A stretch of 64,000 nt of DNA from Leeuwenhoekiella palythoae (lineage in GTDB: Bacteria > Bacteroidota > Bacteroidia > Flavobacteriales > Flavobacteriaceae), in contig NZ_FQXT01000003.1 of assembly GCF_900130045.1 (NCBI RefSeq), positions 186,001-250,000 of the forward strand. The letters are read 5' to 3'. Both the position numbers and the translations under genes were made by a program. Under the pieces are notes generated by a model, which was not told the origin of the DNA, did not search any database, and worked only from the letters and a program-made list of their open reading frames with translations. Below are positions 1-64,000 of this stretch, one piece after another (position 1 is the stretch's first letter; each line of letters begins with the position of its first letter).

Positions 1-1
1 T

Positions 2-1786
2 CCGGCTGTCACAACCGGTGATGATTTTGTAAAAAAACTCGCCGAATTAGAAAAACAGCGTTTTGCAGATTCAATACGCCGTGCCGATCTCGAAGCACGC
101 TTAGATGCAGTGAGCTCTACAAACAACAGAGAGCGTACGCAATTAGAAGCTCAACTCAAGCAGTTTGAAACCAAAGAAAGTGAACTTCTAGAAAAAAAAC
201 GTCTTCAAATAGAAAGCCTCAAAAAAACTACCAGAGGTTTTCCGGTTGCAGGTTTTGAAGATGATACGTTGTTCTTAATCTATAATCGATTAGGAAGTTT
301 TTCGGCACAAGAGCGCGCCAATGCGATCAGTTCGCGTATCAAGCGTCTCACCGAGACTTTAGAATTCTTCTCTGATTCGCTCAAAGTGAATGAAAATGAA
401 GCTACCGTTGATGTAATTTATGGCAATCAAACCATCGCCAGTGTTACTGAAGTGGATGCCTTGTGGTTTGAAACCACGCCGCTGGCATTAGCCACCTCGT
501 ACAAGGAGATCATTGCCGATGCAGTGACCGTTTACAAGGAAGAACACAGCCTGATCAATTTACTGAAAAGCATCGGTATGGCCCTGCTGGTGATCATCGT
601 GATGGGATTGATCATCAAATACGTGTTGCGTTTATTCAGATGGACGGCTTTAAAAATTCAACGTCAAAAACATAAACGCCTCAAAGCGGTTACCGTTAAA
701 AACTATACACTTTTAGATACCGAGCGTCAAGTACATGTATTACTCTTGATCAATCGCATATTAAAATGGGTTACGGTACTGCTGGCCATTTATATCGCGT
801 TACCGCTCATTTTTGGCTTTTTCCCACAAACAGAAGCCTTTGCACATGAACTGTTAGGATACATTATCAATCCCATTAAAGGGATTTTTCTTGCCATCTG
901 GAATTATCTACCAAACATCTTTGCGATCGTTGTCATCATTGTGGTATTTAGGCTATTGCTGAAATTTTTAAATTTTTTAAAAGTTGAGATCGCAGAAGGC
1001 CGCCTGACCTTTAACGGGTTTTACCCTGATTGGGCCAACCCAACCTATCAATTGGTACGTGTGCTAGTGATCGCTTTTGCCTTTGTGGTGATTTTCCCGT
1101 ATTTACCTGGAAGCGAATCTCCCGTTTTTCAAGGGATCTCAGTGTTTTTAGGTTTCCTTTTTACCTTTGGTTCTGCGGGGTCACTTTCTAACGTGATCGC
1201 AGGATTAGTACTTACCTATATGCGCTTGTTTAAAATAGGTGATCGGGTGAAAATTGGTGAAATCGTAGGCGATGTGATCGAAAAATCTTCTTTGGTGACT
1301 CGAGTACGGACTCCCAAAAACGAGATCATTTCTATTCCTAATTCTACGGTGATGAGCAGTCATACCATCAATTACAGCAGTGATGCGCCAGAAAAAGGGT
1401 TAATCATTCATACCACCGTGACTATCGGTTATGATATTCCGTGGAAGGTGATGCACCAGACGCTTATTGATGCTGCATTACGCACCGATCTGGTTTTAAA
1501 AGATCCGCAACCCTTTGTGTTGCAAACCAGTTTAGAGGATTTTTATGTGGCCTACCAGATCAATGCCTATGTACGCGAAGCCAATAAACAAGCTTCCATC
1601 TACTCTAACCTGCATCAAAATATTCAAGATGTATGTAATGAAAACGGTATAGAGATTCTTTCGCCGCATTACCGTGCTGCCCGCGATGGCAATCAGAGCA
1701 CGATTCCATCTGATTATTTACCTAAAGATTATGTGGCTCCGAGTTTTAATGTGAAAACGCAAAGCGATTCTAAAAAGTCTGAATAA
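2..1786 (+). CDS. MscS-family mechanosensitive ion channel (5' end outside window)
   Basis: The frame is open from base 2, so the true start lies upstream; a GTG at 110 is only an internal candidate. About 594 residues are visible. The first ~150 are soluble, Glu/Lys-rich and coiled-coil-like. Several membrane segments follow, then a glycine- and alanine-rich pore-like helix (FTFGSAGSLSNVIAGLVLTY), then the MscS beta domain (FKIGDRVKIGEIVGDV) and an alpha/beta tail. Role by family: inner-membrane channel that opens on membrane tension and releases solutes after osmotic downshift. It is larger than E. coli MscS (286 aa), like the multi-helix flavobacterial members. It converges on the AraC gene with a 31-base gap. 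Confidence 0.9.
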   Translation, partial: PAVTTGDDFVKKLAELEKQRFADSIRRADLEARLDAVSSTNNRERTQLEAQLKQFETKESELLEKKRLQIESLKKTTRGFPVAGFEDDTLFLIYNRLGSFSAQERANAISSRIKRLTETLEFFSDSLKVNENEATVDVIYGNQTIASVTEVDALWFETTPLALATSYKEIIADAVTVYKEEHSLINLLKSIGMALLVIIVMGLIIKYVLRLFRWTALKIQRQKHKRLKAVTVKNYTLLDTERQVHVLLLINRILKWVTVLLAIYIALPLIFGFFPQTEAFAHELLGYIINPIKGIFLAIWNYLPNIFAIVVIIVVFRLLLKFLNFLKVEIAEGRLTFNGFYPDWANPTYQLVRVLVIAFAFVVIFPYLPGSESPVFQGISVFLGFLFTFGSAGSLSNVIAGLVLTYMRLFKIGDRVKIGEIVGDVIEKSSLVTRVRTPKNEIISIPNSTVMSSHTINYSSDAPEKGLIIHTTVTIGYDIPWKVMHQTLIDAALRTDLVLKDPQPFVLQTSLEDFYVAYQINAYVREANKQASIYSNLHQNIQDVCNENGIEILSPHYRAARDGNQSTIPSDYLPKDYVAPSFNVKTQSDSKKSE

Positions 1787-1807
1787 CTTAACAAGGGTTT
1801 TAAGTTA
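1784..1807. terminator. weak inverted repeat between convergent genes
   Basis: Eight-base perfect arms taacttaa (1784-1791) and ttaagtta (1800-1807) with an 8-base loop overlap the channel gene's stop codon. There is no clear T-run, so it may be only a weak bidirectional terminator. Confidence 0.3.
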
Positions 1808-1817
1808 GATTCTCGTT

Positions 1818-2582
1818 TTAAGAATGTAGCTCTTTGTAGGTAGATGGGCTCTCCCCTACTTGATTTTTAAAGAATCGAGAAAAACTGCTTAACGAGTTAA
1901 ATCCTAATTGAAACCCTATTTCTTGTATGGTAGCTTCACTACGAATCAAAAGCCGTTTAGCTTCGGTGATTTGACGCTGTTGAATTATTTGTTTCGCCGT
2001 GCGTTGAAGTTTTTCTTTTAAGATCTGATTCAAGCGTTTTTCACTGATCCCCATTTTAGTTGCATAATAAATACTTTCCGTTTCTTGGAGGTAGTAGGTT
2101 TCCATCAATTTTAAAAACTCATAAATGCGTTTTTGATCCAATTCCTGCGGTGCATAATGCGTTTTTTGAAAGCGAATTAATTGAAGCATTAACACCTTTA
2201 AAATAGTCTTGAGCACAATGTAAGAACACTTATCGTACGCATATTCCTCTTTTAAAAGAACAATTGAATGCTGAATCTGGTTAGATATCCATACATTCTG
2301 ATTTAAATGCAAACAGCGACTTCCATTAAAAAGCTGCATCACGTCAAGCGCATATTCCTGATCATCTTCTTCGATAAGTTCGCGCTCAAAATTGATCAAT
2401 ATACCCTCGCTATATTCATAAGCCTCAGCAGCAAAAGCTTCGTTAAGCGGCTTTAAATATAATTTTGAAAATGCTTGATCTGAAGAAAAATAAAAGCCAA
2501 ACGAATTTTCAGAAAGTAATTCAGTGTCTTTATTCAAAGACTCTAGGAGCTGTATTTTCTGTTTCCAAACGGTAGTATGCAT
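1818..2582 (-). CDS. AraC/XylS-family transcriptional regulator
   Basis: 254 residues. The C-terminal ~100 residues form the two helix-turn-helix AraC DNA-binding domain: a first helix pair around AKQIIQQRQITEAKRLL, then IQEIGFQLGFNSLSSFSRFF and the closing GESPSTYKEL. The N-terminal ~150 residues are a ligand/oligomerisation domain I cannot assign. It lies 70 bases downstream of an MFS exporter on the same strand and is probably co-transcribed, suggesting control of that transporter; this is inference from position only. Confidence 0.9.
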   Translation of the reverse strand: MHTTVWKQKIQLLESLNKDTELLSENSFGFYFSSDQAFSKLYLKPLNEAFAAEAYEYSEGILINFERELIEEDDQEYALDVMQLFNGSRCLHLNQNVWISNQIQHSIVLLKEEYAYDKCSYIVLKTILKVLMLQLIRFQKTHYAPQELDQKRIYEFLKLMETYYLQETESIYYATKMGISEKRLNQILKEKLQRTAKQIIQQRQITEAKRLLIRSEATIQEIGFQLGFNSLSSFSRFFKNQVGESPSTYKELHS

Positions 2583-2652
2583 ATACAGGCATTTCCTGTA
2601 AAAATACTAAGATTAGCAGTACAAAGCCGAAATGCATCAAGCAGCTTCAGTT

Positions 2653-3795
2653 TTATGTATTCAAAACTTTTTTAAATAGTATAAAGAGAACCAGACAAAC
2701 GAGTATACCAAATGCGGCAGCAACCCAATAAATCGTAATATAGTCTTTACTGATAAACGTTATAAATGTAGATAAAAACTGCCCGCCAAAAATACCCATC
2801 GAGTAACGGCCCAAATTTTTACCCCTTGTTTCCGGCGTACTTGCCTCTACGGTCATATGATTCAGTAACGGCACGGTAAGCCCAAAACCAATCCCTATAA
2901 AAATAGCAGCGAGTATCAGAAACGCGATTTGATGCGTAGCGGCAAAAACCACATACCCAAAACAAAAGAATAAAAATCCGATAGCGACCGTTTTGGCATC
3001 TCCAAACTTACTAACCACTTTGGGCATTTGACTTGCTGTAGCAATTGCCATTAGCGAAATGAACGCCATATAATACCCGATTATAGATTCTGAAAAATCA
3101 AATCCTTGATCTAAATACAGCGGAAGCGTCACAAACGATACAAAAAACAAAACCATCGCCGCTAAGGACGCAGCACAGATCGCCCAGATGGTTTTTTGAG
3201 CAGATGGTTTATGCTGCGTTTCTCTTGTTTGCTCGGCTTCGGTTGGAGTGTTCTTAGGGATGGTGGTATAAAGCAGAAAAAGGCAAAACAGTGCTGTCAA
3301 ATAAATATAGAAGGGTGCTTGCCAGTGCCATTCGCCTAAAATACCGCCAATGGACAGAAACACCACCCCGCCCAATTCGATCGCCATTCCTTGCCAAGCG
3401 ATTATTTTCATCCGTGTAGGACCTGAAAATAATTGAGCTATGAGTCCGGTTACTGAAACCTGAATGGCTACGGTAGCTGCCCCCAACAAAAAGCGATCGA
3501 TCAGCAACAGGTATTGGTTGCCCAAATAAGCTCCAATCACACCAAGAACTGCATACGGAATGAGACTAAGGGCCAGCAGTTTAAATGGACCTAAAACATT
3601 GGTGAGTTTACCAATTATTGGTGCAAAAACCAATACGCCCAATGCCGGTAACGTGATCAGCAAACTCGGCGGAAAATTAAAATCAGTTGCTTCAATAATT
3701 CCTGATAAAGCCGGTGCAATCGCACTACCCACCATTATAGTCAAGCTGCTGATAAAAAGCAGTGTAAAAATACAAAATTTAGAAAGTGTGTTCAT
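2653..3795 (-). CDS. MFS transporter (drug/metabolite exporter type)
   Basis: About 380 residues with 12 hydrophobic segments and a charged central loop (residues ~190-210, KNTPTEAEQTRETQHK). This is the organisation of the DHA1-like major facilitator superfamily: proton-driven export of small molecules across the inner membrane. I place the start at ATG 3795 (MNTLSKFC) rather than 3828, because the longer form adds 11 residues and would place a 9-base inverted repeat at 3799-3841 inside or over the start. The substrate is unknown. The AraC-type regulator downstream and the inverted repeat immediately upstream suggest inducible expression. Confidence 0.85.
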   Translation of the reverse strand: MNTLSKFCIFTLLFISSLTIMVGSAIAPALSGIIEATDFNFPPSLLITLPALGVLVFAPIIGKLTNVLGPFKLLALSLIPYAVLGVIGAYLGNQYLLLIDRFLLGAATVAIQVSVTGLIAQLFSGPTRMKIIAWQGMAIELGGVVFLSIGGILGEWHWQAPFYIYLTALFCLFLLYTTIPKNTPTEAEQTRETQHKPSAQKTIWAICAASLAAMVLFFVSFVTLPLYLDQGFDFSESIIGYYMAFISLMAIATASQMPKVVSKFGDAKTVAIGFLFFCFGYVVFAATHQIAFLILAAIFIGIGFGLTVPLLNHMTVEASTPETRGKNLGRYSMGIFGGQFLSTFITFISKDYITIYWVAAAFGILVCLVLFILFKKVLNT

Positions 3796-3798
3796 ACC

Positions 3799-3841
3799 GC
3801 AAAAGTGCATTGCGGTTTTTAAAATCACTTGTCACTTTTGC
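3799..3841. promoter_or_regulatory. inverted repeat upstream of MFS gene, possible operator
   Basis: Perfect 9-base arms gcaaaagtg (3799-3807) and cacttttgc (3833-3841) lie 25 bases apart, ending 3 bases before the MFS start codon. The arm centres are 34 bases apart. The position fits a regulator-binding site for the neighbouring AraC protein, although AraC sites are often direct repeats. No experimental support. Confidence 0.4.
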
Positions 3842-3919
3842 TAAGATGCTATACATATTTAGAAATGCGAGATCCATTACAATAATAAATAACAAAACAC
3901 TGAAATATTTAAAACCGAA

Positions 3920-4771
3920 TCACGTAGCTTTCCGGTTGAGTTTAGAAATATAGAAACTACTGATCAGGATGAGTAAACCGCCTACGTAGGTATTCCAGCT
4001 TAGTTGCTCGTTCAAAATAAAAAAACTCAAGAGTACTGCGCTTAACACTTCTAAATACATTAAAGAAGCGGCGGTAGTGGCATTAAGGTGTTTTAGTCCG
4101 AAAAAAAACAGCCCAAACTGCACGATCCCGATAAGAAGTCCGTAAAAAACGCCAATTCCCATATGTGTCAATGCAACATCCTTTAAACCGAATAAAAAAG
4201 GAATGAATAAAACCGCTCCTGCTAAATTTTGATAAAAAAGCAATTGGTTGCGATTGCAGTCTTGGGTTTGCCGCTTAAAGATCGAAACAAAAAAGGCATA
4301 ACCTACGGCAGCAAGAATCGCAGCAAGCATTCCTATAAAATCCCGAGATTCAAAACTGAATTCTTTGTCAGCATAGGTGAAAGCAATTCCGCCGAAGGCT
4401 AAAAGCATAAATAAAACTTGCTTCTTGCTGATGGGAGCTTTGTAAACCGTAGTTTCAATAATGGTAATGAACAGCGGATAAACATAAAACAGAACAATAG
4501 CATTACCTACCGAAGTATATACAAAAGCCAGTAGAAAAAAATAAGTACGCACCGCATTGATCACCGAGGCCAATAAGAGCATTCTGGTATTGCCTTGTAC
4601 TTTTAACTGACTTGCTTTTAGCAATCCCGGCAGCAAAAACAATACAGGAACTCCCGCCCGAAACCAGCCAATAGCACCGGTAGATAAACTGGGCATCGCT
4701 TTTATGAGAATCCCGTTAAATCCGGCGATTAGCGCGGCAAGAATTACGGCATATATGGCTTTGTTTTCCAT
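3920..4771 (-). CDS. EamA/DMT-superfamily permease
   Basis: 283 residues with about ten transmembrane helices in two EamA repeats (residues ~1-130 and ~145-275). This is the 10-TM drug/metabolite transporter fold of the inner membrane. Typical EamA features are the RAGVPVLFLLPGL loop in repeat one and LMYLEVLSAVLLSFFILNE near the end of repeat two. The substrate cannot be told; relatives export amino acids or other metabolites. The start ATG is 3 bases after the stop of the upstream hydrolase gene, so the two are likely translated from one mRNA. Confidence 0.85.
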   Translation of the reverse strand: MENKAIYAVILAALIAGFNGILIKAMPSLSTGAIGWFRAGVPVLFLLPGLLKASQLKVQGNTRMLLLASVINAVRTYFFLLAFVYTSVGNAIVLFYVYPLFITIIETTVYKAPISKKQVLFMLLAFGGIAFTYADKEFSFESRDFIGMLAAILAAVGYAFFVSIFKRQTQDCNRNQLLFYQNLAGAVLFIPFLFGLKDVALTHMGIGVFYGLLIGIVQFGLFFFGLKHLNATTAASLMYLEVLSAVLLSFFILNEQLSWNTYVGGLLILISSFYISKLNRKAT

Positions 4772-4774
4772 AAT

Positions 4775-5818
4775 TTAGGTGATGTCTTTCCACCAAGGAT
4801 CAACTTGTGCTGGTTGATCGAGGTGCATTAACTGTCCTAATTTTGGCAAGGTGTACTCTAAATGCTTTAGTTGGGCCGCTGCTGTAAAATCTTCCGCAGG
4901 TGCGGTCCACGAATGAAAAGCCAATTTGAATCCACCCCAATGATACGGTGTCGCTCGTTTTATTTGAGCATCGCAAGCGGCTTGTACAGCCTCATCGGGC
5001 AGCATATGTATCGCACGCCAGCGCTCGTTATATTGACCACATTCTACAAAACCCAGATCAAACGGACCCAAACGCTCTCCTATTTCTTTAAAATGAGCGC
5101 CGTAGCCGCCATCTCCCGTATGAAATAAAGCCGTTTGAGCGGTTTTTAATACCCAACCGCCCCAGAGTGATTTGGCTCTATCACGTATGCCTCTTCCCGA
5201 AAAATGCCTGCTGGGTGTAAACGTAATCTTAATATCTTCAAACGTGTGAGAGTCCCACCAATCAAATTCGGTAATGGTTTGTGATGCGGCACCCCACGCC
5301 TCCAAGTGTCTGCCACAACCCAAGGCTACATAATACTTCTTGACTTTGGGAAGCAGTTTTTTAAAACTTGCATAATCCAGATGATCGTAGTGATCGTGTG
5401 TGAGTAACAGCAAATCAATTTGCGGAAAATCATCAATCAATTGCAAAGTGTTTTCCGAAAAACGCGCGCTTTTTGTGGGAGCAATTGGTGCTGCATCAGG
5501 ACCAAGCATTGGGTCGATTAGAATGGTTTTTCCGGCCAAGCGTAGTAAATAAACACCGTGCCCATACCAGATATATTTTAAGGAATCATCTGGCGCTAAA
5601 AACGTCGTTTTATCAAAAGCCTGAATGGGTAAGTTTTGTTGAGGAATGGTGTTTCCTTTAGAGAAAAACATTTTCCAAAGCATACCGGGCATTTCCGCGA
5701 GGCCAATATCCATTGTGGTTTCTTCCAGATTTTGAAAACTACCCGACTTCCAATTGGGAGATTGGGCGTAGCGTTTTTTCAATTCTGGAGTGATTTTTCC
5801 GCCAAATTGTTTCAGCAT
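4775..5818 (-). CDS. metallo-beta-lactamase-fold hydrolase (UlaG / NAPE-PLD-like)
   Basis: 347 residues. The zinc-binding signature LLLTHDHYDHLDY (HxHxDH) is clear near residue 140, with further metal His/Asp residues in TPSRHFSGRG and ALFHTGDGGYG, and a C-terminal HWGGFKLAFHSW. The length and the pattern IWYGHGVYLLRLAGKTILIDPM resemble the L-ascorbate-6-phosphate lactonase UlaG / N-acyl-phosphatidylethanolamine phospholipase D branch. No signal peptide is obvious. It is the upstream partner of the EamA permease (3-base gap). The substrate is unknown. Confidence 0.88.
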   Translation of the reverse strand: MLKQFGGKITPELKKRYAQSPNWKSGSFQNLEETTMDIGLAEMPGMLWKMFFSKGNTIPQQNLPIQAFDKTTFLAPDDSLKYIWYGHGVYLLRLAGKTILIDPMLGPDAAPIAPTKSARFSENTLQLIDDFPQIDLLLLTHDHYDHLDYASFKKLLPKVKKYYVALGCGRHLEAWGAASQTITEFDWWDSHTFEDIKITFTPSRHFSGRGIRDRAKSLWGGWVLKTAQTALFHTGDGGYGAHFKEIGERLGPFDLGFVECGQYNERWRAIHMLPDEAVQAACDAQIKRATPYHWGGFKLAFHSWTAPAEDFTAAAQLKHLEYTLPKLGQLMHLDQPAQVDPWWKDIT

Positions 5819-5835
5819 AGTGAATTTTTAATCAA

Positions 5836-6405
5836 TTAATTACGGCCTTTTCGCATACGCTTAGGACCATACCACAGCCAAAATCCGGTAATGGTAAACA
5901 ACAGCAAAGCAATGCTCATCACCAGTGTGTAAACCAATTTGATATAGCCGCCCGTTCCCAAATAATTATCGAGTATCGAGCCGTCGTGAATATTCTCGAT
6001 CACGTCTGAGCGCCGCTTACCAATGTGCAAAACATTGCCGGTAGCACCATCTAACTGTATTCCGTAATAATGGCCGTCAAAGATAAATTTGACGATTCCT
6101 TTTTCATTCCTTACATCAATACGATCTAGTTTAGTTGACAAGTCTGCCGAAACAGAATCGTGTAAAACCTGTATCGCTTGCTCTTTTAAATCCTCTAACG
6201 GAAGCCACTGTGTTAAATCGGTTGTTGTGCCTTTTTGGGTTTTTGGTAAGAGTAGATCTCCGCTGTTTTTCTTGATGCCCAGCAGTAATCCTGAAATCGA
6301 AATCACAAAAAAGAATACAAATAATAAAGCGCCCATAGCCCGGTGAACGCTTCTAAATTGTCTAAGTAGTTTGGCCTGCTGCTTGCGCTTGTGTTGTCCT
6401 GTCAT
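5836..6405 (-). CDS. PepSY domain-containing inner-membrane protein
   Basis: 189 residues: basic N-terminus (KRKQQAKLLRQFRSVHRAMG), transmembrane helix at ~25-45 ending in SGLLLGIKK, a periplasmic PepSY-like region, and a second helix near the C-terminus (LVYTLVMSIALLLFTITGFWLWYGP). This is the small PepSY-associated TM protein pattern, related to parts of iron-uptake reductases such as PiuB. His residues in both helix-flanking segments (SVHRAMG and ENIHDGSIL) could be haem ligands, but this is speculation. It lies 17 bases upstream of the hydrolase gene on the same strand. Confidence 0.8.
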   Translation of the reverse strand: MTGQHKRKQQAKLLRQFRSVHRAMGALLFVFFFVISISGLLLGIKKNSGDLLLPKTQKGTTTDLTQWLPLEDLKEQAIQVLHDSVSADLSTKLDRIDVRNEKGIVKFIFDGHYYGIQLDGATGNVLHIGKRRSDVIENIHDGSILDNYLGTGGYIKLVYTLVMSIALLLFTITGFWLWYGPKRMRKGRN

Positions 6406-6506
6406 AAAAAGCAGAAAAGAATCTGTATTGCGTTGAAGTAACCAAAAATAAGCTTTTAGAGCCTAAACCGCTTACATCTCCGGCTAAAGCTGTAACCTCA
6501 GATTCA

Positions 6507-7127
6507 TTGATATTTTTATACTTTCGCAAGGCGAAAAAAATAAGTCTCTTGGCCTCACCACAACATTTTCTCATATTCAAACCCTATGGCTACATCAGTC
6601 AGCTGAGCAGTAATGATTTACGCCAACGGCGGAAGAAAAAATTCCTTGCTGAACTTTACGATTGGCCAGAAGGAATCATGCCAATTGGAAGGCTTGATGA
6701 AAAATCAGAAGGCTTATTACTCATGACAACCGATGGTGTTCTGAGCGATCACATCAACCGAAGCGGGATTGAAAAAGAATATTATGCTTTGGTAAACGGC
6801 GTGCCCACCGAAGTCCAACTAGATCAGTTGAGAAATGGAATTGAGATAGGCTTAGAGGGCAAAAAATATACTACGAAACCCTGCGAGGTACAAAAGCTCG
6901 AGGGAATACCGGCACTGCCCGATCGCGGAAAAAAAATAAGAGATTCCCGCCACGGACCAACCACTTGGTTGAGCATCACCATCACCGAAGGCAAGTTTAG
7001 ACAGGTGCGCAAGATGACTTCTGCAATTGACTGCCCTACGCTAAGATTAGTACGGGTACGCGTAGGGAATTTAAAACTCAATACCATGCAACCGGGCGAA
7101 GTATTAGCTTGGGATGGGGAGGTTTAA
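6507..7127 (+). CDS. rluE: 23S rRNA pseudouridine synthase, RluE-like
   Basis: RsuA/RluB/E-family enzyme converting a specific uridine of 23S rRNA to pseudouridine. Motifs: HFLIFKPYGYISQL at the N-terminus, the catalytic GRLDEKSEGLLLMTTDG with Asp, and KFRQVRKMTSAIDCPTLRLVRVRVG at the C-terminus. No S4 domain is present, which fits RluE rather than RsuA or RluB. The start is uncertain: TTG 6507 gives 206 aa, but a promoter-like -7 match (TACTTTCG) lies inside that stretch, so TTG 6549 is an alternative. No ATG is available before the conserved core. It converges on the GIY-YIG gene with a 5-base gap. Confidence 0.88.
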   Translation: MIFLYFRKAKKISLLASPQHFLIFKPYGYISQLSSNDLRQRRKKKFLAELYDWPEGIMPIGRLDEKSEGLLLMTTDGVLSDHINRSGIEKEYYALVNGVPTEVQLDQLRNGIEIGLEGKKYTTKPCEVQKLEGIPALPDRGKKIRDSRHGPTTWLSITITEGKFRQVRKMTSAIDCPTLRLVRVRVGNLKLNTMQPGEVLAWDGEV

Positions 7128-7132
7128 AAATA

Positions 7133-8011
7133 TTATGGGTTTAATTTTTCTTGAACTTGCTTAAACGTCTCGCCTTGCTCAGTAACCCATTCAGTTAAGC
7201 CATTGGAATTACGCCCTAAAATCATATTTGAAGCAGCGCTTGGACTATTGAACACAGTATCTTCCGCAAAAATTAATTTGTCCTCATATTCAATTAAAAC
7301 ATTAGTTTCTAATAAGCGCTTCCTCATATTTCTATACGTTTCAGTACAAGACGGTGAAAGTTTCTTCTTTGCTACGCTACCTTTTGTTACTATAAACCCT
7401 TGATCAGTTTCTTTCATTCGAGCCTCAAAACTTCTAGTTTTTATGGTGTAGGTTTGGTGCACCTCTAATTTTTGACTTCTTTGCTCTTCTTTATTTTCAG
7501 TCACAGTAGATGAAATCAAGAATTTAAAACCCATAACTGGTAATATCAATTTCATTTGTTCTAAAAAATATTCCATATCAGAAATATCAGCTTCGTGAAG
7601 AGTTGGAATGCCGGGAGAGTTTCCATTATCAATTTGAGCTGTTTTTGCATCAATAGCTAATTGCACCAATCTTGATTCTAAGTATCTTATCTGTGTTTTA
7701 GTCAGAAGTTCGTCCTTACTAATAAAGAATATTAGTTCTTTAAAATCTTTGGTTGAATCACTCAGGTGTTGCTTTAGGCGTGATTTTATGTTTTCGGCTT
7801 CACCTATATAGATTCTTTCGTCAAATGCTTCGTCAGTTGGATCTCCCTTTAAACAATAAATTCCGGGATTGTTGAACTCAGGTCTTGTAATTATCTTGTT
7901 AACAGTTGCTCTAGGACAGTAAATTGCCTTTCCAACCCAGTTGCCGATTTCTGCCAGTCGTGGACCATAAGCAGTACCATCAATCATATAAACTGTAAGT
8001 TTCTTCCCCAT
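7133..8011 (-). CDS. GIY-YIG nuclease-fold protein with C-terminal DUF4357-like domain
   Basis: 292 residues. A GIY-YIG core is visible at residues ~45-110: PGIYCLKGD, then RIYIGEAENIKSRLKQH, with a downstream Glu (YLESRLVQ) that could be the metal ligand. The last ~60 residues (FAEDTVFNSPSAASNMILGR) match the DUF4357 pattern often found C-terminal to GIY-YIG in stand-alone proteins. The function of such proteins is unknown. They are small DNA-cleavage-domain proteins seen both alone and near defence loci, but nothing else here looks like a defence system. It starts 2 bases after the GMC oxidoreductase stop region on the same strand. Confidence 0.85.
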   Translation of the reverse strand: MGKKLTVYMIDGTAYGPRLAEIGNWVGKAIYCPRATVNKIITRPEFNNPGIYCLKGDPTDEAFDERIYIGEAENIKSRLKQHLSDSTKDFKELIFFISKDELLTKTQIRYLESRLVQLAIDAKTAQIDNGNSPGIPTLHEADISDMEYFLEQMKLILPVMGFKFLISSTVTENKEEQRSQKLEVHQTYTIKTRSFEARMKETDQGFIVTKGSVAKKKLSPSCTETYRNMRKRLLETNVLIEYEDKLIFAEDTVFNSPSAASNMILGRNSNGLTEWVTEQGETFKQVQEKLNP

Positions 8012-8013
8012 AA

Positions 8014-9723
8014 CTACAACTTCCCCGCTTTAATCTGTTTATCTGCGTAATCTACTGCACGGGCGGTTAGGGCCATATAGGTAATACTGGGATTTTGGGT
8101 GCCGCTACTGGTCATACAAGCGCCATCGGTAACAAAAACGTTTGGTACCGCGTGTATTTGATTCCATTTGTTGAGTACGCTGGTTTTAGGATCACTACCC
8201 ATTCGGGCAGTACCCATCTCGTGAATACACGCGCCGGGAGCAGTGAGATCATTGTAGCTCCATATATTTTCAACACCGGCAGCTTCAAGCATTTCAACGG
8301 CACATTGCACGCCATCCTCACGTAGTTTCATCTCGTTATCACGCAATTTGGCATCAAATGTAATGATGGGCATTCCGTGTTGATCCCGCTTTTCAAAATC
8401 TAAAAACATTCGGTTTTCGTGATAAGGCAACATTTCTCCAAAACACGCCACCGAAACATTATAAGGCCCCGGTTTAAAGATAGTTTCTTTAAGTTCCACC
8501 CCTATTGTTTCTTCCGGAACATGTGCTCCGCGCGAAATATTTCCTTGGTAGCCAAAGCCTCTCAGGTAATCCGCGCGTTTTGTTTCATCATCAATATTTC
8601 TAAACCGAGGAATGTAAAATCCGTTGGCTTTGCGGCCTTGATAATATACATCTTCAAAACCGGGATAGGTACCGCCGGCGCCCATTCCGTAGTGATGATC
8701 CATTAAATTATGGCCTAGTTCACCGCTATCGTTCCCCATTCCGTTAGGGAAACGTTCAGACCTGCTGTTTAATAATAAGGCAGTAGTACCTACCGTACTC
8801 GCGTTACAAAAGATAATACGCGCTGTAAATACCGTTTCTTCTCCGGTATTGGCATCAATCACACGCACACCGGTAGCTTTTTGCGTTTTTGGATCGTAAC
8901 AAACTTCGGCAGCGATGCTAAAGGGTCTTACTGTAAGATTACCGGTTTCGTGCGCAACAGGTAAAGTCGCCGACTGACTGCTAAAATATGCACCAAAAGG
9001 ACAACCCCGCCAACAGCGGTTACGGGTTTGACACTGGCCACGTGTTCCCAAATGCACTTCGGGGTCGTACTCAGATAAGTTGGCAATCCGCCCCGGAGTC
9101 ACCACTCGTTCCGGATATTTAGCGTTTACCTTTTCTCTAAAATCCTGTTCGGCACAATTAAGTTCAAAAGGCTTTAAAAATTTTCCATCAGGAACTTGTT
9201 TTAAACCTTCGGCTTGGCCACTCACACCTACAAAGGTTTCTACCTGATCATACCAAGGTTCAATATCAGCATAACGTATAGGCCAGTCTATCGCGATACC
9301 TTCCTTTTTATTGGCTTCAAAATCAATATCGCTCCAGCGGTAACAATGCCGGCCCCACATAATTGAACGCCCACCAACGTGATGCCCGCGAATCCAGTCG
9401 AAGCGGGAAAGCTCTTCATACGGATATTCATCATCTTTGTTAATAAACGGCTTATTATCTTGATTAACCCACCAACTTAAGCGATTCTGTTTAGGATAAT
9501 GCGCGTCTATTTCCTTTTTAGGAACGCGCCCATTGTACGGCAAATCCCAGTTATCGTCATTCGCCGTTTCATAATCGCTGATATGTTCCACATCCCGACC
9601 GCGCTCGAGCACTAGCGTCTTATAGCCTTTTTTACAAAGTTCCATTGCTGCGTAGCCACCACTGATTCCGGAGCCTACTACAATAGCGTCATATTGGGTG
9701 TTCATTGTATCTTCGTTTTTCAT
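8014..9723 (-). CDS. GMC-family FAD oxidoreductase
   Basis: 569 residues. The N-terminal dinucleotide-binding motif VVGSGISGGYAAMELCKKGY binds FAD. The region GGRSIMWGRHCYRWSD and a C-terminal GMC_oxred_C block (CIHEMGTARMGSDPKTSVLN, then NPSITYMALTARA) are typical of glucose-methanol-choline oxidoreductases. Cys-rich RNRCWRGCPFGAYFSSQ in the middle is shared with the gluconate/2-keto-gluconate dehydrogenase large subunits. Likely role: periplasmic or membrane-attached oxidation of a sugar or alcohol. Its start overlaps the stop of the partner subunit by 4 bases (ATGA), so the two are translationally coupled. The substrate is unknown. Confidence 0.9.
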   Translation of the reverse strand: MKNEDTMNTQYDAIVVGSGISGGYAAMELCKKGYKTLVLERGRDVEHISDYETANDDNWDLPYNGRVPKKEIDAHYPKQNRLSWWVNQDNKPFINKDDEYPYEELSRFDWIRGHHVGGRSIMWGRHCYRWSDIDFEANKKEGIAIDWPIRYADIEPWYDQVETFVGVSGQAEGLKQVPDGKFLKPFELNCAEQDFREKVNAKYPERVVTPGRIANLSEYDPEVHLGTRGQCQTRNRCWRGCPFGAYFSSQSATLPVAHETGNLTVRPFSIAAEVCYDPKTQKATGVRVIDANTGEETVFTARIIFCNASTVGTTALLLNSRSERFPNGMGNDSGELGHNLMDHHYGMGAGGTYPGFEDVYYQGRKANGFYIPRFRNIDDETKRADYLRGFGYQGNISRGAHVPEETIGVELKETIFKPGPYNVSVACFGEMLPYHENRMFLDFEKRDQHGMPIITFDAKLRDNEMKLREDGVQCAVEMLEAAGVENIWSYNDLTAPGACIHEMGTARMGSDPKTSVLNKWNQIHAVPNVFVTDGACMTSSGTQNPSITYMALTARAVDYADKQIKAGKL

Positions 9724-10289
9724 ATTGCCCAGGCTTTTCCATTAAGTTCTTCAAGAGGTACACACGGTAAAAAAGGTCCCGGCACCGGTAAATAATTCAA
9801 ATGATTTTTAGCGATCGTTTCAGTATTTAAATAATAATTAACTGATTGATTTTTAATAGCTAAAAGAACACTACGTGCAGCATTAGTTGAATCTTCCCTA
9901 GAAGTGATAAGTTCTTGAATATGCGCCGTTTGCTCCTCAGGATCTAAGTAAACAAAAGACTGCCCGTCTATGGTATTGAGGTAATCTTTTAAAGCCGAAA
10001 ATTGCATTGAGAAATTTGCTTGATCTGTTTCTGAATAAAGTCCGGCGATCATATGATCTAGCATTTGCGGAACCCCTACTTCTGATGCTGAAGGACTATC
10101 AGTCGCCGGAATTAAAGTATCTATAACCGCAACCAAAAATGGCAAATCGTTTTCATTGAAGAATTCCGGATCGAATTCTGGCGCTTTTGGTTCTGCTTTG
10201 CACCCGGAAAGCAAGCCGCTAACGAGCGGCGTAACAAAAACTGCTCCTGTGCCCAGCGTAAGCAGTTTAATGGTATTTCTACGTTTCAT
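9720..10289 (-). CDS. gluconate 2-dehydrogenase subunit 3-family Tat lipoprotein
   Basis: 189 residues. The N-terminus MKRRNTIKLLTLGTGAVFV carries a twin-arginine motif and a hydrophobic stretch, ending in a lipobox LLSGC. It is therefore predicted to be Tat-exported and lipid-anchored. The remainder is the small alpha-helical gluconate_2-dh3 domain (AVIDTLIPATDSPSASEVGV). It is the usual partner of a GMC flavoprotein, which follows with a 4-base overlap. By family, it helps export or anchor the flavoprotein, which has no signal peptide of its own. Confidence 0.88.
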   Translation of the reverse strand: MKRRNTIKLLTLGTGAVFVTPLVSGLLSGCKAEPKAPEFDPEFFNENDLPFLVAVIDTLIPATDSPSASEVGVPQMLDHMIAGLYSETDQANFSMQFSALKDYLNTIDGQSFVYLDPEEQTAHIQELITSREDSTNAARSVLLAIKNQSVNYYLNTETIAKNHLNYLPVPGPFLPCVPLEELNGKAWAI

Positions 10290-10592
10290 ACTTCTATTGT
10301 AACTACCTCGTAGCTAAACTCAAGGCATTTGTTTCGAGCAAATTATAAATTTCAAGGGAAACTTCAGTCGATTAACCGATTAGCCCTCCAATTCATTAAA
10401 AATGCATTTAAAGTTTAAAAAGTACGAAATTTTATAACACTATTTTTACAGAATTATTAAAATAAATAGCTTCTGTAAAAGTCTTTGACGTGTTTGTGAA
10501 GAATATCTTTTTGATACTGAAATAAGTTTATAACGCTTCCTGACCAGCGAAAGCGTTACAATGTCAACTGTAGAACCTCTAGCTATTTACGC
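10290..10592. other. 303-base intergenic region with two inverted repeats
   Basis: No gene is supportable here. Two palindromic structures are visible: 10-base perfect arms ttttacagaa (10444-10453) and ttctgtaaaa (10471-10480), and 8-base arms taacgctt (10531-10538) and aagcgtta (10551-10558). The second could form the 3' hairpin of the helicase transcript on the minus strand, although it lacks a T-run. Confidence 0.5.
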
Positions 10593-11933
10593 TTAATTTC
10601 TTCGGTTGTAGTTTTTGTCGCCACGAGTCTTCGGTTTTTTATATTTCTTGGCAATTTCTCGTTTGTACTTTCCGCCAAGATTGACCTTTTTATTTTTTTC
10701 CTTTTTCTCGTGAAAACTAGCGCCACGGGTGTCGTCCCGTTTTGTGGGATTGTTGATCTCAACGTAATTGGGCTCTTCTTCGGGAATTAAACGTTTCGAT
10801 ACTTCTAAGCCCTCCGGAAGGTCTACCTGTGCGATACTTTTGTTCATTAAGGCTTCAATAGCCTCTTTGCGCTCCAGCTCATCTGGCGTACCTATTAAAT
10901 AACTCTTACCAGTGGTTCCTGCCCTACCGGTACGACCTATACGGTGCATGTAGTTTTCGGCAAAACGCGGTACATCTACGTTAAATACGTGAGTTACTTC
11001 ATCAAGATCCAGACCGCGTGCCATCACGTCTGTAGTGACCAAAATACGATACGTGCCGGTGTCAAATTGCTCTATAGCGTTGATACGGTAGTTTTGTGTT
11101 TTATTAGCGTGAATCACGCCTACTTCGTTTCCAAAGACTTCTTCAAGCACTTTAAAAAGTCGGTCTGCTAGTTTTTTATTTGAAACAAATACCAGCGTTT
11201 TTTTGAATTCGTTTTTATCTTTCAGTAAAACACTTAGCAGATTTGCTTTAGTATAAAAATTGGGTACTTCATAATAATGCTGCTCAATAGCATCAAGCGG
11301 AGTACCGCTCAGTGCCACTTGAATGCGTTCTGGACTGGTAAAAAAAGTGTCCATCAACTCGTCTACTTCATCAGTCATCGTTGCCGAAAACATGATGTTT
11401 TGCCGTTTAGCCGGAAGTAAATCAAAAATATTCACCAGTTGAAAACGGAAACCAAGATCCAGTAGTACATCTACTTCATCAATGATCAATTGTTTTACAG
11501 ATTTTAACTGAAGCGCTCTGCTTAGTGCCAAATCATACAACCGTCCCGGAGTACCTACGAGAATATCGCAACCTTGTAATACCGCCTCTTTTTGCGTATT
11601 GATATTGGTTCCACCATACACCCCTACCACTCTGATGGAGCTGTATTTACCATAGGCCTTCACCTGTTCTGTGACTTGTAAAACGAGTTCGCGGGTGGGT
11701 ACAATAATTAAAACACGCGGATTGATCTGCTTTGAGAATTTTAAATTTTCTAATACCGGAAGCATATATGCAAAGGTTTTCCCGGTACCGGTCTGGGCAA
11801 TCGCAACAACATCGCGTCCTGATTTGACTACAGAAAACGCTTGTTCTTGAATAGGTGTCGGATTAGAAAAACCCAGATCTTCAATTGCATAACGCAATTG
11901 CTTATTTATTTTAAAATCTTCAAAAGAGGCCAT
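10593..11933 (-). CDS. DEAD-box ATP-dependent RNA helicase
   Basis: 446 residues from ATG 11933 (MASFEDFKIN); a further in-frame start at 11954 adds only seven hydrophobic residues and is less likely. RecA-like helicase motifs in order: Q motif GFSNPTPIQEQAF, Walker A AQTGTGKT, PTREL, GTPGRL, DEVD in motif II (Val instead of Ala of DEAD), SAT, and HRIGRTGRAG. The C-terminus is a basic tail rich in Lys/Arg (KYKKPKTRGDKNYNRRN), likely for RNA contact. Family role: RNA unwinding in ribosome assembly, mRNA turnover or cold adaptation. A -7 element lies at 11974-11981. Confidence 0.93.
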   Translation of the reverse strand: MASFEDFKINKQLRYAIEDLGFSNPTPIQEQAFSVVKSGRDVVAIAQTGTGKTFAYMLPVLENLKFSKQINPRVLIIVPTRELVLQVTEQVKAYGKYSSIRVVGVYGGTNINTQKEAVLQGCDILVGTPGRLYDLALSRALQLKSVKQLIIDEVDVLLDLGFRFQLVNIFDLLPAKRQNIMFSATMTDEVDELMDTFFTSPERIQVALSGTPLDAIEQHYYEVPNFYTKANLLSVLLKDKNEFKKTLVFVSNKKLADRLFKVLEEVFGNEVGVIHANKTQNYRINAIEQFDTGTYRILVTTDVMARGLDLDEVTHVFNVDVPRFAENYMHRIGRTGRAGTTGKSYLIGTPDELERKEAIEALMNKSIAQVDLPEGLEVSKRLIPEEEPNYVEINNPTKRDDTRGASFHEKKEKNKKVNLGGKYKREIAKKYKKPKTRGDKNYNRRN

Positions 11934-11973
11934 AATAATTATTTTAGCAACCATGCAGTTGCTTTAACCGCTG

Positions 11974-11981
11974 CAAATGTA
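11974..11981 (-). promoter_or_regulatory. -7 element of the helicase promoter (TACATTTG)
   Basis: On the minus strand this reads TACATTTG, a perfect match to the Bacteroidota -7 consensus TAnnTTTG, about 40 bases before the helicase ATG at 11933. No strong -33 TTTG is evident. Confidence 0.5.
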
Positions 11982-12012
11982 CGGTTTTAAACGGCTTCTA
12001 TTCTATACCGAT

Positions 12013-13050
12013 TTAAGAAGGAATTTGCTGACTCAAACAATGCAAAGTACCTAAGCCCCAAACCAGATCAAGAGCACAAATACCTACGACGCTACGTGTT
12101 GGAAAAAGATCAGACAAGGTCTGTAAAGCCACACAGTCATTAGGATCATTAAAGGTGGGCATCAAAATCGTTTTATTGAGAATTAGAAAATTAGCATAAC
12201 TCGCCGGAAGCCTCAGGTCTTCATAGTCAATACGCTTGGGCATAGGCAAAGTCACGACTTTAGGGCTGCTACCGTCTTCTAATTTAGCTAATTCTAACCG
12301 GGCTAAATTATCTTGCAAGGCAGCATAATTAGGATCTGTTTTATCAGTTTCTATTACTGTAACAATGGTCTTTGCATCTACAAAGCGACAGAGATCATCT
12401 ATATGTCCGTGAGTGTCATCCCCTGCTATACCATTGCCTAGCCAAATTGTATTAGTAACCCCAAAATACTGCTTAAAAATGCTCTCGTAATCTTCTTTAG
12501 TAAATCCCGGATTGCGCACTTGAATTTTAGGATCTAATAAACACTCTTCAGAAGTGAGTAAAGTTCCTTTACCATTTACATCAATAGCGCCACCTTCAAG
12601 AATTACAGGCTCCCCATTATACATAACCTGCTGAAGTGGTATCCCTAAAAAATCAGCCATACGTTTGGGTACTTGTTTGTCTAAACGGTAATTACCATAT
12701 TTTGCCCAGCCGTTAAAATTAAAATTTAGCGCCTCCCGCGCTCCATTATTTTTAACTATGATCGGGCCTGAGTCACGCATCCAGCTGCGGTTAGTTTTCT
12801 GTAAGATAAACGTGATTTTGCTCATATTGGCGTGTGCCGCCTCAAGCAGTGTGATCACTTTTTCCTTCATACTCTCCCGCCCGATGAGTAAAAAAACTGT
12901 CTCGGTTTCTGCGATCTTTTTTATGAAATCAATAAAAACAAATTGAATTGCCTGGTATTTACCGGGCCAGTCGTTTCCGTTACTGGGAAAACATAATAAA
13001 ATCCCCTGTTGCTTCTCCCATTCTGCAGGTAAACGTCTGTTGTTTTTCAT
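12013..13050 (-). CDS. aguA: agmatine deiminase (peptidylarginine deiminase family)
   Basis: Hydrolyses agmatine to N-carbamoylputrescine and ammonia in the cytoplasm. The 345 residues are near the family's usual 340-370. Visible markers: PAEWEKQQGILLCFP at the start, MRDSGPI, the EGGAIDVNGKGTLLTSEECLL block, DDTHGHIDDLCRF (active-site Asp/His), and the catalytic Cys at ~338 in LGTLHCLSQQIP. It is followed upstream in the same operon by the N-carbamoylputrescine amidase gene (3-base gap), giving a two-step route to putrescine. No arginine decarboxylase is in this window. Confidence 0.93.
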   Translation of the reverse strand: MKNNRRLPAEWEKQQGILLCFPSNGNDWPGKYQAIQFVFIDFIKKIAETETVFLLIGRESMKEKVITLLEAAHANMSKITFILQKTNRSWMRDSGPIIVKNNGAREALNFNFNGWAKYGNYRLDKQVPKRMADFLGIPLQQVMYNGEPVILEGGAIDVNGKGTLLTSEECLLDPKIQVRNPGFTKEDYESIFKQYFGVTNTIWLGNGIAGDDTHGHIDDLCRFVDAKTIVTVIETDKTDPNYAALQDNLARLELAKLEDGSSPKVVTLPMPKRIDYEDLRLPASYANFLILNKTILMPTFNDPNDCVALQTLSDLFPTRSVVGICALDLVWGLGTLHCLSQQIPS

Positions 13051-13053
13051 AGA

Positions 13054-13941
13054 TTAATCGAGTGCTCGTTTGGTTATTTCTCCGTAAAAATCAATGCGAC
13101 GGTCTCTAAAAAATGGCCAATTCTGGCGTACATTTTCTTGAAGATCAAGGTCGATTTCTGCGAGAAGTATTTCTTCTTGATCTGCTGAAGCCTGAGCTAA
13201 AATCTCTCCTTGTGGACCACAGATAAAGCTTTGTCCCCAAAATTCGATGCCGTTAGTATCAGGCACATACTGTTCTAGTCCTATGCGGTTTGCTGCAGCT
13301 ACATATACTCCATTGGCCACCGCATGCCCTTTCATAACATTCATCCAAGCGCCGTGCTGATTTACCCCAAATTCTTCCTTTTCCTGCGGATGCCAGCCAA
13401 TCGCAGTCGGGTAAAACAAAACTTCAGCGCCTTGTAACGCGGTGAGACGGGCTGCTTCAGGATACCACTGATCCCAGCAAATCAAAGTACCTAGATTAGC
13501 CTTTTGCGTTTTGATCGTTTTAAAACCAAGATCTCCCGGAGTGAAATAAAATTTTTCATAAAAATGAGGATCGTCTGGAATATGCATTTTGCGGTAAAGG
13601 CCGGCTTCGCTCCCATCGCTGTCGATGATGTAAGCACTGTTGTGGTAGATGCCGCTCATACGTTTTTCAAAAAACGGAACAATGATCACGACTCCTAATT
13701 GTTTGGCCAGCGCACTGAACTCAATAAAAGACACATCATAAAGCGGTTCGGCATATTTAAAATTGTCAACATCCTCATCCTGACAGAAATAATGACTGCT
13801 GTAGAGTTCAGGCAAACAAATGATCTCAGCTCCCTTTTCAGCAGCATCTGCAACCCACTTTTTACACTTTTCCAAATTATTTTGAGGTGTATTGTTTAAG
13901 GCCAATTGAAGGACCGCAATGGTATATTTTCTCGCTTTCAT
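13054..13941 (-). CDS. aguB: N-carbamoylputrescine amidase (nitrilase superfamily)
   Basis: Converts N-carbamoylputrescine to putrescine, CO2 and ammonia. Start chosen at ATG 13941 (MKARKYTIAVLQLA), giving 295 residues, in line with AguB proteins; the upstream extension to 13974 is not needed. The nitrilase Glu-Lys-Cys triad is visible: CLPELYSSHYFCQ (Glu), YRKMHIPDDP (Lys) and GTLICWDQWYPEAARL (Cys). It is co-directional with aguA, so polyamine synthesis from agmatine is encoded as a unit. Confidence 0.93.
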   Translation of the reverse strand: MKARKYTIAVLQLALNNTPQNNLEKCKKWVADAAEKGAEIICLPELYSSHYFCQDEDVDNFKYAEPLYDVSFIEFSALAKQLGVVIIVPFFEKRMSGIYHNSAYIIDSDGSEAGLYRKMHIPDDPHFYEKFYFTPGDLGFKTIKTQKANLGTLICWDQWYPEAARLTALQGAEVLFYPTAIGWHPQEKEEFGVNQHGAWMNVMKGHAVANGVYVAAANRIGLEQYVPDTNGIEFWGQSFICGPQGEILAQASADQEEILLAEIDLDLQENVRQNWPFFRDRRIDFYGEITKRALD

Positions 13942-14233
13942 GTAGAACAATTTTAGTGATAAATTTGAAGCCAAAGCCCGTGAGCAGTAGCTTTTATAAA
14001 GGTTAAACTTAAGAATTATGCAATTGTCAATTTTAGTTTAATAATTTGAGTTTAGCATAAAAATGGGATGTTGATTTTACGGTTTTTGTAAACTGTAACG
14101 CCTCTTGATCAATTCCGTTTAGATTCTAAAAGCAAAGCGACTGAGGTCTGCCTAAAAATTCCGTTTTTTGCAATAAACTACTTCGGGTAAACCCGCAGGG
14201 ATTGAATTTCGATTATAGAGGAAAAAGAAATTT

Positions 14234-16348
14234 ATGAGTGCATCAATAGATCAAAATACATTGCTTACCACACTAAAAACCTACTTTGGGTACGATAGTT
14301 ATAGAAATCAGCAAAGTAAGATCATTGAGACGGTGCTTGGTGGTGATGATGCGATCGTGATTATGCCAACCGGCGGAGGAAAATCTATATGCTACCAACT
14401 TCCTGCTGTTCTTTTTGACGGCCTAACACTTGTAATTTCACCTTTGATAGCTCTGATGAAAGATCAGGTTGATGGATTGAAGGCTAACGGGATCGCCGCT
14501 GATTTTTACAACAGCAGCCAGAGTGCGGAAGACCAACAAAAGATTCTAGATCAGGTAGCCAACCGCGAATTAAAATTGCTCTATGTGGCGCCCGAAAGTT
14601 TATCGGGTATTAATCCTATTTTAAACAAAACCTACATCAGTTGTATTGCAATCGATGAGGCGCATTGCATTTCTTCTTGGGGTCACGATTTCAGACCTTC
14701 TTACCAACAGTTGGGATTTCTGAAAAAGTCTTTACCACAAATTCCTTTGATCGCGCTTACGGCGACTGCTGACAAAGCGACCCGTGAGGATATCGCAAAT
14801 CAATTAAACATCTCTGAGGCGCAACAATTTATCAGTTCGTTTGACCGAAAAAACATCACGTTAGAAGTCCGCGCAGCAGACAAACGCCTAAACCAGATCA
14901 AGAGTTTTCTAGAAAAGCACCAAGACACTAGCGGGATTATTTATTGCCTGAGCCGAAAAACAACCGAGAGTGTTTCAGAATCTTTAAAGGCAGAGGGTAT
15001 AGCAGCTACTTGTTATCACGCCGGTTTAAGCTTTGAAGAGCGCAATAAAGTACAAGAAGATTTTATATATGATAAAACCCAAGTGGTTTGTGCTACGGTC
15101 GCTTTTGGGATGGGAATTGATAAATCTAACGTGCGCTGGGTGATTCATTATAATATGCCGAAAAACCTAGAAGGGTATTATCAGGAAATTGGGCGTGCAG
15201 GAAGAGACGGACTGAAATCGCACGCATTGCTTTTTCACAGTTATGCTGATGTGCTGCAACTGCGGCGTTTTACGCAAGGCGCCGGAAATGAAGAAGTGCA
15301 AAACGCGAAGCTTGACCGTATGAAGCAATATGCCGAAGCAACCACGTGCAGGCGTAAGATCTTACTGAGTTATTTTGGCGAATTTTTGGCCGAAGATTGT
15401 GGCAACTGTGATGTTTGTAAAAATCCGCCGCAGTTTTTTGACGGAACCATTTTAGCTCAAAAAGCACTTTCTACGATCGCACGTGTAAAAGGTAGTGAAC
15501 CCATTGGGGTGATCATTGATATTTTGAGAGGAGCTAAAAATGCGCATATTCTAGATCATCAGTTAGATCAAGTAAGCACCTACGGGATCGGAAAAGACAT
15601 TTCCTGGAAAGATTGGCAACATTATGTTTTACAACTCATCAATCAAGGCTATTGTGAGATTGCTTTTCATTTGAGAAACAATCTACATCTGACGGAATCC
15701 AGTAAAGAAATTTTATTCCACGGAAAAAAAGTACGCCTGACATCACCTACCGAAGTATTGCAAAAAGAACCTGTTGAGGCTAAAAAGCCTAAAATTAAAA
15801 AAGGCAATGAGCTGTTTGAAAAACTACGTGCCCTGCGTGCAGAAATTGCCAAAGAAGAAGAGATTCCTGCTTATTTAGTATTCAGCGATAAAACGCTAAA
15901 AGAACTAGAAAAAGCACGACCGGTCACAGAAATGGAATTTCTTGAAATCAGTGGTGTGGGGCAACGCAAGCTTGAAGTTTATGGGGATGCTTTTATCAAA
16001 GCAATTATAGATTTTCAAAAAAATAAGATCAAGAAAAAAGGAAGCAAAAGTGCCACACATCAAGTAACCTATGAACTGCTCAAAGATGGTTTAAGTGTGG
16101 AAGCCATAGCGGCTAAAAGAGATTTAAAGGATACTACGGTATATTCGCATTTAGCCAAATTAGCGCAAGATGGTGCTGATCTTGATTTGTATAACTATGT
16201 AAGCCCAACAGAAGTCGCTCAAATAAAAACCGCTCGACAAGAACTAGAGCATCCCGAAGGTCTAAAGCCTTATTTTGAGCATTTTGAAGAAAAGATTCCT
16301 TACTATAAAATTCGTTTAGCCCTCACCTTAATTGGAATGGAAGGATAG
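14234..16348 (+). CDS. recQ: ATP-dependent DNA helicase RecQ
   Basis: 704 residues, a full RecQ: helicase motifs PTGGGKSICYQLPA, DEAHCISSWGHDFRP, ALTATAD and GRAGRDG. Then come the zinc-binding cysteines of the RecQ-CT region (CRRKILLSYFG, DCGNCDVC), the winged-helix domain, and an HRDC domain at ~525-600 (FEKLRALRAEIAKEEEIPAY, ISGVGQRKLEVYG). The C-terminal ~100 residues form a helix-turn-helix extension (KDGLSVEAIAAKRDLKDTTV), as in many Bacteroidota RecQs. Role: 3'-5' unwinding in recombination and replication repair. Its stop abuts the stop of the convergent gene with no base between. Confidence 0.95.
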   Translation: MSASIDQNTLLTTLKTYFGYDSYRNQQSKIIETVLGGDDAIVIMPTGGGKSICYQLPAVLFDGLTLVISPLIALMKDQVDGLKANGIAADFYNSSQSAEDQQKILDQVANRELKLLYVAPESLSGINPILNKTYISCIAIDEAHCISSWGHDFRPSYQQLGFLKKSLPQIPLIALTATADKATREDIANQLNISEAQQFISSFDRKNITLEVRAADKRLNQIKSFLEKHQDTSGIIYCLSRKTTESVSESLKAEGIAATCYHAGLSFEERNKVQEDFIYDKTQVVCATVAFGMGIDKSNVRWVIHYNMPKNLEGYYQEIGRAGRDGLKSHALLFHSYADVLQLRRFTQGAGNEEVQNAKLDRMKQYAEATTCRRKILLSYFGEFLAEDCGNCDVCKNPPQFFDGTILAQKALSTIARVKGSEPIGVIIDILRGAKNAHILDHQLDQVSTYGIGKDISWKDWQHYVLQLINQGYCEIAFHLRNNLHLTESSKEILFHGKKVRLTSPTEVLQKEPVEAKKPKIKKGNELFEKLRALRAEIAKEEEIPAYLVFSDKTLKELEKARPVTEMEFLEISGVGQRKLEVYGDAFIKAIIDFQKNKIKKKGSKSATHQVTYELLKDGLSVEAIAAKRDLKDTTVYSHLAKLAQDGADLDLYNYVSPTEVAQIKTARQELEHPEGLKPYFEHFEEKIPYYKIRLALTLIGMEG

Positions 16349-17023
16349 CTAACGTACTTGTTCGATGGTAAAATAATTATCGTATGCATTAGCACTGAGG
16401 TTTATTACGCCTATAGATAAATCATTATAAGAATAAAAGGCGATTTGATCTCCAGCTTCAAGTTCCAATATTGTAGAAATAGTTCTAGGGACAGCACTGA
16501 GTCCTGTATAATTAGTTTCTGCGGCTGTGTTAAATGAACCTACCCCTCCCTTTCGTATTTTCAATCGCAAACCAAACAAAACAAGTCCGGAAATTGTAGA
16601 TGAAGATAGAATTTGACTCGTAATTCGATAAATTCCGCTATTTTCAATTGTAATATATCCTGAGGAAGAGTTGTACTCTCCTTTAATGTCGAATTCTGTA
16701 TTGTCAAACTTTATTAAACTTTCTCCAATTGTTATACTTAACAAAGATGATGCACTGGATGAAATATTTGCCTTAACTAATGATTTATCCATATTGGCAA
16801 GTAAGGTACTTGTAGCGATGCGGTGAACCACACCTCTTCCATCCAAAACGACTAAAGAATCTTTTGCTGCATTATCACTACCGTCATTGTAATTGCGTAT
16901 TCGCAATCCGCCATTGACATCTAGCATCACATCAGGATGTGGGTCTGTAGTTCCTATTCCCACCTGTGAATGGGCAATAAAACATGTAAGAAGAAGAGAG
17001 AAGAAAAGTAGAATTTTGGGCAT
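16349..17023 (-). CDS. secreted protein of unknown function, C1q/TNF-like jelly-roll candidate
   Basis: 224 residues. The signal peptide MPKILLFFSLLLTCFIAHS is followed directly by QVGIGTTDPHP, a motif seen at the start of many flavobacterial surface proteins that carry tail-fibre-like repeats. The mature part is Ser/Thr-rich and predicted to be all beta. The second half (SGIYRITSQIL, ISTILELEAGDQIAFYSYND) resembles a C1q/TNF-like jelly roll, though I cannot verify this. No type IX C-terminal sorting domain is obvious. The function is unknown. Stop codons of this gene and recQ touch (TAG|CTA). Confidence 0.7.
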   Translation of the reverse strand: MPKILLFFSLLLTCFIAHSQVGIGTTDPHPDVMLDVNGGLRIRNYNDGSDNAAKDSLVVLDGRGVVHRIATSTLLANMDKSLVKANISSSASSLLSITIGESLIKFDNTEFDIKGEYNSSSGYITIENSGIYRITSQILSSSTISGLVLFGLRLKIRKGGVGSFNTAAETNYTGLSAVPRTISTILELEAGDQIAFYSYNDLSIGVINLSANAYDNYFTIEQVR

Positions 17024-17440
17024 AATCTAAATTGGATGATTGTCACCCTAATTTCCTTAATAACAAGATGAAATACAAGCAAATACGCTTAACTGCGCAT
17101 TATTTACATTTCTTTGATCTCCTAAATCCTTTAACTAAATATTAATACTTGTACTAAGCACCTATATTTTTTAATAATAATTTGCGTTCAATATTATTTC
17201 AGAAAGAAATATTACAAATTTCACTTGTAAAACACTAATTATCAATCGATTTAGTTGTGCTAATTCTATGTCAAAAATACTTCAATAGTATTCTACAAGT
17301 ACCAAATAACTGAATTTTAATTATTTCTAGATCTATACTTAAAATAGTCGAAAAAGGCTACATTTTTCACCTTTACGAAAAGCATTATGCGCTTCGTAAC
17401 GTCAAATTTTGTTGTTTGTCTAAAAAATATAATCAACAAA
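17024..17440. other. ~420-base AT-rich intergenic region
   Basis: No supportable gene. It carries a minus-strand -7-like CAAAAATA (17272-17279), which is too far from the secreted-protein start to assign. It also has a small inverted repeat ttacgaa/ttcgtaa at 17373-17379 and 17393-17399. Otherwise it looks like unstructured AT-rich upstream sequence. Confidence 0.5.
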
Positions 17441-17468
17441 AAAGCCCTTTCTTGTAGGAAAGGGCTTT
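17441..17468 (-). terminator. intrinsic terminator of the his operon
   Basis: Perfect 11-base stem aaagccctttc (17441-17451) / gaaagggcttt (17458-17468) with a 6-base loop. On the minus strand it is followed by a T-run (TTTTTTG). It lies about 45 bases after the hisIE stop. Confidence 0.9.
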
Positions 17469-17512
17469 AAATTTTTAGCGATATTGAAAACGTCTAAATT
17501 ATTCGGATTCAA

Positions 17513-18106
17513 TTATTTCTTTCTATCAAGCAATACCTGTTCAATATCATTTAGTCCAAAACCTTTAGCTTTCATCAATATGAGGTAATGAAAAAGAAGG
17601 TCGGCACTTTCATTTAAAAATAAATCATCGTTATCATCTTTTGCTTCAATAACAACTTCTACAGCTTCCTCTCCTACTTTCTGCGCAATTTTGTTGATTC
17701 CTTTTCTAAAAAGACTTGCGACATAACTATCGTCGTTATCCTGATTCGCTTTTCGGTCTGCAATAGTTTGCTCCAATTCCGTTAGAAAACCAAAAGTCTG
17801 CTTGTTATCCTCGCCCCAGCAATTATCTGTCCCGGTGTGACACGTAGGTCCTACTGGATTTACGGTCACCAAAAGCGAATCATTATCACAGTCATTTTTA
17901 ATAGCAACCAAATTCAAGAAGTTCCCACTTTCCTCGCCTTTTGTCCATAAACGCTGTTTGCTTCTACTGTAAAAAGTAACCCTTTTAGTAGTATTGGTTT
18001 TCAAATAAGCCTCTTCATTCATATAGCCCAGCATTAAAACCGTTTTAGTCTTAGCATCTTGAATTATCGCCGGCACGAGTCCGTTTTCATCGTATTTAAT
18101 TTCCAT
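17513..18106 (-). CDS. hisIE: bifunctional phosphoribosyl-AMP cyclohydrolase / phosphoribosyl-ATP pyrophosphatase
   Basis: Steps 2 and 3 of histidine synthesis in one 197-residue protein. The N-terminal HisI cyclohydrolase has the metal-binding cysteines (VAIKNDCDNDSLLV, VGPTCHTGTDNCW) and the MLGYMNEEAYLKT block. The C-terminal HisE pyrophosphatase helix bundle has GEEAVEVVIEAKDDND and LFHYLILMKAKG. It is the last gene of the operon, 29 bases after hisF and just before the terminator. Confidence 0.97.
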   Translation of the reverse strand: MEIKYDENGLVPAIIQDAKTKTVLMLGYMNEEAYLKTNTTKRVTFYSRSKQRLWTKGEESGNFLNLVAIKNDCDNDSLLVTVNPVGPTCHTGTDNCWGEDNKQTFGFLTELEQTIADRKANQDNDDSYVASLFRKGINKIAQKVGEEAVEVVIEAKDDNDDLFLNESADLLFHYLILMKAKGFGLNDIEQVLLDRKK

Positions 18107-18135
18107 TGTAACTATGTTGTTTTTCGGCTAGGTCA

Positions 18136-18891
18136 TTAAATTCTAACCGGGATATTATTTTCTTTTAAAACCTGTTTGAGTTCGGGAATGTCGATTTCGT
18201 GAAAATGAAACACACTCGCTGCCAAAGCTGCATCTGCTTTTCCATTTACAAAAGTATCTGCAAAATGCTGCATCGCTCCTGCTCCTCCCGAAGCAATAAT
18301 AGGAATATTCAGCATTGTACTCAACTTGGCTAAAGCTTCATCTGCAAATCCGTTTTTAGTACCGTCGTGGTCCATTGAGGTGAATAAGATCTCACCGGCG
18401 CCGCGGGTTTCCACCTCTTTTGCCCATTCAAATAAATCGAGTTCGGTTGGGACTTTTCCTCCTACAAGATGCACCGTCCACTTTCCATTGATCTGTTTAG
18501 CATCAATCGCCACCACTACACATTGCGAACCAAATTTTGCTGCCAAATCATTAATGAGTTGCGGATTTTTTACTGCGGAAGAATTGATTGAAACCTTATC
18601 AGCCCCATTCTGAAGCAACACATCTACATCTTCAACCGAAGAAATACCGCCGCCTACGGTAAACGGAATATTTATTTTTTCCGCTACGCGTAAAACCAGA
18701 TCGGCTAAGGTTTTTCGGCGTTCTTCTGTAGCCGAAATATCGAGAAAAACGAGTTCGTCTGCTCCTGTTTCGGCATATTTTGCAGCCAGTTCTACCGGAT
18801 CACCGGCGTCACGCAAGTCCACAAAATTGACACCTTTTACCGTTCTTCCGTTTTTGATATCGAGACAGGGAATTATACGTTTGGTTAACAT
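18136..18891 (-). CDS. hisF: imidazole glycerol phosphate synthase, cyclase subunit
   Basis: 251-residue (beta/alpha)8 barrel that uses ammonia from HisH to turn PRFAR into imidazole-glycerol phosphate and AICAR. Hallmarks are the catalytic Asp in [16 protein letters not shown] and a second Asp in [13 protein letters not shown], and the phosphate loops [10 protein letters not shown] and [11 protein letters not shown]. It starts 2 bases after the DinB-like gene, so it is translationally tied to that insertion. Confidence 0.97.
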
Positions 18892-18893
18892 AA

Positions 18894-19415
18894 TTATTCT
18901 TTTTTATTTCTTTTATTCAAGTCAACATTAGAATAAAAACCTAAATCTTTTGACTTGAGCATTTTTACCCAAAAAGCAATCTGACCCGTATGATACGAAA
19001 AGTGTTCTACTAAATGAATAGTATTTCCAATACCTGAAAATTGATATCCTTGAACCTCCTTTATTTGAATTAGACGCTCATCAGAAACTTGAATTATCGT
19101 CGCTTTAACTTGATTAACCGTAGTCTCCAATTTATCTAACAACTCTTGTTTTAAAAGTCCACTTTCAGTTGAAAATTCTAAATCTCTAACTCGATCATCT
19201 GAAGCTCCACTTAAAGAAGAAATCCCATATTGAGTCAGATTTCCGCATAGGTGTAAAATCAAATTGCCTATGCTGTTTAGCGTGGGATTGGGTTTTAACC
19301 AGATCTCTTCTTCTGTGATTTGAGCAAATGCAATTCTTATCATTCTAAGGTTTTCATCTAACCTGTAGAAAATATTTTTGACCAATTCTTCTCTAAAAGT
19401 TGAAGCATTATTCAT
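18894..19415 (-). CDS. DinB-superfamily (DUF1572-like) protein inside the his operon
   Basis: 173 residues, a four-helix-bundle DinB/YfiT-like protein. Likely metal-binding His residues are in [15 protein letters not shown] and [15 protein letters not shown], the usual three-His arrangement. Members are often thiol-dependent transferases or enzymes of unknown activity. The gene lies between hisA and hisF, overlaps the hisA stop by 8 bases and ends 2 bases before hisF. It must therefore be transcribed and probably translated with them. No histidine-pathway role is known to me; it could be cargo or a protective function. Confidence 0.85.
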
Positions 19416-20136
19416 GTCCCAAAATATAATTTTCCAACTGTTTCATTGAAATGCGGCCTTCATAGATCGCTTTACCGATTATCGTTCCTTCGCAGCCTAA
19501 TTCAGCTAATTTTGGTAATTCGTCAAAACTTGAAATTCCGCCGGAAGCGATCAGTTTCAAGTTCTTCGTTTCTTCTAAAATACGCTTATACAGCTCAAAA
19601 GAAGGTCCTTCTAACATCCCGTCTTTACTAATATCGGTACAAATCACATAAGAAACTCCTTCCTTTTGATAGCCTTGAATAAACGGAATCAATTCTTCTT
19701 TAGACTCTTCAAGCCAGCCGCTGACCGCAACTTTTTCATCTTTAGCATCTGCGCCTAAAATGATTTTATTAGCGCCAAATTTCTGTAACCAACTTTTAAA
19801 AGTCTCAGGATCTTTAACGGCAATGCTTCCACCGGTGATTTGTGAAGCACCACTTTCAAAGGCAATGCGCAGATCATCGTCGGTTTTAAGTCCGCCTCCA
19901 AAATCAATTTTTAGGCTGGTTTGAGAAGCAATTTGCTCCAGCACCTTATGATTGACAATATGTTTGCTTTTAGCACCATCTAAGTCAACCAAATGCAAAT
20001 ATTGAATCCCGTGGGCTTCAAATTCCTTTGCAACCTCTAACGGACTCTCATTATATATTTTTTTGGTGTTGTAATCACCTTTAGATAGGCGCACACACTT
20101 ACCATCGATTATATCTATTGCTGGGATTATTCTCAT
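19408..20136 (-). CDS. hisA: ProFAR isomerase
   Basis: 242-residue barrel enzyme, paralogous to HisF, opening the ProFAR ribose ring to PRFAR. Motifs: [20 protein letters not shown] with the catalytic Asp, [27 protein letters not shown] with the second Asp, and [11 protein letters not shown] with the phosphate-binding loop. It overlaps hisH upstream by 4 bases (ATGA) and the DinB-like gene downstream by 8. Confidence 0.97.
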
Positions 20137-20714
20137 AGGGCTAAGAAGTTTTTTAAAATTTGTTCGCCAACGACTCCACTTTTCTCCGGGTGAAATTGTA
20201 CTCCGTAAAAATTATCCTTTTGCAAGGCCGAAGCGTAATCCACACCATAAGTCGTGGTGGCTATTTTTTGATCGCAGGTTGGTGCGTAGAAACTGTGTAC
20301 CAAATACATAAAACTATGCTCTGGTATGTCTTTAAATAATAGAGTTTTTAAACTTTCGATTTCGTTCCAGCCGATTTGTGGAACTTTGACTTTGTTTGAG
20401 AATTTAACCACATTAACATCAAAAATCCCTAAACCTGTGGTGTCTCCTTCGGTGGAATGGTTACACATCAACTGCATTCCCAGACATATTCCTAAAACGG
20501 GTTGCTTCAGCGTAGGAATCACTTTATCTAAACCGGTCGCTTTCAATTTAGCCATTGCACTGCTAGCCTCTCCAACACCCGGAAAAATCACTTTGTCAGC
20601 TGCTTTGATTTCGTCTGCATCATCAGACAATATCGCGTGAACGCCCAAGCGTTCAAAAGCAAATTTGATACTTTGAATATTTCCTGCTCCGTAATTGATT
20701 ATTACTAGTTTCAT
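20133..20714 (-). CDS. hisH: imidazole glycerol phosphate synthase, glutamine amidotransferase subunit
   Basis: 193-residue class I glutaminase delivering ammonia to HisF. The catalytic Cys is in [10 protein letters not shown], and the His/Glu pair in VQFHPEKSG. The N-terminal [20 protein letters not shown] is typical. It sits 4 bases after hisB and overlaps hisA by 4, placing the two halves of the synthase in one coupled cluster, although hisF itself is two genes further down. Confidence 0.97.
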
Positions 20715-20718
20715 AAGC

Positions 20719-21876
20719 TTACAACATTCCTTTTGTACTGGGCAATACCATTTTGTCTGGATCGCGTTTCACAGCAACTTTAATCGCTTTAGCAAAAGCT
20801 TTAAAAATGGCTTCGATTTTGTGATGCTCATTTGTGCCTTCTGCCTTTATATTGAGGTTTGCGCGTGCACCGTCTGTAAAGGATTTGAAAAAATGATAAA
20901 ACATTTCAGTAGGCATCTCCCCTATTTTCTCGCGTTTAAAGTCGGCTTCCCATACCAACCAATTACGCCCACCAAAATCTATGGCTACCTGCGCTAGACA
21001 ATCATCCATGGGTAAGCAAAAACCGTAACGCTCAATACCTAGTTTGTTACTCAAAGCTTTAGAAAAAACTTCACCTAAAGCGATCGCGGTATCTTCAATT
21101 GTGTGATGCTCATCAACCTCGAGATCGCCATCTACGTGAATTTTTAAGTCCATGGAGCCGTGTCTAGCGATTTGATCTAACATATGATCAAAAAATGCTA
21201 GTCCGGTGTTGATATCGCTTTTGCCGGTTCCGTCAAGATTCAACTTGATTTCTATGTCGGTTTCGTTGGTTTTTCTGGAGATCGAAGCGGTGCGTTCTTT
21301 CAGCTTCAAAAATTCATAAATCTTTTGCCAGTCTGTAGTTTCTAAGGCAATATAAGCATCAAGATCTTCCCGTTTGGTGGTGATTTCATCGGCACCTAAA
21401 TCAGTATGATCACTGATAAAAATACCCTGTGCCCCAAGATTTTTAGCCAGTTCTATATCTGTTATACGATCTCCCAGAACAAAGGAGTTGGCAAGATCGT
21501 AATCTTCAGAGAAAAACTCGGTTAACATTCCCGTGCCTGGTTTACGGGTGTCTGCCTGATCCTCAGGAAAAGTTTTATCTATAAAAACGTCATCAAACAC
21601 AACACCTTCGTTTTCAAAGGATTTTAAAATGAAATTATGCACCGGCCAGAACGTATCTTCAGGAAAAATATCGGTACCTAAACCATCTTGATTGGTGATC
21701 ATGACCAACTTGTAATCAAGCTCTTGAGCAATTTTACCTAAATAGGTAAAAGCTTTTGGGTAAAAAGTCACCTTTTCAAAAGCATCCACTTGATATCCGG
21801 GCGGCTCTTTAATGATCGTTCCGTCCCGATCAATGAATAATACTTTTTGTTTTTTGGAGGTAGTTTCGGTAGTCAT
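20719..21876 (-). CDS. hisB: bifunctional histidinol-phosphatase / imidazoleglycerol-phosphate dehydratase
   Basis: 385 residues in two domains. Residues ~1-170 are a HAD phosphatase: nucleophile motif FIDRDGTII, then [12 protein letters not shown] and [14 protein letters not shown]. Residues ~190-385 are the IGP dehydratase: [45 protein letters not shown] and [16 protein letters not shown], with the metal-binding His clusters. This fused HisNB form, also found in enterobacteria, catalyses steps 6 and 8. It lies 9 bases after hisC. Confidence 0.97.
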
Positions 21877-21885
21877 TTATTATAG

Positions 21886-22938
21886 TTAAACCAGTTCTTT
21901 GAGAGCGGTAATTAGTTTTTCATTTTCGGTGGTTGTCCCTACGGTAAAGCGTAGTGTATTTTCGCATAAAGCCTGTGTACTTCTATTACGAACCACAATT
22001 CCTTTTTTGATCAATTGGTCGTAACGTTTGTTGGCATCATCCACTTTTGCTAAAATAAAATTAGCTTCAGATGGATAAACTTTTTTAACAAAATTCACTT
22101 GAAGTAACACTTTAGATAAAACATCTCTTTCCTTTAAAATCGTGCTGATTTCACCTTGAACCTTTTCATCGTCAAGCACACGTTCTAACGCGCGTTTTTG
22201 CGTGAGTTCATTTACATTATAAGGCGGTTTAATCTTGTTTAAGATCGAAATAATTGCTGCGGAAGCATAACATATTCCTAAGCGAATTCCCGCTAGGCCA
22301 TAGGCTTTAGACAAGGTTTGTGTCACGACTAGATTAGGATATTGCTGAAGCTTTGTCGTCCAACTTTCTTCTGGAGAGAAATCAATATACGCCTCATCTA
22401 CGACAACCAATCCTTTAAAATTCTGAAGCAGCACTTCGATAGCATCTGCCTTAAAACTATTGGCCGTAGGATTGTTTGGTGAACATAGAAAAAGCATTTT
22501 TGTTTGATGGTCTGCCTGATCCAGAATTTTAGCAACTTGGGGCTGAAAATCTTCAGACAGCAATACTTCACGGTTAGCAATATCATTAGTAGCTGCCAGC
22601 ACTCCGTACATTCCGTAAGTAGGCGGTAACGTAATCACGTTATCTTGCTTAGGCTCACAAAAAGCTCTGAATAATAAATCGAGTACTTCATCGCTTCCGT
22701 TACCTAAAAGAATTTGATCAACCGGCACCCGTTTTAAGGACGATAAATGTTGTTTTAAAGTAAGCTGTTGTGGATCTGGATAGCGATTGACACCGTTTTC
22801 AAACGGATTTTCATTTGCATCAAGAAATACCATATCCTCGTGAAAATCTTTAAACTCATCACGAGCCGAAGAATAGGGTTTTAACTGCGCAACATTGGCG
22901 CGAATCAAACGCTCTAAATTAAAAGTAGTTGCAGTCAT
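21886..22938 (-). CDS. hisC: histidinol-phosphate aminotransferase
   Basis: 350-residue class II, PLP-dependent aminotransferase making histidinol phosphate from imidazole-acetol phosphate with glutamate. Visible motifs: ANENPFENGVNRYPDPQ, LGNGSDEVLDLLFRAFC, CSPNNPTANSF, VVVDEAYIDF, and the PLP lysine in TLSKAYGLAGIRLG. The start codon shares one base with the hisD stop (TAATG), indicating coupled translation. Confidence 0.97.
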   Translation of the reverse strand: MTATTFNLERLIRANVAQLKPYSSARDEFKDFHEDMVFLDANENPFENGVNRYPDPQQLTLKQHLSSLKRVPVDQILLGNGSDEVLDLLFRAFCEPKQDNVITLPPTYGMYGVLAATNDIANREVLLSEDFQPQVAKILDQADHQTKMLFLCSPNNPTANSFKADAIEVLLQNFKGLVVVDEAYIDFSPEESWTTKLQQYPNLVVTQTLSKAYGLAGIRLGICYASAAIISILNKIKPPYNVNELTQKRALERVLDDEKVQGEISTILKERDVLSKVLLQVNFVKKVYPSEANFILAKVDDANKRYDQLIKKGIVVRNRSTQALCENTLRFTVGTTTENEKLITALKELV

Positions 22939-24230
22939 TAATTTGAATTTGCGAGTTGAGTTAAACGTAAAGTCACTGCATTTTTGTGTGCCTGTAAGCC
23001 TTCGGCAGCAGCCATAAGTTCGATTGCTTTACCAATATTCTGAATTCCTTCCGACGTAATTTCCTGAAAGGTCATACTCTTCATAAAACTGTCAAGATTT
23101 ACACCGCTGTATTGTTTAGCATACCCGTTAGTTGGCAAAGTATGGTTAGTTCCTGAGGCATAATCCCCGGCACTTTCAGGGGTATAATTTCCTATAAAAA
23201 CAGAACCTGCATTAGCAATATTTTCTACATAAAATGCATTATCTGAAGTAGCCACAATAAAGTGTTCAGGACCATACTCATCAATAAGTTCCAAAGCGAG
23301 TTCTTTAGTCTCAACAAAAATCAGCTTACTGTTTGCAATGGCTTTTTCTGCAATGGCTTTTCTGGAAAGCGCTTGCAGCTGCTCTTGAACTTCTTGCGCA
23401 ACAGCTTTGATTAAATCTTTAGAGGTGGAAACAAGAATAACTTGACTATCCACACCGTGCTCAGCCTGACTTAATAAATCTGAAGCTACAAAGGCAGCTT
23501 CGGCAGTATCGTCAGCAACAACTAATAATTCAGACGGACCTGCCGGCATATCAATGCTAACATTGAATTGAGTTGCCATTTGCTTAGCTACCGTTACAAA
23601 CTGATTTCCGGGACCGAAAATCTTATACACTTTTGGAATACTCGGTGTACCAAACGTCATTGCTCCAATAGCTTGAATTCCGCCAACTTTGAAGATTTTG
23701 TCAATACCGCAAAGTTGAGCGGTAAATAAAATTGCAGGATTGATATTCCCTTCTTTATCAGGTGGTGTACAAAGCACCACTTCTTTACAGCCTGCTATTT
23801 TTGCCGGAACAGCCAGCATTAAAATGGTTGAAAACAAGGGCGCAGTTCCTCCGGGAATGTACAAACCTACTTTCTGAATAGGCCGCTTTTCTTGCCAACA
23901 TTTTACACCAGGTGCGGTTTCTAACTCAATTTTTTCGGTGCGCTGTGCTTTGTGAAATGCTTCAATATTAGCTTTTGCAAGCGTGATCGCTTCTTTTAAA
24001 TGGGCATCCAAGTTTGCTACAGCAGCAGTAATTTCCGCAGGAGTTACTTCAAAAGAATTCAAGCTGATCCCATCAAATTTTTGAGTGTATTTCTCAATTG
24101 CTACGTCACCGTCATTTTGAATTGCTTCAAAAACCTCTAAAACGGTTTTTTCAATCTGCTTGTAAGTTTGTGTAGGGCGTTTTAGAATCTCATTCCATTG
24201 CGAACGCTCAGGATTTACAATCGTATTCAT
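22938..24230 (-). CDS. hisD: histidinol dehydrogenase
   Basis: 430 residues, the usual length. It oxidises histidinol to histidine in two NAD-dependent steps, with zinc. The motifs VGLYIPGGTAPLFSTILM, GGIQAIGAMTFGT, IFGPGNQFVTVAKQ, IDMPAGPSELLVVADD and SQAEHGVDSQVILV are all present, as are GPEHFIV and AGDYASGTNHTLPT near the end. It lies 21 bases after hisG. Confidence 0.97.
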   Translation of the reverse strand: MNTIVNPERSQWNEILKRPTQTYKQIEKTVLEVFEAIQNDGDVAIEKYTQKFDGISLNSFEVTPAEITAAVANLDAHLKEAITLAKANIEAFHKAQRTEKIELETAPGVKCWQEKRPIQKVGLYIPGGTAPLFSTILMLAVPAKIAGCKEVVLCTPPDKEGNINPAILFTAQLCGIDKIFKVGGIQAIGAMTFGTPSIPKVYKIFGPGNQFVTVAKQMATQFNVSIDMPAGPSELLVVADDTAEAAFVASDLLSQAEHGVDSQVILVSTSKDLIKAVAQEVQEQLQALSRKAIAEKAIANSKLIFVETKELALELIDEYGPEHFIVATSDNAFYVENIANAGSVFIGNYTPESAGDYASGTNHTLPTNGYAKQYSGVNLDSFMKSMTFQEITSEGIQNIGKAIELMAAAEGLQAHKNAVTLRLTQLANSN

Positions 24231-24251
24231 ACGTCTTCCTTAGTCTAAAAA

Positions 24252-25112
24252 TTAGAGCACCATCTTTTCTATATCACTCACTAAAATTCCTTGAGCGCCA
24301 GAATCTTTAAGATTATCAATGACCTCCCAGAACTTATTCTTGTCAATTACCGAATGTACACTACTCCATCCCTTTTCAGCAAGCGGCAACACCGTAGGAC
24401 TTTTCATTCCCGGTAGCAATGCGATGATTTCGTCTAAACGATCGTTCGGTGCGTTTAACAATACGTATTTGTAGTCACGCCCCTTTAGCACCGCTTTAAT
24501 TCTAAATAACAATTTGTCTAGAATGGTCTGACGCTCCTCATCGATTTTAGGTGAGACTGCAAGAACGGCTTCAGAAGTAAGCATCACTTCAACCTCTTTA
24601 AGGTTGTTTTTAAATAATGTACTTCCACTAGACACGATGTCACAAATACCGTCTGCGAGGCCGATATTAGGAGCAATTTCTACCGAACCATTAATGATAT
24701 GAAGATCTGCTTTGACGTTATACTTACTTAAATAATTAAGCACGGTATTAGGGTATGAAGTAGCGATTTTCTTTCCTTCAAAATCTGATACCGAATCATA
24801 TTTAACTCCTTTTGGAATCGCTAAAGACACCCGGCATTTTGAAAAACCTAGTTTCTGAGCTATAGCTATATCCTCGCCTTTTTCGATCAAAACATTTTCA
24901 CCAATGATCGCGATATCAACAACCCCGTCTCTCAGGTATTGTGGAATGTCACCATTGCGGAGGTAAAATACTTCAAGTGGAAAATTAGCAGCATTCGCTT
25001 TCAATTGATCACGACCGTTGTCTATAGAGATTCCGCAGTCTTTTAAAATTTGTAAAGAATCTTCGTTGAGTCTGCCTGACTTCTGAATTGCGATTCTAAT
25101 TTTTTTATTCAT
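24252..25112 (-). CDS. hisG: ATP phosphoribosyltransferase, long form
   Basis: 286 residues: the committed first step, joining ATP and PRPP. The N-terminal two-lobed catalytic part carries IRIAIQKSGRLNEDSL and the PRPP loop DIVSSGSTLFKNNL. The C-terminal ~75 residues (MKSPTVLPLAEKGWSSVHSV) are the ACT/PII-like regulatory domain of the long HisG form, so the enzyme should be feedback-inhibited by histidine. The first structural gene of the operon, it follows the attenuator at 25147-25188. Confidence 0.97.
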   Translation of the reverse strand: MNKKIRIAIQKSGRLNEDSLQILKDCGISIDNGRDQLKANAANFPLEVFYLRNGDIPQYLRDGVVDIAIIGENVLIEKGEDIAIAQKLGFSKCRVSLAIPKGVKYDSVSDFEGKKIATSYPNTVLNYLSKYNVKADLHIINGSVEIAPNIGLADGICDIVSSGSTLFKNNLKEVEVMLTSEAVLAVSPKIDEERQTILDKLLFRIKAVLKGRDYKYVLLNAPNDRLDEIIALLPGMKSPTVLPLAEKGWSSVHSVIDKNKFWEVIDNLKDSGAQGILVSDIEKMVL

Positions 25113-25146
25113 TTTTTTAGGTTTGATTGGTAGTCTGAGCTATTCT

Positions 25147-25188
25147 AAACAGAAAACCCGTTTGAAAAGCTCAAACGGGTTACTGTTT
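25147..25188 (-). terminator. attenuator hairpin of the his operon
   Basis: Core perfect stem of 11 base pairs (25155-25165 with 25171-25181; 5-base loop), extended by a second 6-bp block (25147-25152 with 25183-25188, AAACAG/CTGTTT). The minus strand ends GGGTTTTCTGTTT, giving a U-rich exit. It lies 30-70 bases downstream of the leader peptide stop and upstream of hisG. The leader segment CTCAAGCGAGG (25221-25231) can pair with CCCGTTTGAG (25170-25179), the 5' arm of this hairpin. That provides an antiterminator. Confidence 0.88.
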
Positions 25189-25217
25189 TTTATACGTCAA
25201 TTATATATACAACATCT

Positions 25218-25274
25218 TTACCTCGCTTGAGTGCGTGAATAAAAATGATGATGATGTAATGCTGTTTTTCTCAT
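25218..25274 (-). CDS. hisL: his operon leader peptide (four consecutive His codons)
   Basis: ATG at 25274 opens an 18-codon frame ending in TAA at 25218-25220. It translates as MRKTALHHHHFYSRTQAR, with His at residues 7-10. The four tandem His codons, the short length, the position upstream of hisG and the hairpin that follows make it a classical attenuation leader peptide. When charged tRNA-His is scarce the ribosome would stall at residues 7-10, leaving 25221-25231 free to pair with the 5' arm of the attenuator. When His is plentiful it would reach the stop, cover that segment and let the terminator form. Seen directly in sequence; the mechanism is inferred from the enterobacterial paradigm. 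Confidence 0.93.
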   Translation of the reverse strand: MRKTALHHHHFYSRTQAR

Positions 25275-25364
25275 AATACAGGGCGAATTTATAAAAAAAA
25301 TCCTTTTTACGTGCATTATATCGAATACATTTAACAGCTTGATGTGATTTTTATCTTAAAGACT

Positions 25365-25372
25365 TACATTTG
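25365..25372 (+). promoter_or_regulatory. -7 element (TACATTTG) for the OmpA/HhH gene pair
   Basis: TACATTTG matches the Bacteroidota -7 consensus TAnnTTTG perfectly and lies 16 bases before the ATG at 25389. A possible -33 TTG at 25339-25341 is spaced slightly too far away. Confidence 0.5.
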
Positions 25373-25388
25373 AGAAAATTACTAACCG

Positions 25389-26117
25389 ATGAAGAATTTT
25401 CTTATAGCATTCTCCGTATTTACCTGCTGGTGTGTAGTAGGTCTGTACTTTTTGAACGCTACTGGAGCATTCAATAATCGCAAGAGTCTTTTTGTTGACG
25501 CTTCGTCTACTGTCGAATCCCCAAATTCTGGTACTATTAAAAAGCAAGCTCCTGGATATGTATTAGATTCTATTTATCAAGCTACGGAACCTACAGAACA
25601 ACTAGCAAATAGAGGAATTTATCAAGATAGCAGCCTTGCTAAAACCGGAAATTACGATAAACTCATAGATGACATTCAAAAAAGAATGGAACGTAACCAG
25701 CGTGCTATTGATGAAGATGAAGAACGTTTGCGCCTCGCAAAATTGAGCAAAACGGCAACTACCAAAGCCACTAAACCAAATGCTGACATAACCTTTCGAC
25801 CTGTTTTTAAAATGGCACGTTTAGTGCGTGATGAAAATGCATCGCGTTTTTTAGCAGAAGTTGAACGAAGATTAAAAATCAAACCTCAGGCTAAAATTGA
25901 AATTATAGGGTATACAGATCATATTGGAGATGATCGAGATAACTATGTAATTGCCTTAGAACAAGCTCAAAAAATTAGGTTATTTCTCATAAAAAGCCTT
26001 AATTTACCTGAAAATCAAGTTATTGCATTATCAAAAGGAGAAGAATTTCCTTTATATCCCCGAGAGCAAGAAGATAAAATAGAATTAAATAACCGCTACG
26101 AACTGATATTTAAATAA
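25389..26117 (+). CDS. OmpA-family C-terminal domain protein, membrane-anchored
   Basis: 242 residues. The N-terminus MKNFLIAFSVFTCWCVVGLYF is a single hydrophobic helix with no clear signal-peptidase site, so it is probably an inner-membrane anchor. A charged helical linker follows (residues ~75-120, QKRMERNQRAIDEDEERLR). The C-terminal ~110 residues are an OmpA-like peptidoglycan-binding domain (KIEIIGYTDHIGDDRDNYVIAL, LSKGEEFPLYPREQEDKIELNNR). It could tether an envelope complex to the cell wall. It shares one base (TAATG) with the next gene. Confidence 0.8.
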   Translation: MKNFLIAFSVFTCWCVVGLYFLNATGAFNNRKSLFVDASSTVESPNSGTIKKQAPGYVLDSIYQATEPTEQLANRGIYQDSSLAKTGNYDKLIDDIQKRMERNQRAIDEDEERLRLAKLSKTATTKATKPNADITFRPVFKMARLVRDENASRFLAEVERRLKIKPQAKIEIIGYTDHIGDDRDNYVIALEQAQKIRLFLIKSLNLPENQVIALSKGEEFPLYPREQEDKIELNNRYELIFK

Positions 26118-26710
26118 TGCTCCATCTAGTTTTGACACAAACCAATAACGATTACGTCTCTATACCCTTAGTGTATATAGAGGTTATTGTATTGATGTTG
26201 GGTGCCTTTTCTATAGGTTATTTCTTTGCATATTATTATCAGAAAAGCAAATATGTAAAGCGGATTTCTAATCTGCGCCAAAAGCTTTCAGAACAAGCAG
26301 GTGTTGCTATTGAAGATCCAAATCTAGAGGAAACATTACCCGATGAGGATATTCAAATTGCGGCCAAAGCGAAAAAGAAACGTTTCGCTCAAGACGAACT
26401 CGATAAAACCAGAACTGAATTAGATTTTGAGCGTATTGGTTACGCATCCTATGAAGATGCAGATGATCTTCAAAAAATTATCGGGATTGGGCCCTATACC
26501 GAAGAAAAACTCAATACGATTGGTATTTACACCTTTGATCAGATCAGTAAGTTTAATACGCGAGATATCGAGATCGTTACTGAGCGCATTCAATTTTTTC
26601 CAGATCGCATCGTAAATGATAATTGGGTAGCCAAAGCCAAATTGCTTCAAGAAACCAAGCAGCAAATTAAACTGCGTAGGGATCGAAACGTTAGAATGAA
26701 AAAAGCCTAA
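26117..26710 (+). CDS. membrane-anchored helix-hairpin-helix protein of unknown function
   Basis: 197 residues. One transmembrane helix at ~18-40 (YIEVIVLMLGAFSIGYFFAYY) is followed by a charged linker. A C-terminal helix-hairpin-helix domain follows: DLQKIIGIGPYTEEKLNTIG and then YTFDQISKFNTRDIEIVTE. This resembles the helical domain seen in ribosomal L21-fused or NADH-dehydrogenase-associated proteins. Such HhH domains bind DNA or RNA non-specifically or mediate protein contacts. The start overlaps the OmpA-domain stop by one base, so the two are a translationally coupled envelope pair. Function unknown. Confidence 0.75.
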   Translation: MLHLVLTQTNNDYVSIPLVYIEVIVLMLGAFSIGYFFAYYYQKSKYVKRISNLRQKLSEQAGVAIEDPNLEETLPDEDIQIAAKAKKKRFAQDELDKTRTELDFERIGYASYEDADDLQKIIGIGPYTEEKLNTIGIYTFDQISKFNTRDIEIVTERIQFFPDRIVNDNWVAKAKLLQETKQQIKLRRDRNVRMKKA

Positions 26711-26736
26711 GATTCTTTGCACAAAGACTGTTACAA

Positions 26737-26776
26737 CACAAAAAAACCGAATCGTAATCGATTCGGTTTTTTTGTG
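26737..26776. terminator. bidirectional intrinsic terminator
   Basis: A perfect 18-base inverted repeat, cacaaaaaaaccgaatcg (26737-26754) / cgattcggtttttttgtg (26759-26776), with a 4-base loop. T-runs on both strands serve the HhH gene and the convergent SPFH operon. Confidence 0.95.
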
Positions 26777-26849
26777 ATTTTATTGGCGTCGCCAATGAGG
26801 TGAAACTCCCTCCAACTTACAGAAATTTGCCAAGAGACAGTTGATTAGG

Positions 26850-27665
26850 CTAGTTATTCCCTAAAATAATGGGTAACCCACTGTCTCCAGAACCTATAAC
26901 AATCACTTTAGAATTGTTAGATTCTGAAAGTTTTAATGTGGCTTCAATACCTTTATCTTTCAAGATCTGATCATTAAGCGATTGACTTAAAATTTTATTA
27001 GCATCAGCCTTACCTTGAGCTTCAATAACCTGACGTTCTGCTTCTTTTTGAGCAGAAATAAGCCTGAATTCATACTCTAGAGATTCTTGTTCCTGACGCA
27101 GTTTACGTTCAATTGCTTGCTTAATTGTCGCAGGTAACGTGACATCACGTACCAATACTTCATCAAGAACGATATATTGATCTTTTACGATTTTTTTAGT
27201 TTCATCATAAATCTCTGCTTGAATCGCATCACGTTTTGAAGAATACAATTGTTCTGGAGTATAACGCCCCACTACTGAACGCGCTGCAGATCTAATAGTG
27301 GGTAACAAGATTCGATTTAGATAATCTTCTCCTATCTCTTGATGCAGTTTACCCAAATTTTCAGCTTGCGGTTTATACCATACCGAAGCCTCTAATTTAA
27401 TATCCAAACCATTAGAAGAAAGCACGTTCATAATTTCTTTCAGCTCCTGCCGTCTTACTTCGTAGATATAAACTTTATTCCACGGAGCAACTATTTGAAA
27501 ACCTTCTCCTAACGGGGGCTCGTCAGTTACTACACCTCCTCCAAAAGGTTTATAAAGTACTCCCGCTTCTCCTGAATCAATCGTTACCGCAGATTTTGCA
27601 ATGAGTACAATTACGATTATTACTCCAATTATTACCGGAATTCCTATTTTAGGTAATCTGTCCAT
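26850..27665 (-). CDS. prohibitin/SPFH-domain membrane protein
   Basis: 271 residues: N-terminal transmembrane helix (IGVIIVIVLIAKSAV, ~10-28), an SPFH/PHB domain (~30-190), and a Gln/Glu-rich helical segment (~190-240, LRQEQESLEYEFRLISAQKEAERQVIEAQ) typical of prohibitin and HflC/K proteins. It forms large ring assemblies in the inner membrane and modulates AAA proteases or membrane organisation, by family. The gene is the last in a run with the VWA protein and fabG upstream (15-base gap). Confidence 0.9.
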   Translation of the reverse strand: MDRLPKIGIPVIIGVIIVIVLIAKSAVTIDSGEAGVLYKPFGGGVVTDEPPLGEGFQIVAPWNKVYIYEVRRQELKEIMNVLSSNGLDIKLEASVWYKPQAENLGKLHQEIGEDYLNRILLPTIRSAARSVVGRYTPEQLYSSKRDAIQAEIYDETKKIVKDQYIVLDEVLVRDVTLPATIKQAIERKLRQEQESLEYEFRLISAQKEAERQVIEAQGKADANKILSQSLNDQILKDKGIEATLKLSESNNSKVIVIGSGDSGLPIILGNN

Positions 27666-27680
27666 TTTATGTAGTTTTTA

Positions 27681-29717
27681 TTATATGAGTCCGTTGTATT
27701 TTCTGATGAACCATTCAGCTGCTAAACTTGCAATGATGAGGAAAAGCAGCCAACTGAAGGCTATTAAAGGTACATTTTTTTCTATAGCTCGCTGTACGGG
27801 AGTAAACTCCTGATTATCCAAAAGGCTGTCTATCAGCTCTGAATAGCGATCCAACGGAGCGATACTCCCATTGGTTTCCTTTGCTACAGTTTCCATCGTT
27901 GTCCAATCGGCATTTTTAATCTGATGTTCAATTGTATAAGGAATTACTGTAAAACTACCTTTCGCTTTTAAATTTTCGTCAGCAACAGTAATTTCAAAAG
28001 AATATGTTCCGGGCTCTAAATCTGCAAGCTGTGTTGAATAGTTAGTTCCGTTGTAAACGAGTGGTGATTCATAAAGAACTTCATTTTCTGAAAAGATCTT
28101 CACCTGAAGTTGCGCACCCGGATCAAAAACATAATTTTTATCAAAGTACTGTGCGTTAAGTATAATCGCATTTCCTCCATAATAGAAACGGTCATAATCT
28201 AGTTCTAAACGTTGACGCTTTTGATTTGAAGCTGCATATTGCACCAAATGGTCTATGAACGTATCGAAGGTTTCAAAACTTCCGGTATCTAAAAACGACT
28301 GACTACGCCATTGAAAAATACCTGTTCCAAATAAAAATACCTCTCTTCTACCCGATAACTCTGTGAGCCCCAACAAAGGATTTCCGGTAGTAACACCGGT
28401 AATTCGCTGATAAAAAAGAACATCACTGGAGCCGGCAACTGTGATTTCACCAAAAATGGCTTCCAGCGGAGGATAATTAGCGAAGTTGATCTCTGAGATT
28501 TGAAATGCCGAAAACGATTCGTTCTTAATGGCCTGCACCGCTTCTGACTGCCTTCTTAGCGGCAATGTAAATGCCTCCTGATTTTGATTTAAAAAAGAGA
28601 GGTTGCTTTGCAACCCTATAATTGTAAATCGATTTTTATTTAGTTTATTGAGTTCCTGATAAACAGTAGCAAAACGTGCATTGGGCTCAAACAACAGCAC
28701 TAGGTCTGCTTCATTAAGTTCAGCAACCTTGACATCATTAATAGCTCTAAGGCTTACCGAACGCAGCTGGTTACTTTCAATACTCTTTTTTAGCGTCCCT
28801 AGATCAGGATGCAAAACACCATAAATAATAAGCACTTCAGAGCGTTGATCAATGACTTCAATCGCAAACTGCTTGGTATTGTTTTCTAAGTTAGTCTCAT
28901 CGATTGATGCATCAAGCCTTACCGTATAACGCTGTGTTCCTATCTGATCTGCGTTCAAATAAAAATTACTTCGGAAAGAACTGTTTTGAGAAGATAAATT
29001 GAGGGTTTCGGTATGTACAATAGTTCCGCTATGCGTTACCGAAAGCTTGGCAGATACTTCTTTTTTTCCGGAATATGATGCTGTAATTTCTACCGGAAAT
29101 TGATTATCTATATATGCGTAACGATTGACATTAACCTGATCAATTCGCAAATCTTCATACGCCGAAGTATCACCAACCACAATAAAATGACGGGCAATCT
29201 CTCTAGCTTCGGTTGCAACGTATCTATAATTTGCACCAAGATTGGTATTCCCATCAGTGATTAAAAGACTGCTGTATTTCTGGTCTTTATAAATTCGATC
29301 TAATGCTTGAATGCTTTTTGCAATATCGGTTTGGGTTTCGCTAAAATCAACTCGTTCTTGTTGATTCAATTCAGATCCAAAAGTATAGGCGTCCAGATCA
29401 AATCGTTCACTCAAAGCCTCATTTTGAAGTATTGCTTGAAAAACCTCTCGTATGGCTACCGAATCTGCTAAAAAAGACATGGATTCAGAATTGTCAAGCA
29501 CCACCGCTAGTTTAGGCTTGATGGTTTTATAAGACGTTTGCTTAACCGAAGGATTTAGCAACAAAATCAAGACCGCAAAAATACTTATAAATCGTAAAGC
29601 GCTAAGAAGTAATCGCAAGCGCTTAGAACGTTCCGGTTTATGGAAGTAAAAAAATATGGCAATACCCAGAGCCATTATCCCTAAGAGGATAATATATAAG
29701 ACTGTGGATATTGCCAT
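27681..29717 (-). CDS. membrane-bound VWA-domain protein of unknown function
   Basis: 678 residues. Two transmembrane helices at the N-terminus (residues ~1-60) are followed by a von Willebrand factor A domain: LAVVLDNSESMSFLADS carries the metal-ion-dependent adhesion-site DxSxS, and LLITDGNTNLGAN the later Asp/Gly. A large beta-rich periplasmic region follows, then a final transmembrane helix (LIAFSWLLFLIIASLAAEWF). The pattern is that of the long BatA/CoxE-neighbour family widespread in Bacteroidota. No partner ATPase (MoxR) is nearby. It lies 22 bases after fabG, so it is probably operonic. Confidence 0.75.
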   Translation of the reverse strand: MAISTVLYIILLGIMALGIAIFFYFHKPERSKRLRLLLSALRFISIFAVLILLLNPSVKQTSYKTIKPKLAVVLDNSESMSFLADSVAIREVFQAILQNEALSERFDLDAYTFGSELNQQERVDFSETQTDIAKSIQALDRIYKDQKYSSLLITDGNTNLGANYRYVATEAREIARHFIVVGDTSAYEDLRIDQVNVNRYAYIDNQFPVEITASYSGKKEVSAKLSVTHSGTIVHTETLNLSSQNSSFRSNFYLNADQIGTQRYTVRLDASIDETNLENNTKQFAIEVIDQRSEVLIIYGVLHPDLGTLKKSIESNQLRSVSLRAINDVKVAELNEADLVLLFEPNARFATVYQELNKLNKNRFTIIGLQSNLSFLNQNQEAFTLPLRRQSEAVQAIKNESFSAFQISEINFANYPPLEAIFGEITVAGSSDVLFYQRITGVTTGNPLLGLTELSGRREVFLFGTGIFQWRSQSFLDTGSFETFDTFIDHLVQYAASNQKRQRLELDYDRFYYGGNAIILNAQYFDKNYVFDPGAQLQVKIFSENEVLYESPLVYNGTNYSTQLADLEPGTYSFEITVADENLKAKGSFTVIPYTIEHQIKNADWTTMETVAKETNGSIAPLDRYSELIDSLLDNQEFTPVQRAIEKNVPLIAFSWLLFLIIASLAAEWFIRKYNGLI

Positions 29718-29739
29718 AAAGTATTGTATTAAGATTTGC

Positions 29740-30486
29740 CTAGGTTAGCATTCCGCCATCTACTTGCAAGACTTGACCGGTAACATAAGCACTCATATCA
29801 CTCCCTAAAAATACACAAGCATTAGCGATATCTTCTGGAGTACCTCCTCTTTTTAATGGAATAGCATCTCGCCAACCTGCTACTACTTTCTCGTCGAGTT
29901 TAGCGGTCATTTCGGTCTCGATAAATCCTGGAGCAACCACATTGGTTCTGATATTTCTCGAACCTAATTCTAAAGCCATAGATTTAGAGAAACCTATAAT
30001 TCCGGCTTTTGATGCAGCATAATTGGCTTGGCCAGCGTTTCCTTTAATCCCCACCACAGAGCTCATATTGATGATGCTTCCGTAACGTTGTTTAAGCATG
30101 GTGCGCTGTACAGCTTTGGTCATATTGAAGATTGACTTCAGATTTACTTCAATAACCTGATCAAAATCTTCTTCGCCCATACGCATCAGCAGGTTATCTT
30201 TAGTAATTCCTGCATTATTAACTAAAACATCGATAGATTCAAAATCTGCACTGATTTGTTTTACCAATTCCTGGCAATCTTCAAAAGAAGCAGCATTTGA
30301 CTTGTAAGCCTTGGCTTTCACTCCCATTGCAAGAAGTTCTTGTTCTAATTCTTCTGCCGGACCTGCAGACGAGCTATAGGTAAAGGCCACGTTGGCTCCA
30401 TTTTGAGCAAAAACCTTGGCAATGCCGTTTCCGATCCCGCGGCTGGCTCCTGTTATAATCGTATTCTTTCCTTCTAAAAGTTTCAT
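29740..30486 (-). CDS. fabG: 3-oxoacyl-[ACP] reductase
   Basis: 248-residue short-chain dehydrogenase of fatty-acid elongation: NADPH-dependent reduction of 3-ketoacyl-ACP. The nucleotide-binding TGASRGIGNGIAKVFA, the NNAG motif (VLVNNAGITKDNLLMRM), catalytic Ser in INMSSVVG and YxxxK (YAASKAG), and C-terminal QVLQVDGGMLT are all present. Preceded by a terminator at 30561-30587, it begins a run with the VWA and SPFH genes. Confidence 0.95.
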   Translation of the reverse strand: MKLLEGKNTIITGASRGIGNGIAKVFAQNGANVAFTYSSSAGPAEELEQELLAMGVKAKAYKSNAASFEDCQELVKQISADFESIDVLVNNAGITKDNLLMRMGEEDFDQVIEVNLKSIFNMTKAVQRTMLKQRYGSIINMSSVVGIKGNAGQANYAASKAGIIGFSKSMALELGSRNIRTNVVAPGFIETEMTAKLDEKVVAGWRDAIPLKRGGTPEDIANACVFLGSDMSAYVTGQVLQVDGGMLT

Positions 30487-30560
30487 TCTAAATTGATATA
30501 TCTAAAATAGTTCGTTTGAATAGCGGTAAATATAGGAAACTTGAGGGGTACACGCATAAA

Positions 30561-30587
30561 AAAACCGACACATTACGTGTCGGTTTT
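30561..30587 (-). terminator. intrinsic terminator downstream of sucD
   Basis: Perfect 11-bp stem aaaaccgacac (30561-30571) / gtgtcggtttt (30577-30587) with a 5-base loop. A T-run on the minus strand follows, 20 bases after the sucD stop. Confidence 0.9.
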
Positions 30588-30607
30588 GATTTTTTCAGAT
30601 GCTGAAA

Positions 30608-31480
30608 TTAACCAATAAGTTCAGCAACTTTTTTGCCTATTTCAGCTGGAGAATCCACAACGTGTACTCCATTTTCTCTTAGGATTTTCTTTTTATCTGC
30701 AGCAGATTCTCCTTCTCCAGAAACAATAGCACCAGCGTGACCCATTGTTCTTCCGGCAGGAGCAGTTTCACCAGCGATAAAACCAATAACCGGCTTTTTG
30801 GTGCCACTTGCTTTGATCCATTTTGCGGCGTCTGCTTCTAACTGACCTCCAATCTCACCGATCATCACAACAGCTTCAGTCTCCGGATCGTTGATCAATA
30901 ATTCTACAGCTTCTTTAGTAGTGGTACCAATGATAGGATCTCCACCTATTCCAATTGCAGTAGTAATCCCTAAACCTTGTTTTACAACTTGGTCTGCTGC
31001 CTCATAAGTAAGTGTTCCTGATTTAGAAACGATACCTACTTTTCCTTTCTTAAACACAAAACCGGGCATAATACCTACTTTAGCTTCCCCGGGAGTGATC
31101 ACACCAGGACAGTTAGGACCAATTAAACGACAGTCTTTATCTTTGATATAATCAGCAGCTTTAATCATATCTGCTACCGGAATACCTTCAGTAATCGCAA
31201 TAATCACTTTAATTCCTGCATCAGCAGATTCCATAATCGCATCAGCAGCAAATGCCGGCGGTACAAAGATGATTGAAACATCAGCTCCGGTTTCTTTTAC
31301 TGCATCTTCAACAGTGTTGAATACCGGTTTGTCTAAATGGGTTTGACCACCTTTACCCGGTGTCACACCACCAACAACGTTGGTCCCGTATTCAATCATT
31401 TGACCGGCGTGAAAGGTACCTTCACTTCCGGTAAAACCTTGTACAATTATTTTGGAATCTTTATTTACTAAAACGCTCAT
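30608..31480 (-). CDS. sucD: succinyl-CoA synthetase alpha subunit
   Basis: 290 residues, the usual length. TCA-cycle enzyme interconverting succinyl-CoA and succinate with nucleotide triphosphate. The CoA-binding Rossmann domain begins [15 protein letters not shown]; the phosphorylated catalytic His is in [15 protein letters not shown], and the signature [20 protein letters not shown] is present. The beta subunit (sucC) is not in the window. A -7 element (31504-31511) directly upstream indicates its own promoter, and a terminator follows, so it is monocistronic or the tail of the lpx operon with an internal promoter. Confidence 0.96.
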
Positions 31481-31503
31481 GAGTTGTTTGAATTTTGTGG
31501 TAA

Positions 31504-31511
31504 CAAAAATA
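31504..31511 (-). promoter_or_regulatory. -7 element of the sucD promoter (TATTTTTG)
   Basis: The minus strand reads TATTTTTG, matching TAnnTTTG, about 24 bases before the sucD ATG and within the 60-base gap after the NTF2-like gene. Confidence 0.5.
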
Positions 31512-31540
31512 ATTTTTTAAAGCTGAATGCTAAAGGAATT

Positions 31541-31954
31541 TTAAGACTTTATGCGGATGTGCGCATCATTATTTTGTGGGTCATCATCACTAGGTTGACT
31601 AATTTGATACCCTCTGTAAAGGAGGCCGTCTTTGAGTTCCCAAATCGCCATAAAGTGAATAATACCCACCTCTTCTTCAGGGTTTTCAACGGTCTGAATA
31701 TAATACGTTAAACGCGCGCTCACTTTATCACCTTCTGAAATAAGATGACTTATAGATGACCTTAAAGAAATGAACGATTTTCCCATCTCTGAAGACATAT
31801 CAGCAATATCGCTGTACGTCATTTTTGAAAATCCGGTAGATGCATTCCAATACAGTTCTGCATCCTGATGTAAGAATTTTTTTAGAACAGTGGAATCATT
31901 AAAAAAATCGGATTCATATAAACCTCTTACAAGGTCTTTTGCTGATTGACTCAT
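31541..31954 (-). CDS. NTF2/SnoaL-like protein
   Basis: 137 residues of a single NTF2-like fold: an N-terminal helix (KDLVRGLYESDFFND), then a cone of strands with HQDAELYWNASTG and ARLTYYIQTVENPEEE. It has no catalytic signature that would identify a reaction; such proteins are small ligand-binding or enzyme scaffolds. It begins one base after the second lpxD-like gene stop, so it belongs to the lpx-efp operon. Function unknown. Confidence 0.75.
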   Translation of the reverse strand: MSQSAKDLVRGLYESDFFNDSTVLKKFLHQDAELYWNASTGFSKMTYSDIADMSSEMGKSFISLRSSISHLISEGDKVSARLTYYIQTVENPEEEVGIIHFMAIWELKDGLLYRGYQISQPSDDDPQNNDAHIRIKS

Positions 31955-31955
31955 T

Positions 31956-32888
31956 TTATTTTTTTATTTGTTCTAAAATATAAGGAATTTGCCTAATTGA
32001 AGCCAATTCTCTAAACTTCTTCTTGCTATCTTCGGCAGGAGTACCTAAGTAAGATTTACCTCCTTCTAGGGTGCGCCCTACTCCGCTTTGCGCAAAAATT
32101 ACAGCTTTTTCCTTAATGGTAATTCCGCTAGCGATACCTACTTGCCCCCAAATCACCACGTCATCTTCAATGACCACGCAGCCTGCAATTCCGCTCTGAG
32201 CGGCAATAAGTACGCGCTTTCCTATCTGAGTATCGTGACCTACGTGAACCTGATTGTCTAATTTAGATCCTTGACCAATTGTAGTATCGCCGGTCACACC
32301 CTTATCTATTGTGCATAGCGCTCCAAGATCTACGTGATCTTCAATGACCACTCTTCCGCCTGAAAGCAGTTTATCAAAACCGGTTTCACGCTTCTTATAA
32401 TAAAAAGCATCTGCTCCTAGAACAGTTCCAGAATGAATAGTTACACCATCACCTATAATCGCATTATCGTAAATCGTAACATTGGCGTGGATTAAACAAT
32501 CACGACCGATTTTTACATTGTGACCTATAAAACAGTTAGGCTGAATGATCGTTCCTTCGCCAATCGTTGCGGTAGTCGCAATACTCGAAGTAGCTTTTTC
32601 AAAAGGTTTAAAGAACTTAGTAAGTTTATTAAAATCGCTAAAGGGATCTTCCGAAATCAATAATGCTTTACCTGCTGGGCACGCTACTTTTTTGTTTATT
32701 AAAACAACTGTTGCCGCAGAAGCTAAAGCCTTATCATAATATTTGGGATGATCTACAAAAACAATATCTCCGGGTTCCACGACATGAATCTCATTCATTC
32801 CCAGAACCGGAAAATCAGCAGCTCCTACATATTCTACTCCAAGAATGGTAGCAATCTGCTCTAAGCTATGTTTTTGAGGAAATTTCAA
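31956..32888 (-). CDS. second LpxD-like UDP-3-O-acylglucosamine N-acyltransferase
   Basis: 310 residues: an N-terminal uridine-binding-like domain (~1-95) and a left-handed parallel beta-helix of hexapeptide repeats (GEGTIIQPNCFIGHNVKIGRD onward), with the catalytic-type His region (VHVGHDTQIGK). It is distinct from the 343-residue LpxD at 35684 in the same operon. It either uses another acyl chain or a different amino sugar; this is inference. It lies 4 bases after efp. Confidence 0.85.
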   Translation of the reverse strand: MKFPQKHSLEQIATILGVEYVGAADFPVLGMNEIHVVEPGDIVFVDHPKYYDKALASAATVVLINKKVACPAGKALLISEDPFSDFNKLTKFFKPFEKATSSIATTATIGEGTIIQPNCFIGHNVKIGRDCLIHANVTIYDNAIIGDGVTIHSGTVLGADAFYYKKRETGFDKLLSGGRVVIEDHVDLGALCTIDKGVTGDTTIGQGSKLDNQVHVGHDTQIGKRVLIAAQSGIAGCVVIEDDVVIWGQVGIASGITIKEKAVIFAQSGVGRTLEGGKSYLGTPAEDSKKKFRELASIRQIPYILEQIKK

Positions 32889-32892
32889 CTAC

Positions 32893-33459
32893 TTATTCTT
32901 TTATACGCTCTTTGTAAGTACCTTTTTCGGTCTCTACTTTTATTTTGTCCCCTTCATTGATAAACAAAGGAACATTTACTTCAGCACCGGTTTCTACAGT
33001 CGCAGGTTTGGTGGCGTTAGTGGCGGTATTTCCTTTTACACCAGGCTCAGTTGCGGTAACTTCGAGAATCACGTGAGCCGGCATATCTACAGAAAGAGGC
33101 ATACCGTCTTCAGTATTGATCGCAATAGAAACTACTTCACCTTCTTTTAAAAGTCCGGGTTGATCTAGCGCAGACTCCAAAAGTCTGATTTGTGTATAAT
33201 CATCAGTGTTCATAAAGTGGTACCATTCCCCATCATTATATAAAAACTGATACCCTTTAGTTTCTACACGTACTTCTTCAATCTTATGCCCTGCCGAAAA
33301 TGTATTATCTAAAACTTTGCCGTTAGTAACACTTTTTAATTTTGTTCTTACAAACGCTGGTCCTTTACCAGGTTTTACGTGTAAAAATTCAACAATCTTA
33401 TAAATGTCGTGGTTGTAATGAATACACATTCCATTACGAATATCTGATGTAGTTGCCAT
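32893..33459 (-). CDS. efp: translation elongation factor P
   Basis: 188 residues, typical. It binds between the P and E sites to rescue ribosomes stalled at polyproline. Three OB-like domains are visible; the modifiable Lys sits in HVKPGKGPAFVRTKL. The C-terminal signature MPLSVDMPAHVILEVTATEPG is present. It is embedded in the lipid A operon between lpxA and the lpxD-like gene, a Bacteroidota arrangement. Confidence 0.97.
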   Translation of the reverse strand: MATTSDIRNGMCIHYNHDIYKIVEFLHVKPGKGPAFVRTKLKSVTNGKVLDNTFSAGHKIEEVRVETKGYQFLYNDGEWYHFMNTDDYTQIRLLESALDQPGLLKEGEVVSIAINTEDGMPLSVDMPAHVILEVTATEPGVKGNTATNATKPATVETGAEVNVPLFINEGDKIKVETEKGTYKERIKE

Positions 33460-33494
33460 ATTTCTATATTAATCTAAGCTGTTATAATCTATTA

Positions 33495-34280
33495 TTAGTT
33501 TGCTGTAAAATAGCCTTTCATAATTCCGCGTTGCGAATTACGAATAAACTGAAGAATTTCATCACGTTCTGGAGTCGCCTCCATCTCGGCTTCAATAATG
33601 TTTACAGCTTGGGTGTTGTTGTAATTCTTTTGGTACAGAATACGGTAAATATCCTGTATTTCCCTGATTTTCTCTGTGGTAAAACCTCTTCGGCGTAGCC
33701 CAATAGAATTGATTCCCACATAAGAAAGCGGTTCACGACCGGCTTTTACGTAAGGAGGCACATCTTTACGAACTAAAGATCCACCGGTTACAAAGGCGTG
33801 ACTTCCTATAGTACAAAATTGCTGCACGGCTGCCATTCCTGCTAGTACAACGTGGTCACCCACTACAATATGTCCTGCCAGTGTACTGTTGTTAGAAAAA
33901 ATACAGTGATCGCCCACAATACAATCGTGCGCAATATGGCTGTATGCCATAATCCAACAATCGTGACCTATCTGAGTTTTCATTTTGTCTGTGGTACCTC
34001 TATTGATCGTAACACACTCTCTGATGGTTGTGTTATCGCCAATAATTGTTACCGTATCCTCATCATCAAACTTTTTATCTTGTGGAATTGCTGAAATAAC
34101 AGCGCCGGGAAAAATATTTACATTTTTACCGATGCGTGCACCTTCCATTATGGTAACGTTAGATCCTATCCAACTTCCTTCTCCTATGACCACATTGTTA
34201 TTGATCGTAGTGAAAGGTTCAATCACCACATTTTTGGCAATTTTGGCACCCGGATGTACGTATGCTAAGGGTTGATTCAT
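33495..34280 (-). CDS. lpxA: acyl-[ACP]--UDP-N-acetylglucosamine O-acyltransferase
   Basis: 261-residue cytoplasmic trimer that carries out the first step of lipid A synthesis. Hexapeptide beta-helix repeats run from residue ~8 to ~190; the catalytic His is within IAHDCIVGDHCIFSN. The C-terminal helical domain has SIGLRRRGFTTEKIREIQ. It starts 4 bases downstream of lpxC-fabZ and belongs to the same transcript. Confidence 0.97.
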   Translation of the reverse strand: MNQPLAYVHPGAKIAKNVVIEPFTTINNNVVIGEGSWIGSNVTIMEGARIGKNVNIFPGAVISAIPQDKKFDDEDTVTIIGDNTTIRECVTINRGTTDKMKTQIGHDCWIMAYSHIAHDCIVGDHCIFSNNSTLAGHIVVGDHVVLAGMAAVQQFCTIGSHAFVTGGSLVRKDVPPYVKAGREPLSYVGINSIGLRRRGFTTEKIREIQDIYRILYQKNYNNTQAVNIIEAEMEATPERDEILQFIRNSQRGIMKGYFTAN

Positions 34281-34284
34281 AAAT

Positions 34285-35694
34285 CTAGTCTTTCTTTACT
34301 TTTACAATTTGAGCCATAAGCTCAGCTTCAGATACCAATTTGCCATTTACATATGCACTTCCCTGCATGTGGCAAATTCCTCTGCGAATAGGCGATAACA
34401 GATCTAATTTAAAGATAAGTGTATCCCCCGGAAGCACTTGCTGCTTAAAACGCACATTATCTATTTTCATAAAATAGGTAAGGTAATTCTCAGGATCAGG
34501 AACCGTACTCAACACTAAAATCCCACCTGTTTGCGCCATTGCTTCTACCTGAAGAACACCCGGCATCACAGGAGCTCCCGGAAAATGCCCTACAAAGAAG
34601 GGCTCATTCATAGTGACGTTTTTAAGTCCCACAACACCGGTGTCTGTAATTTCCAGAATTTTATCTACCAATAGAAACGGTGGCCTGTGCGGAAGCATCG
34701 CCATAATTTGATGAATGTCTTTAACCGGTGGTTTTGACAAATCAAAATTAGGTACATTATTACGCTTTTCAAGCTTAATGATTTTCTTCAGCTTTTTTGC
34801 AAACTGTGTGTTTACAAAATGTCCCGGTTTATTGGCGATCACTTTTCCTTTGATAGGCATCCCTACTAAGGCTAGATCTCCAATAACATCAAGTAACTTG
34901 TGACGCGCAGCCTCATTAGGATGATGCAGCGTAAGGTTATCTAATATTCCATTAGATTTAACCGAAATATTATCTTTATTAAATGCTTTTCTCAACTTCT
35001 CCATAGTTTCAGGAGAAAGTTCCTTATCTACATAAACTATTGCATTATTAAGGTCACCGCCTTTAATGAGTCCGTGCTCAAGAAGCATCTCTATTTCGTG
35101 AAGGAAACTAAACGTTCTAGAGTCTGAAATTTCATCTTTAAATTCAGAAATACTCTTGATACTTGCATTCTGAGTGCCTAAAATTTTAGTACCAAAATCT
35201 ACCATAGTAGTAAGTTGATATTCATCAGCCGGCATAAGCATAATTTCGCTGCCAGATTTGTCATCAACATAGCTAATCACTTCAGTCACCACGTATTCCT
35301 CGCGGCTAGCCTCTTGCTCCTGAATGCCTACTTTCTCAATAGCTTCAACAAAAAACTTTGAAGAACCATCCATAATTGGTGGTTCTGAAGCATTCAGTTC
35401 TATACAAATATTGTCTATTCCTAATCCAACGCAAGCAGCAAGTACGTGCTCACTCGTTTGAATGTGTACTCCCATTTTTTCGAGGTTGGTTCCCCTTTGG
35501 GTATTCACAACATAATCTGCATTTGCCTCTATAATAGGCTGTCCTTCAAGGTCAACGCGCTTAAAAAACATACCGGTATTTTCATCAGCAGGCTTAAACG
35601 TTAGCGTAACATTTTTACCTGTATGTAAACCAACGCCGGTTAAGGAAACCTCACCGGCGATTGTTTTTTGCTTTCCTTCAGCTTTACTTATCAT
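34285..35694 (-). CDS. lpxC-fabZ: fused UDP-3-O-acyl-N-acetylglucosamine deacetylase / 3-hydroxyacyl-[ACP] dehydratase
   Basis: 469 residues. Residues ~1-310 are LpxC, the zinc deacetylase: VGLHTGKNVTLTFKPA, SEHVLAACVGLGIDN, and HHPNEAARHKLLDVIGDLAL with metal His residues. Residues ~325-469 are FabZ: QIMAMLPHRPPFLLVDKIL with the catalytic His and VGHFPGAPVMPGVLQVEAMA with the catalytic Glu. The fusion of committed lipid A step and fatty-acid dehydratase is characteristic of Bacteroidota. It overlaps lpxD by 11 bases. Confidence 0.97.
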   Translation of the reverse strand: MISKAEGKQKTIAGEVSLTGVGLHTGKNVTLTFKPADENTGMFFKRVDLEGQPIIEANADYVVNTQRGTNLEKMGVHIQTSEHVLAACVGLGIDNICIELNASEPPIMDGSSKFFVEAIEKVGIQEQEASREEYVVTEVISYVDDKSGSEIMLMPADEYQLTTMVDFGTKILGTQNASIKSISEFKDEISDSRTFSFLHEIEMLLEHGLIKGGDLNNAIVYVDKELSPETMEKLRKAFNKDNISVKSNGILDNLTLHHPNEAARHKLLDVIGDLALVGMPIKGKVIANKPGHFVNTQFAKKLKKIIKLEKRNNVPNFDLSKPPVKDIHQIMAMLPHRPPFLLVDKILEITDTGVVGLKNVTMNEPFFVGHFPGAPVMPGVLQVEAMAQTGGILVLSTVPDPENYLTYFMKIDNVRFKQQVLPGDTLIFKLDLLSPIRRGICHMQGSAYVNGKLVSEAELMAQIVKVKKD

Positions 35695-36715
35695 TGGATT
35701 TTTGTTTTTCCAAATTATTTAATTGTTCTGCCAGACTTGGCAAATTTTTAAAGTGTACGTAAGATTTATTAAAATCATTATAGGATAGCGCCGGCGAACC
35801 TTGCACCGCTTCATCATTCTTAATATTTCTCGTGATTCCAGATTGTGCTTGAATACGCACGCGATCACCTATAGTAAGATGTCCCACGATACCTACTTGC
35901 CCTCCTATCATACAGTTCTTACCTATTTTAGTAGAACCTGCGATACCTGTTTGTGCGGCAATAGCGGTATGCTCTCCTATCTCTACGTTGTGTGCAATCT
36001 GAATTTGATTATCTAGTTTCACACCTTTACGTATGATCGTAGAACCCAAAGTAGCTCTATCTATCGTAGTTCCTGCACCGATATCTACATTATCTTCTAT
36101 AATAACATTACCAGTTTGCGGAATTCTAGAATACTCACCATTTTCATCAGGGGCAAAACCAAAACCATCTGCGCCAATAATTGCACCACTATGCACATAA
36201 ACTGTTTCGCCTAAAACACAATCAGAGTAAATTTTAGCTCCTTGAAAGATCACGCAGTTATCCCCTATTTTACAATTGTCGCCAATGTAAACATTAGGAT
36301 AGATTTTGACATTGTTGCCTATGCTTACATTATTACCTAAATAGGCAAAGGCACCCAAATAAATATCATCACCGTAAGAAGCACTTTCTGAGATGTAGAC
36401 GGGTTGTTCTATTCCCGACTTACTAAGTTTTACCTGATTGTAATATTCCAAAAGTTTTGAAAACGATTTATAAGCATCATCTACTCTTATAAGCGTAACG
36501 TCAAGATCGTGCTCAGGCTTAAAATTTTTATCAACTATAGCAATTGAAGCTTTAGTCTTATATATATATGGAGTGTATTTAGGATTCGCCAAAAAGGTGA
36601 GCGAGCCCGTGGTTCCATCTTCTATTTTTGAAAGTTTAGAAACTTCTGCTTCGGGATTCCCGTCCACAGAGCCTTCTAAAATTCCAGCAATTTGTTCAGC
36701 TGTAAATTTCATCAT
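35684..36715 (-). CDS. lpxD: UDP-3-O-(3-hydroxyacyl)glucosamine N-acyltransferase
   Basis: 343 residues. The N-terminal uridine-binding domain (KFTAEQIAGILEGSVDGNPE) leads into a long hexapeptide beta-helix. The catalytic His is in QIQIAHNVEIGEHTAI, and the signature IIGADGFGFAPD is present. It catalyses the third lipid A step. Two ATGs (36715, 36712) are in tandem; the second may be used. A TATTTTTG -7 match at 36718-36725 would put transcription start at about the start codon. It overlaps lpxC-fabZ. Confidence 0.96.
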   Translation of the reverse strand: MMKFTAEQIAGILEGSVDGNPEAEVSKLSKIEDGTTGSLTFLANPKYTPYIYKTKASIAIVDKNFKPEHDLDVTLIRVDDAYKSFSKLLEYYNQVKLSKSGIEQPVYISESASYGDDIYLGAFAYLGNNVSIGNNVKIYPNVYIGDNCKIGDNCVIFQGAKIYSDCVLGETVYVHSGAIIGADGFGFAPDENGEYSRIPQTGNVIIEDNVDIGAGTTIDRATLGSTIIRKGVKLDNQIQIAHNVEIGEHTAIAAQTGIAGSTKIGKNCMIGGQVGIVGHLTIGDRVRIQAQSGITRNIKNDEAVQGSPALSYNDFNKSYVHFKNLPSLAEQLNNLEKQKSNDK

Positions 36716-36737
36716 CGCAAAAATAGAAAAAAAGGGT

Positions 36738-37967
36738 TTAATTTAAGTGTTTGGGATAGCAGATATAGTTTTTTGTGATCACCTTTGACAAGGCCTTTAA
36801 ACTCAATTGATCACTAGCAGAAATCACATCAATGACTTTTCCTTTTTTTGTAAGAATATTAATTGCTTCCTTTTTTAAGGTATAAGCTTGATTTGTAAGT
36901 GTACCGGTGAATACAAAATAATCTACTTCTTCATCAGAGATATTATAGTGGGCTTTAACCCGGCTCCTTTCCGTCTGAATAAAATCGGTTTTAAAGGGTT
37001 TCTTCTTAATCTTAATACGTGGTAATTTTCGATCAATAATTGTTTTACAAAGTGTACGCAAAACAAAATCGTCTTCCTCACACCACGCCTTCATTGCTGA
37101 AATTATATCGTAATCATCTAATTTTGAAAAAACTTCAAGCGCCTCTTGATCAAAGATGCCTTCTGCATTTTTCTTTTTTAGAAAGTATCCAAGCGCCGTA
37201 CTTGCCGGAAGCTTATAACCTGCTTCGGTAAGCGCTTTTGCACGCTTTAAAACTTTTACAAGAACTTGCTCAGCCACCAAACTGGTCTTGTGCAAATACA
37301 CTTGCCAGTACATCAAACGTCGTGCTACCAAGAATTTTTCGATGGTATAAATCCCCTTTTCCTCTACCATCAATTCATCATCCTTTACATTCAGCATCGC
37401 GAGAATACGGTCTGTATTGATGTTTCCTTCGGCCATTCCTGTATAAAAACTATCTCTTTTAAGATAATCTGTACGATCCATATCTAATTGCCCCGAAACC
37501 AATTGATGCAAGAATGGACGGTGGTAGGTTCCCTTAAAAATTTTAAGAGCCAGGGTTAAACTTCCGTTAAACTCCGAATTGAGATACTCAATAAATTGAA
37601 GCGAAATCTGCTCGTGATGCACCCCTTCTGCGATACTGTTTTCCATCGCGTGTGAAAAAGGTCCGTGACCTATGTCGTGCAATAATATAGCAACTAGCGT
37701 AGCCTCCTTTTCTTCCGCAGAGATCTCAACGCCCTTTTGCTCAAGCTTTTCCATAGCTTTTTGCATAATATGCACACAACCTATTGCGTGATGAAAACGG
37801 GTATGATGGGCCCCGGGATACACTAAATAAGACAAGCCCATTTGAGAAATACGGCGCAGGCGCTGAAAGTATTTATGCTCAATTAAGTTAAAGATGAGCC
37901 CGTTGGGTATGGTAATAAAGCCATAAATAGGGTCGTTAATTATCGTAAGTTTGTTAGGAGTCTTCAA
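36738..37967 (-). CDS. HD-domain phosphohydrolase (dGTPase/SAMHD1-like)
   Basis: 409 residues with the metal-dependent HD signature: TRFHHAIGCVHIMQKA, then ATLVAILLHDIGHGPFSHAME, and a distal Asp in QLDMDRTDYLKRDS. This combination matches the Bacteroidota family related to dNTP triphosphohydrolases and SAMHD1. It is expected to hydrolyse a deoxynucleotide or other phosphomonoester; the substrate is not assignable. It lies upstream of lpxD (22-base gap) and diverges from porX, with a palindrome between. Confidence 0.85.
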   Translation of the reverse strand: MKTPNKLTIINDPIYGFITIPNGLIFNLIEHKYFQRLRRISQMGLSYLVYPGAHHTRFHHAIGCVHIMQKAMEKLEQKGVEISAEEKEATLVAILLHDIGHGPFSHAMENSIAEGVHHEQISLQFIEYLNSEFNGSLTLALKIFKGTYHRPFLHQLVSGQLDMDRTDYLKRDSFYTGMAEGNINTDRILAMLNVKDDELMVEEKGIYTIEKFLVARRLMYWQVYLHKTSLVAEQVLVKVLKRAKALTEAGYKLPASTALGYFLKKKNAEGIFDQEALEVFSKLDDYDIISAMKAWCEEDDFVLRTLCKTIIDRKLPRIKIKKKPFKTDFIQTERSRVKAHYNISDEEVDYFVFTGTLTNQAYTLKKEAINILTKKGKVIDVISASDQLSLKALSKVITKNYICYPKHLN

Positions 37968-38010
37968 AAAGAAAGGCTTTAAAATTTTAAATAACGCGCT
38001 GTGCGCAACA

Positions 38011-38029
38011 GGTGATTTTTAAAATCACC
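38011..38029. promoter_or_regulatory. 19-base palindrome between divergent HD gene and porX
   Basis: Perfect 9-base arms ggtgatttt and aaaatcacc around one central T lie 20 bases before the porX ATG and 44 before the HD start. This is a likely operator for one or both genes, or a transcript hairpin. Confidence 0.5.
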
Positions 38030-38034
38030 TTATA

Positions 38035-38042
38035 CAAAGATA
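38035..38042 (-). promoter_or_regulatory. -7 element for the HD/lpx transcript (TATCTTTG)
   Basis: The minus strand reads TATCTTTG, a TAnnTTTG match, just upstream of the palindrome at 38011-38029. The palindrome would then lie at about +1 to +20 of this transcript, a good repressor position. Confidence 0.45.
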
Positions 38043-38048
38043 CTATAT

Positions 38049-39602
38049 ATGAGTACGATTAAAATACTATGGGTAGATGATGAAATTGATTTATTAAAAC
38101 CTCACATCTTATTTTTAGAAAAGAAAAATTATGAGGTGACCACGTGTCAGAGTGGTACCGAAGCTATTGAACTTGTTGAAGAGCAAAACTTTGATGTGGT
38201 TTTTCTTGATGAAAATATGCCGGGCCTTACCGGTCTTGAAACCTTGAGCGAGATCAAAGCAAAACGTGACACGCTGCCGGTCATTATGATTACTAAAAGT
38301 GAAGAAGAATACATAATGGAAGAGGCTATTGGCTCTAAAATCGCTGATTACCTTATAAAGCCTGTGAATCCCAATCAAATTTTGTTGAGTCTGAAAAAGA
38401 ACTTAGATACAAGCCGACTGGTTTCAGAAAAAACAACGCTCAATTACCAGCAAGAATTTAGAAAAATTGCGATGGATATGGCGCAGGTGAATTCTTATGA
38501 AGAATGGGTAGAACTCTATCAAAAGTTGATTTATTGGGAGCTTGAATTAGAGAATATTGAAGATCAGAGTATGCAAGAAATTCTGGAGTCTCAAAAAACC
38601 GAAGCAAATAGTCAGTTTTTCAAATTTATTGAGCGTAATTATAAAGACTGGTTTAGCGATGAAGATCGTCCTACAATGTCACACACATTATTTAAAGACA
38701 AAATTGTGCCTCAGATCAAAAAGGACGATGCGCCGGTTATGCTTATTGTGATAGATAATTTAAGATACGATCAGTGGAAATCTTTTGAACCTATAATAAG
38801 TAACTATTACAAAAAAGAAAGTGAAAGCGCTTATTACAGCATTCTGCCAACCGCTACACAATATGCGCGAAACGCGATTTTCTCCGGCTTGATGCCAAGT
38901 GAGATGGAAAAACAACATCCTGATCTTTGGTTAAACGATACGGATGATGGCGGAAAGAATTTAAATGAAGACAAGTTTCTAGAAGCACAACTGAAGCGTT
39001 TAGGGCTGAGTAACCTGAATTGGGAATATCATAAGATTACCAATCTTAAAAGCGGAAAAAAACTAGTAGAGAATTTCAATTCGCTCAAAAAAAATGATCT
39101 TACCGTACTCGTATACAATTTTGTTGATATGCTCAGCCATTCTAAAACGGAAATGGAAGTTATAAAGGAGTTAGCAAGTAACGATAAATCATATCGCTCC
39201 CTTACCGAAAGTTGGTTCAAGAATTCTCCCCTTTTAGAAATGATTCAGAAATCACAACAACTCGGGTTTAAGATTATTCTCACCACAGACCACGGAACCA
39301 TAAATGTGAAAAATCCGTCAAAAGTAATTGGTGATAAGAATACCAGTTTAAATTTAAGATATAAGACGGGGCGTAGTTTGACGTATGAGCAAAAGGATGT
39401 GTTAGAAGCTAAAGAACCAAAATCAATTCATTTGCCTACCATTAATATGAGTAGCTCGTTTATTTTTGCCAAGGGAGATCTCTTTTTTGCTTATCCTAAT
39501 AATTACAATCATTATGTGAGCTATTTTAGAAACACCTATCAACACGGTGGTGTTTCTCTTGAGGAGGTGATCATTCCGTTTATTGTATTAAACCCAAGAT
39601 AA
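38049..39602 (+). CDS. porX: PorX, two-component response regulator of the type IX secretion system
   Basis: 517 residues. Receiver domain (~1-120) with WVDDEIDLL, the phospho-acceptor Asp54 in FLDENMPG, and Lys in YLIKPVNP. A helical linker and a C-terminal PglZ/alkaline-phosphatase-superfamily domain follow (MLIVIDNLRYDQW, metal ligands in ILTTDHGTIN and NTYQHGGVSLEEVI). Homologues (Porphyromonas PorX) control T9SS genes and hydrolyse cyclic or linear oligonucleotides. It is followed 15 bases later by tsaE in one transcript, an order I know from other flavobacteria. Confidence 0.93.
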   Translation: MSTIKILWVDDEIDLLKPHILFLEKKNYEVTTCQSGTEAIELVEEQNFDVVFLDENMPGLTGLETLSEIKAKRDTLPVIMITKSEEEYIMEEAIGSKIADYLIKPVNPNQILLSLKKNLDTSRLVSEKTTLNYQQEFRKIAMDMAQVNSYEEWVELYQKLIYWELELENIEDQSMQEILESQKTEANSQFFKFIERNYKDWFSDEDRPTMSHTLFKDKIVPQIKKDDAPVMLIVIDNLRYDQWKSFEPIISNYYKKESESAYYSILPTATQYARNAIFSGLMPSEMEKQHPDLWLNDTDDGGKNLNEDKFLEAQLKRLGLSNLNWEYHKITNLKSGKKLVENFNSLKKNDLTVLVYNFVDMLSHSKTEMEVIKELASNDKSYRSLTESWFKNSPLLEMIQKSQQLGFKIILTTDHGTINVKNPSKVIGDKNTSLNLRYKTGRSLTYEQKDVLEAKEPKSIHLPTINMSSSFIFAKGDLFFAYPNNYNHYVSYFRNTYQHGGVSLEEVIIPFIVLNPR

Positions 39603-39617
39603 CATCGCTGTCTTTAT

Positions 39618-40025
39618 ATGGAATATACCTATGCATTAGATCAGATTGACGAAGTAGCTGAAGCCTTAATCAAGAATTTAAAATTTTCAACAATTCTATT
39701 CTATGGAGATTTAGGCGCAGGTAAAACAACTTTAATTAAAGCTTTGGTTAAAAGGTTGGGCTCAGCAGATAATGTTTCGAGCCCAACTTTTTCATTGATT
39801 AATGAGTATAAAACAGATGCAGGCGCATCCATTTTTCATCTGGATTTATACAGGCTAAAAGATGAAAATGAAGCTTACGATTTAGGAATTGAAGAACTTT
39901 TAGAAACTGACAGTTTAAAATTAATTGAGTGGCCTCAAAAAATTAACAGTTTACTTGATGATGAAGTTCATTCAGCGAGAATTTTTTCGACAAAAGATAA
40001 TGTAAGAACACTTGAATTTTTATAA
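39618..40025 (+). CDS. tsaE: tRNA threonylcarbamoyladenosine biosynthesis ATPase
   Basis: 135 residues, a small P-loop ATPase. Walker A is GDLGAGKTTLIKAL; switch-like SSPTFSLINEY and HLDLYRLKD are conserved. With TsaB/C/D it makes t6A37 of ANN-decoding tRNAs. The gene lies 15 bases after porX and ends at a terminator about 115 bases downstream (40141-40186). Confidence 0.96.
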   Translation: MEYTYALDQIDEVAEALIKNLKFSTILFYGDLGAGKTTLIKALVKRLGSADNVSSPTFSLINEYKTDAGASIFHLDLYRLKDENEAYDLGIEELLETDSLKLIEWPQKINSLLDDEVHSARIFSTKDNVRTLEFL

Positions 40026-40140
40026 CTTTGTTAAAAGTATGTTAAAGCAAAAATTGTACTGTGAAGATTTTTCTTACAAGTTAAAAATCACGAAAAAGTT
40101 ATAGTCAAAATTTGTACGAGTAAAAGAATTATTCCTAAAT

Positions 40141-40186
40141 TGGCATTATAATTATAATCGATAAAATGTGTTAATGCCATTTTTTG
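40141..40186 (+). terminator. terminator after the porX-tsaE transcript
   Basis: Eight-base perfect stem tggcatta (40141-40148) / taatgcca (40172-40179) with a 23-base AT-rich loop, followed by TTTTTTG on the plus strand. The loop itself contains one arm (40161-40172) of a longer-range repeat. Confidence 0.7.
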
Positions 40187-40280
40187 TGAGGCAAATATAG
40201 AAGAATTATAAAATGCAGTAGGGTGTAAAAAGTTGTTCATCTTTGAACCAACAAATCATTAACACTCAAACACATTTTAT
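40161..40280. repeat. long-range 12-base inverted repeat
   Basis: ataaaatgtgtt (40161-40172) and its exact complement aacacattttat (40269-40280) flank the ~100-base upstream region of the micropeptide gene. The second arm ends 1 base before its ATG, so it could sequester the start or form an operator loop. Confidence 0.5.
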
Positions 40281-40281
40281 T

Positions 40282-40419
40282 ATGAAACTTAAAGCATTAC
40301 TCCTAGGCCTTTTAATTGCAGGTGCAACAGCAGTTACTTACACAGCACAAGATACTAACGCAGATTATGCAGCGAAAAAAGTTGACCCAACTAAGATCAG
40401 AGTCCCTTCTAACGGGTAG
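40282..40419 (+). CDS. 45-residue secreted micropeptide of unknown function
   Basis: ATG 40282 to TAG 40417-40419 gives 45 residues. The N-terminus MKLKALLLGLLIAGATAVTY is a typical signal peptide; a short mature part follows with Lys/Asp-rich ADYAAKKVDPTKIRVPSNG. I believe very similar peptides, ending in a KIRVP-type motif, occur in other flavobacteria at this position, but I cannot check this. It shares its last ~50 bases with the next gene in another frame. No function can be assigned; candidates are an envelope peptide or a translation-coupling leader for the membrane protein. Confidence 0.7.
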   Translation: MKLKALLLGLLIAGATAVTYTAQDTNADYAAKKVDPTKIRVPSNG

Positions 40420-40951
40420 TATATTAGCAGCTTTTATTGCTGGTACGCCATACTTTTTTTACTTATATGAAGGTTTTCCAGATGTCAAAATCTGGGAAAC
40501 CTCTTTTTTTGGTTTTGACATACGATACGAAAGTGGATTTTATCAAAGTGTTAACGTGGCCGGATGGTTATTTTTTAGCAAATTAATCCCGCTCCTACTG
40601 TTATTGATTTGGTTTTTCACTTGTAAGCATTGGTGGTATCACTCCTTAATTATCCCTATTTGTATGTATATTTTTCAAATATACAGTTTGTTTAATGAGG
40701 ATATTTTCTATAAAGATAGTGTCGAAATTTATTATCTAGCTCCCTTAATACTTTTTGCATTCATTTTCCTTTATACAGTACGTATGAAAATTTTCGATCG
40801 TATTCATAATATCGATTTGTCTGAGCTTGAAAGAGTCTCTTTTAAAGGAAAAATTAGAGATGAAGATGAACTGACAAATCAATATCCTTCATTTTCCAAA
40901 GAGGACGAGCAAGAAGACGACGATGATGATGAACCTTTATTTATGGGATAG
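40367..40951 (+). CDS. conserved flavobacterial membrane protein, 4-5 TM helices
   Basis: Body of ~190 residues: TM segments SLLTGSILAAFIAGTPYFFYL, WLFFSKLIPLLLLLIWFF, HSLIIPICMYIFQIY and LAPLILFAFIFLYTV, ending in an acidic Asp/Glu tail (EDEQEDDDDDE). The start is uncertain: ATG 40316 gives 211 aa, ATG 40367 gives 194 aa (MQRKKLTQLRSES), TTG 40382 gives 189. I prefer 40367 or 40382, since upstream residues are low-complexity Gln/Lys and read out of frame through the micropeptide gene. No domain is recognised. Overlap with the micropeptide gene suggests translational coupling or +1 slippage. Confidence 0.75.
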   Translation: MQRKKLTQLRSESLLTGSILAAFIAGTPYFFYLYEGFPDVKIWETSFFGFDIRYESGFYQSVNVAGWLFFSKLIPLLLLLIWFFTCKHWWYHSLIIPICMYIFQIYSLFNEDIFYKDSVEIYYLAPLILFAFIFLYTVRMKIFDRIHNIDLSELERVSFKGKIRDEDELTNQYPSFSKEDEQEDDDDDEPLFMG

Positions 40952-41032
40952 TCATAAGAATTCTACTTCAATCTCTTTTTTTCCCTAAATAATAATGTTT
41001 AATTTGAGGTTTATTTTTAACTAAATCATCAA

Positions 41033-42229
41033 ATGATTCAAAATAGCCCTTTTACCCGAGAACAGCTGATTCCGCAAGAAGAAAAGCTTGAGATTGAGCA
41101 GCGTAAAGGTTCGCTATTTATAGGTATCCCAAAAGAAAATCACTTTCAAGAAAAACGCGTTTGCCTTACTCCTGATGCAGTGGGAGCCCTAGTTGCACAC
41201 GGGCATCGTGTGCTCATCGAATCACAGGCAGGTGAAAATGCTCGTTTTACAGATCACGATTATTCTGAAAATGGTGCAGAAATCACTTCTGATCGGGCCA
41301 AAGTTTTTGGCTGCCCGATGGTATTAAAAGTAGAGCCGCCTTCTCTTGAAGAGCTTGAGATGGTGAATCCGCAAACGGTGATCATTTCTGCACTGCAACT
41401 CAAAACTCAGAAAAAAGAATACTTTAAAATTCTAGCTACAAAACGCATTACAGCACTTGCTTTTGAATTTATTAAAGATGCTGATGGCACCTACCCTGCC
41501 GTTAGAGCGTTAAGTGAAATTGCCGGTACCGCATCTGTACTTATCGCTTCAGAACTGATGTCACGGCAAGATGGAGGTAACGGATTGATGTTTGGCAATA
41601 TTAGCGGAGTTCCCCCTGTGGAAGTTGTGATCATTGGTGCGGGCACAGTTGGTGAATTTGCAACACGCTCTGCACTGGGTCTTGGTGCTAACGTAAAAGT
41701 TTTTGACAACTCTCTTACTAAACTACGTTGTCTTCAAGTAAGTGTGGGCCAACCTTTATATACGTCTACCATTCAGCCAAAAAATTTACTTAAGGCTTTG
41801 CGCCGTTGTGATGTAGCTATCGGAGCCGTGAGAGGTAAGGATAGATCTCCTGTAATCGTTACAGAGACCATGCTAGAATATATGAAACCGGGATCAATCA
41901 TTATCGATGTTAGTATTGATATGGGTGGTAGCTTTGAAACTTCAGAAGTTACCTCGCACGATAAGCCTACCTTTGTCAAACACGATGTGGTACATTATTG
42001 TGTGCCTAATATTCCTTCTCGTTACGCGAGAACTTCCTCACTATCAATTAGTAATATTTTTACGCCGTATCTTTTAGAAATTGGTGAACACGGCGGACTA
42101 GAAAATAGTCTGCGTATCAATAAAGGTTTAAAAAACGGATTGTATTTTTACCGCGGAATTCTTACCAGCAAGTCTGTTGCAGATTGGTTTGATCTTCCAT
42201 TTAGAGATATCAATCTCTTATTTTTTTAG
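41033..42229 (+). CDS. ald: alanine dehydrogenase
   Basis: 398 residues. NAD-dependent, reversible deamination of alanine to pyruvate and ammonia. Catalytic and nucleotide motifs: IGIPKENHFQEKRVCLTPDA, GHRVLIESQAGENARF, KVEPPSLEEL, and the Rossmann VEVVIIGAGTVGEFATRSALGLGANV. It could also assimilate ammonium made by the nitrate pathway encoded further right. The following small gene begins 15 bases after its stop. Confidence 0.94.
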   Translation: MIQNSPFTREQLIPQEEKLEIEQRKGSLFIGIPKENHFQEKRVCLTPDAVGALVAHGHRVLIESQAGENARFTDHDYSENGAEITSDRAKVFGCPMVLKVEPPSLEELEMVNPQTVIISALQLKTQKKEYFKILATKRITALAFEFIKDADGTYPAVRALSEIAGTASVLIASELMSRQDGGNGLMFGNISGVPPVEVVIIGAGTVGEFATRSALGLGANVKVFDNSLTKLRCLQVSVGQPLYTSTIQPKNLLKALRRCDVAIGAVRGKDRSPVIVTETMLEYMKPGSIIIDVSIDMGGSFETSEVTSHDKPTFVKHDVVHYCVPNIPSRYARTSSLSISNIFTPYLLEIGEHGGLENSLRINKGLKNGLYFYRGILTSKSVADWFDLPFRDINLLFF

Positions 42230-42244
42230 ATCTAAATACAGCAC

Positions 42245-42628
42245 ATGAAAATTTTATACCGATTAGGTTTCTATCTTGGTGGTTTTGCTATTGGCCTTAT
42301 TCTTTTAGCTTTTTTTGTAAAAGGTAGCGGGGTTGAATTACCCTCTTGCGATTATATGCCTAATGCACGCGTACTCAAAACCATCCGGAATAATGGTTAC
42401 ACACTCTCTGAGCAAGCTGAAAAACAATTACAAGAATTAAAGCTTGACACTTCAGATTTAAACACTGTTTTCCTAGAAGGGGAAGTTGATTTTGATAAAA
42501 GTGATACCCGAAAAGAACCGTGTGGATTTTATATGATTCATTCACAAGAAACGATGCCCACTCCTATTACTACAACACTTGAACTTTGCGACGAAACTTT
42601 TGAAGTTTTGAGTGTGATTAAGCATTAA
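42245..42628 (+). CDS. small membrane-anchored protein of unknown function
   Basis: 127 residues. A transmembrane segment at ~5-27 (LGFYLGGFAIGLILLAFFV) is followed by a soluble part with SCDYMPNARVLKTIRNNGYT and two more Cys residues (KEPCGFYM, LELCDETF). It looks like a flavobacterial conserved protein associated with ald. Spacing of 15 bases to ald and the terminator at 42645 show a two-gene transcript. No function recognised. Confidence 0.7.
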   Translation: MKILYRLGFYLGGFAIGLILLAFFVKGSGVELPSCDYMPNARVLKTIRNNGYTLSEQAEKQLQELKLDTSDLNTVFLEGEVDFDKSDTRKEPCGFYMIHSQETMPTPITTTLELCDETFEVLSVIKH

Positions 42629-42644
42629 ATTCAACCTGCTTTAT

Positions 42645-42684
42645 AATTAAAAAGGCCTACCAGAGAGGTAAGCCTTTTTAATAT
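42645..42684. terminator. bidirectional terminator between ald operon and proline dehydrogenase
   Basis: Imperfect hairpin: attaaaaaggcctacc, a short loop, then aggtaagcctttttaat. T/A-runs on both sides; serves both convergent transcripts. Confidence 0.8.
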
Positions 42685-42692
42685 AAGTCCGT

Positions 42693-43868
42693 CTAATTTA
42701 GTTTGCGACGTCTGCGTTCTTCCTGAATTAACGAAAGCTCTCGGTTGGTTTGACCCGCAACCGAAGTATTTTCTTCAGCTCTTCTTATCAAGTAGGGCAT
42801 CACATCTTTAACAGGCCCAAAAGGAACGTATTTGGTAACGTTATACCCTTCCTTTGCCAAGTTATAGCTAATGTGATCACTCATACCATATAATTGACCA
42901 AACCATACACGACCATCATCTGGAGCAATTTCTTTCTGTGCCATAATTTCGATAGCCAAATAATTACTTTCTTCATTATGCGTCCCAATGAATGCCCAAA
43001 TATCTTCTAGGTTGTCAAAGATGTAAACTAACATCGCATTAAAATGCGCATCAGTTTCAGGCTTATCTTTACAAATTGGAGAATCATAACCTTTTTCTTC
43101 GGCACGAGCACGCTCTTTTTCCATATACGCGCCGCGCACGATTTTTATCCCTAAATGATATCCTTTTTCGATTCCGTCTTGATGCAGATCCTTTAAATAA
43201 GCTAAACGATCCCAGCGATAACATTGCAAGGTTGTAAAAACAATGGGTTTCTCTTGATTATAAGTTTGCATCATCTCAAGTACAAGATCATCTACAGCAC
43301 CTTGCATCCAACTTTCTTCGGCATCAATAAGCAATTTTATATCACAAGCTTTTGCTTTTTTACATACTTTATGAAAACGCTCCTGAATACGTTTCCATTC
43401 TTGTTGTTCTTTATCTGAAAGCGTTTCATTTTCGGTAACCTTTCGCCAAACTTCAAAACGGCCAAAACCGGTAGGTTTAAAAACCGAAAAAGGCATCCCG
43501 GGTCGGTCTTTAGCAAAATCAATAAGACTCATCACGCGTTCTAGAGCAGAATCAAATAAACTTTCGGTCTCCTTCCCTTCTACCGAAAAATCTAAAACAG
43601 AATGTACATTTTTACTGTACATCGCATCAATGGTAGAAACACAATCTTTCTCACTTACCCCACCGCAAAAATGATCAAAAACGGTAGCGCGCACCAAACC
43701 TTCTACCGGAAGACTGGCGTTTAATGCAAAGCGAGTAACCGCCGTGCCTATTTTTACCAAAGGCTGCAAGGAAATCATCTTAAACAAGAAGTAAGCTCGC
43801 TCAAGCTCACTATCTGATTTTAAAGAAAATGCAGTCTTTGTATCATCAAATATTTTTTGTTCTAACAT
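42693..43868 (-). CDS. proline dehydrogenase
   Basis: 391-residue monofunctional FAD enzyme oxidising proline to pyrroline-5-carboxylate. The family core is visible: VFKPTGFGRFEVWRKV, LLIDAEESWMQGAVDDLV, LGIKIVRGAYMEKERARAEE, FIGTHNEESNYLA, and YNVTKYVPFGPVKDVMPYLIRRA with the substrate-binding arginines. It is the separate form of the PutA N-terminal domain; the P5C dehydrogenase is not here. A clear -7 element (43886-43893) lies upstream. Confidence 0.93.
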   Translation of the reverse strand: MLEQKIFDDTKTAFSLKSDSELERAYFLFKMISLQPLVKIGTAVTRFALNASLPVEGLVRATVFDHFCGGVSEKDCVSTIDAMYSKNVHSVLDFSVEGKETESLFDSALERVMSLIDFAKDRPGMPFSVFKPTGFGRFEVWRKVTENETLSDKEQQEWKRIQERFHKVCKKAKACDIKLLIDAEESWMQGAVDDLVLEMMQTYNQEKPIVFTTLQCYRWDRLAYLKDLHQDGIEKGYHLGIKIVRGAYMEKERARAEEKGYDSPICKDKPETDAHFNAMLVYIFDNLEDIWAFIGTHNEESNYLAIEIMAQKEIAPDDGRVWFGQLYGMSDHISYNLAKEGYNVTKYVPFGPVKDVMPYLIRRAEENTSVAGQTNRELSLIQEERRRRKLN

Positions 43869-43885
43869 ATTCTAAAATTAGGCGT

Positions 43886-43893
43886 CAAATATA
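43886..43893 (-). promoter_or_regulatory. -7 element of the proline dehydrogenase promoter (TATATTTG)
   Basis: Minus strand TATATTTG, a perfect consensus match, 18 bases before the start codon. It would leave a leader of only ~10-12 bases. Confidence 0.55.
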
Positions 43894-43955
43894 GCCAAAT
43901 CGCAAAGGGATTGTTATAAAAAGATATTAATTTCACAACCTCAAAAAACTTTAAC

Positions 43956-45035
43956 ATGGAAGCAATTCAAGCTAAAGATTATCAGGTTGTTTTTGGCGAA
44001 AACGGCTACTCAAATCTTAATGCTATTTTAAAGGAAAAAAATTACAGCATCCTGTTTGTGCTTGTAGACAGTAATACACACGAGCATTGTTTGGCGCCTT
44101 TTCTTCAGAATATAGTCACTCAAACGACTATTGAAATTATAGAGATTGATCCGGGTGAAGAGTTTAAAAATCTTGAAACGTGTGAAGGAGTATGGAATGT
44201 GCTGTCAGAGCTGAATGCTGATCGCAACAGTGCCTTGATCAATCTTGGTGGTGGTGTCGTAACTGATCTTGGCGGTTTTGTAGCATGTTGTTTTAAACGC
44301 GGCATTGATTTCATCAATATTCCTACTACCTTACTCGCAATGGTTGATGCTTCTGTAGGTGGAAAAACCGGTGTAGATCTCGGACCGTTAAAAAATCAAA
44401 TTGGGATCATTAGTAATCCTGAGCTGGTTCTGGTTGACACTCATTTCTTAGGAACGCTTTCTGTTGAAGAACTGCGTAGCGGTTATGCCGAAATGCTTAA
44501 ACATGGCCTCATCAGTTCTGAAGCGTATTGGAATACGGTAAAGCAAGCAAAATATACAGATTTTGAAAGTCTGGCTGAATTGATCAGACAATCTATTGCT
44601 ATAAAAAACGAAGTGGTTTTAGAAGATCCCTTCGAGAAGAATAGAAGAAAAAGTCTCAATTATGGGCATACGCTAGGTCACGCCATTGAATCTTATTTTA
44701 TGGAAAGCGATCAAAAAGAACGCTTGCTGCACGGTGAAGCCATCGCAATTGGTATGATCTTGGCCAATTATTTATCTAGTGAATTGTGCAGTCTGCCTAA
44801 ATCAGAGTGTGATGTAATTTCAGAAGCGATCTTGGCCTTCTACCCTAGCGTTGAATTTACAGAAAAAGATATAGAGAGTATCATCACTTTACTCAAGTAC
44901 GATAAGAAAAACAGCCACGGAAAGGTGCTCTTTGTTTTGCTTAATCGTATAGGCGAAGTTGTTCTCAATCAAGAAGCTTCAAACGAATTGATTTACAATG
45001 CTTTTGAGTATTATAAAAAATTAAAAAAGAATTAA
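43956..45035 (+). CDS. aroB: 3-dehydroquinate synthase
   Basis: 359 residues. Shikimate-pathway enzyme using NAD and a divalent metal to cyclise DAHP. Motifs: INLGGGVVTDLGGFVACCFKRG, IPTTLLAMVDASVGGKTGVD, GYAEMLKHGLI, the metal-binding His cluster NYGHTLGHAIES and HGEAIAIGM. Other shikimate genes are not adjacent. Confidence 0.96.
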   Translation: MEAIQAKDYQVVFGENGYSNLNAILKEKNYSILFVLVDSNTHEHCLAPFLQNIVTQTTIEIIEIDPGEEFKNLETCEGVWNVLSELNADRNSALINLGGGVVTDLGGFVACCFKRGIDFINIPTTLLAMVDASVGGKTGVDLGPLKNQIGIISNPELVLVDTHFLGTLSVEELRSGYAEMLKHGLISSEAYWNTVKQAKYTDFESLAELIRQSIAIKNEVVLEDPFEKNRRKSLNYGHTLGHAIESYFMESDQKERLLHGEAIAIGMILANYLSSELCSLPKSECDVISEAILAFYPSVEFTEKDIESIITLLKYDKKNSHGKVLFVLLNRIGEVVLNQEASNELIYNAFEYYKKLKKN

Positions 45036-45110
45036 GTGAATAGTGTTGCACAACCCATTCGTTTTTTTTTACATTTAACCACAATTTGCAACAAAAATTA
45101 AATTTTATTT

Positions 45111-45437
45111 ATGCGTCGCGTAATAGTTGATTTTAAAAAGCTTACCCCAGAGATTCTTGCGCTTCTGGTTGATAAGTACCCCTACGGATATGATGATGAC
45201 CACATCATATCATTTAAAAATGCTCAAAACGAAACCATCGAGTGTGTAGAAGTACGCACTGCAGATACGATATACTTGGTGAAGGTGAGTAAAAAGTTAG
45301 AAACGTCTATGGAAAATTATGACGTTGAAGATTATGATGATGATGATCTAAACGAGCCAATTTCTGAAATCCCTGAAAAAATGGATGAAGAAGATGAGGA
45401 AATGGTTGATGATGAATCTGAAGAAGACGAGGATTAG
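45111..45437 (+). CDS. small acidic protein of unknown function
   Basis: 108 residues. The first ~65 form a compact domain (RRVIVDFKKLTPEILALLVD, VEVRTADTIYLVKVS). The last ~40 are almost entirely Asp/Glu (EDYDDDDLNEPI, EEDEEMVDDESEEDED). This is a conserved flavobacterial protein, by my recollection, without assigned function. The tail could bind basic partners or metal, as in RNA-polymerase delta-like proteins. It has its own transcript, closed by the terminator at 45461. Confidence 0.75.
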   Translation: MRRVIVDFKKLTPEILALLVDKYPYGYDDDHIISFKNAQNETIECVEVRTADTIYLVKVSKKLETSMENYDVEDYDDDDLNEPISEIPEKMDEEDEEMVDDESEEDED

Positions 45438-45460
45438 AACGGTTCTTCAGTAATAAGCAT

Positions 45461-45494
45461 AAAAAAAGCTCTTGCTAATGCAAGAGCTTTTTTT
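45461..45494. terminator. bidirectional terminator
   Basis: Near-perfect 15-base stem aaaaaaagctcttgc / gcaagagcttttttt with a 4-base loop; A- and T-runs on either side serve the acidic-protein gene and trxB. Confidence 0.95.
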
Positions 45495-45519
45495 ATTTGT
45501 AAGCATGTTATAAGTATTA

Positions 45520-46476
45520 TTATGCTTCAACTTTTTCTTCCACAGATGCTAAATAACGTTCTGCATCTAGTGCTGCCATACATCCTGTTCCAGCGGCAGT
45601 AATAGCCTGACGGTATTCTTTATCTTGAACATCTCCACTCGCAAACACACCAGGTTTACCGGTTTTAGTAGATTTTCCTTCAGTAAGAATATAACCGGTT
45701 TCGTCCATTTCCAGCTGTCCTTTAAAAATGTCAGTATTCGGCTTGTGACCAATAGCGATAAATAGACCTGTGATCTCGATTTCAGATACTTCTTTAGTCT
45801 GATTGTTGATCATTTTCAATCCTTCTACTACTTGCTCACCTACTACTTCTTCAACTTCAGTATTATAAAGTACGGTGATATTTTTTCTTGAATTCACACG
45901 ATGTTGCATTGCTTTTGAAGCACGCATCTCATCTTTACGCACAAGCATTGTAACGTGCTCACAAATGTTAGCAAGATAAGTAGCTTCTTCCGCAGCAGTG
46001 TCCCCACCACCTACGATAGCCACACGCTGATTTTTATAGAAAAATCCATCACAAACCGCACAGGCCGAAACACCACCACCGCGCAAGCGCTGCTCACTAG
46101 GTAACCCGAGGTAGCGCGCTGTTGCACCTGTTGAAATGATCACAGATTCTGCTTCGATCTCAGTAGTATTATCTACGGTAGCTTTATGAATGCCTCCTTC
46201 CTCAGAAGAAAATTCAACGTTGGTAATCATTCCTATACGCACTTCGGTACCAAAACGTTCTGCTTGTTGCTGCAACTGCACCATCATAGTTGGACCGTCA
46301 ATTCCTTCAGGATATCCGGGAAAATTATCAACTTCAGTGGTCGTAGTTAATTGTCCACCGGGTTCCATACCTGTGTAGACTACCGGTTTCAAATCTGCTC
46401 TTGAAGCATAAATTGCTGCGGTGTAACCTGCAGGACCAGACCCAATAATTAAACATTTAATACGTTCTACTGCCAT
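45520..46476 (-). CDS. trxB: thioredoxin reductase
   Basis: 318-residue FAD/NADPH flavoprotein. FAD motif IIGSGPAGYTAAIYASRA, redox-active CAVC in SACAVCDGFFYK, NADPH motif IVGGGDTAAEEATYLA, C-terminal FASGDVQDKEYRQAITAAGTG. It reduces thioredoxin for ribonucleotide reductase and thiol repair. Single gene, ended by the terminator at 45461. Confidence 0.97.
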   Translation of the reverse strand: MAVERIKCLIIGSGPAGYTAAIYASRADLKPVVYTGMEPGGQLTTTTEVDNFPGYPEGIDGPTMMVQLQQQAERFGTEVRIGMITNVEFSSEEGGIHKATVDNTTEIEAESVIISTGATARYLGLPSEQRLRGGGVSACAVCDGFFYKNQRVAIVGGGDTAAEEATYLANICEHVTMLVRKDEMRASKAMQHRVNSRKNITVLYNTEVEEVVGEQVVEGLKMINNQTKEVSEIEITGLFIAIGHKPNTDIFKGQLEMDETGYILTEGKSTKTGKPGVFASGDVQDKEYRQAITAAGTGCMAALDAERYLASVEEKVEA

Positions 46477-46720
46477 TTTATTTAAATATTATCCACGTGC
46501 TGTGGAATTCTACATTTTTTATATTTATTGAAAGATCAACTCTTGGCCTAATATCATAAACTCTAGTGATCTAAACAAAAATAGTTTTTTAGCTATACTT
46601 ATAAAGACTAGTCAATCGCTAATTATAAGTCGTTATTAACAATGCAAATTTACACCGATGTTTGAATTCTACTATTAGGGATTGTTAGGTTTTCACTATT
46701 TTTAAATCAAAATTTCTTAT

Positions 46721-47851
46721 ATGAAAAACTTTAGCATTCTTCTTTTATCCGTGCTTACCACAGTAATCGCTTGTGCTCAAAACCCTAAAGAGGTTAAAGA
46801 TAATGATGTACCTATTACAGTTTCTGAAGCCTACGAATACGAAGTCATTGTTCCTGACTTGATCAATCCTTGGGGAATGGCATTCTTGCCAGACGGAAGC
46901 TTACTCATAACAGAGAAATCAGGCGAACTAATTCACTTTGTAAACGGTGAGAAAATAACTATTGACGGAGTTCCGGAAGTTTACAATCGGGGGCAAGGCG
47001 GATTATTAGATATTCAGTTGAGTCCGAATTATGAAAGTGACGGATTTATATATTTCACCTACTCTTCTACCGAAGGTGAAGCCAAAGGAGGAAACACTGC
47101 GCTTATGCGTGCGCAATTATCGGGCAATAGCCTCAGTAATCAAGAAGTGCTTTATAAAGCTACGCCCAATACCACTAAAGGCCAGCACTGGGGTAGTCGT
47201 ATCGTATTTGACGATGCTGGCCACGTATTTTTTACAGCAGGTGAACGTGGTGAGCGTGATATTAATCCACAAGATATCACTCGCGACAACGGTAAAGTGT
47301 ACCGCTTAAATTTAGACGGAAGTATACCCACAGATAATCCATTCGTAGGAACTGAAAATGCTAAAGAGGCCATTTGGTCTTACGGGCATCGCAATCCGCA
47401 AGGGATGCTCATCAACCCAGAAACAAACGAAATTTGGGTGCACGAGCACGGTCCACGTGGTGGCGATGAAATCAATGTAATTAAAAAAGGTGCTAATTAT
47501 GGCTGGCCGGTCATTACCTACGGAATCAATTACAGCGGTACAGATATTACAGACATTACCAAAAAGGAAGGAATGGAGCAACCTCTTTACTATTGGGTAC
47601 CTTCAATCGCACCTAGCGGAATGGCAATGGTTACCAGTGATGCCTATCCAGAATTAAAAGGCAACCTTTTAGTAGGTTCTCTTAAGTTTGTTTATCTCGA
47701 AGCACTCTATTTAGATGAAAACAATTCAGTTATAAAAAGAGAAAAACTGCTGGACGGTGTTGGTCGTGTGCGTAATGTAATTCAAGGCCCAGACGGCTTC
47801 GTTTATGTTGGTGTTGAAGGAGTAGGAATCGTAAAACTTGTACAAAATTGA
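46721..47851 (+). CDS. PQQ-dependent aldose/sugar dehydrogenase, predicted lipoprotein
   Basis: 376 residues. The N-terminus MKNFSILLLSVLTTVIACAQN has a signal sequence ending in a lipobox-like VIAC, so it may be lipid-anchored. The rest is a six-bladed propeller of the soluble glucose/sorbosone dehydrogenase family: NPWGMAFLPDGSLLITEKSG, SPNYESDGFIYFTY, WGSRIVFDDAGH, GHRNPQGMLINPE, HEHGPRGGDEINVI. It oxidises aldoses in the periplasm with PQQ. Coupled to the next cytochrome c gene by a 4-base overlap. Confidence 0.9.
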   Translation: MKNFSILLLSVLTTVIACAQNPKEVKDNDVPITVSEAYEYEVIVPDLINPWGMAFLPDGSLLITEKSGELIHFVNGEKITIDGVPEVYNRGQGGLLDIQLSPNYESDGFIYFTYSSTEGEAKGGNTALMRAQLSGNSLSNQEVLYKATPNTTKGQHWGSRIVFDDAGHVFFTAGERGERDINPQDITRDNGKVYRLNLDGSIPTDNPFVGTENAKEAIWSYGHRNPQGMLINPETNEIWVHEHGPRGGDEINVIKKGANYGWPVITYGINYSGTDITDITKKEGMEQPLYYWVPSIAPSGMAMVTSDAYPELKGNLLVGSLKFVYLEALYLDENNSVIKREKLLDGVGRVRNVIQGPDGFVYVGVEGVGIVKLVQN

Positions 47852-48300
47852 AAACTGCATTAATCACACTCGCGAGCTTCGCAATTATTATAATTTTTTC
47901 AGCGTCTAAAGGAGATCAAAGTTTTGGCACTAGTGCGTCTGTTTATATTCCTATTCAAAAGGATACCTCATTGCAAAACAGTATAAAGCGCGGAAAGACC
48001 GTGTACGAAGACTTTTGTATGCAATGTCATATGGCGACCGGAGAAGGTATTCCGGGGGCATTTCCGCCTTTGGCTAAAGCAGATTATTTATTAAATAATA
48101 GAACCAAAGCTATTCACGCGGTGAAATACGGTTTACAAGGCCCTATAACCGTAAACGGAACCGATTATAACAGTATAATGGCTCCGTTAGGATTGTATGA
48201 TGACGAGGTTGCAGATGTTATGAATTACATCTTAAATTCCTGGGGAAATTCTTCAGATAAACCCGTCACCGAAAAAGAAGTTGCGGCGATAGAGAAATAG
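47848..48300 (+). CDS. periplasmic cytochrome c
   Basis: 150 residues. Starts with TTG overlapping the dehydrogenase stop (TTGA); no ATG is available before the haem site. The signal sequence is followed by a single haem-binding CMQCH, with the axial Met probably in NSIMAPLGLYDDE. It is therefore a monohaem class I cytochrome c. It is the likely electron acceptor for the sugar dehydrogenase. Confidence 0.88.
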   Translation: MKTALITLASFAIIIIFSASKGDQSFGTSASVYIPIQKDTSLQNSIKRGKTVYEDFCMQCHMATGEGIPGAFPPLAKADYLLNNRTKAIHAVKYGLQGPITVNGTDYNSIMAPLGLYDDEVADVMNYILNSWGNSSDKPVTEKEVAAIEK

Positions 48301-48747
48301 CTATTCGATACGTTTGTAGTTTTCAGAGAAAATACGATTACCTTCTTCATCCACAGTGATTTGACTGTATTCATTCTCTGAAATCTGCAATTCGAATGTA
48401 AAAATACGTAGGGTGTCAATAACATTCATCATGCTCTCCGATCCATACTCTAGCGTTTCTTTAAGCTGATCATCTGAAGCGACATAACTGCCGTATCCAA
48501 ACCATTCAACGGAATCTTTGGGTACATAGCGCGTCCACATCACGCGGTCTTTAGTATACATTTTTATTTGACGATAACCATCAGTCGTTGCTACAGTATC
48601 AACGACTTCATTTTCGTCATAATGATAAAAGTCTCTGAGCTCCCAGGTACCTCTGATTAAAACATCATTGTCCTGTTTGATTTCGGTTTGATTTGTACTG
48701 TAAACAGTACTGATCAAAAAAATAAGCGTTATTAAAGATAGTTTCAT
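48301..48747 (-). CDS. secreted lipocalin-like protein of unknown function
   Basis: 148 residues. Signal peptide MKLSLITLIFLISTVYS; then a small beta-barrel pattern beginning IRGTWELRDFYHYDEN and including ITVDEEGNRIFSENYKRIE, in the style of lipocalin-like DUF proteins. The stop codon abuts that of the cytochrome gene with no gap. Function unknown. Confidence 0.65.
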   Translation of the reverse strand: MKLSLITLIFLISTVYSTNQTEIKQDNDVLIRGTWELRDFYHYDENEVVDTVATTDGYRQIKMYTKDRVMWTRYVPKDSVEWFGYGSYVASDDQLKETLEYGSESMMNVIDTLRIFTFELQISENEYSQITVDEEGNRIFSENYKRIE

Positions 48748-48924
48748 AATATTGAGATTGAGGAATTAAACAAATACTACCTTTAAGGTACAAAAAATTA
48801 TTATTCAATAAACTATAACGTTATAATTTTAAAATATTTAAACAATTAACTTTATTTAATGAATATTCACTAATTGATATAAATTATAGTGGCAACGCTA
48901 TTATGTGTTATATAGGATTAAAAC

Positions 48925-48954
48925 TTTGTGGTCTGTTACAAATATTTATATTTG
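48925..48954 (+). promoter_or_regulatory. Bacteroidota promoter of tRNA-Pro
   Basis: TTTG (48925-48928), 18-base spacer, then TATATTTG (48947-48954): both the -33 and -7 consensus elements. The tRNA starts 16 bases after the -7 element. Confidence 0.85.
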
Positions 48955-48970
48955 CAGCCTGCAAAAATTT

Positions 48971-49045
48971 CGGGATGTAGCTTAGTCCGGTTAAAGTGCG
49001 CGTCTGGGGGGCGCGAGATCGGAGGTTCGAATCCTCTCATCCCGA
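48971..49045 (+). tRNA. tRNA-Pro (anticodon GGG)
   Basis: 75 bases with a complete cloverleaf. Acceptor CGGGATG/CATCCCG, D stem GCTT/AAGT, anticodon stem CGCGT/GCGCG around CTGGGGG (anticodon GGG), T arm GGAGG-TTCGAAT-CCTCT, discriminator A. CCA is not encoded. It reads CCC/CCU proline codons. Preceded by a textbook promoter and followed by a terminator. Confidence 0.96.
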
Positions 49046-49060
49046 CAATACGAAAAAAGA

Positions 49061-49094
49061 AAGCCTGCTGAAGATCATTTTCAGCAGGCTTTTC
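49061..49094. terminator. terminator between tRNA-Pro and the beta-barrel gene
   Basis: Perfect 12-base stem aagcctgctgaa (49061-49072) / ttcagcaggctt (49080-49091), followed by TTTT on the plus strand and A-run/T-run on the other. Confidence 0.92.
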
Positions 49095-49118
49095 ATTAAA
49101 TGATAGGTAACCACTTCC

Positions 49119-50384
49119 CTAGTCAAAATTATGATTGAATAACTTTGGATTGATAACAAGCAGCGCCCATCCCCAATTGTTTGTATTTTCTGAAGTGACT
49201 CCATTTTTGATTAAAGACATATTTGATGAAGCAAACATATGCGAATAGCCCAACTGTAATTTTATATTTTTGATCAACGGCTGCGTATAAACCAGATCTA
49301 ATTCAGTTCCTAAATACTTATCTGTAGTCTCGGCTAATGAACCATTTGAGGTAAAATAATGCAGGGCAGTAAGCAAGGTAGCGCGTTCACCGGTTTTAAA
49401 AACAGCTTTTGCGTGAAAATCATTAAGCCCCACATTATTGGCGTGATTACCCACATAGAAATAATCCATAAACCCGTTGAATTTATGATTGGTCCCATAT
49501 AGAGGAAAAAATGATTTACGGTCTGAACTTCCTTGATCAGAACCACTTAGCAATTCGGCACCTACCCCAAGAAGCGTGCTACCTACTTTATATGTGGCGT
49601 TTAGTGCCAATTGATAAGCAGATAACGACTCATCTACAGGATAGGCTTCACCAAATTGATAATACGCACTTCCTGATAACTTCAGCTTGGCTACAGGAAA
49701 CGTAAAATAAGAACCCACAGTATGCGTATAATACACGCCATCTGCCTGCGTCATATCTTCTTGAGCAAAACGCTGAAAACCTGTATTTAAACCTAGTAAA
49801 CTAAAGCTTGATTGCTCCCAACTTTGCTTAAAATAAACATACTGCATACTCTTATAAGTAAAGAACCCCGGGATGTTATATGTAGTACCTAAAATAGATT
49901 CACCTTGCTGACTAAAAGCAAATCCCAGATCAAGCTGTGTACGTTCTTTTTTATATTTTAAAAGAGCAGCATCGTGAAAACGACCTTGCATAGCCCAATC
50001 TAAACCTCCAAAAATGCGTTGGTCGTCATAAGAGATCACTTGTCTTCCCAACTTGGTAGACCAATGGGTACCCAGTTGAAGTTCTGCCCAAGCTTGAAAG
50101 AGCATAAACGAATCATTACCATCAGCCGGCAGAATCTGTCTCGTATCGCCCCAAGTGCTCACGTCTTGAACTGCAATAAAAAGTTTGAGCTTTTCGGCTG
50201 AGTAATTAAAATTTAAACGTGCTCGTTGTCTTACAAATGCTGCAGGTTCTGCATTGTCTGGAAAAAGCGTAGTAAACCCGTGGCGGTATTCAAAGCGTTG
50301 CCGTAAATCGGCGTCAACAGTAAACTCCTGTGCTCCCATTTGAAACATGCAGAAGAAAAGCAGAGTAATGGTAATGTTTTTCAT
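49119..50384 (-). CDS. outer-membrane beta-barrel (alginate-export-like), probable nitrate-cluster porin
   Basis: 421 residues. Signal peptide MKNITITLLFFCMFQMGAQ; the rest alternates hydrophobic and polar residues in barrel strands with many aromatic ends (FEYRHGFTTLF, RARLNFNYSAEKLKLFIAVQD, GWALLVINPKLF). The RQRARLNFNY / LGRQVISYDDQRIFGG pattern resembles the Alginate_exp family of 16-18-stranded porins. It diverges from cobA at the edge of the nitrate gene cluster, so it may carry nitrate/nitrite across the outer membrane. That is inference from context. Confidence 0.8.
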   Translation of the reverse strand: MKNITITLLFFCMFQMGAQEFTVDADLRQRFEYRHGFTTLFPDNAEPAAFVRQRARLNFNYSAEKLKLFIAVQDVSTWGDTRQILPADGNDSFMLFQAWAELQLGTHWSTKLGRQVISYDDQRIFGGLDWAMQGRFHDAALLKYKKERTQLDLGFAFSQQGESILGTTYNIPGFFTYKSMQYVYFKQSWEQSSFSLLGLNTGFQRFAQEDMTQADGVYYTHTVGSYFTFPVAKLKLSGSAYYQFGEAYPVDESLSAYQLALNATYKVGSTLLGVGAELLSGSDQGSSDRKSFFPLYGTNHKFNGFMDYFYVGNHANNVGLNDFHAKAVFKTGERATLLTALHYFTSNGSLAETTDKYLGTELDLVYTQPLIKNIKLQLGYSHMFASSNMSLIKNGVTSENTNNWGWALLVINPKLFNHNFD

Positions 50385-50407
50385 AATAGCGTTTTAAAAT
50401 TCCCATT

Positions 50408-50415
50408 CAAATATA
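50408..50415 (-). promoter_or_regulatory. -7 element of the beta-barrel promoter (TATATTTG)
   Basis: Minus strand TATATTTG, perfect consensus, 24 bases before the start codon. The palindrome at 50435-50448 lies at about -37. Confidence 0.6.
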
Positions 50416-50434
50416 TTTTAAAATTTGATTTATT

Positions 50435-50448
50435 ACGTATTAATACTT
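50435..50448. promoter_or_regulatory. candidate nitrate-cluster operator (ACGTATTAATACTT)
   Basis: Palindromic core gtattaatac (50437-50446) in acgtattaatactt. It shares the A(A/C)GTATwwATACTT pattern with the site at the narK promoter. It covers the -33 region of the beta-barrel promoter. Confidence 0.5.
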
Positions 50449-50518
50449 AATTTTATTCTAATTATTTGAGATAATTAATTTCAATAGCAATTAATTACAG
50501 AGATTTCAATAAAATAAT

Positions 50519-50532
50519 ACGTATATATATCT
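50519..50532. promoter_or_regulatory. degenerate copy of the same motif before cobA
   Basis: acgtatatatatct, a degenerate version of A(A/C)GTATwwATACTT, ends 5 bases before the cobA ATG. Low information because the region is AT-rich. Confidence 0.3.
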
Positions 50533-50537
50533 AAATT

Positions 50538-51305
50538 ATGAATACAGGAAAACTCATACTACTCGGTGCCGGACCCGGCGATCCAGAATTACTGACGCTA
50601 AAAGGTTTAAAAGCATTGAAAAGTGCAGATATAGTGCTTTATGATGCATTAGTTAATCCCGAAGTATTAAAACACTGCAAACCGGAAACCGAATTGATCT
50701 TTGTTGGAAAACGCAAGGGGTGCTATGCCTATCACCAAGATCAAATAAATGATCTGATTGTAGATAGAGCTCAGAATAATGCTATAGTGGTGCGTCTTAA
50801 AGGCGGTGATCCATTCATTTTTGGTCGCGGTGCCGAAGAAATGCTATACGCTGCTCAACGCGGAATATCGGCAAGCGTAATCCCAGGAATCTCCTCGTGT
50901 AATGCTGTACCTGCATTACAAAATATACCGCTCACAAAGCGAGGTGTTTCTGAAAGTTTTTGGGTGATAACCGGTACGACCAAAGCGCATACGTTATCTA
51001 AGGATGTGGAGCTCGCTGCACAGAGTAACGCAACTGTAGTAATACTTATGGGTACTTCTAAACTCAATGAGATTCTGGACTTATTTAAAGCTCAAAACAA
51101 ATATGAACTGCCCGTAGCCATTATTCAAAATGGCAGTTTAAGTAATGAAAAAATAGCCATAGGAACGGTTAATACCATCGCTCAAATTTACAAAGAGAAA
51201 CAACTGAGTAATCCTGCTATTATTGTTTTAGGCCACGTAGTAAATCATAGAGATCAGATGTTGCAGATCGCTCAGCAAGTAGAAACACAACCGAGCGCTT
51301 ACTGA
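50538..51305 (+). CDS. cobA: uroporphyrinogen-III C-methyltransferase
   Basis: 255 residues. SAM-dependent methylation of uroporphyrinogen III to precorrin-2, the first step to siroheme, the cofactor of NirB. Motifs: LLGAGPGDPELLTLKGLKAL, ADIVLYDALVNPEVL, VRLKGGDPFIFGRGAEEM, and VIPGISSCNAVPA with the SAM pocket. The dehydrogenase/chelatase steps (CysG N-terminal domain) are not fused and not in the window. Its end overlaps the rubredoxin-tailed gene by 7 bases (convergent). Confidence 0.95.
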   Translation: MNTGKLILLGAGPGDPELLTLKGLKALKSADIVLYDALVNPEVLKHCKPETELIFVGKRKGCYAYHQDQINDLIVDRAQNNAIVVRLKGGDPFIFGRGAEEMLYAAQRGISASVIPGISSCNAVPALQNIPLTKRGVSESFWVITGTTKAHTLSKDVELAAQSNATVVILMGTSKLNEILDLFKAQNKYELPVAIIQNGSLSNEKIAIGTVNTIAQIYKEKQLSNPAIIVLGHVVNHRDQMLQIAQQVETQPSAY

Positions 51306-52738
51306 TTCAATTCTGCCATAAAAGATATTTTACTAAAATTCTCTTTTGGCCCCTCACACAACGAGCAACAGTATTCGTTGGGTAGTTTTTCAAAAAGTAC
51401 TCCAGGTTGTATGTTTTGCGTCTGATCGCCAAATCTATAATCATAAATTGTTTGACACGAATTGCACTGATACACCGCTACTTTTATAGTTTGAAGTTTT
51501 GGAGCACTTACTTCTTTTGCAGGTTTTTTATCTCCTAAATTTTTAAAATACATTTGACTAAGTTCCATCAATAAGGCGGGTAATTCAGACTGATCTACAT
51601 CTTGAACGTGCACAATATAATCTTGCGTATTGGGATCAAAATCCCGAGCATAAACAATATTAAAGCTAGCTCTGGCTTCAAATTCAACCGGTAAAACATC
51701 GGGTTTATTTCTTTCGATAACAATTGATGTGAAATACGAACCGCTTCGATAAAAGTCTGCAATGCCAAAGGTTAACCCATATGTGCTGATGTCTTGCTTA
51801 TTGAATGAGTCAACTAAAAACTGTTTTAAATTCAAAGCCATTTCATTCGCAACCGGCAAATGCCAATTGAGCTCAAGCATACTGTGCCTAACATTGATTC
51901 CTGATAACCCTAAGAATTTTTCCCAAGCCAGTTTATCTTCCGAAGGAATTCCTTTAACTATAAATGATTTAAAGGGTGTTAGTGCGATTTTGCCAATTTT
52001 AGAGGTTACACACAAATCACATAATCCTTTTAAAAATTTTATGTCATACTTGTTATTTCGCCAATACAAGCCTAACCAATACTTGCCAGATTGCATACGG
52101 TTCATTCCTTCACAATAAGGAAAAGGTTGAAAATCCATCGCTAAAGGAGATGAAACCGTTTTGTTATTTAAATCGGTAGCATCGATGACCAGATCAAAAA
52201 CCATCTCAACATTCTGGGGTTCTTCTTTCAGAATTCTTTCAACAGCTTCTGCTATCTGTGCCAAATCCCAACTGTAGATCAATACCGGATACATCTGCGT
52301 TTTTTCCCAATGTGGAAGACGCATATATAGATACCAATAATCTTCTTGTTCAGAAGCGATAAAATTCAAGTGTCCTGTAAACAAGGGCACTACGCGCTGT
52401 TTAGGATCTACAATATTTATTTTAAGCTTTGGTGTATTCTGAAACTGTTCGAGAATATATAAGTAACGATCTCCAGTAAGCCAATGGGTACTTGCAAACA
52501 GGTCACTCGTAACATAAGAACTCATTATATTTTCTACCCGATCGCCATCAGGGGTCACCAATCTAAGACTTGAAGAATTATCTACTATTTTATTTTGAGT
52601 CAAAAACAAAATATCCTGTCGAGACCCAAAAGCAATAGTGTCTAAATCTAGACGCTCTGCTTGATCTAGAATAATTTTTAACTCACCAGGAGACACCACT
52701 CCTCCTTTTACAATTACTCTTGAAAATTGCTGTCTCAT
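51299..52738 (-). CDS. rubredoxin-tailed protein with nitrite/sulfite-reductase-like half domain
   Basis: 479 residues. The C-terminal ~55 residues are a rubredoxin: CNSC at 425/428 and CSLC at 458/461, in VAVYQCNSCQTIYDYRFGD and NEYCCSLCEG. The N-terminus (RVIVKGGVVSPGELKIILDQ) resembles the ferredoxin-like half domain of siroheme nitrite/sulfite reductases. A middle part (GLCDLCVTSKIGKIALTPFK) resembles their second half, but the CX5C...CX3C siroheme/[4Fe-4S] motif is absent. It is perhaps an electron carrier or assembly/coupling factor for the nitrate reductase with which it is translationally coupled. Function not established. Confidence 0.75.
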   Translation of the reverse strand: MRQQFSRVIVKGGVVSPGELKIILDQAERLDLDTIAFGSRQDILFLTQNKIVDNSSSLRLVTPDGDRVENIMSSYVTSDLFASTHWLTGDRYLYILEQFQNTPKLKINIVDPKQRVVPLFTGHLNFIASEQEDYWYLYMRLPHWEKTQMYPVLIYSWDLAQIAEAVERILKEEPQNVEMVFDLVIDATDLNNKTVSSPLAMDFQPFPYCEGMNRMQSGKYWLGLYWRNNKYDIKFLKGLCDLCVTSKIGKIALTPFKSFIVKGIPSEDKLAWEKFLGLSGINVRHSMLELNWHLPVANEMALNLKQFLVDSFNKQDISTYGLTFGIADFYRSGSYFTSIVIERNKPDVLPVEFEARASFNIVYARDFDPNTQDYIVHVQDVDQSELPALLMELSQMYFKNLGDKKPAKEVSAPKLQTIKVAVYQCNSCQTIYDYRFGDQTQNIQPGVLFEKLPNEYCCSLCEGPKENFSKISFMAELNQ

Positions 52739-55700
52739 AGTTTTACAGTCGCTTCGGTTAATATTTCACGTACTTCGGTTTTACAGCTTCCGCAGCCTAG
52801 TCCGGCTCCGGTTTGATCACAAAGTGCAGTAAAATCTGTGCATCCCTGTCTTATTGCTTCTTCAATATTGCCGCTTCCCACCTGACTACATGAACAAATA
52901 AGTTTACCTTTTACCGGCTCTTGCTTGGTTGCTCCTCTAAGTAATAATTCGCGTTTTTCTGCAAGTTCAATGCGGCTGTCAATTAAATTCTTGAATTCTG
53001 CAAACTCTTGCTTGTCCCCCATCAAAATTGCTCCTACTAGTAAATCATCTTTGATGATGCATTTTTTATAGTATTGTTTTGAGACATCCATAAAAATAAC
53101 TTCCTCATACGAAGGATCATTTTTAGGCACACTCACCTGTCCTATACTACAGAGGTCTAAATCTTCAAACTTGAGAATATTCATCAACACAGAACCCTTA
53201 TAAGGATTGCTAATATCGCCTGCTAAATAGTTAGCCAGAATATTAGCCTGTTCTTCAGCCGCTGCGGTGATCCCAAAAGTTTGGTTTCTAAATTCTGCTA
53301 TTTCCCCAAGGGCAAAAATAGAGGCCTCTGAAGTTTGCATATACTCATTTACACGTAGCCCTTTACCCATTTTTAATCCAGCCTTGCGTGCAATCTCAAT
53401 ATTAGGTCGCGTACCTACGGCATAGACAATTGCGTTAGCTTCCAAAACTTTTCCACTTTTTAGAGTGACCTCTAAACTATGACTTTCTTCCGCGTCAAAA
53501 ACCGTACTCACTTCATTGTCAAAATAGATCTGAATTCCGCGTTGCTGCACATTGTTTGCAAGCATATTACTGGCTATACTATCCAATTGCCGCTCCATTA
53601 AATATGATGAGCGCTGAATGATGGTTATTTTAACTGATTTATGCCGAAGCGCCGCTGCCAATTCAAGTCCTAAAAGTCCGCCTCCTACAATCACGACATG
53701 TTGCTGATCATTAGGAATTCCCGATTGCATCAAGTACTTTTTAAATCGATCTGCATCAAGTTTATCCCGCATAGTAAACCTACCCGGAAGATCTAATCGC
53801 ACATCTGTAGGAACAAAGGCCCTGCTTCCGGTGGCGATGATTAATTTATCATAGGCATGATAAATACCTTGACTGTCTTTTAAGGTTCTCGATTTCTTAT
53901 CGATATCAACAATAGAATTATTCTTAAAAAGTCTGATATCTAATGTAGAAAGGTGTTGCTCTTTTATTTTAAGCAACTGCTCCCAGGATAATTCTTCAGT
54001 GATATATTCCGGCAGGAGCACCCGATTATAAAAGGGATGTGCTTCTTTTGAAAAGACACAAATAATATCTTGTGTATTGCGCTCTCTATAATTTTGAATA
54101 AAGCGAAATGCAGCTGCTCCCGAACCTATAACGACGATTTTTTCTCGCTTTTTAGTATACTTTTCCACACGTACCGCAGTAAACTTAAAGTCTGGTTCTT
54201 TGCTCTGAGGATCCACCATATTTTGCGTCAAATTATTGGTGCGATTGAGATCAGAGGCTAACTTTTTTCCCCAATGCATAGGTAAAAACACAACGCCCTG
54301 TCGTATGGTATCAGTAAGTTTTGCTTTTACACGAACATTACCGTTTTCGCTAGCAACCTCACAAATAGTTCCTTCTCTTATCTTTAGTTTAACGGCATCA
54401 ACCGGATGAATTTCCAATACCGGTGTGGGATAATGCGTTTTTAAACGGGACACCTTGCCGGTTTTTGTCATGGTATGCCATTGATCGCGCACACGACCTG
54501 TTGTTAACACAAAGGGATATTCGGCATCAGGCTTTATAGAACGATTGTACAAAGTAGACGGAATATTAAATACCGCCTTTTTACTAGGTGTATAAAACTT
54601 TTTATCCTCAAACAAACGCGGTGTTCCGGTATGTCTGTATGTATTCACCGGCCATTGAAATGTTCCCTCGTTTTTTAGACGATCATAATTAAGGTAAGAA
54701 ATATCAATATTGGTGCCTTTAGTCATCGCGGCGTATTCTTGATAAATCTCTGAGGTATTGTAGTAATCAAAGCCTCTGAACCCCATTTTTTGTGCAAAAT
54801 CACAAAGTATTTCTACATCTGGCCTTGCCTCACCGGGTGCCTCCACAACCTTAGGCAAGTGCGAAATCCTTCGTTCTGAATTGGTCATCGTTCCTTCTTT
54901 CTCCAGCCATCCTGCAGCAGGCAAAATTAAGTCTGCATATTGCAACGTATCTGATCGCTTAGAAATGTCCTGAACCACAACGAATTTTGCATTTTGAAGG
55001 GCTTTATCAACCTTCCGCACATCTGGCAAACTCACAGACGGATTGGTGCAAATAATCCATACTGCTTTTAATCGTCCTGTCTCTAAGGCTTCAAACATCT
55101 GTGTTGCGGTGTAGCCCGGTTTTCCAGAAATCTCGTTTACACCCCAGAAATGAGCGACTTCGCGACGATGATTTTCATTCATTAAATCTTTGTGCACCGC
55201 TAATAAATTAGCCATACCGCCCACTTCACGACCTCCCATAGCATTAGGTTGACCAGTGAGTGAAAAAGGACCCGAGCCCGGCTTGCCAACTTGACCGGTA
55301 ATTAAAGATAGGTTTAAGAGGGCAAAATTCTTATTAGTACCTACGACGCTTTGGTTTAAGCCCATCGCCCACATACTTATAAAACCTTTACTGATGCCTA
55401 TTATGTCAGCAGCCTTTTTTATGTCAGCCACCGGAACTCCACATTGCTTTGCAGCTTCCTTTAAAGACAGTTGCATAACTTGAGCCCGATATTGCGCAAA
55501 ACCTTCGGTGTGATTATCTATGAAATCTTTATCTACCAGACCTTGTTCTAAAAGTCTTCGGCCAATGGCGTTATATAGAATGATATCAGTACCGGGCAAC
55601 AGCTGAAGATGTAAATCTGCATAAGCTGCGGTATCTGTACGTCGTGGATCTACAGCTATTGTTTTAACATCGGGATTCTTTTCTTTATGTGCTTCAATAC

Positions 55701-56259
55701 GCCGAAACAGTATAGGATGGCAATACGCCGGATTAGCTCCGGTAATCAAAAAACAATCTGCCAGTTCAATATCTGCATAAGCAATAGGAACAGAATCTTC
55801 ACCAAAAGTCTTTTTATAGCCCACCACTGCACTACTCATACACAAACGGCTATTGGTATCAATATTATTAGTTCCTAAAAAGCCTTTTACAAGTTTATTG
55901 GCGATATAATATTCTTCGGTTAAGCATTGCCCTGAAACATAGAAGCCCACGCTATCCGGACCGTGCTGTTTGATAATGGATTTAAAAACATGTGCAGCAC
56001 GCTCTAATGCAGTATCCCAATCTACCCTATCCAGATTAGGATGCGATTTACTCCAGCGCATTTGAGGATAAAGCAACCGGTCTGAAGTATCATTTACCAC
56101 ATAATGAAGGTTTCTGCCTTTTGAGCACAGCATACCTTTATTTACCGGGTGGTCTGGATCACCTTCAACCGAAACTTTATTCTTAGAGTCTTTCTTTATG
56201 AGTAAACCGCACCCTACTCCACAATAGGAACAAGTAGATTTTATTGAGTTATCCTGCAT
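52735..56259 (-). CDS. assimilatory nitrate reductase fused to NAD(P)H-FAD and BFD electron-input module
   Basis: 1174 residues in one chain. (1) Residues ~5-540 are NasA/NapA-type molybdopterin oxidoreductase, with [4Fe-4S] cysteines Cys10, 13, 17 and 45 (CSYCGVGC, GMLCSKGRN). (2) ~555-690 bind molybdopterin dinucleotide (LTTGRVRDQWHTMTKTGKV, VFLPMHWGKK). (3) ~700-1110 are a NirB-like FAD/NAD reductase (IVVIGSGAAAFRFIQNY, VVIVGGGLLGLELAAALRHK, IFALGEIAEF). (4) ~1120-1160 are a BFD-like [2Fe-2S] domain with Cys 1122, 1124, 1156 and 1159. So nitrate to nitrite in the cytoplasm, with NADH input in cis. Overlaps the rubredoxin gene by 4 bases. Confidence 0.92.
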   Translation of the reverse strand: MQDNSIKSTCSYCGVGCGLLIKKDSKNKVSVEGDPDHPVNKGMLCSKGRNLHYVVNDTSDRLLYPQMRWSKSHPNLDRVDWDTALERAAHVFKSIIKQHGPDSVGFYVSGQCLTEEYYIANKLVKGFLGTNNIDTNSRLCMSSAVVGYKKTFGEDSVPIAYADIELADCFLITGANPAYCHPILFRRIEAHKEKNPDVKTIAVDPRRTDTAAYADLHLQLLPGTDIILYNAIGRRLLEQGLVDKDFIDNHTEGFAQYRAQVMQLSLKEAAKQCGVPVADIKKAADIIGISKGFISMWAMGLNQSVVGTNKNFALLNLSLITGQVGKPGSGPFSLTGQPNAMGGREVGGMANLLAVHKDLMNENHRREVAHFWGVNEISGKPGYTATQMFEALETGRLKAVWIICTNPSVSLPDVRKVDKALQNAKFVVVQDISKRSDTLQYADLILPAAGWLEKEGTMTNSERRISHLPKVVEAPGEARPDVEILCDFAQKMGFRGFDYYNTSEIYQEYAAMTKGTNIDISYLNYDRLKNEGTFQWPVNTYRHTGTPRLFEDKKFYTPSKKAVFNIPSTLYNRSIKPDAEYPFVLTTGRVRDQWHTMTKTGKVSRLKTHYPTPVLEIHPVDAVKLKIREGTICEVASENGNVRVKAKLTDTIRQGVVFLPMHWGKKLASDLNRTNNLTQNMVDPQSKEPDFKFTAVRVEKYTKKREKIVVIGSGAAAFRFIQNYRERNTQDIICVFSKEAHPFYNRVLLPEYITEELSWEQLLKIKEQHLSTLDIRLFKNNSIVDIDKKSRTLKDSQGIYHAYDKLIIATGSRAFVPTDVRLDLPGRFTMRDKLDADRFKKYLMQSGIPNDQQHVVIVGGGLLGLELAAALRHKSVKITIIQRSSYLMERQLDSIASNMLANNVQQRGIQIYFDNEVSTVFDAEESHSLEVTLKSGKVLEANAIVYAVGTRPNIEIARKAGLKMGKGLRVNEYMQTSEASIFALGEIAEFRNQTFGITAAAEEQANILANYLAGDISNPYKGSVLMNILKFEDLDLCSIGQVSVPKNDPSYEEVIFMDVSKQYYKKCIIKDDLLVGAILMGDKQEFAEFKNLIDSRIELAEKRELLLRGATKQEPVKGKLICSCSQVGSGNIEEAIRQGCTDFTALCDQTGAGLGCGSCKTEVREILTEATVKL

Positions 56260-56301
56260 AAACGAGAAATACGTTTGTTTAATGAATTACGAGCTCTGTA
56301 T

Positions 56302-56309
56302 CAAATTTA
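56302..56309 (-). promoter_or_regulatory. -7 element of the nitrate reductase promoter (TAAATTTG)
   Basis: Minus strand TAAATTTG matches TAnnTTTG, 42 bases before the reductase ATG. An ACGTAT half-site lies downstream near 56269. Confidence 0.5.
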
Positions 56310-56371
56310 TCAAGGAAGTCTATAATTGGGCTACCGCAGATAAGTTTGCTCTACTAAGGTTAAAGTTTTAG

Positions 56372-56418
56372 GGGTATTATCAAAATTAAATGCGCTAAAA
56401 TAAATTTTAAGAATACCC
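56372..56418. repeat. inverted repeat between narK and the nitrate reductase
   Basis: Arms gggtatt (56372-56378) and aataccc (56412-56418) with an internal aaaatt/aatttt pairing in between. It sits 10 bases after the narK stop and could be a hairpin at the 3' end of that transcript, or a control site for the reductase. No T-run on the minus strand. Confidence 0.35.
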
Positions 56419-56428
56419 TCAATACTTT

Positions 56429-57859
56429 TTATGCATTAGACGGAATAAAGTTTTCTTGCCCCGAAAGCTTTAATTCTTCGATCGCATTCTTTTCATCTGC
56501 GGTAGAGAACTTTATAGCATAAGCTAATAGACCGATGACGAACACCATAATTCCTATAATGAAATATCCACTAGAAACTGCTGTTGCTGCAGCTTCTGAT
56601 TGTGCTAAGCGAATGACCTCTTCACTGGCACCAGAATTAGCATTGATTGCTGCTTGCTCTGCAACTGCAGCTTTTGATTTCAAAAGCATTGCTGCTAAAA
56701 AAGCACCTACATTACCCCCTGCACCCACGATTCCTGAGATAGAACCAATAGCTTTTTTATTAATAAATGGAACAACAGAGAAAGTTGCGCCTTCGGCCAT
56801 TTGCACCGAAAGACTAAAAGCAACTAGAAAAATAATTCCTAACAATAGACTGGTAATGGTAGAAAAGGTAACAAGCATTACTCCCTCAACAGCCAAGATG
56901 GCCACAAGAAATAAAACACGACCACGAAGACCTTTTAATTTTCCGAAGCGGTCTCCAAAATACCCGCCAAGCGTTCTCGCGAATAAATTCATCAAAGCAA
57001 AAGAGAGCACGATATTACCGGCTGTTATGCGTTCAAGATTAAACGTATTTTGCAAATAATCATCCATTGTCCCGTAAACGGTAAGCTCTATTCCAAAACA
57101 AGCCGCATAGACCACAAATAAGATCCATACGCGATAATCTTTTAAGGCTTCGAGAAAACCAACTTCATCCTTCTTTTTTCCTTTGATCTTTTTTCCCGCC
57201 GCTTTAATCTCTTTGAAATTTCCTTCAGGAGTATCCTTTGTAAAAAAGAAATAGACGATCCCCATTAAAAAGCAAATTACTCCGGCAATAACAAGTGAAT
57301 ACCTCCAGGCATCTGCTTCCGCAACACCTAAACCTATGATAGCCGCAGCTATAAGTGGCATAATTAAACGGTTGGCTCCACCTCCCATATTTCCCCATCC
57401 TGCAGAGGTTGCATTTGCAGTCCCAACTATATTAGAAGCAAACATCAGTGAGGTGTGTACTTGTGTAATCACAAAACTCGCCCCAATAAAACCAATAAAT
57501 AATCTACATATTAAGAATTGTAAGGGTGTCTGCACGAGACCACATAATATTACCGGTATAGCTCCAAGCAATAACAACCAAGTGTAACATAATCTTGGTC
57601 CGTATTTATCGCATAGTTTTCCTATAAGTAAACGGGCAAATACAGTACCTGAAACGGCAAGTATTACAGAATTCCATTTTTGAGCAGGCGTAAGTCCTAA
57701 ATCTCTAACCACATCGGGCATAAAAGGCACAATACCAAACCAAGCGAAAAAACATAAAAAGAATGCAATTGATGTGATCCAAAATGTTCGCATTGGAACA
57801 CTGGTAAAATCTCGAAAATTTAGGCGCGTTGCCTTAGCTGAAGTGATTGTTGTTTTCAT
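56429..57859 (-). CDS. narK: NarK-family nitrate/nitrite transporter
   Basis: 476 residues with 12 transmembrane helices. The nitrate-signature glycine-rich motifs are both present: SAGWGNMGGGANRLIMP in helix 5 and GIVGAGGNVGAFLAAML in helix 11. The substrate arginine is in FARLLIGKLCDKYGPR. It imports nitrate, by symport or in exchange for nitrite, across the inner membrane. Promoter and two palindromes lie directly upstream. Confidence 0.93.
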   Translation of the reverse strand: MKTTITSAKATRLNFRDFTSVPMRTFWITSIAFFLCFFAWFGIVPFMPDVVRDLGLTPAQKWNSVILAVSGTVFARLLIGKLCDKYGPRLCYTWLLLLGAIPVILCGLVQTPLQFLICRLFIGFIGASFVITQVHTSLMFASNIVGTANATSAGWGNMGGGANRLIMPLIAAAIIGLGVAEADAWRYSLVIAGVICFLMGIVYFFFTKDTPEGNFKEIKAAGKKIKGKKKDEVGFLEALKDYRVWILFVVYAACFGIELTVYGTMDDYLQNTFNLERITAGNIVLSFALMNLFARTLGGYFGDRFGKLKGLRGRVLFLVAILAVEGVMLVTFSTITSLLLGIIFLVAFSLSVQMAEGATFSVVPFINKKAIGSISGIVGAGGNVGAFLAAMLLKSKAAVAEQAAINANSGASEEVIRLAQSEAAATAVSSGYFIIGIMVFVIGLLAYAIKFSTADEKNAIEELKLSGQENFIPSNA

Positions 57860-57862
57860 AAT

Positions 57863-57878
57863 TAAGTATTTATACTCA
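57863..57878. promoter_or_regulatory. operator-like near-palindrome downstream of narK -7
   Basis: taagtatttatactca differs at only 2 of 16 positions from the perfect palindrome at 57885-57900, with centres 22 bases apart (about two helix turns). It would lie at the transcription start. Confidence 0.5.
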
Positions 57879-57886
57879 CAAATATA
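57879..57886 (-). promoter_or_regulatory. -7 element of the narK promoter (TATATTTG)
   Basis: Minus strand TATATTTG, perfect consensus, 20 bases before the narK ATG, and flanked on both sides by palindromic sites. Confidence 0.65.
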
Positions 57887-57900
57887 AGTATATATACTTA
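57885..57900. promoter_or_regulatory. perfect 16-base palindrome at the narK promoter
   Basis: taagtatatatactta is its own reverse complement and sits in the spacer just upstream of the -7 element. Each half fits the NarL heptamer reversed (AKRRGTA read as ATAAGTA), in a head-to-head GTA-N4-TAC arrangement rather than the classical 7-2-7. It is a candidate site for the NarL-type regulator at 57996. Confidence 0.55.
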
Positions 57901-57995
57901 ACTAAAATACGTAGTTTAAAGTTTTAAGGAATTCCTAATACCTTTTAAATCTGATTGTTGTGTTTTATAGATATTCTAGTAATCACGCTGTCGTA

Positions 57996-58673
57996 TTAAG
58001 AAATATTGAATGCTGAAACCTTATTCGCCAACTCCATAAGATTTTTAACTTCTAATTTTTTCATCAAATTGAAACGATGCACCTCACAAGTACGTTTGCT
58101 AATATTAAGCTCCTCTCCTATTTCTTTGTTACTCTTTCCTTCGAGAACCAAATTTAATATCTGCTGTTCACGCTTAGTAAGACTAAAAGCATCTGCAACA
58201 GATTCTTTCTTTGTTTCTTGTTTGGGTACAGAAGACACATTACCATTCACAAAGTTGTTGATGATTATAGAGGAGAGTTCGCCTGCAAAATACTTTTCGC
58301 CATTTTTAATCGTATTTAAAGCCTTTATAAATTCTTCTTTACTTGAGCCTTTAAGCAAATATCCGTCTGCACCTGCTTGAATGGACTGCAACACATATTC
58401 TTCACTATCGTGCATAGATAAAACCAAAGTCTTTACAGGAATAGCTTCGTTTTTTATAGCTTGTACCACTTCAATACCATTCATTTCAGGCATTCTAATA
58501 TCTACAATAAGTAAATCTGGAGTGGTCTCTTTGATAACTTGTAATGCTTCTTTACCATTTGAGGCTTCATCTATGACCATAATTTCATGCTCTTCTTCTA
58601 AAAGCGCCTTTATACCATCGCGTACTAGAACGTGATCATCTGCTAGTATAACTTTAAGTGTTTCAGTATCCAT
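57996..58673 (-). CDS. NarL/FixJ-type response regulator
   Basis: 225 residues from ATG 58673; a TTG four codons earlier is less likely. Receiver domain with LADDHVLVRDG, phospho-acceptor Asp in LIVDIRMPEMNG, Lys in YLLKGSSKEE. C-terminal LuxR-type helix-turn-helix: LTKREQQILNLVLEGKSNK, KRTCEVHRFNLMKKL. It starts 4 bases after the sensor kinase stop; the pair probably regulates the nitrate genes, a prediction from context and from the sensor's PilJ/NarX-like input domain. Confidence 0.93.
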   Translation of the reverse strand: MDTETLKVILADDHVLVRDGIKALLEEEHEIMVIDEASNGKEALQVIKETTPDLLIVDIRMPEMNGIEVVQAIKNEAIPVKTLVLSMHDSEEYVLQSIQAGADGYLLKGSSKEEFIKALNTIKNGEKYFAGELSSIIINNFVNGNVSSVPKQETKKESVADAFSLTKREQQILNLVLEGKSNKEIGEELNISKRTCEVHRFNLMKKLEVKNLMELANKVSAFNIS

Positions 58674-58677
58674 AGGG

Positions 58678-60477
58678 TCAATCAATAGGAATATTTAGTG
58701 TAATGCGGGTTCCTTTTCCAACTTCCGAATTTACAAAAAGTCTCCCATTTATATAGTTCATACGTTCGCGCATAAATGTCATTCCCATACCGCCATCTCC
58801 ACGTTTAGTTTGTTGGGCTTGCTCAATATCAAAGCCATCGCCATCGTCTTCAATGGTCAGACTTAGAAGATGCTCGGTATGTCTAATTCTTACTAAAATA
58901 CTCGTAGAATTTGCATATTTAATAGCATTATTTACAGCTTCTTGCGTAATACGATACGTATTGATTTCCACAAGGGAATCTAACCTTTGATAGAAACCCG
59001 TCGTGTTATTTAGAGTGATTTGTTTCCCCGTTAAACCGGTTAATTCTTTAGCCAGTTTGATCAATGCAGGCACTAAACCGTGATCTGTTAATTCTGGTGG
59101 GGTTAAATTGAAAGTGGCGGTACGTATGCCTTTTATAATATCTAAAGAGAGTACTTTAAGGTGATCTATTTTAGTCTGCGCTTTGTCACGATCCTTGAGG
59201 TTGATGCTCTCTAAAGTAAATTTTAGTCCGGTCAGCATTTGACCAATGCCGTCGTGTAGATCTTGCGCAATCCTATTTTGTTCTTGTTCCTGGTTTTCTA
59301 TTATTTGTCTTGAGACATTTTTCTGCCTGCTTATGCGCTCTTCAAAATTGGCTTTAGTTAACCGCTCTATTTCCTCGTGCGCTTCTTTTCTTTTAGTAAT
59401 ATCTAAAAGAATTATTAGAAGTTCGTTGCTACTTTTTTCCTTTTGAAACGGTAATAACGACATCTCTAAATACAACTCATCACCTTCTGGCGATCTGCCT
59501 TTAACCTCACCTTGCCATCCAGTTTTTTTATGTTCAGTGAGAATCTTTTCTAAATTTTGTTGCTCGAGTTCTACATTTGAGATCACCGAAGCAAACTTTG
59601 TATTCTCTTGTACTGAATTCAGCTTAAACATTTTTTTAAATTGTTCTCCTGCCTGAAGGAGTACACCGCTAGTATCGGTGCGTACAAAAAGTAATGTTTT
59701 ATCCATTGCTTGGTTTAAGGCTCGAGATTCCCAAAGCAATTTTTCTTTTGACTCTGTAAGCGCATCGGCATCTTTTGCCATTTTTAAAGCTTTACGCTCT
59801 GCATTAATAAGTTCTAGCATTCCGTTACGAACAACTTTTGCTGTAGGCCAGAAAATAAAGATAAATTCGCCCAATAAAATCAAAAGTGTAAGACAAGCAA
59901 GTAGCGTTTCTAGCGTACGAAGGCGATCAATTTTTGCAGCTGCTTCGAGTTCATACTGATCTACAATTTGATCCATCAATTTTAAAAACGCTCCCTCGTT
60001 TTTCTGAATCGTTTGTATCGCTGAGTCCATCTCTGCGTTGGATTGACTCGTATTTTGAGATGGTCTAATTAGGGTGGATGAAGCATCTAGAATTTGGTTA
60101 AAAAACGGATTGATTTTCTCATAAAGTTTGGCAATAGTATCTGAAGCGATATGCGGAATTTGTAAGGAATCGCTGCCTTGCTGAAGCGCTTTGTGACTCA
60201 CATACCATAGATTACGGGTTTGAGCCAAACTATCTTGAAGAGCACGCAACGCAAATTTAGAATCCGGATATTTAAGTTGAATGGCTTCTTTTGTAAGCTT
60301 TTGGCTTAACATACGCTGCCGCCCGGCAATATTGATCACTCTACTGTCAGTAGCCTGATCATCTAAAAAATTCTGTACTAAAAACTGACTTACGAAAACC
60401 GAGACTGCGATGAGGCTCAAAGCAATTATGTAGAGGCGGCGTAATTTTACAAAGGTTTTTTGATCTAACGATGCCAT
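58678..60477 (-). CDS. NarX/NarQ-like sensor histidine kinase
   Basis: About 599 residues from ATG 60477 (MASLDQKTF); an earlier TTG would overlap the DUF4202 gene. A periplasmic four-helix sensor lies between two TM segments (~12-38 and ~190-210). It begins DSRVINIAGRQRMLSQKL, closely like the P-box of NarX/NarQ, whose Arg binds nitrate (here Arg of QRML). A coiled stretch and a PAS domain (~270-365) follow. HisKA_3 with phospho-acceptor His in AQDLHDGIGQM (~408) and an HATPase domain (EDDGDGFDIEQ, GGMGMTFMRERM) end the chain. Likely nitrate/nitrite sensor. Confidence 0.9.
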   Translation of the reverse strand: MASLDQKTFVKLRRLYIIALSLIAVSVFVSQFLVQNFLDDQATDSRVINIAGRQRMLSQKLTKEAIQLKYPDSKFALRALQDSLAQTRNLWYVSHKALQQGSDSLQIPHIASDTIAKLYEKINPFFNQILDASSTLIRPSQNTSQSNAEMDSAIQTIQKNEGAFLKLMDQIVDQYELEAAAKIDRLRTLETLLACLTLLILLGEFIFIFWPTAKVVRNGMLELINAERKALKMAKDADALTESKEKLLWESRALNQAMDKTLLFVRTDTSGVLLQAGEQFKKMFKLNSVQENTKFASVISNVELEQQNLEKILTEHKKTGWQGEVKGRSPEGDELYLEMSLLPFQKEKSSNELLIILLDITKRKEAHEEIERLTKANFEERISRQKNVSRQIIENQEQEQNRIAQDLHDGIGQMLTGLKFTLESINLKDRDKAQTKIDHLKVLSLDIIKGIRTATFNLTPPELTDHGLVPALIKLAKELTGLTGKQITLNNTTGFYQRLDSLVEINTYRITQEAVNNAIKYANSTSILVRIRHTEHLLSLTIEDDGDGFDIEQAQQTKRGDGGMGMTFMRERMNYINGRLFVNSEVGKGTRITLNIPID

Positions 60478-60484
60478 AATTACA

Positions 60485-61063
60485 TTAAGCAAGTGCTTTA
60501 CCCACCAGATCTAATGTGGTTGCACTTAGTGGGAGTTTAAGCGCTGCTTGCTGGCCTTTCTCAGACATTTTTGCCCAAGTTTTCTGAACAATATCAATGA
60601 CTTTATCTGTCTCGTGCTTGGCTGCAAAATCTTCAAAATAATAGCTTAAAAATACCAAACAAATTACATCTTCTAAGGTTTGAGATTCCTGATCTTTTTT
60701 AATGCGCTTTTTCTTAATTAGAAACTGAACCCGATCTATAAATTCCTTCTCAAAGTCTAAAGATTCTAAAAGATCCCCAGTCACTTGTGCATGCATTTTT
60801 TTTAATTCTTCACGCCATTTTAAATAGCCTACGCGGGTCATTGGATAATCTTCCCGAGGGCTTTTCCAGCGGCAAATATGTTGAGCTCTGGCCGCAACTT
60901 GCAAAGGCTCACTAGCATCTGGCTCAAATGCAAATAAATGTTGCGTCATACGTTGCGAATACAACAATTCTTTAGGGACTTCTTGATCACCATCTTTTTC
61001 AAGATTAGGATCTTGTGCATTTAAAGCATCTATTTTCTGTATCGCTTGCTCGAGTTTTGTCAT
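60485..61063 (-). CDS. DUF4202-family protein
   Basis: 192 residues, all-helical. Conserved-looking His/Trp/Arg clusters: YSQRMTQHLFAFEPDASEPL, ARAQHICRWKSPREDYPMTR, GYLKWREELKKMHAQ. It lacks a signal peptide. The family is repeatedly found beside nitrite reductase or sulfate-assimilation genes, to my recollection, but has no known function. It lies between nirD and the sensor kinase in the same direction (11-base and 7-base gaps), so it is probably expressed with them. Confidence 0.8.
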   Translation of the reverse strand: MTKLEQAIQKIDALNAQDPNLEKDGDQEVPKELLYSQRMTQHLFAFEPDASEPLQVAARAQHICRWKSPREDYPMTRVGYLKWREELKKMHAQVTGDLLESLDFEKEFIDRVQFLIKKKRIKKDQESQTLEDVICLVFLSYYFEDFAAKHETDKVIDIVQKTWAKMSEKGQQAALKLPLSATTLDLVGKALA

Positions 61064-61074
61064 GGTTTAGGTTA

Positions 61075-61452
61075 TTAATCCTCAAAACCAATATACACCA
61101 TTTCATTTTGAATTTTTACCGGATAGACCGCAATTTTAAAATTTTCCCCGTTTAGATTTGAACCATTTTCAAGCGAAAAGGTCTTTTTGTGCAATGGGCA
61201 CGCTACTTTGGGAATACCATCTAGATCACCGATCATCCCTCTTGAAAGCACCATTTCCATTTTATGAGGGCACAAGTTCTGACAGGCATACCACGACTGG
61301 GTAAGACTGAAATTATACACTGCGATCTGTTTATTTTTATGTTTAATGCACGCCCCACCATTCTGCGGAAAATCGGATTGGTGACCAACTTGTACCCAAG
61401 TTCTGGCCCCTTCCAGTGTTACACTTTTATACGTATTGAGTAATTCTTCCAT
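61075..61452 (-). CDS. nirD: nitrite reductase small subunit NirD (Rieske-type)
   Basis: 125 residues. Rieske fold with ligand motifs intact: LCPHKMEM (Cys-x-His) and CPLHKKTF (Cys-x2-His). Enterobacterial NirD proteins usually lack these, so this one probably does bind a [2Fe-2S] cluster. It is the small subunit of the NADH nitrite reductase with NirB, 77 bases downstream of nirB. Confidence 0.9.
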   Translation of the reverse strand: MEELLNTYKSVTLEGARTWVQVGHQSDFPQNGGACIKHKNKQIAVYNFSLTQSWYACQNLCPHKMEMVLSRGMIGDLDGIPKVACPLHKKTFSLENGSNLNGENFKIAVYPVKIQNEMVYIGFED

Positions 61453-61529
61453 AAGTGATTTTTTAAAATTACCTGTTGAATATGCTTTTATTTGAAACTT
61501 CTATTGTGGTATGAAAAATTCTGCCAGTT

Positions 61530-64000
61530 TTAGGAGGCCCAAGGTTTTGGCATTTTTTGATCCCTCAACGCAACAAACTCAATATTATCATCTGTATCGT
61601 CAGAGTTTACAAAATGCTTAAATCGGCTTGCCATTTCGGGGTTTTCAATAGCTTGTTTCCATTCGCATTCGTATCTATTTACCAAACCTTGCATTTCTTG
61701 CTCAAGGTCATCGGCGATCCCAAGGCTATCTTCAATAATTACCTTTTTGAGATACTCAATTCCCCCATCCAGTTTTTCAAGCCAAGGAGCGGTACGAACT
61801 AGCGGCCCCGCAGTACGTATGTAATACATCAAAAAGCGATCTAAGTATTTAACGCAGGTTGCGTCATCTAATTTTTCAGCAAGAAGAATAGCGTGTTTAG
61901 GTGTGGCGCCACCGTTTCCACATACATATAAATTCCATCCTCCATCTACCGCGATCAATCCAAAATCCTTTCCTCGGGCTTCTGCACACTCTCGTATACA
62001 ACCTGATACGCCACCCTTCAGTTTATGTGGAGAGCGTAAACCGCGGTACCTGTTTTCAATTTCAATAGCAAAAGAAACTGACTCGTGCATACCGTAACGA
62101 CACCAAGTAGACCCTACACAACTCTTAACGGTACGCAAGGATTTTCCGTAGGCGTGACCACTTTCAAATCCTGCATCTATGAGCGCTTTCCAGATCAACG
62201 GTAATTCGTGCAATTGTGCTCCAAATAAGTCTATGCGTTGCCCGCCTGTGATCTTGGTGTACAGATCATACTGTTTTGCTATTTCACCTAAAACTATAAG
62301 TTTTTCAGGCGTGATCTCACCTCCCGGAACTCTAGGTACCACTGAGTAGGTACCATTTCGCTGAATATTGGCGAGAAATCGGTCATTAGAATCCTGTATA
62401 GCCGGTTGCTTGTTAGCAGTTTCCATATAAATGCTCGAAAAAACAGAAGCCAGTACCGGCTTACAAATTTCACAACCGCATCCTTTTCCTATTTTCTGAA
62501 GTGCTTCTTCAAAAGTTGTGATCTTCTTTACTTTGACCAGATCGTAAAGCTCCTGCCGGCTGAATTCAAAATGTTCACACACCGTATCTTTTATTTCTTT
62601 TCCTAAAGATTTAAGGGTCTCGTTTACCAGATCAGTCACCATAGGTTTACAACCACCACAACCGGTAGTGGCTTTAGTACAACTCACAATATCTTTATAT
62701 CCCGAGCAGCTTCCATCTTCAAGACTTTTACAAATTGCTCCTTTAGAAACGCTTTCGCAAGAACATATTTGAGCAGAATCTGGTAAATCAAGTACACTGC
62801 CTAGGATATTGTCTCCACCTCGAGAACCTAAGATTAAATCTTCAGGATTTTCCGGAATTTTCATCACGTTATAATAGATCTGAAATAAACTGTTGTAATC
62901 TGAAGAATCACCAACGAGAATACCGCCGTACAAGCGCGAACCATCACGGGCTACGTTAATACGTTTATAAATGCCACTGTGTTTGTTTTCATAAGTAATG
63001 GCGACAATCTCATCATTTTCTACAAAGGGATCTCCAAAACTTGCAACCTCTGTACCTATCAGTTTAAGTTGGGTAGACATATCTATGGATGCAACCATAC
63101 ATTTATCGCCACCAGTAATCTGCTGTACTGCCACATCTGCCATCTCATAGCCTGGTGCAACCAAGCCGTAAATTCCTTCGTTATACAGCGCAACTTCTCC
63201 TATTGCATAAACGGTTTCAACCGAAGTTTGCATTTTCTCATTTACATAAATACCTCCGCGCGCTCCTACTTGTATGCCAGAGTTACGCGCCAGTTCATCC
63301 CGAGGTCTGATACCAGCGGAAATGATAAGCATATCTACATCTAAATGCGTATCATCAGTAAAATCCATTCGCGAAATACAATCCTCACCTGCAATAAGAT
63401 CAGTAGCTTTACTTAGATGAATACCTATCCCCAGACTTTCTATTTTTGCTTGAAGCATATCGCTTGCTTGCTGATCAAGCTGTCTTGGCATTAATCGTGG
63501 GGCAAATTCTACAACATGTGCATTTAAGCCTAATTCTTTAGCGGCGTTCGCTGCTTCTAAACCTAGCAGGCCACCACCAAGAACGGCTGCATTCTTTTTA
63601 CCGGCTGCTTTAAGCTTAGTGGCATAAGCCTTCATAGCATCAAGGTCTTCAATGGTGCGGTAAACAAAAACACCTTGCTTATCAGCTCCCTTTATAGGAG
63701 GAACAAACGGAGAAGACCCAGTGGCTAAGACCAAATAATCATAAGCATATTGGCTTTCTTTATGAGTAGTGATCGTTTGTGCATCTATATCAATAGCGAT
63801 CACTAATTCTGAAGTGCGCAGGTTAATGTTTTTAGAGGCATACCACCCTGAAGGTGCTAACAAAAGTTCATCTGCAGATTTATCAGAGAAATACTCACTT
63901 AGATGAACGCGGTCATAAGCAGGTCTAGATTCTTCACCAAAAACGGTGACCTCATAAGCCTCAAAATCGGGATGCTGACTGAGTTTTTCACAGAATTTAT
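61530..64000 (-). CDS. nirB: NADH-dependent nitrite reductase large subunit (5' end outside window)
   Basis: About 823 residues are visible, and the frame is still open at the right edge. N-terminal FAD/NAD domains (YLVLATGSSPFVPPIKGAD, AAVLGGGLLGLEAANAAKEL). Then two BFD-like [2Fe-2S] regions (ICSCESVSKG...TGCGGCKPMV, GKGCGCEICKPV). Then the sulfite/nitrite-reductase half domains with the siroheme-[4Fe-4S] cysteines: SCVGSTWC, CIRECAEARG. It reduces nitrite to ammonium with NADH and needs siroheme (CobA nearby). It heads the nirB-nirD-DUF4202-sensor-regulator run. Confidence 0.96.
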   Translation of the reverse strand, partial: KFCEKLSQHPDFEAYEVTVFGEESRPAYDRVHLSEYFSDKSADELLLAPSGWYASKNINLRTSELVIAIDIDAQTITTHKESQYAYDYLVLATGSSPFVPPIKGADKQGVFVYRTIEDLDAMKAYATKLKAAGKKNAAVLGGGLLGLEAANAAKELGLNAHVVEFAPRLMPRQLDQQASDMLQAKIESLGIGIHLSKATDLIAGEDCISRMDFTDDTHLDVDMLIISAGIRPRDELARNSGIQVGARGGIYVNEKMQTSVETVYAIGEVALYNEGIYGLVAPGYEMADVAVQQITGGDKCMVASIDMSTQLKLIGTEVASFGDPFVENDEIVAITYENKHSGIYKRINVARDGSRLYGGILVGDSSDYNSLFQIYYNVMKIPENPEDLILGSRGGDNILGSVLDLPDSAQICSCESVSKGAICKSLEDGSCSGYKDIVSCTKATTGCGGCKPMVTDLVNETLKSLGKEIKDTVCEHFEFSRQELYDLVKVKKITTFEEALQKIGKGCGCEICKPVLASVFSSIYMETANKQPAIQDSNDRFLANIQRNGTYSVVPRVPGGEITPEKLIVLGEIAKQYDLYTKITGGQRIDLFGAQLHELPLIWKALIDAGFESGHAYGKSLRTVKSCVGSTWCRYGMHESVSFAIEIENRYRGLRSPHKLKGGVSGCIRECAEARGKDFGLIAVDGGWNLYVCGNGGATPKHAILLAEKLDDATCVKYLDRFLMYYIRTAGPLVRTAPWLEKLDGGIEYLKKVIIEDSLGIADDLEQEMQGLVNRYECEWKQAIENPEMASRFKHFVNSDDTDDNIEFVALRDQKMPKPWAS

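Follow-up and report, generated by a model that had tools for sequence, protein, structure and literature searches.

A putative translation-coupled attenuator with a four-histidine leader peptide upstream of the his operon of Leeuwenhoekiella palythoae

A protector (1:2) hairpin is found in the textbook attenuators of his and trp operons but not in every attenuator. The his leader of E. coli and Salmonella combines a short open reading frame (ORF) containing a run of His codons with an intrinsic terminator and an alternative antiterminator, and uses the ribosome as the sensor (PMC3896937). For his genes, RNA attenuators are described in Proteobacteria, whereas Firmicutes and Actinobacteria are described as using T-boxes (PMC9413887). 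At the ilvBNC attenuator of C. glutamicum, the mRNA starts one nucleotide from the leader start codon, loss of that codon lowers expression by 80%, and the proposed model includes an anti-antiterminator hairpin (PMC11857589). Closer to the organism studied here, the Bacteroid-trp motif (RF01692) is listed among candidate cis-regulatory RNAs of Bacteroidetes (PMC2864571), and a 2021 study describes a structured element in the 5' region of hisG in F. psychrophilum that occurs in other Flavobacteriaceae genera and has no Rfam match, together with "strong clues" of leader-peptide attenuation at amino acid operons (PMC9723704). Searches limited to an open-access library showed no worked-out his attenuator from the Bacteroidota; PMC4833913 cites a comparative study of 2010 (doi 10.1134/S0026893310010164) that may cover his attenuators of this phylum.

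The window analyzed here, by which we mean the whole 64-kb stretch of L. palythoae DNA, carries a candidate attenuator whose parts all lie on the minus strand, in the order promoter box, leader, terminator, and hisG. The features are as follows.

25291-25284, minus strand: predicted promoter -7 box, TAAATTCG, matching the consensus TAnnTTTG at 5 of 6 fixed positions.
25274-25218, minus strand: leader peptide ORF, MRKTALHHHHFYSRTQAR plus stop, 18 codons (from sequence; ATG start in 88/88 distinct near-relative sequences).
25256-25245, minus strand: four consecutive His codons, the putative sensor (from sequence).
25231-25220, minus strand: candidate antiterminator segment, CTCAAGCGAGGT, overlapping the final leader codons and the stop codon (RNAduplex, RNAalifold).
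25181-25155, minus strand: intrinsic terminator hairpin, AACCCGTTTGAG-ctt-TTCAAACGGGTT (fold, -14.9 kcal/mol; conservation).
25154-25147, minus strand: T-rich tract of the terminator, TTCTGTTT (from sequence).
25112-24252, minus strand: hisG, the first structural gene (Pfam PF01634, 9.4e-48; PF08029, 5.7e-29).
24230-17513, minus strand: remaining operon, comprising hisD, hisC, hisB (with HAD domain), hisH, hisA, a DUF1572/DinB-like gene, hisF, and hisIE (ORFs and Pfam).

The identities of hisC and hisH, and of hisA versus hisF among the two His_biosynth genes, are probable assignments from family and position. The DUF1572/DinB-like gene that Pfam places within the operon, between hisA and hisF, occupies positions 18894-19415 of the window on the minus strand.

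In simple terms, the feature is a tiny gene with four His codons that probably lets the cell shut off its his genes when histidine is plentiful. We regard it as highly probable, judging from the locus and its relatives, that the region controls the his operon by transcription attenuation coupled to translation. This reading of leader and terminator, first put forward in a preliminary description, is supported because conservation, pairing that is kept between families, and ribosome geometry all fit it. The window shares the His-run ORF, the terminator, and the antiterminator with the E. coli/Salmonella his leader, and the ribosome would presumably serve as the sensor here as well. The two differ in that leaders of the window's clade carry three to four His as a rule versus seven in E. 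coli/Salmonella, and in that no conserved protector hairpin was found for the window and its start is predicted to be near-leaderless. We take the E. coli/Salmonella leader to be the Rfam family His_leader (RF00514), to which the window gave no match at the gathering score or at E values up to 10. The Bacteroid-trp motif, presumably a trp leader with Trp codons, belongs to another operon and likewise had no match in the window. Across Rfam families, the window gave five matches up to an E value of 10, all far below gathering scores, and none to the T-box riboswitch. As far as the account of the F. psychrophilum element goes, it resembles the present locus in gene and in family (Flavobacteriaceae) but describes no peptide, helix, or mechanism (PMC9723704). 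The preliminary description had also argued for the value of a worked example in a flavobacterium; its parts are laid out here, although that hisG 5' element is an earlier hint of one.

The 18-codon frame with four His codons ahead of hisG was recovered at 25274-25218 of the minus strand, just as first described. Among ATG-started ORFs of 6 to 45 codons in the window, the his leader (along with a longer in-frame start of the same ORF) is the sole case containing HHHH; two TTG-started ORFs contain it, and three shuffles of the window yielded none. The leader region also folds more stably than its dinucleotide shuffles (z = -3.8), none of which (0/200) was equally stable.

Conservation was assessed in 94 hisG loci, consisting of the window counted twice (L001, L082), 80 genome-contig loci, and 12 more genomes of the genus, partly of the same species. 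The 80 contig loci are the best 80 of at least 509 confirmed and are mostly from Flavobacteriaceae, so that the set leans toward close relatives. The nearest named relatives belong to Leeuwenhoekiella, with HisG identities of 90 to 92% in the first four. The 94 loci reduce to 88 distinct upstream sequences, the window's own included. The preliminary description had proposed aligning relatives as a check on covariation and on conservation of the His codons, and the latter was borne out by a leader before hisG in 88/88 sequences. Of the 94 loci, 93 passed a filter requiring three or more clustered His; the exception is L093, whose leader, MKRNIINRHHFSPRNQTR, has two. The longest His run was three in 55 sequences, four in 31, and two in 2, and His is kept while its codon varies (266 CAT and 27 CAC across the 88 sequences). 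A strong hairpin with a T-rich tail stands between leader and hisG in every one of the 88, and the terminator arm ACCCGTTTGA is equally universal.

The end of the leader peptide is informative in its own right. In L013, L022, and L027, a TAG replaces CAG and cuts the peptide to 14 codons, and in L076 one missing base shifts the frame of the C-terminal peptide; the RNA segment ..GCGAGG is kept in all four. Because the RNA persists in these sequences with a lost or frameshifted peptide end, the QAR ending appears to reflect a constraint on the RNA. As natural variants, the short leaders of L013, L022, and L027 hint that the cell can do without the C-terminal peptide. These sequences also bear on the suggestion that the ORF encodes a conserved small protein acting in trans, with the terminator merely ending its mRNA. 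Such a protein could explain why ORF length and His content are conserved, but it is scarcely credible given the four sequences that lose or frameshift the C terminus while retaining the RNA, and given a peptide that, apart from its His run, varies greatly within the phylum.

The intrinsic terminator downstream of the leader was confirmed at 25181-25155. It is separated from the leader ORF by a spacer of 36 nt and from hisG by 42 nt. Its exact pattern is found at a single place in the 4.03-Mb genome, and the idea that it is a common genomic repeat was rejected on that ground. The codons T-QAR-stop (25231-25220) are the partner of the terminator 5' arm, forming 11 bp with one bulge (A25223) and one G-U pair (G25226-U25175); the pairing of 10 bp noted originally therefore holds and is extended by U25220-A25180. 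RNAduplex scores this helix at -15.5 kcal/mol, whereas shuffles average close to -7 kcal/mol, and equally good shuffles numbered 0/200 and 1/500 in two runs. Antiterminator and terminator are mutually exclusive, as the 5' arm is common to both. Three elements of a his/trp-type attenuator are present, namely, a short ORF rich in codons for the end product, an intrinsic terminator, and an antiterminator exclusive with it.

When 81 distinct near-relative leaders were aligned (L032 excluded, its terminator having been mis-picked) and the nascent RNA was folded up to the terminator loop with RNAalifold, the sole structure predicted was a helix in which the end of the leader ORF pairs with the terminator 5' arm. 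Of the eight pairs in this consensus helix, seven are compatible in every sequence that has no gap there and one is compatible in 79/81. A textbook four-segment attenuator, in which the His codons of an untranslated leader would fold into a 1:2 protector hairpin and superattenuation would result, is a doubtful alternative. The minimum-energy fold of the window would accommodate it by pairing the His codons with the region after the stop codon, but that hairpin belongs to the single-sequence fold and was rejected as a conserved feature because RNAalifold predicts no structure before the terminator in the 81 aligned leaders. Folding of the nascent RNA also argues against it, since in the ribosome-free RNA of the window the terminator arm still prefers an upstream partner (P = 0.90), and this probability exceeds 0.5 in 73/137 leaders. 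The label "classical" in the preliminary description was therefore too strong. Because no conserved protector hairpin was found, the predicted design of the attenuator is one of two alternative helices rather than four segments.

The promoter bears on how a ribosome would load onto the leader. The TAnnTTTG box was placed at -12 to -5, following the description in PMC9723704. In the window the box ends 9 nt before the leader ATG, which predicts a transcription start at about 25279 and a 5' untranslated region (UTR) of about 5 nt; no clear -33 element was seen upstream of the leader by inspection of the sequence. Among near relatives, the best box ends 6 to 10 nt before the leader ATG in 84/88 sequences, predicting 5' UTRs of about 2 to 6 nt, and a box score of at least 5 of 6 was reached in 88/88 sequences versus 27/87 in windows 100 nt further upstream. 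The gap between box and start is more varied in 57 broad leaders (L107, L147, and L167 excluded), being 16 to 27 nt in 31, 5 to 13 nt in 16, and other values in 10. Among the F. psychrophilum mRNAs whose starts have been mapped, leaderless ones make up only 5.5% (PMC9723704), and 5' UTRs shorter than 10 nt account for about 3.7% in B. thetaiotaomicron (PMC7366714). It is possible that a near-leaderless start accounts for the absent Shine-Dalgarno sequence. In its predicted near-leaderless start, the window resembles the C. glutamicum ilvBNC leader, which differs in coming from an actinobacterium and in having an anti-antiterminator hairpin (PMC11857589).

The sequence of events that we infer for the attenuator is the following. 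RNA polymerase would begin transcription just a few bases upstream of the leader AUG, so that a ribosome could load as the 5' end emerges. With charged His-tRNA available, the ribosome would reach the stop codon and cover 25231-25220; with that segment covered, the terminator at 25181-25155 would form, and transcription would end before hisG. With His-tRNA scarce, the ribosome would stall at the His codons and leave 25231-25220 free to capture the emerging 5' arm of the terminator, which would then not form in time, and the operon would be transcribed.

The geometry of the leaders was interpreted on the assumption that the ribosome footprint reaches 12 nt past the first A-site base. A total of 137 leaders were scored, 132 of which had a duplex of -9 kcal/mol or better (L032, L147, and L167 were excluded here and from constrained folding). 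In 132/132, the distance from the first base of the first His codon to the start of the antiterminator is 17 nt or more, with medians of 22 nt for near and 25 nt for broad leaders, and the His codons of the window begin 25 to 16 nt upstream of the antiterminator segment. The end of the antiterminator core falls between -10 and +15 nt from the first base of the stop codon in 83/83 near and 47/49 broad leaders. These distances fit a model in which the antiterminator stays exposed while a ribosome is stalled at the first His but is masked by one that has reached the stop codon. With the terminator half made and the free RNA folded, upstream pairing of the 5' arm exceeded 0.5 in 137/137 leaders under a His stall, in 1/137 with the ribosome at the stop codon, and in the 73/137 noted above with no ribosome. 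The background of this test is high, with foreign tails exceeding 0.5 in 53% and shuffled tails in 37% (488 trials each), compared with 61/61 for own tails (L147 and L167 excluded). At equilibrium, the finished RNA favors the terminator whatever the position of the ribosome (mean P of 0.85 to 0.96), and the switch must therefore be kinetic.

The comparison was widened with HisG searches that found matches in 47/79 genomes of the order and 120/138 of the phylum, from which 80 upstream regions were taken; the order search supplied 36 of them and the phylum search a further 44. Of the order matches, 10 were left out, nine because they came from reduced genomes of family f15 and one because the gene was split; the phylum matches left out were 12 with identities of at least 38% and 49 with identities no higher than 32%. 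The upstream region of L105 is a truncated contig. A His-rich short ORF precedes hisG in 71 of the 80 phylum loci versus 7/80 on the antisense strand and a mean of 5.3/80 in shuffles, and because of these backgrounds a few of the 71 may be due to chance. The leader and terminator sequences change between families yet often still pair, as in CTGCTAAGACGG/CCGTCTGAGTAA, CCACCACGGC/GGCTGTGGTGA, and CGCGGTAGGCTG/GGCTTACCGCA.

Pairing was evaluated in 63 representatives, comprising 52 of the 80 phylum loci (hairpin of -9 kcal/mol or better) and 11 of the 88 near relatives. The phylum loci omitted were L107 (leader mis-picked), L128 (terminator mis-picked), six with hairpins weaker than -9 kcal/mol (L149, L150, L152, L161, L170, and L172), and 20 lacking a leader or terminator pick. 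The mean duplex energy was -14.8 kcal/mol, and z fell below -2 relative to shuffled leaders in 51/63; the 12 duplexes that missed this value include those of the near relatives L006, L071, and L076. A leader's own terminator arm beat the mean of foreign arms in 60/63 representatives, although 470/3142 foreign arms matched the own arm in pairing strength, and rows with no such foreign arm numbered only 9/63. As for covariation, pairing is kept despite sequence change between families, but the 81-leader alignment within the family contains no double-sided changes of the antiterminator helix, only one-sided ones. The within-family helix is nearly invariant, and the support comes from the comparison between families. 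On these comparisons, the his attenuator is very likely functional and one of a set across the phylum.

The scheme is not uniform across the phylum, because no terminator was found in 8 of the phylum leader loci and only a weak hairpin in 6 more; eight of these 14 belong to family f34. His-rich short ORFs without a credible intrinsic terminator precede hisG in L149 to L152 (family f16) and in L135 and L140 (family f21). Seven f34 loci (L162, L163, L165, L169, L170, L172, and L175) have very His-rich hisG leaders (e.g., MNRKNLHTTHLHHGVHHLHQGHHHA), an unpicked terminator or a trivial hairpin, and then a spacer with about 4 to 9% G and 15 to 29% C; perhaps these leaders belong to a Rho-type attenuator. 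In these seven loci and L161, the -7 box ends 4 to 5 nt before the likely leader start in 7/8, with the start codon next to the box chosen by eye. Five of the seven leaders with this gap have GTG starts, and the box of L175 fits only 4 of 6 positions. The spacing predicts a leaderless leader mRNA in f34.

The f34 leaders raise the question of whether the leader ribosome in the window might alter access to hisG or to a Rho site rather than act on an intrinsic terminator. Such translational or Rho control would suit the low-G spacers of f34 and their missing or trivial hairpins, but it is very unlikely for the window and its near relatives, where the strong hairpin with its T-rich tail is universal and is paired by the leader. 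Attenuation at the intrinsic terminator is the reading we retain for them.

In the same L. palythoae genome, leader-like ORFs rich in Phe, Trp, and Ile/Val/Leu and followed by terminators lie before pheA (MSNVLYFYNRYYFFFFWKEMGPL; L176), trpE (MKNKTVNTWWWISQQ; L177), and ilvD (MKTAAILVRSISVINYS; L179), respectively, the genes having been found by Pfam family. The antiterminator pairing of pheA stands out (6/500 shuffles as good) and that of ilvD is weak (z of -1.7, 30/500 shuffles as good); at trpE no such pairing was seen (z of -0.5, 154/500 shuffles as good).

The mechanism proposed here is of a known kind; what deserves testing is its apparent lack of a protector hairpin and its predicted near-leaderless start. 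The locus provides a fully laid-out candidate attenuator in a phylum without Shine-Dalgarno starts, with relatives in several families whose leaders and terminators pair despite changed sequence. We tentatively hypothesize, with somewhat less than even confidence, that a minimal attenuator of two helices controls his operons across the Bacteroidota, with a leader peptide often made from a leaderless or nearly leaderless mRNA, and that f34 seems to sense histidine in the same way but with no intrinsic terminator. Two points become directly testable, the leaderless translation of Bacteroidota leader ORFs and the read-through of an attenuator without a protector when it is untranslated. If the hypothesis is true, loss of the start codon would lead to read-through, the opposite of textbook superattenuation, and the problem of loading a ribosome onto the leader would be solved in a phylum that does without Shine-Dalgarno initiation.
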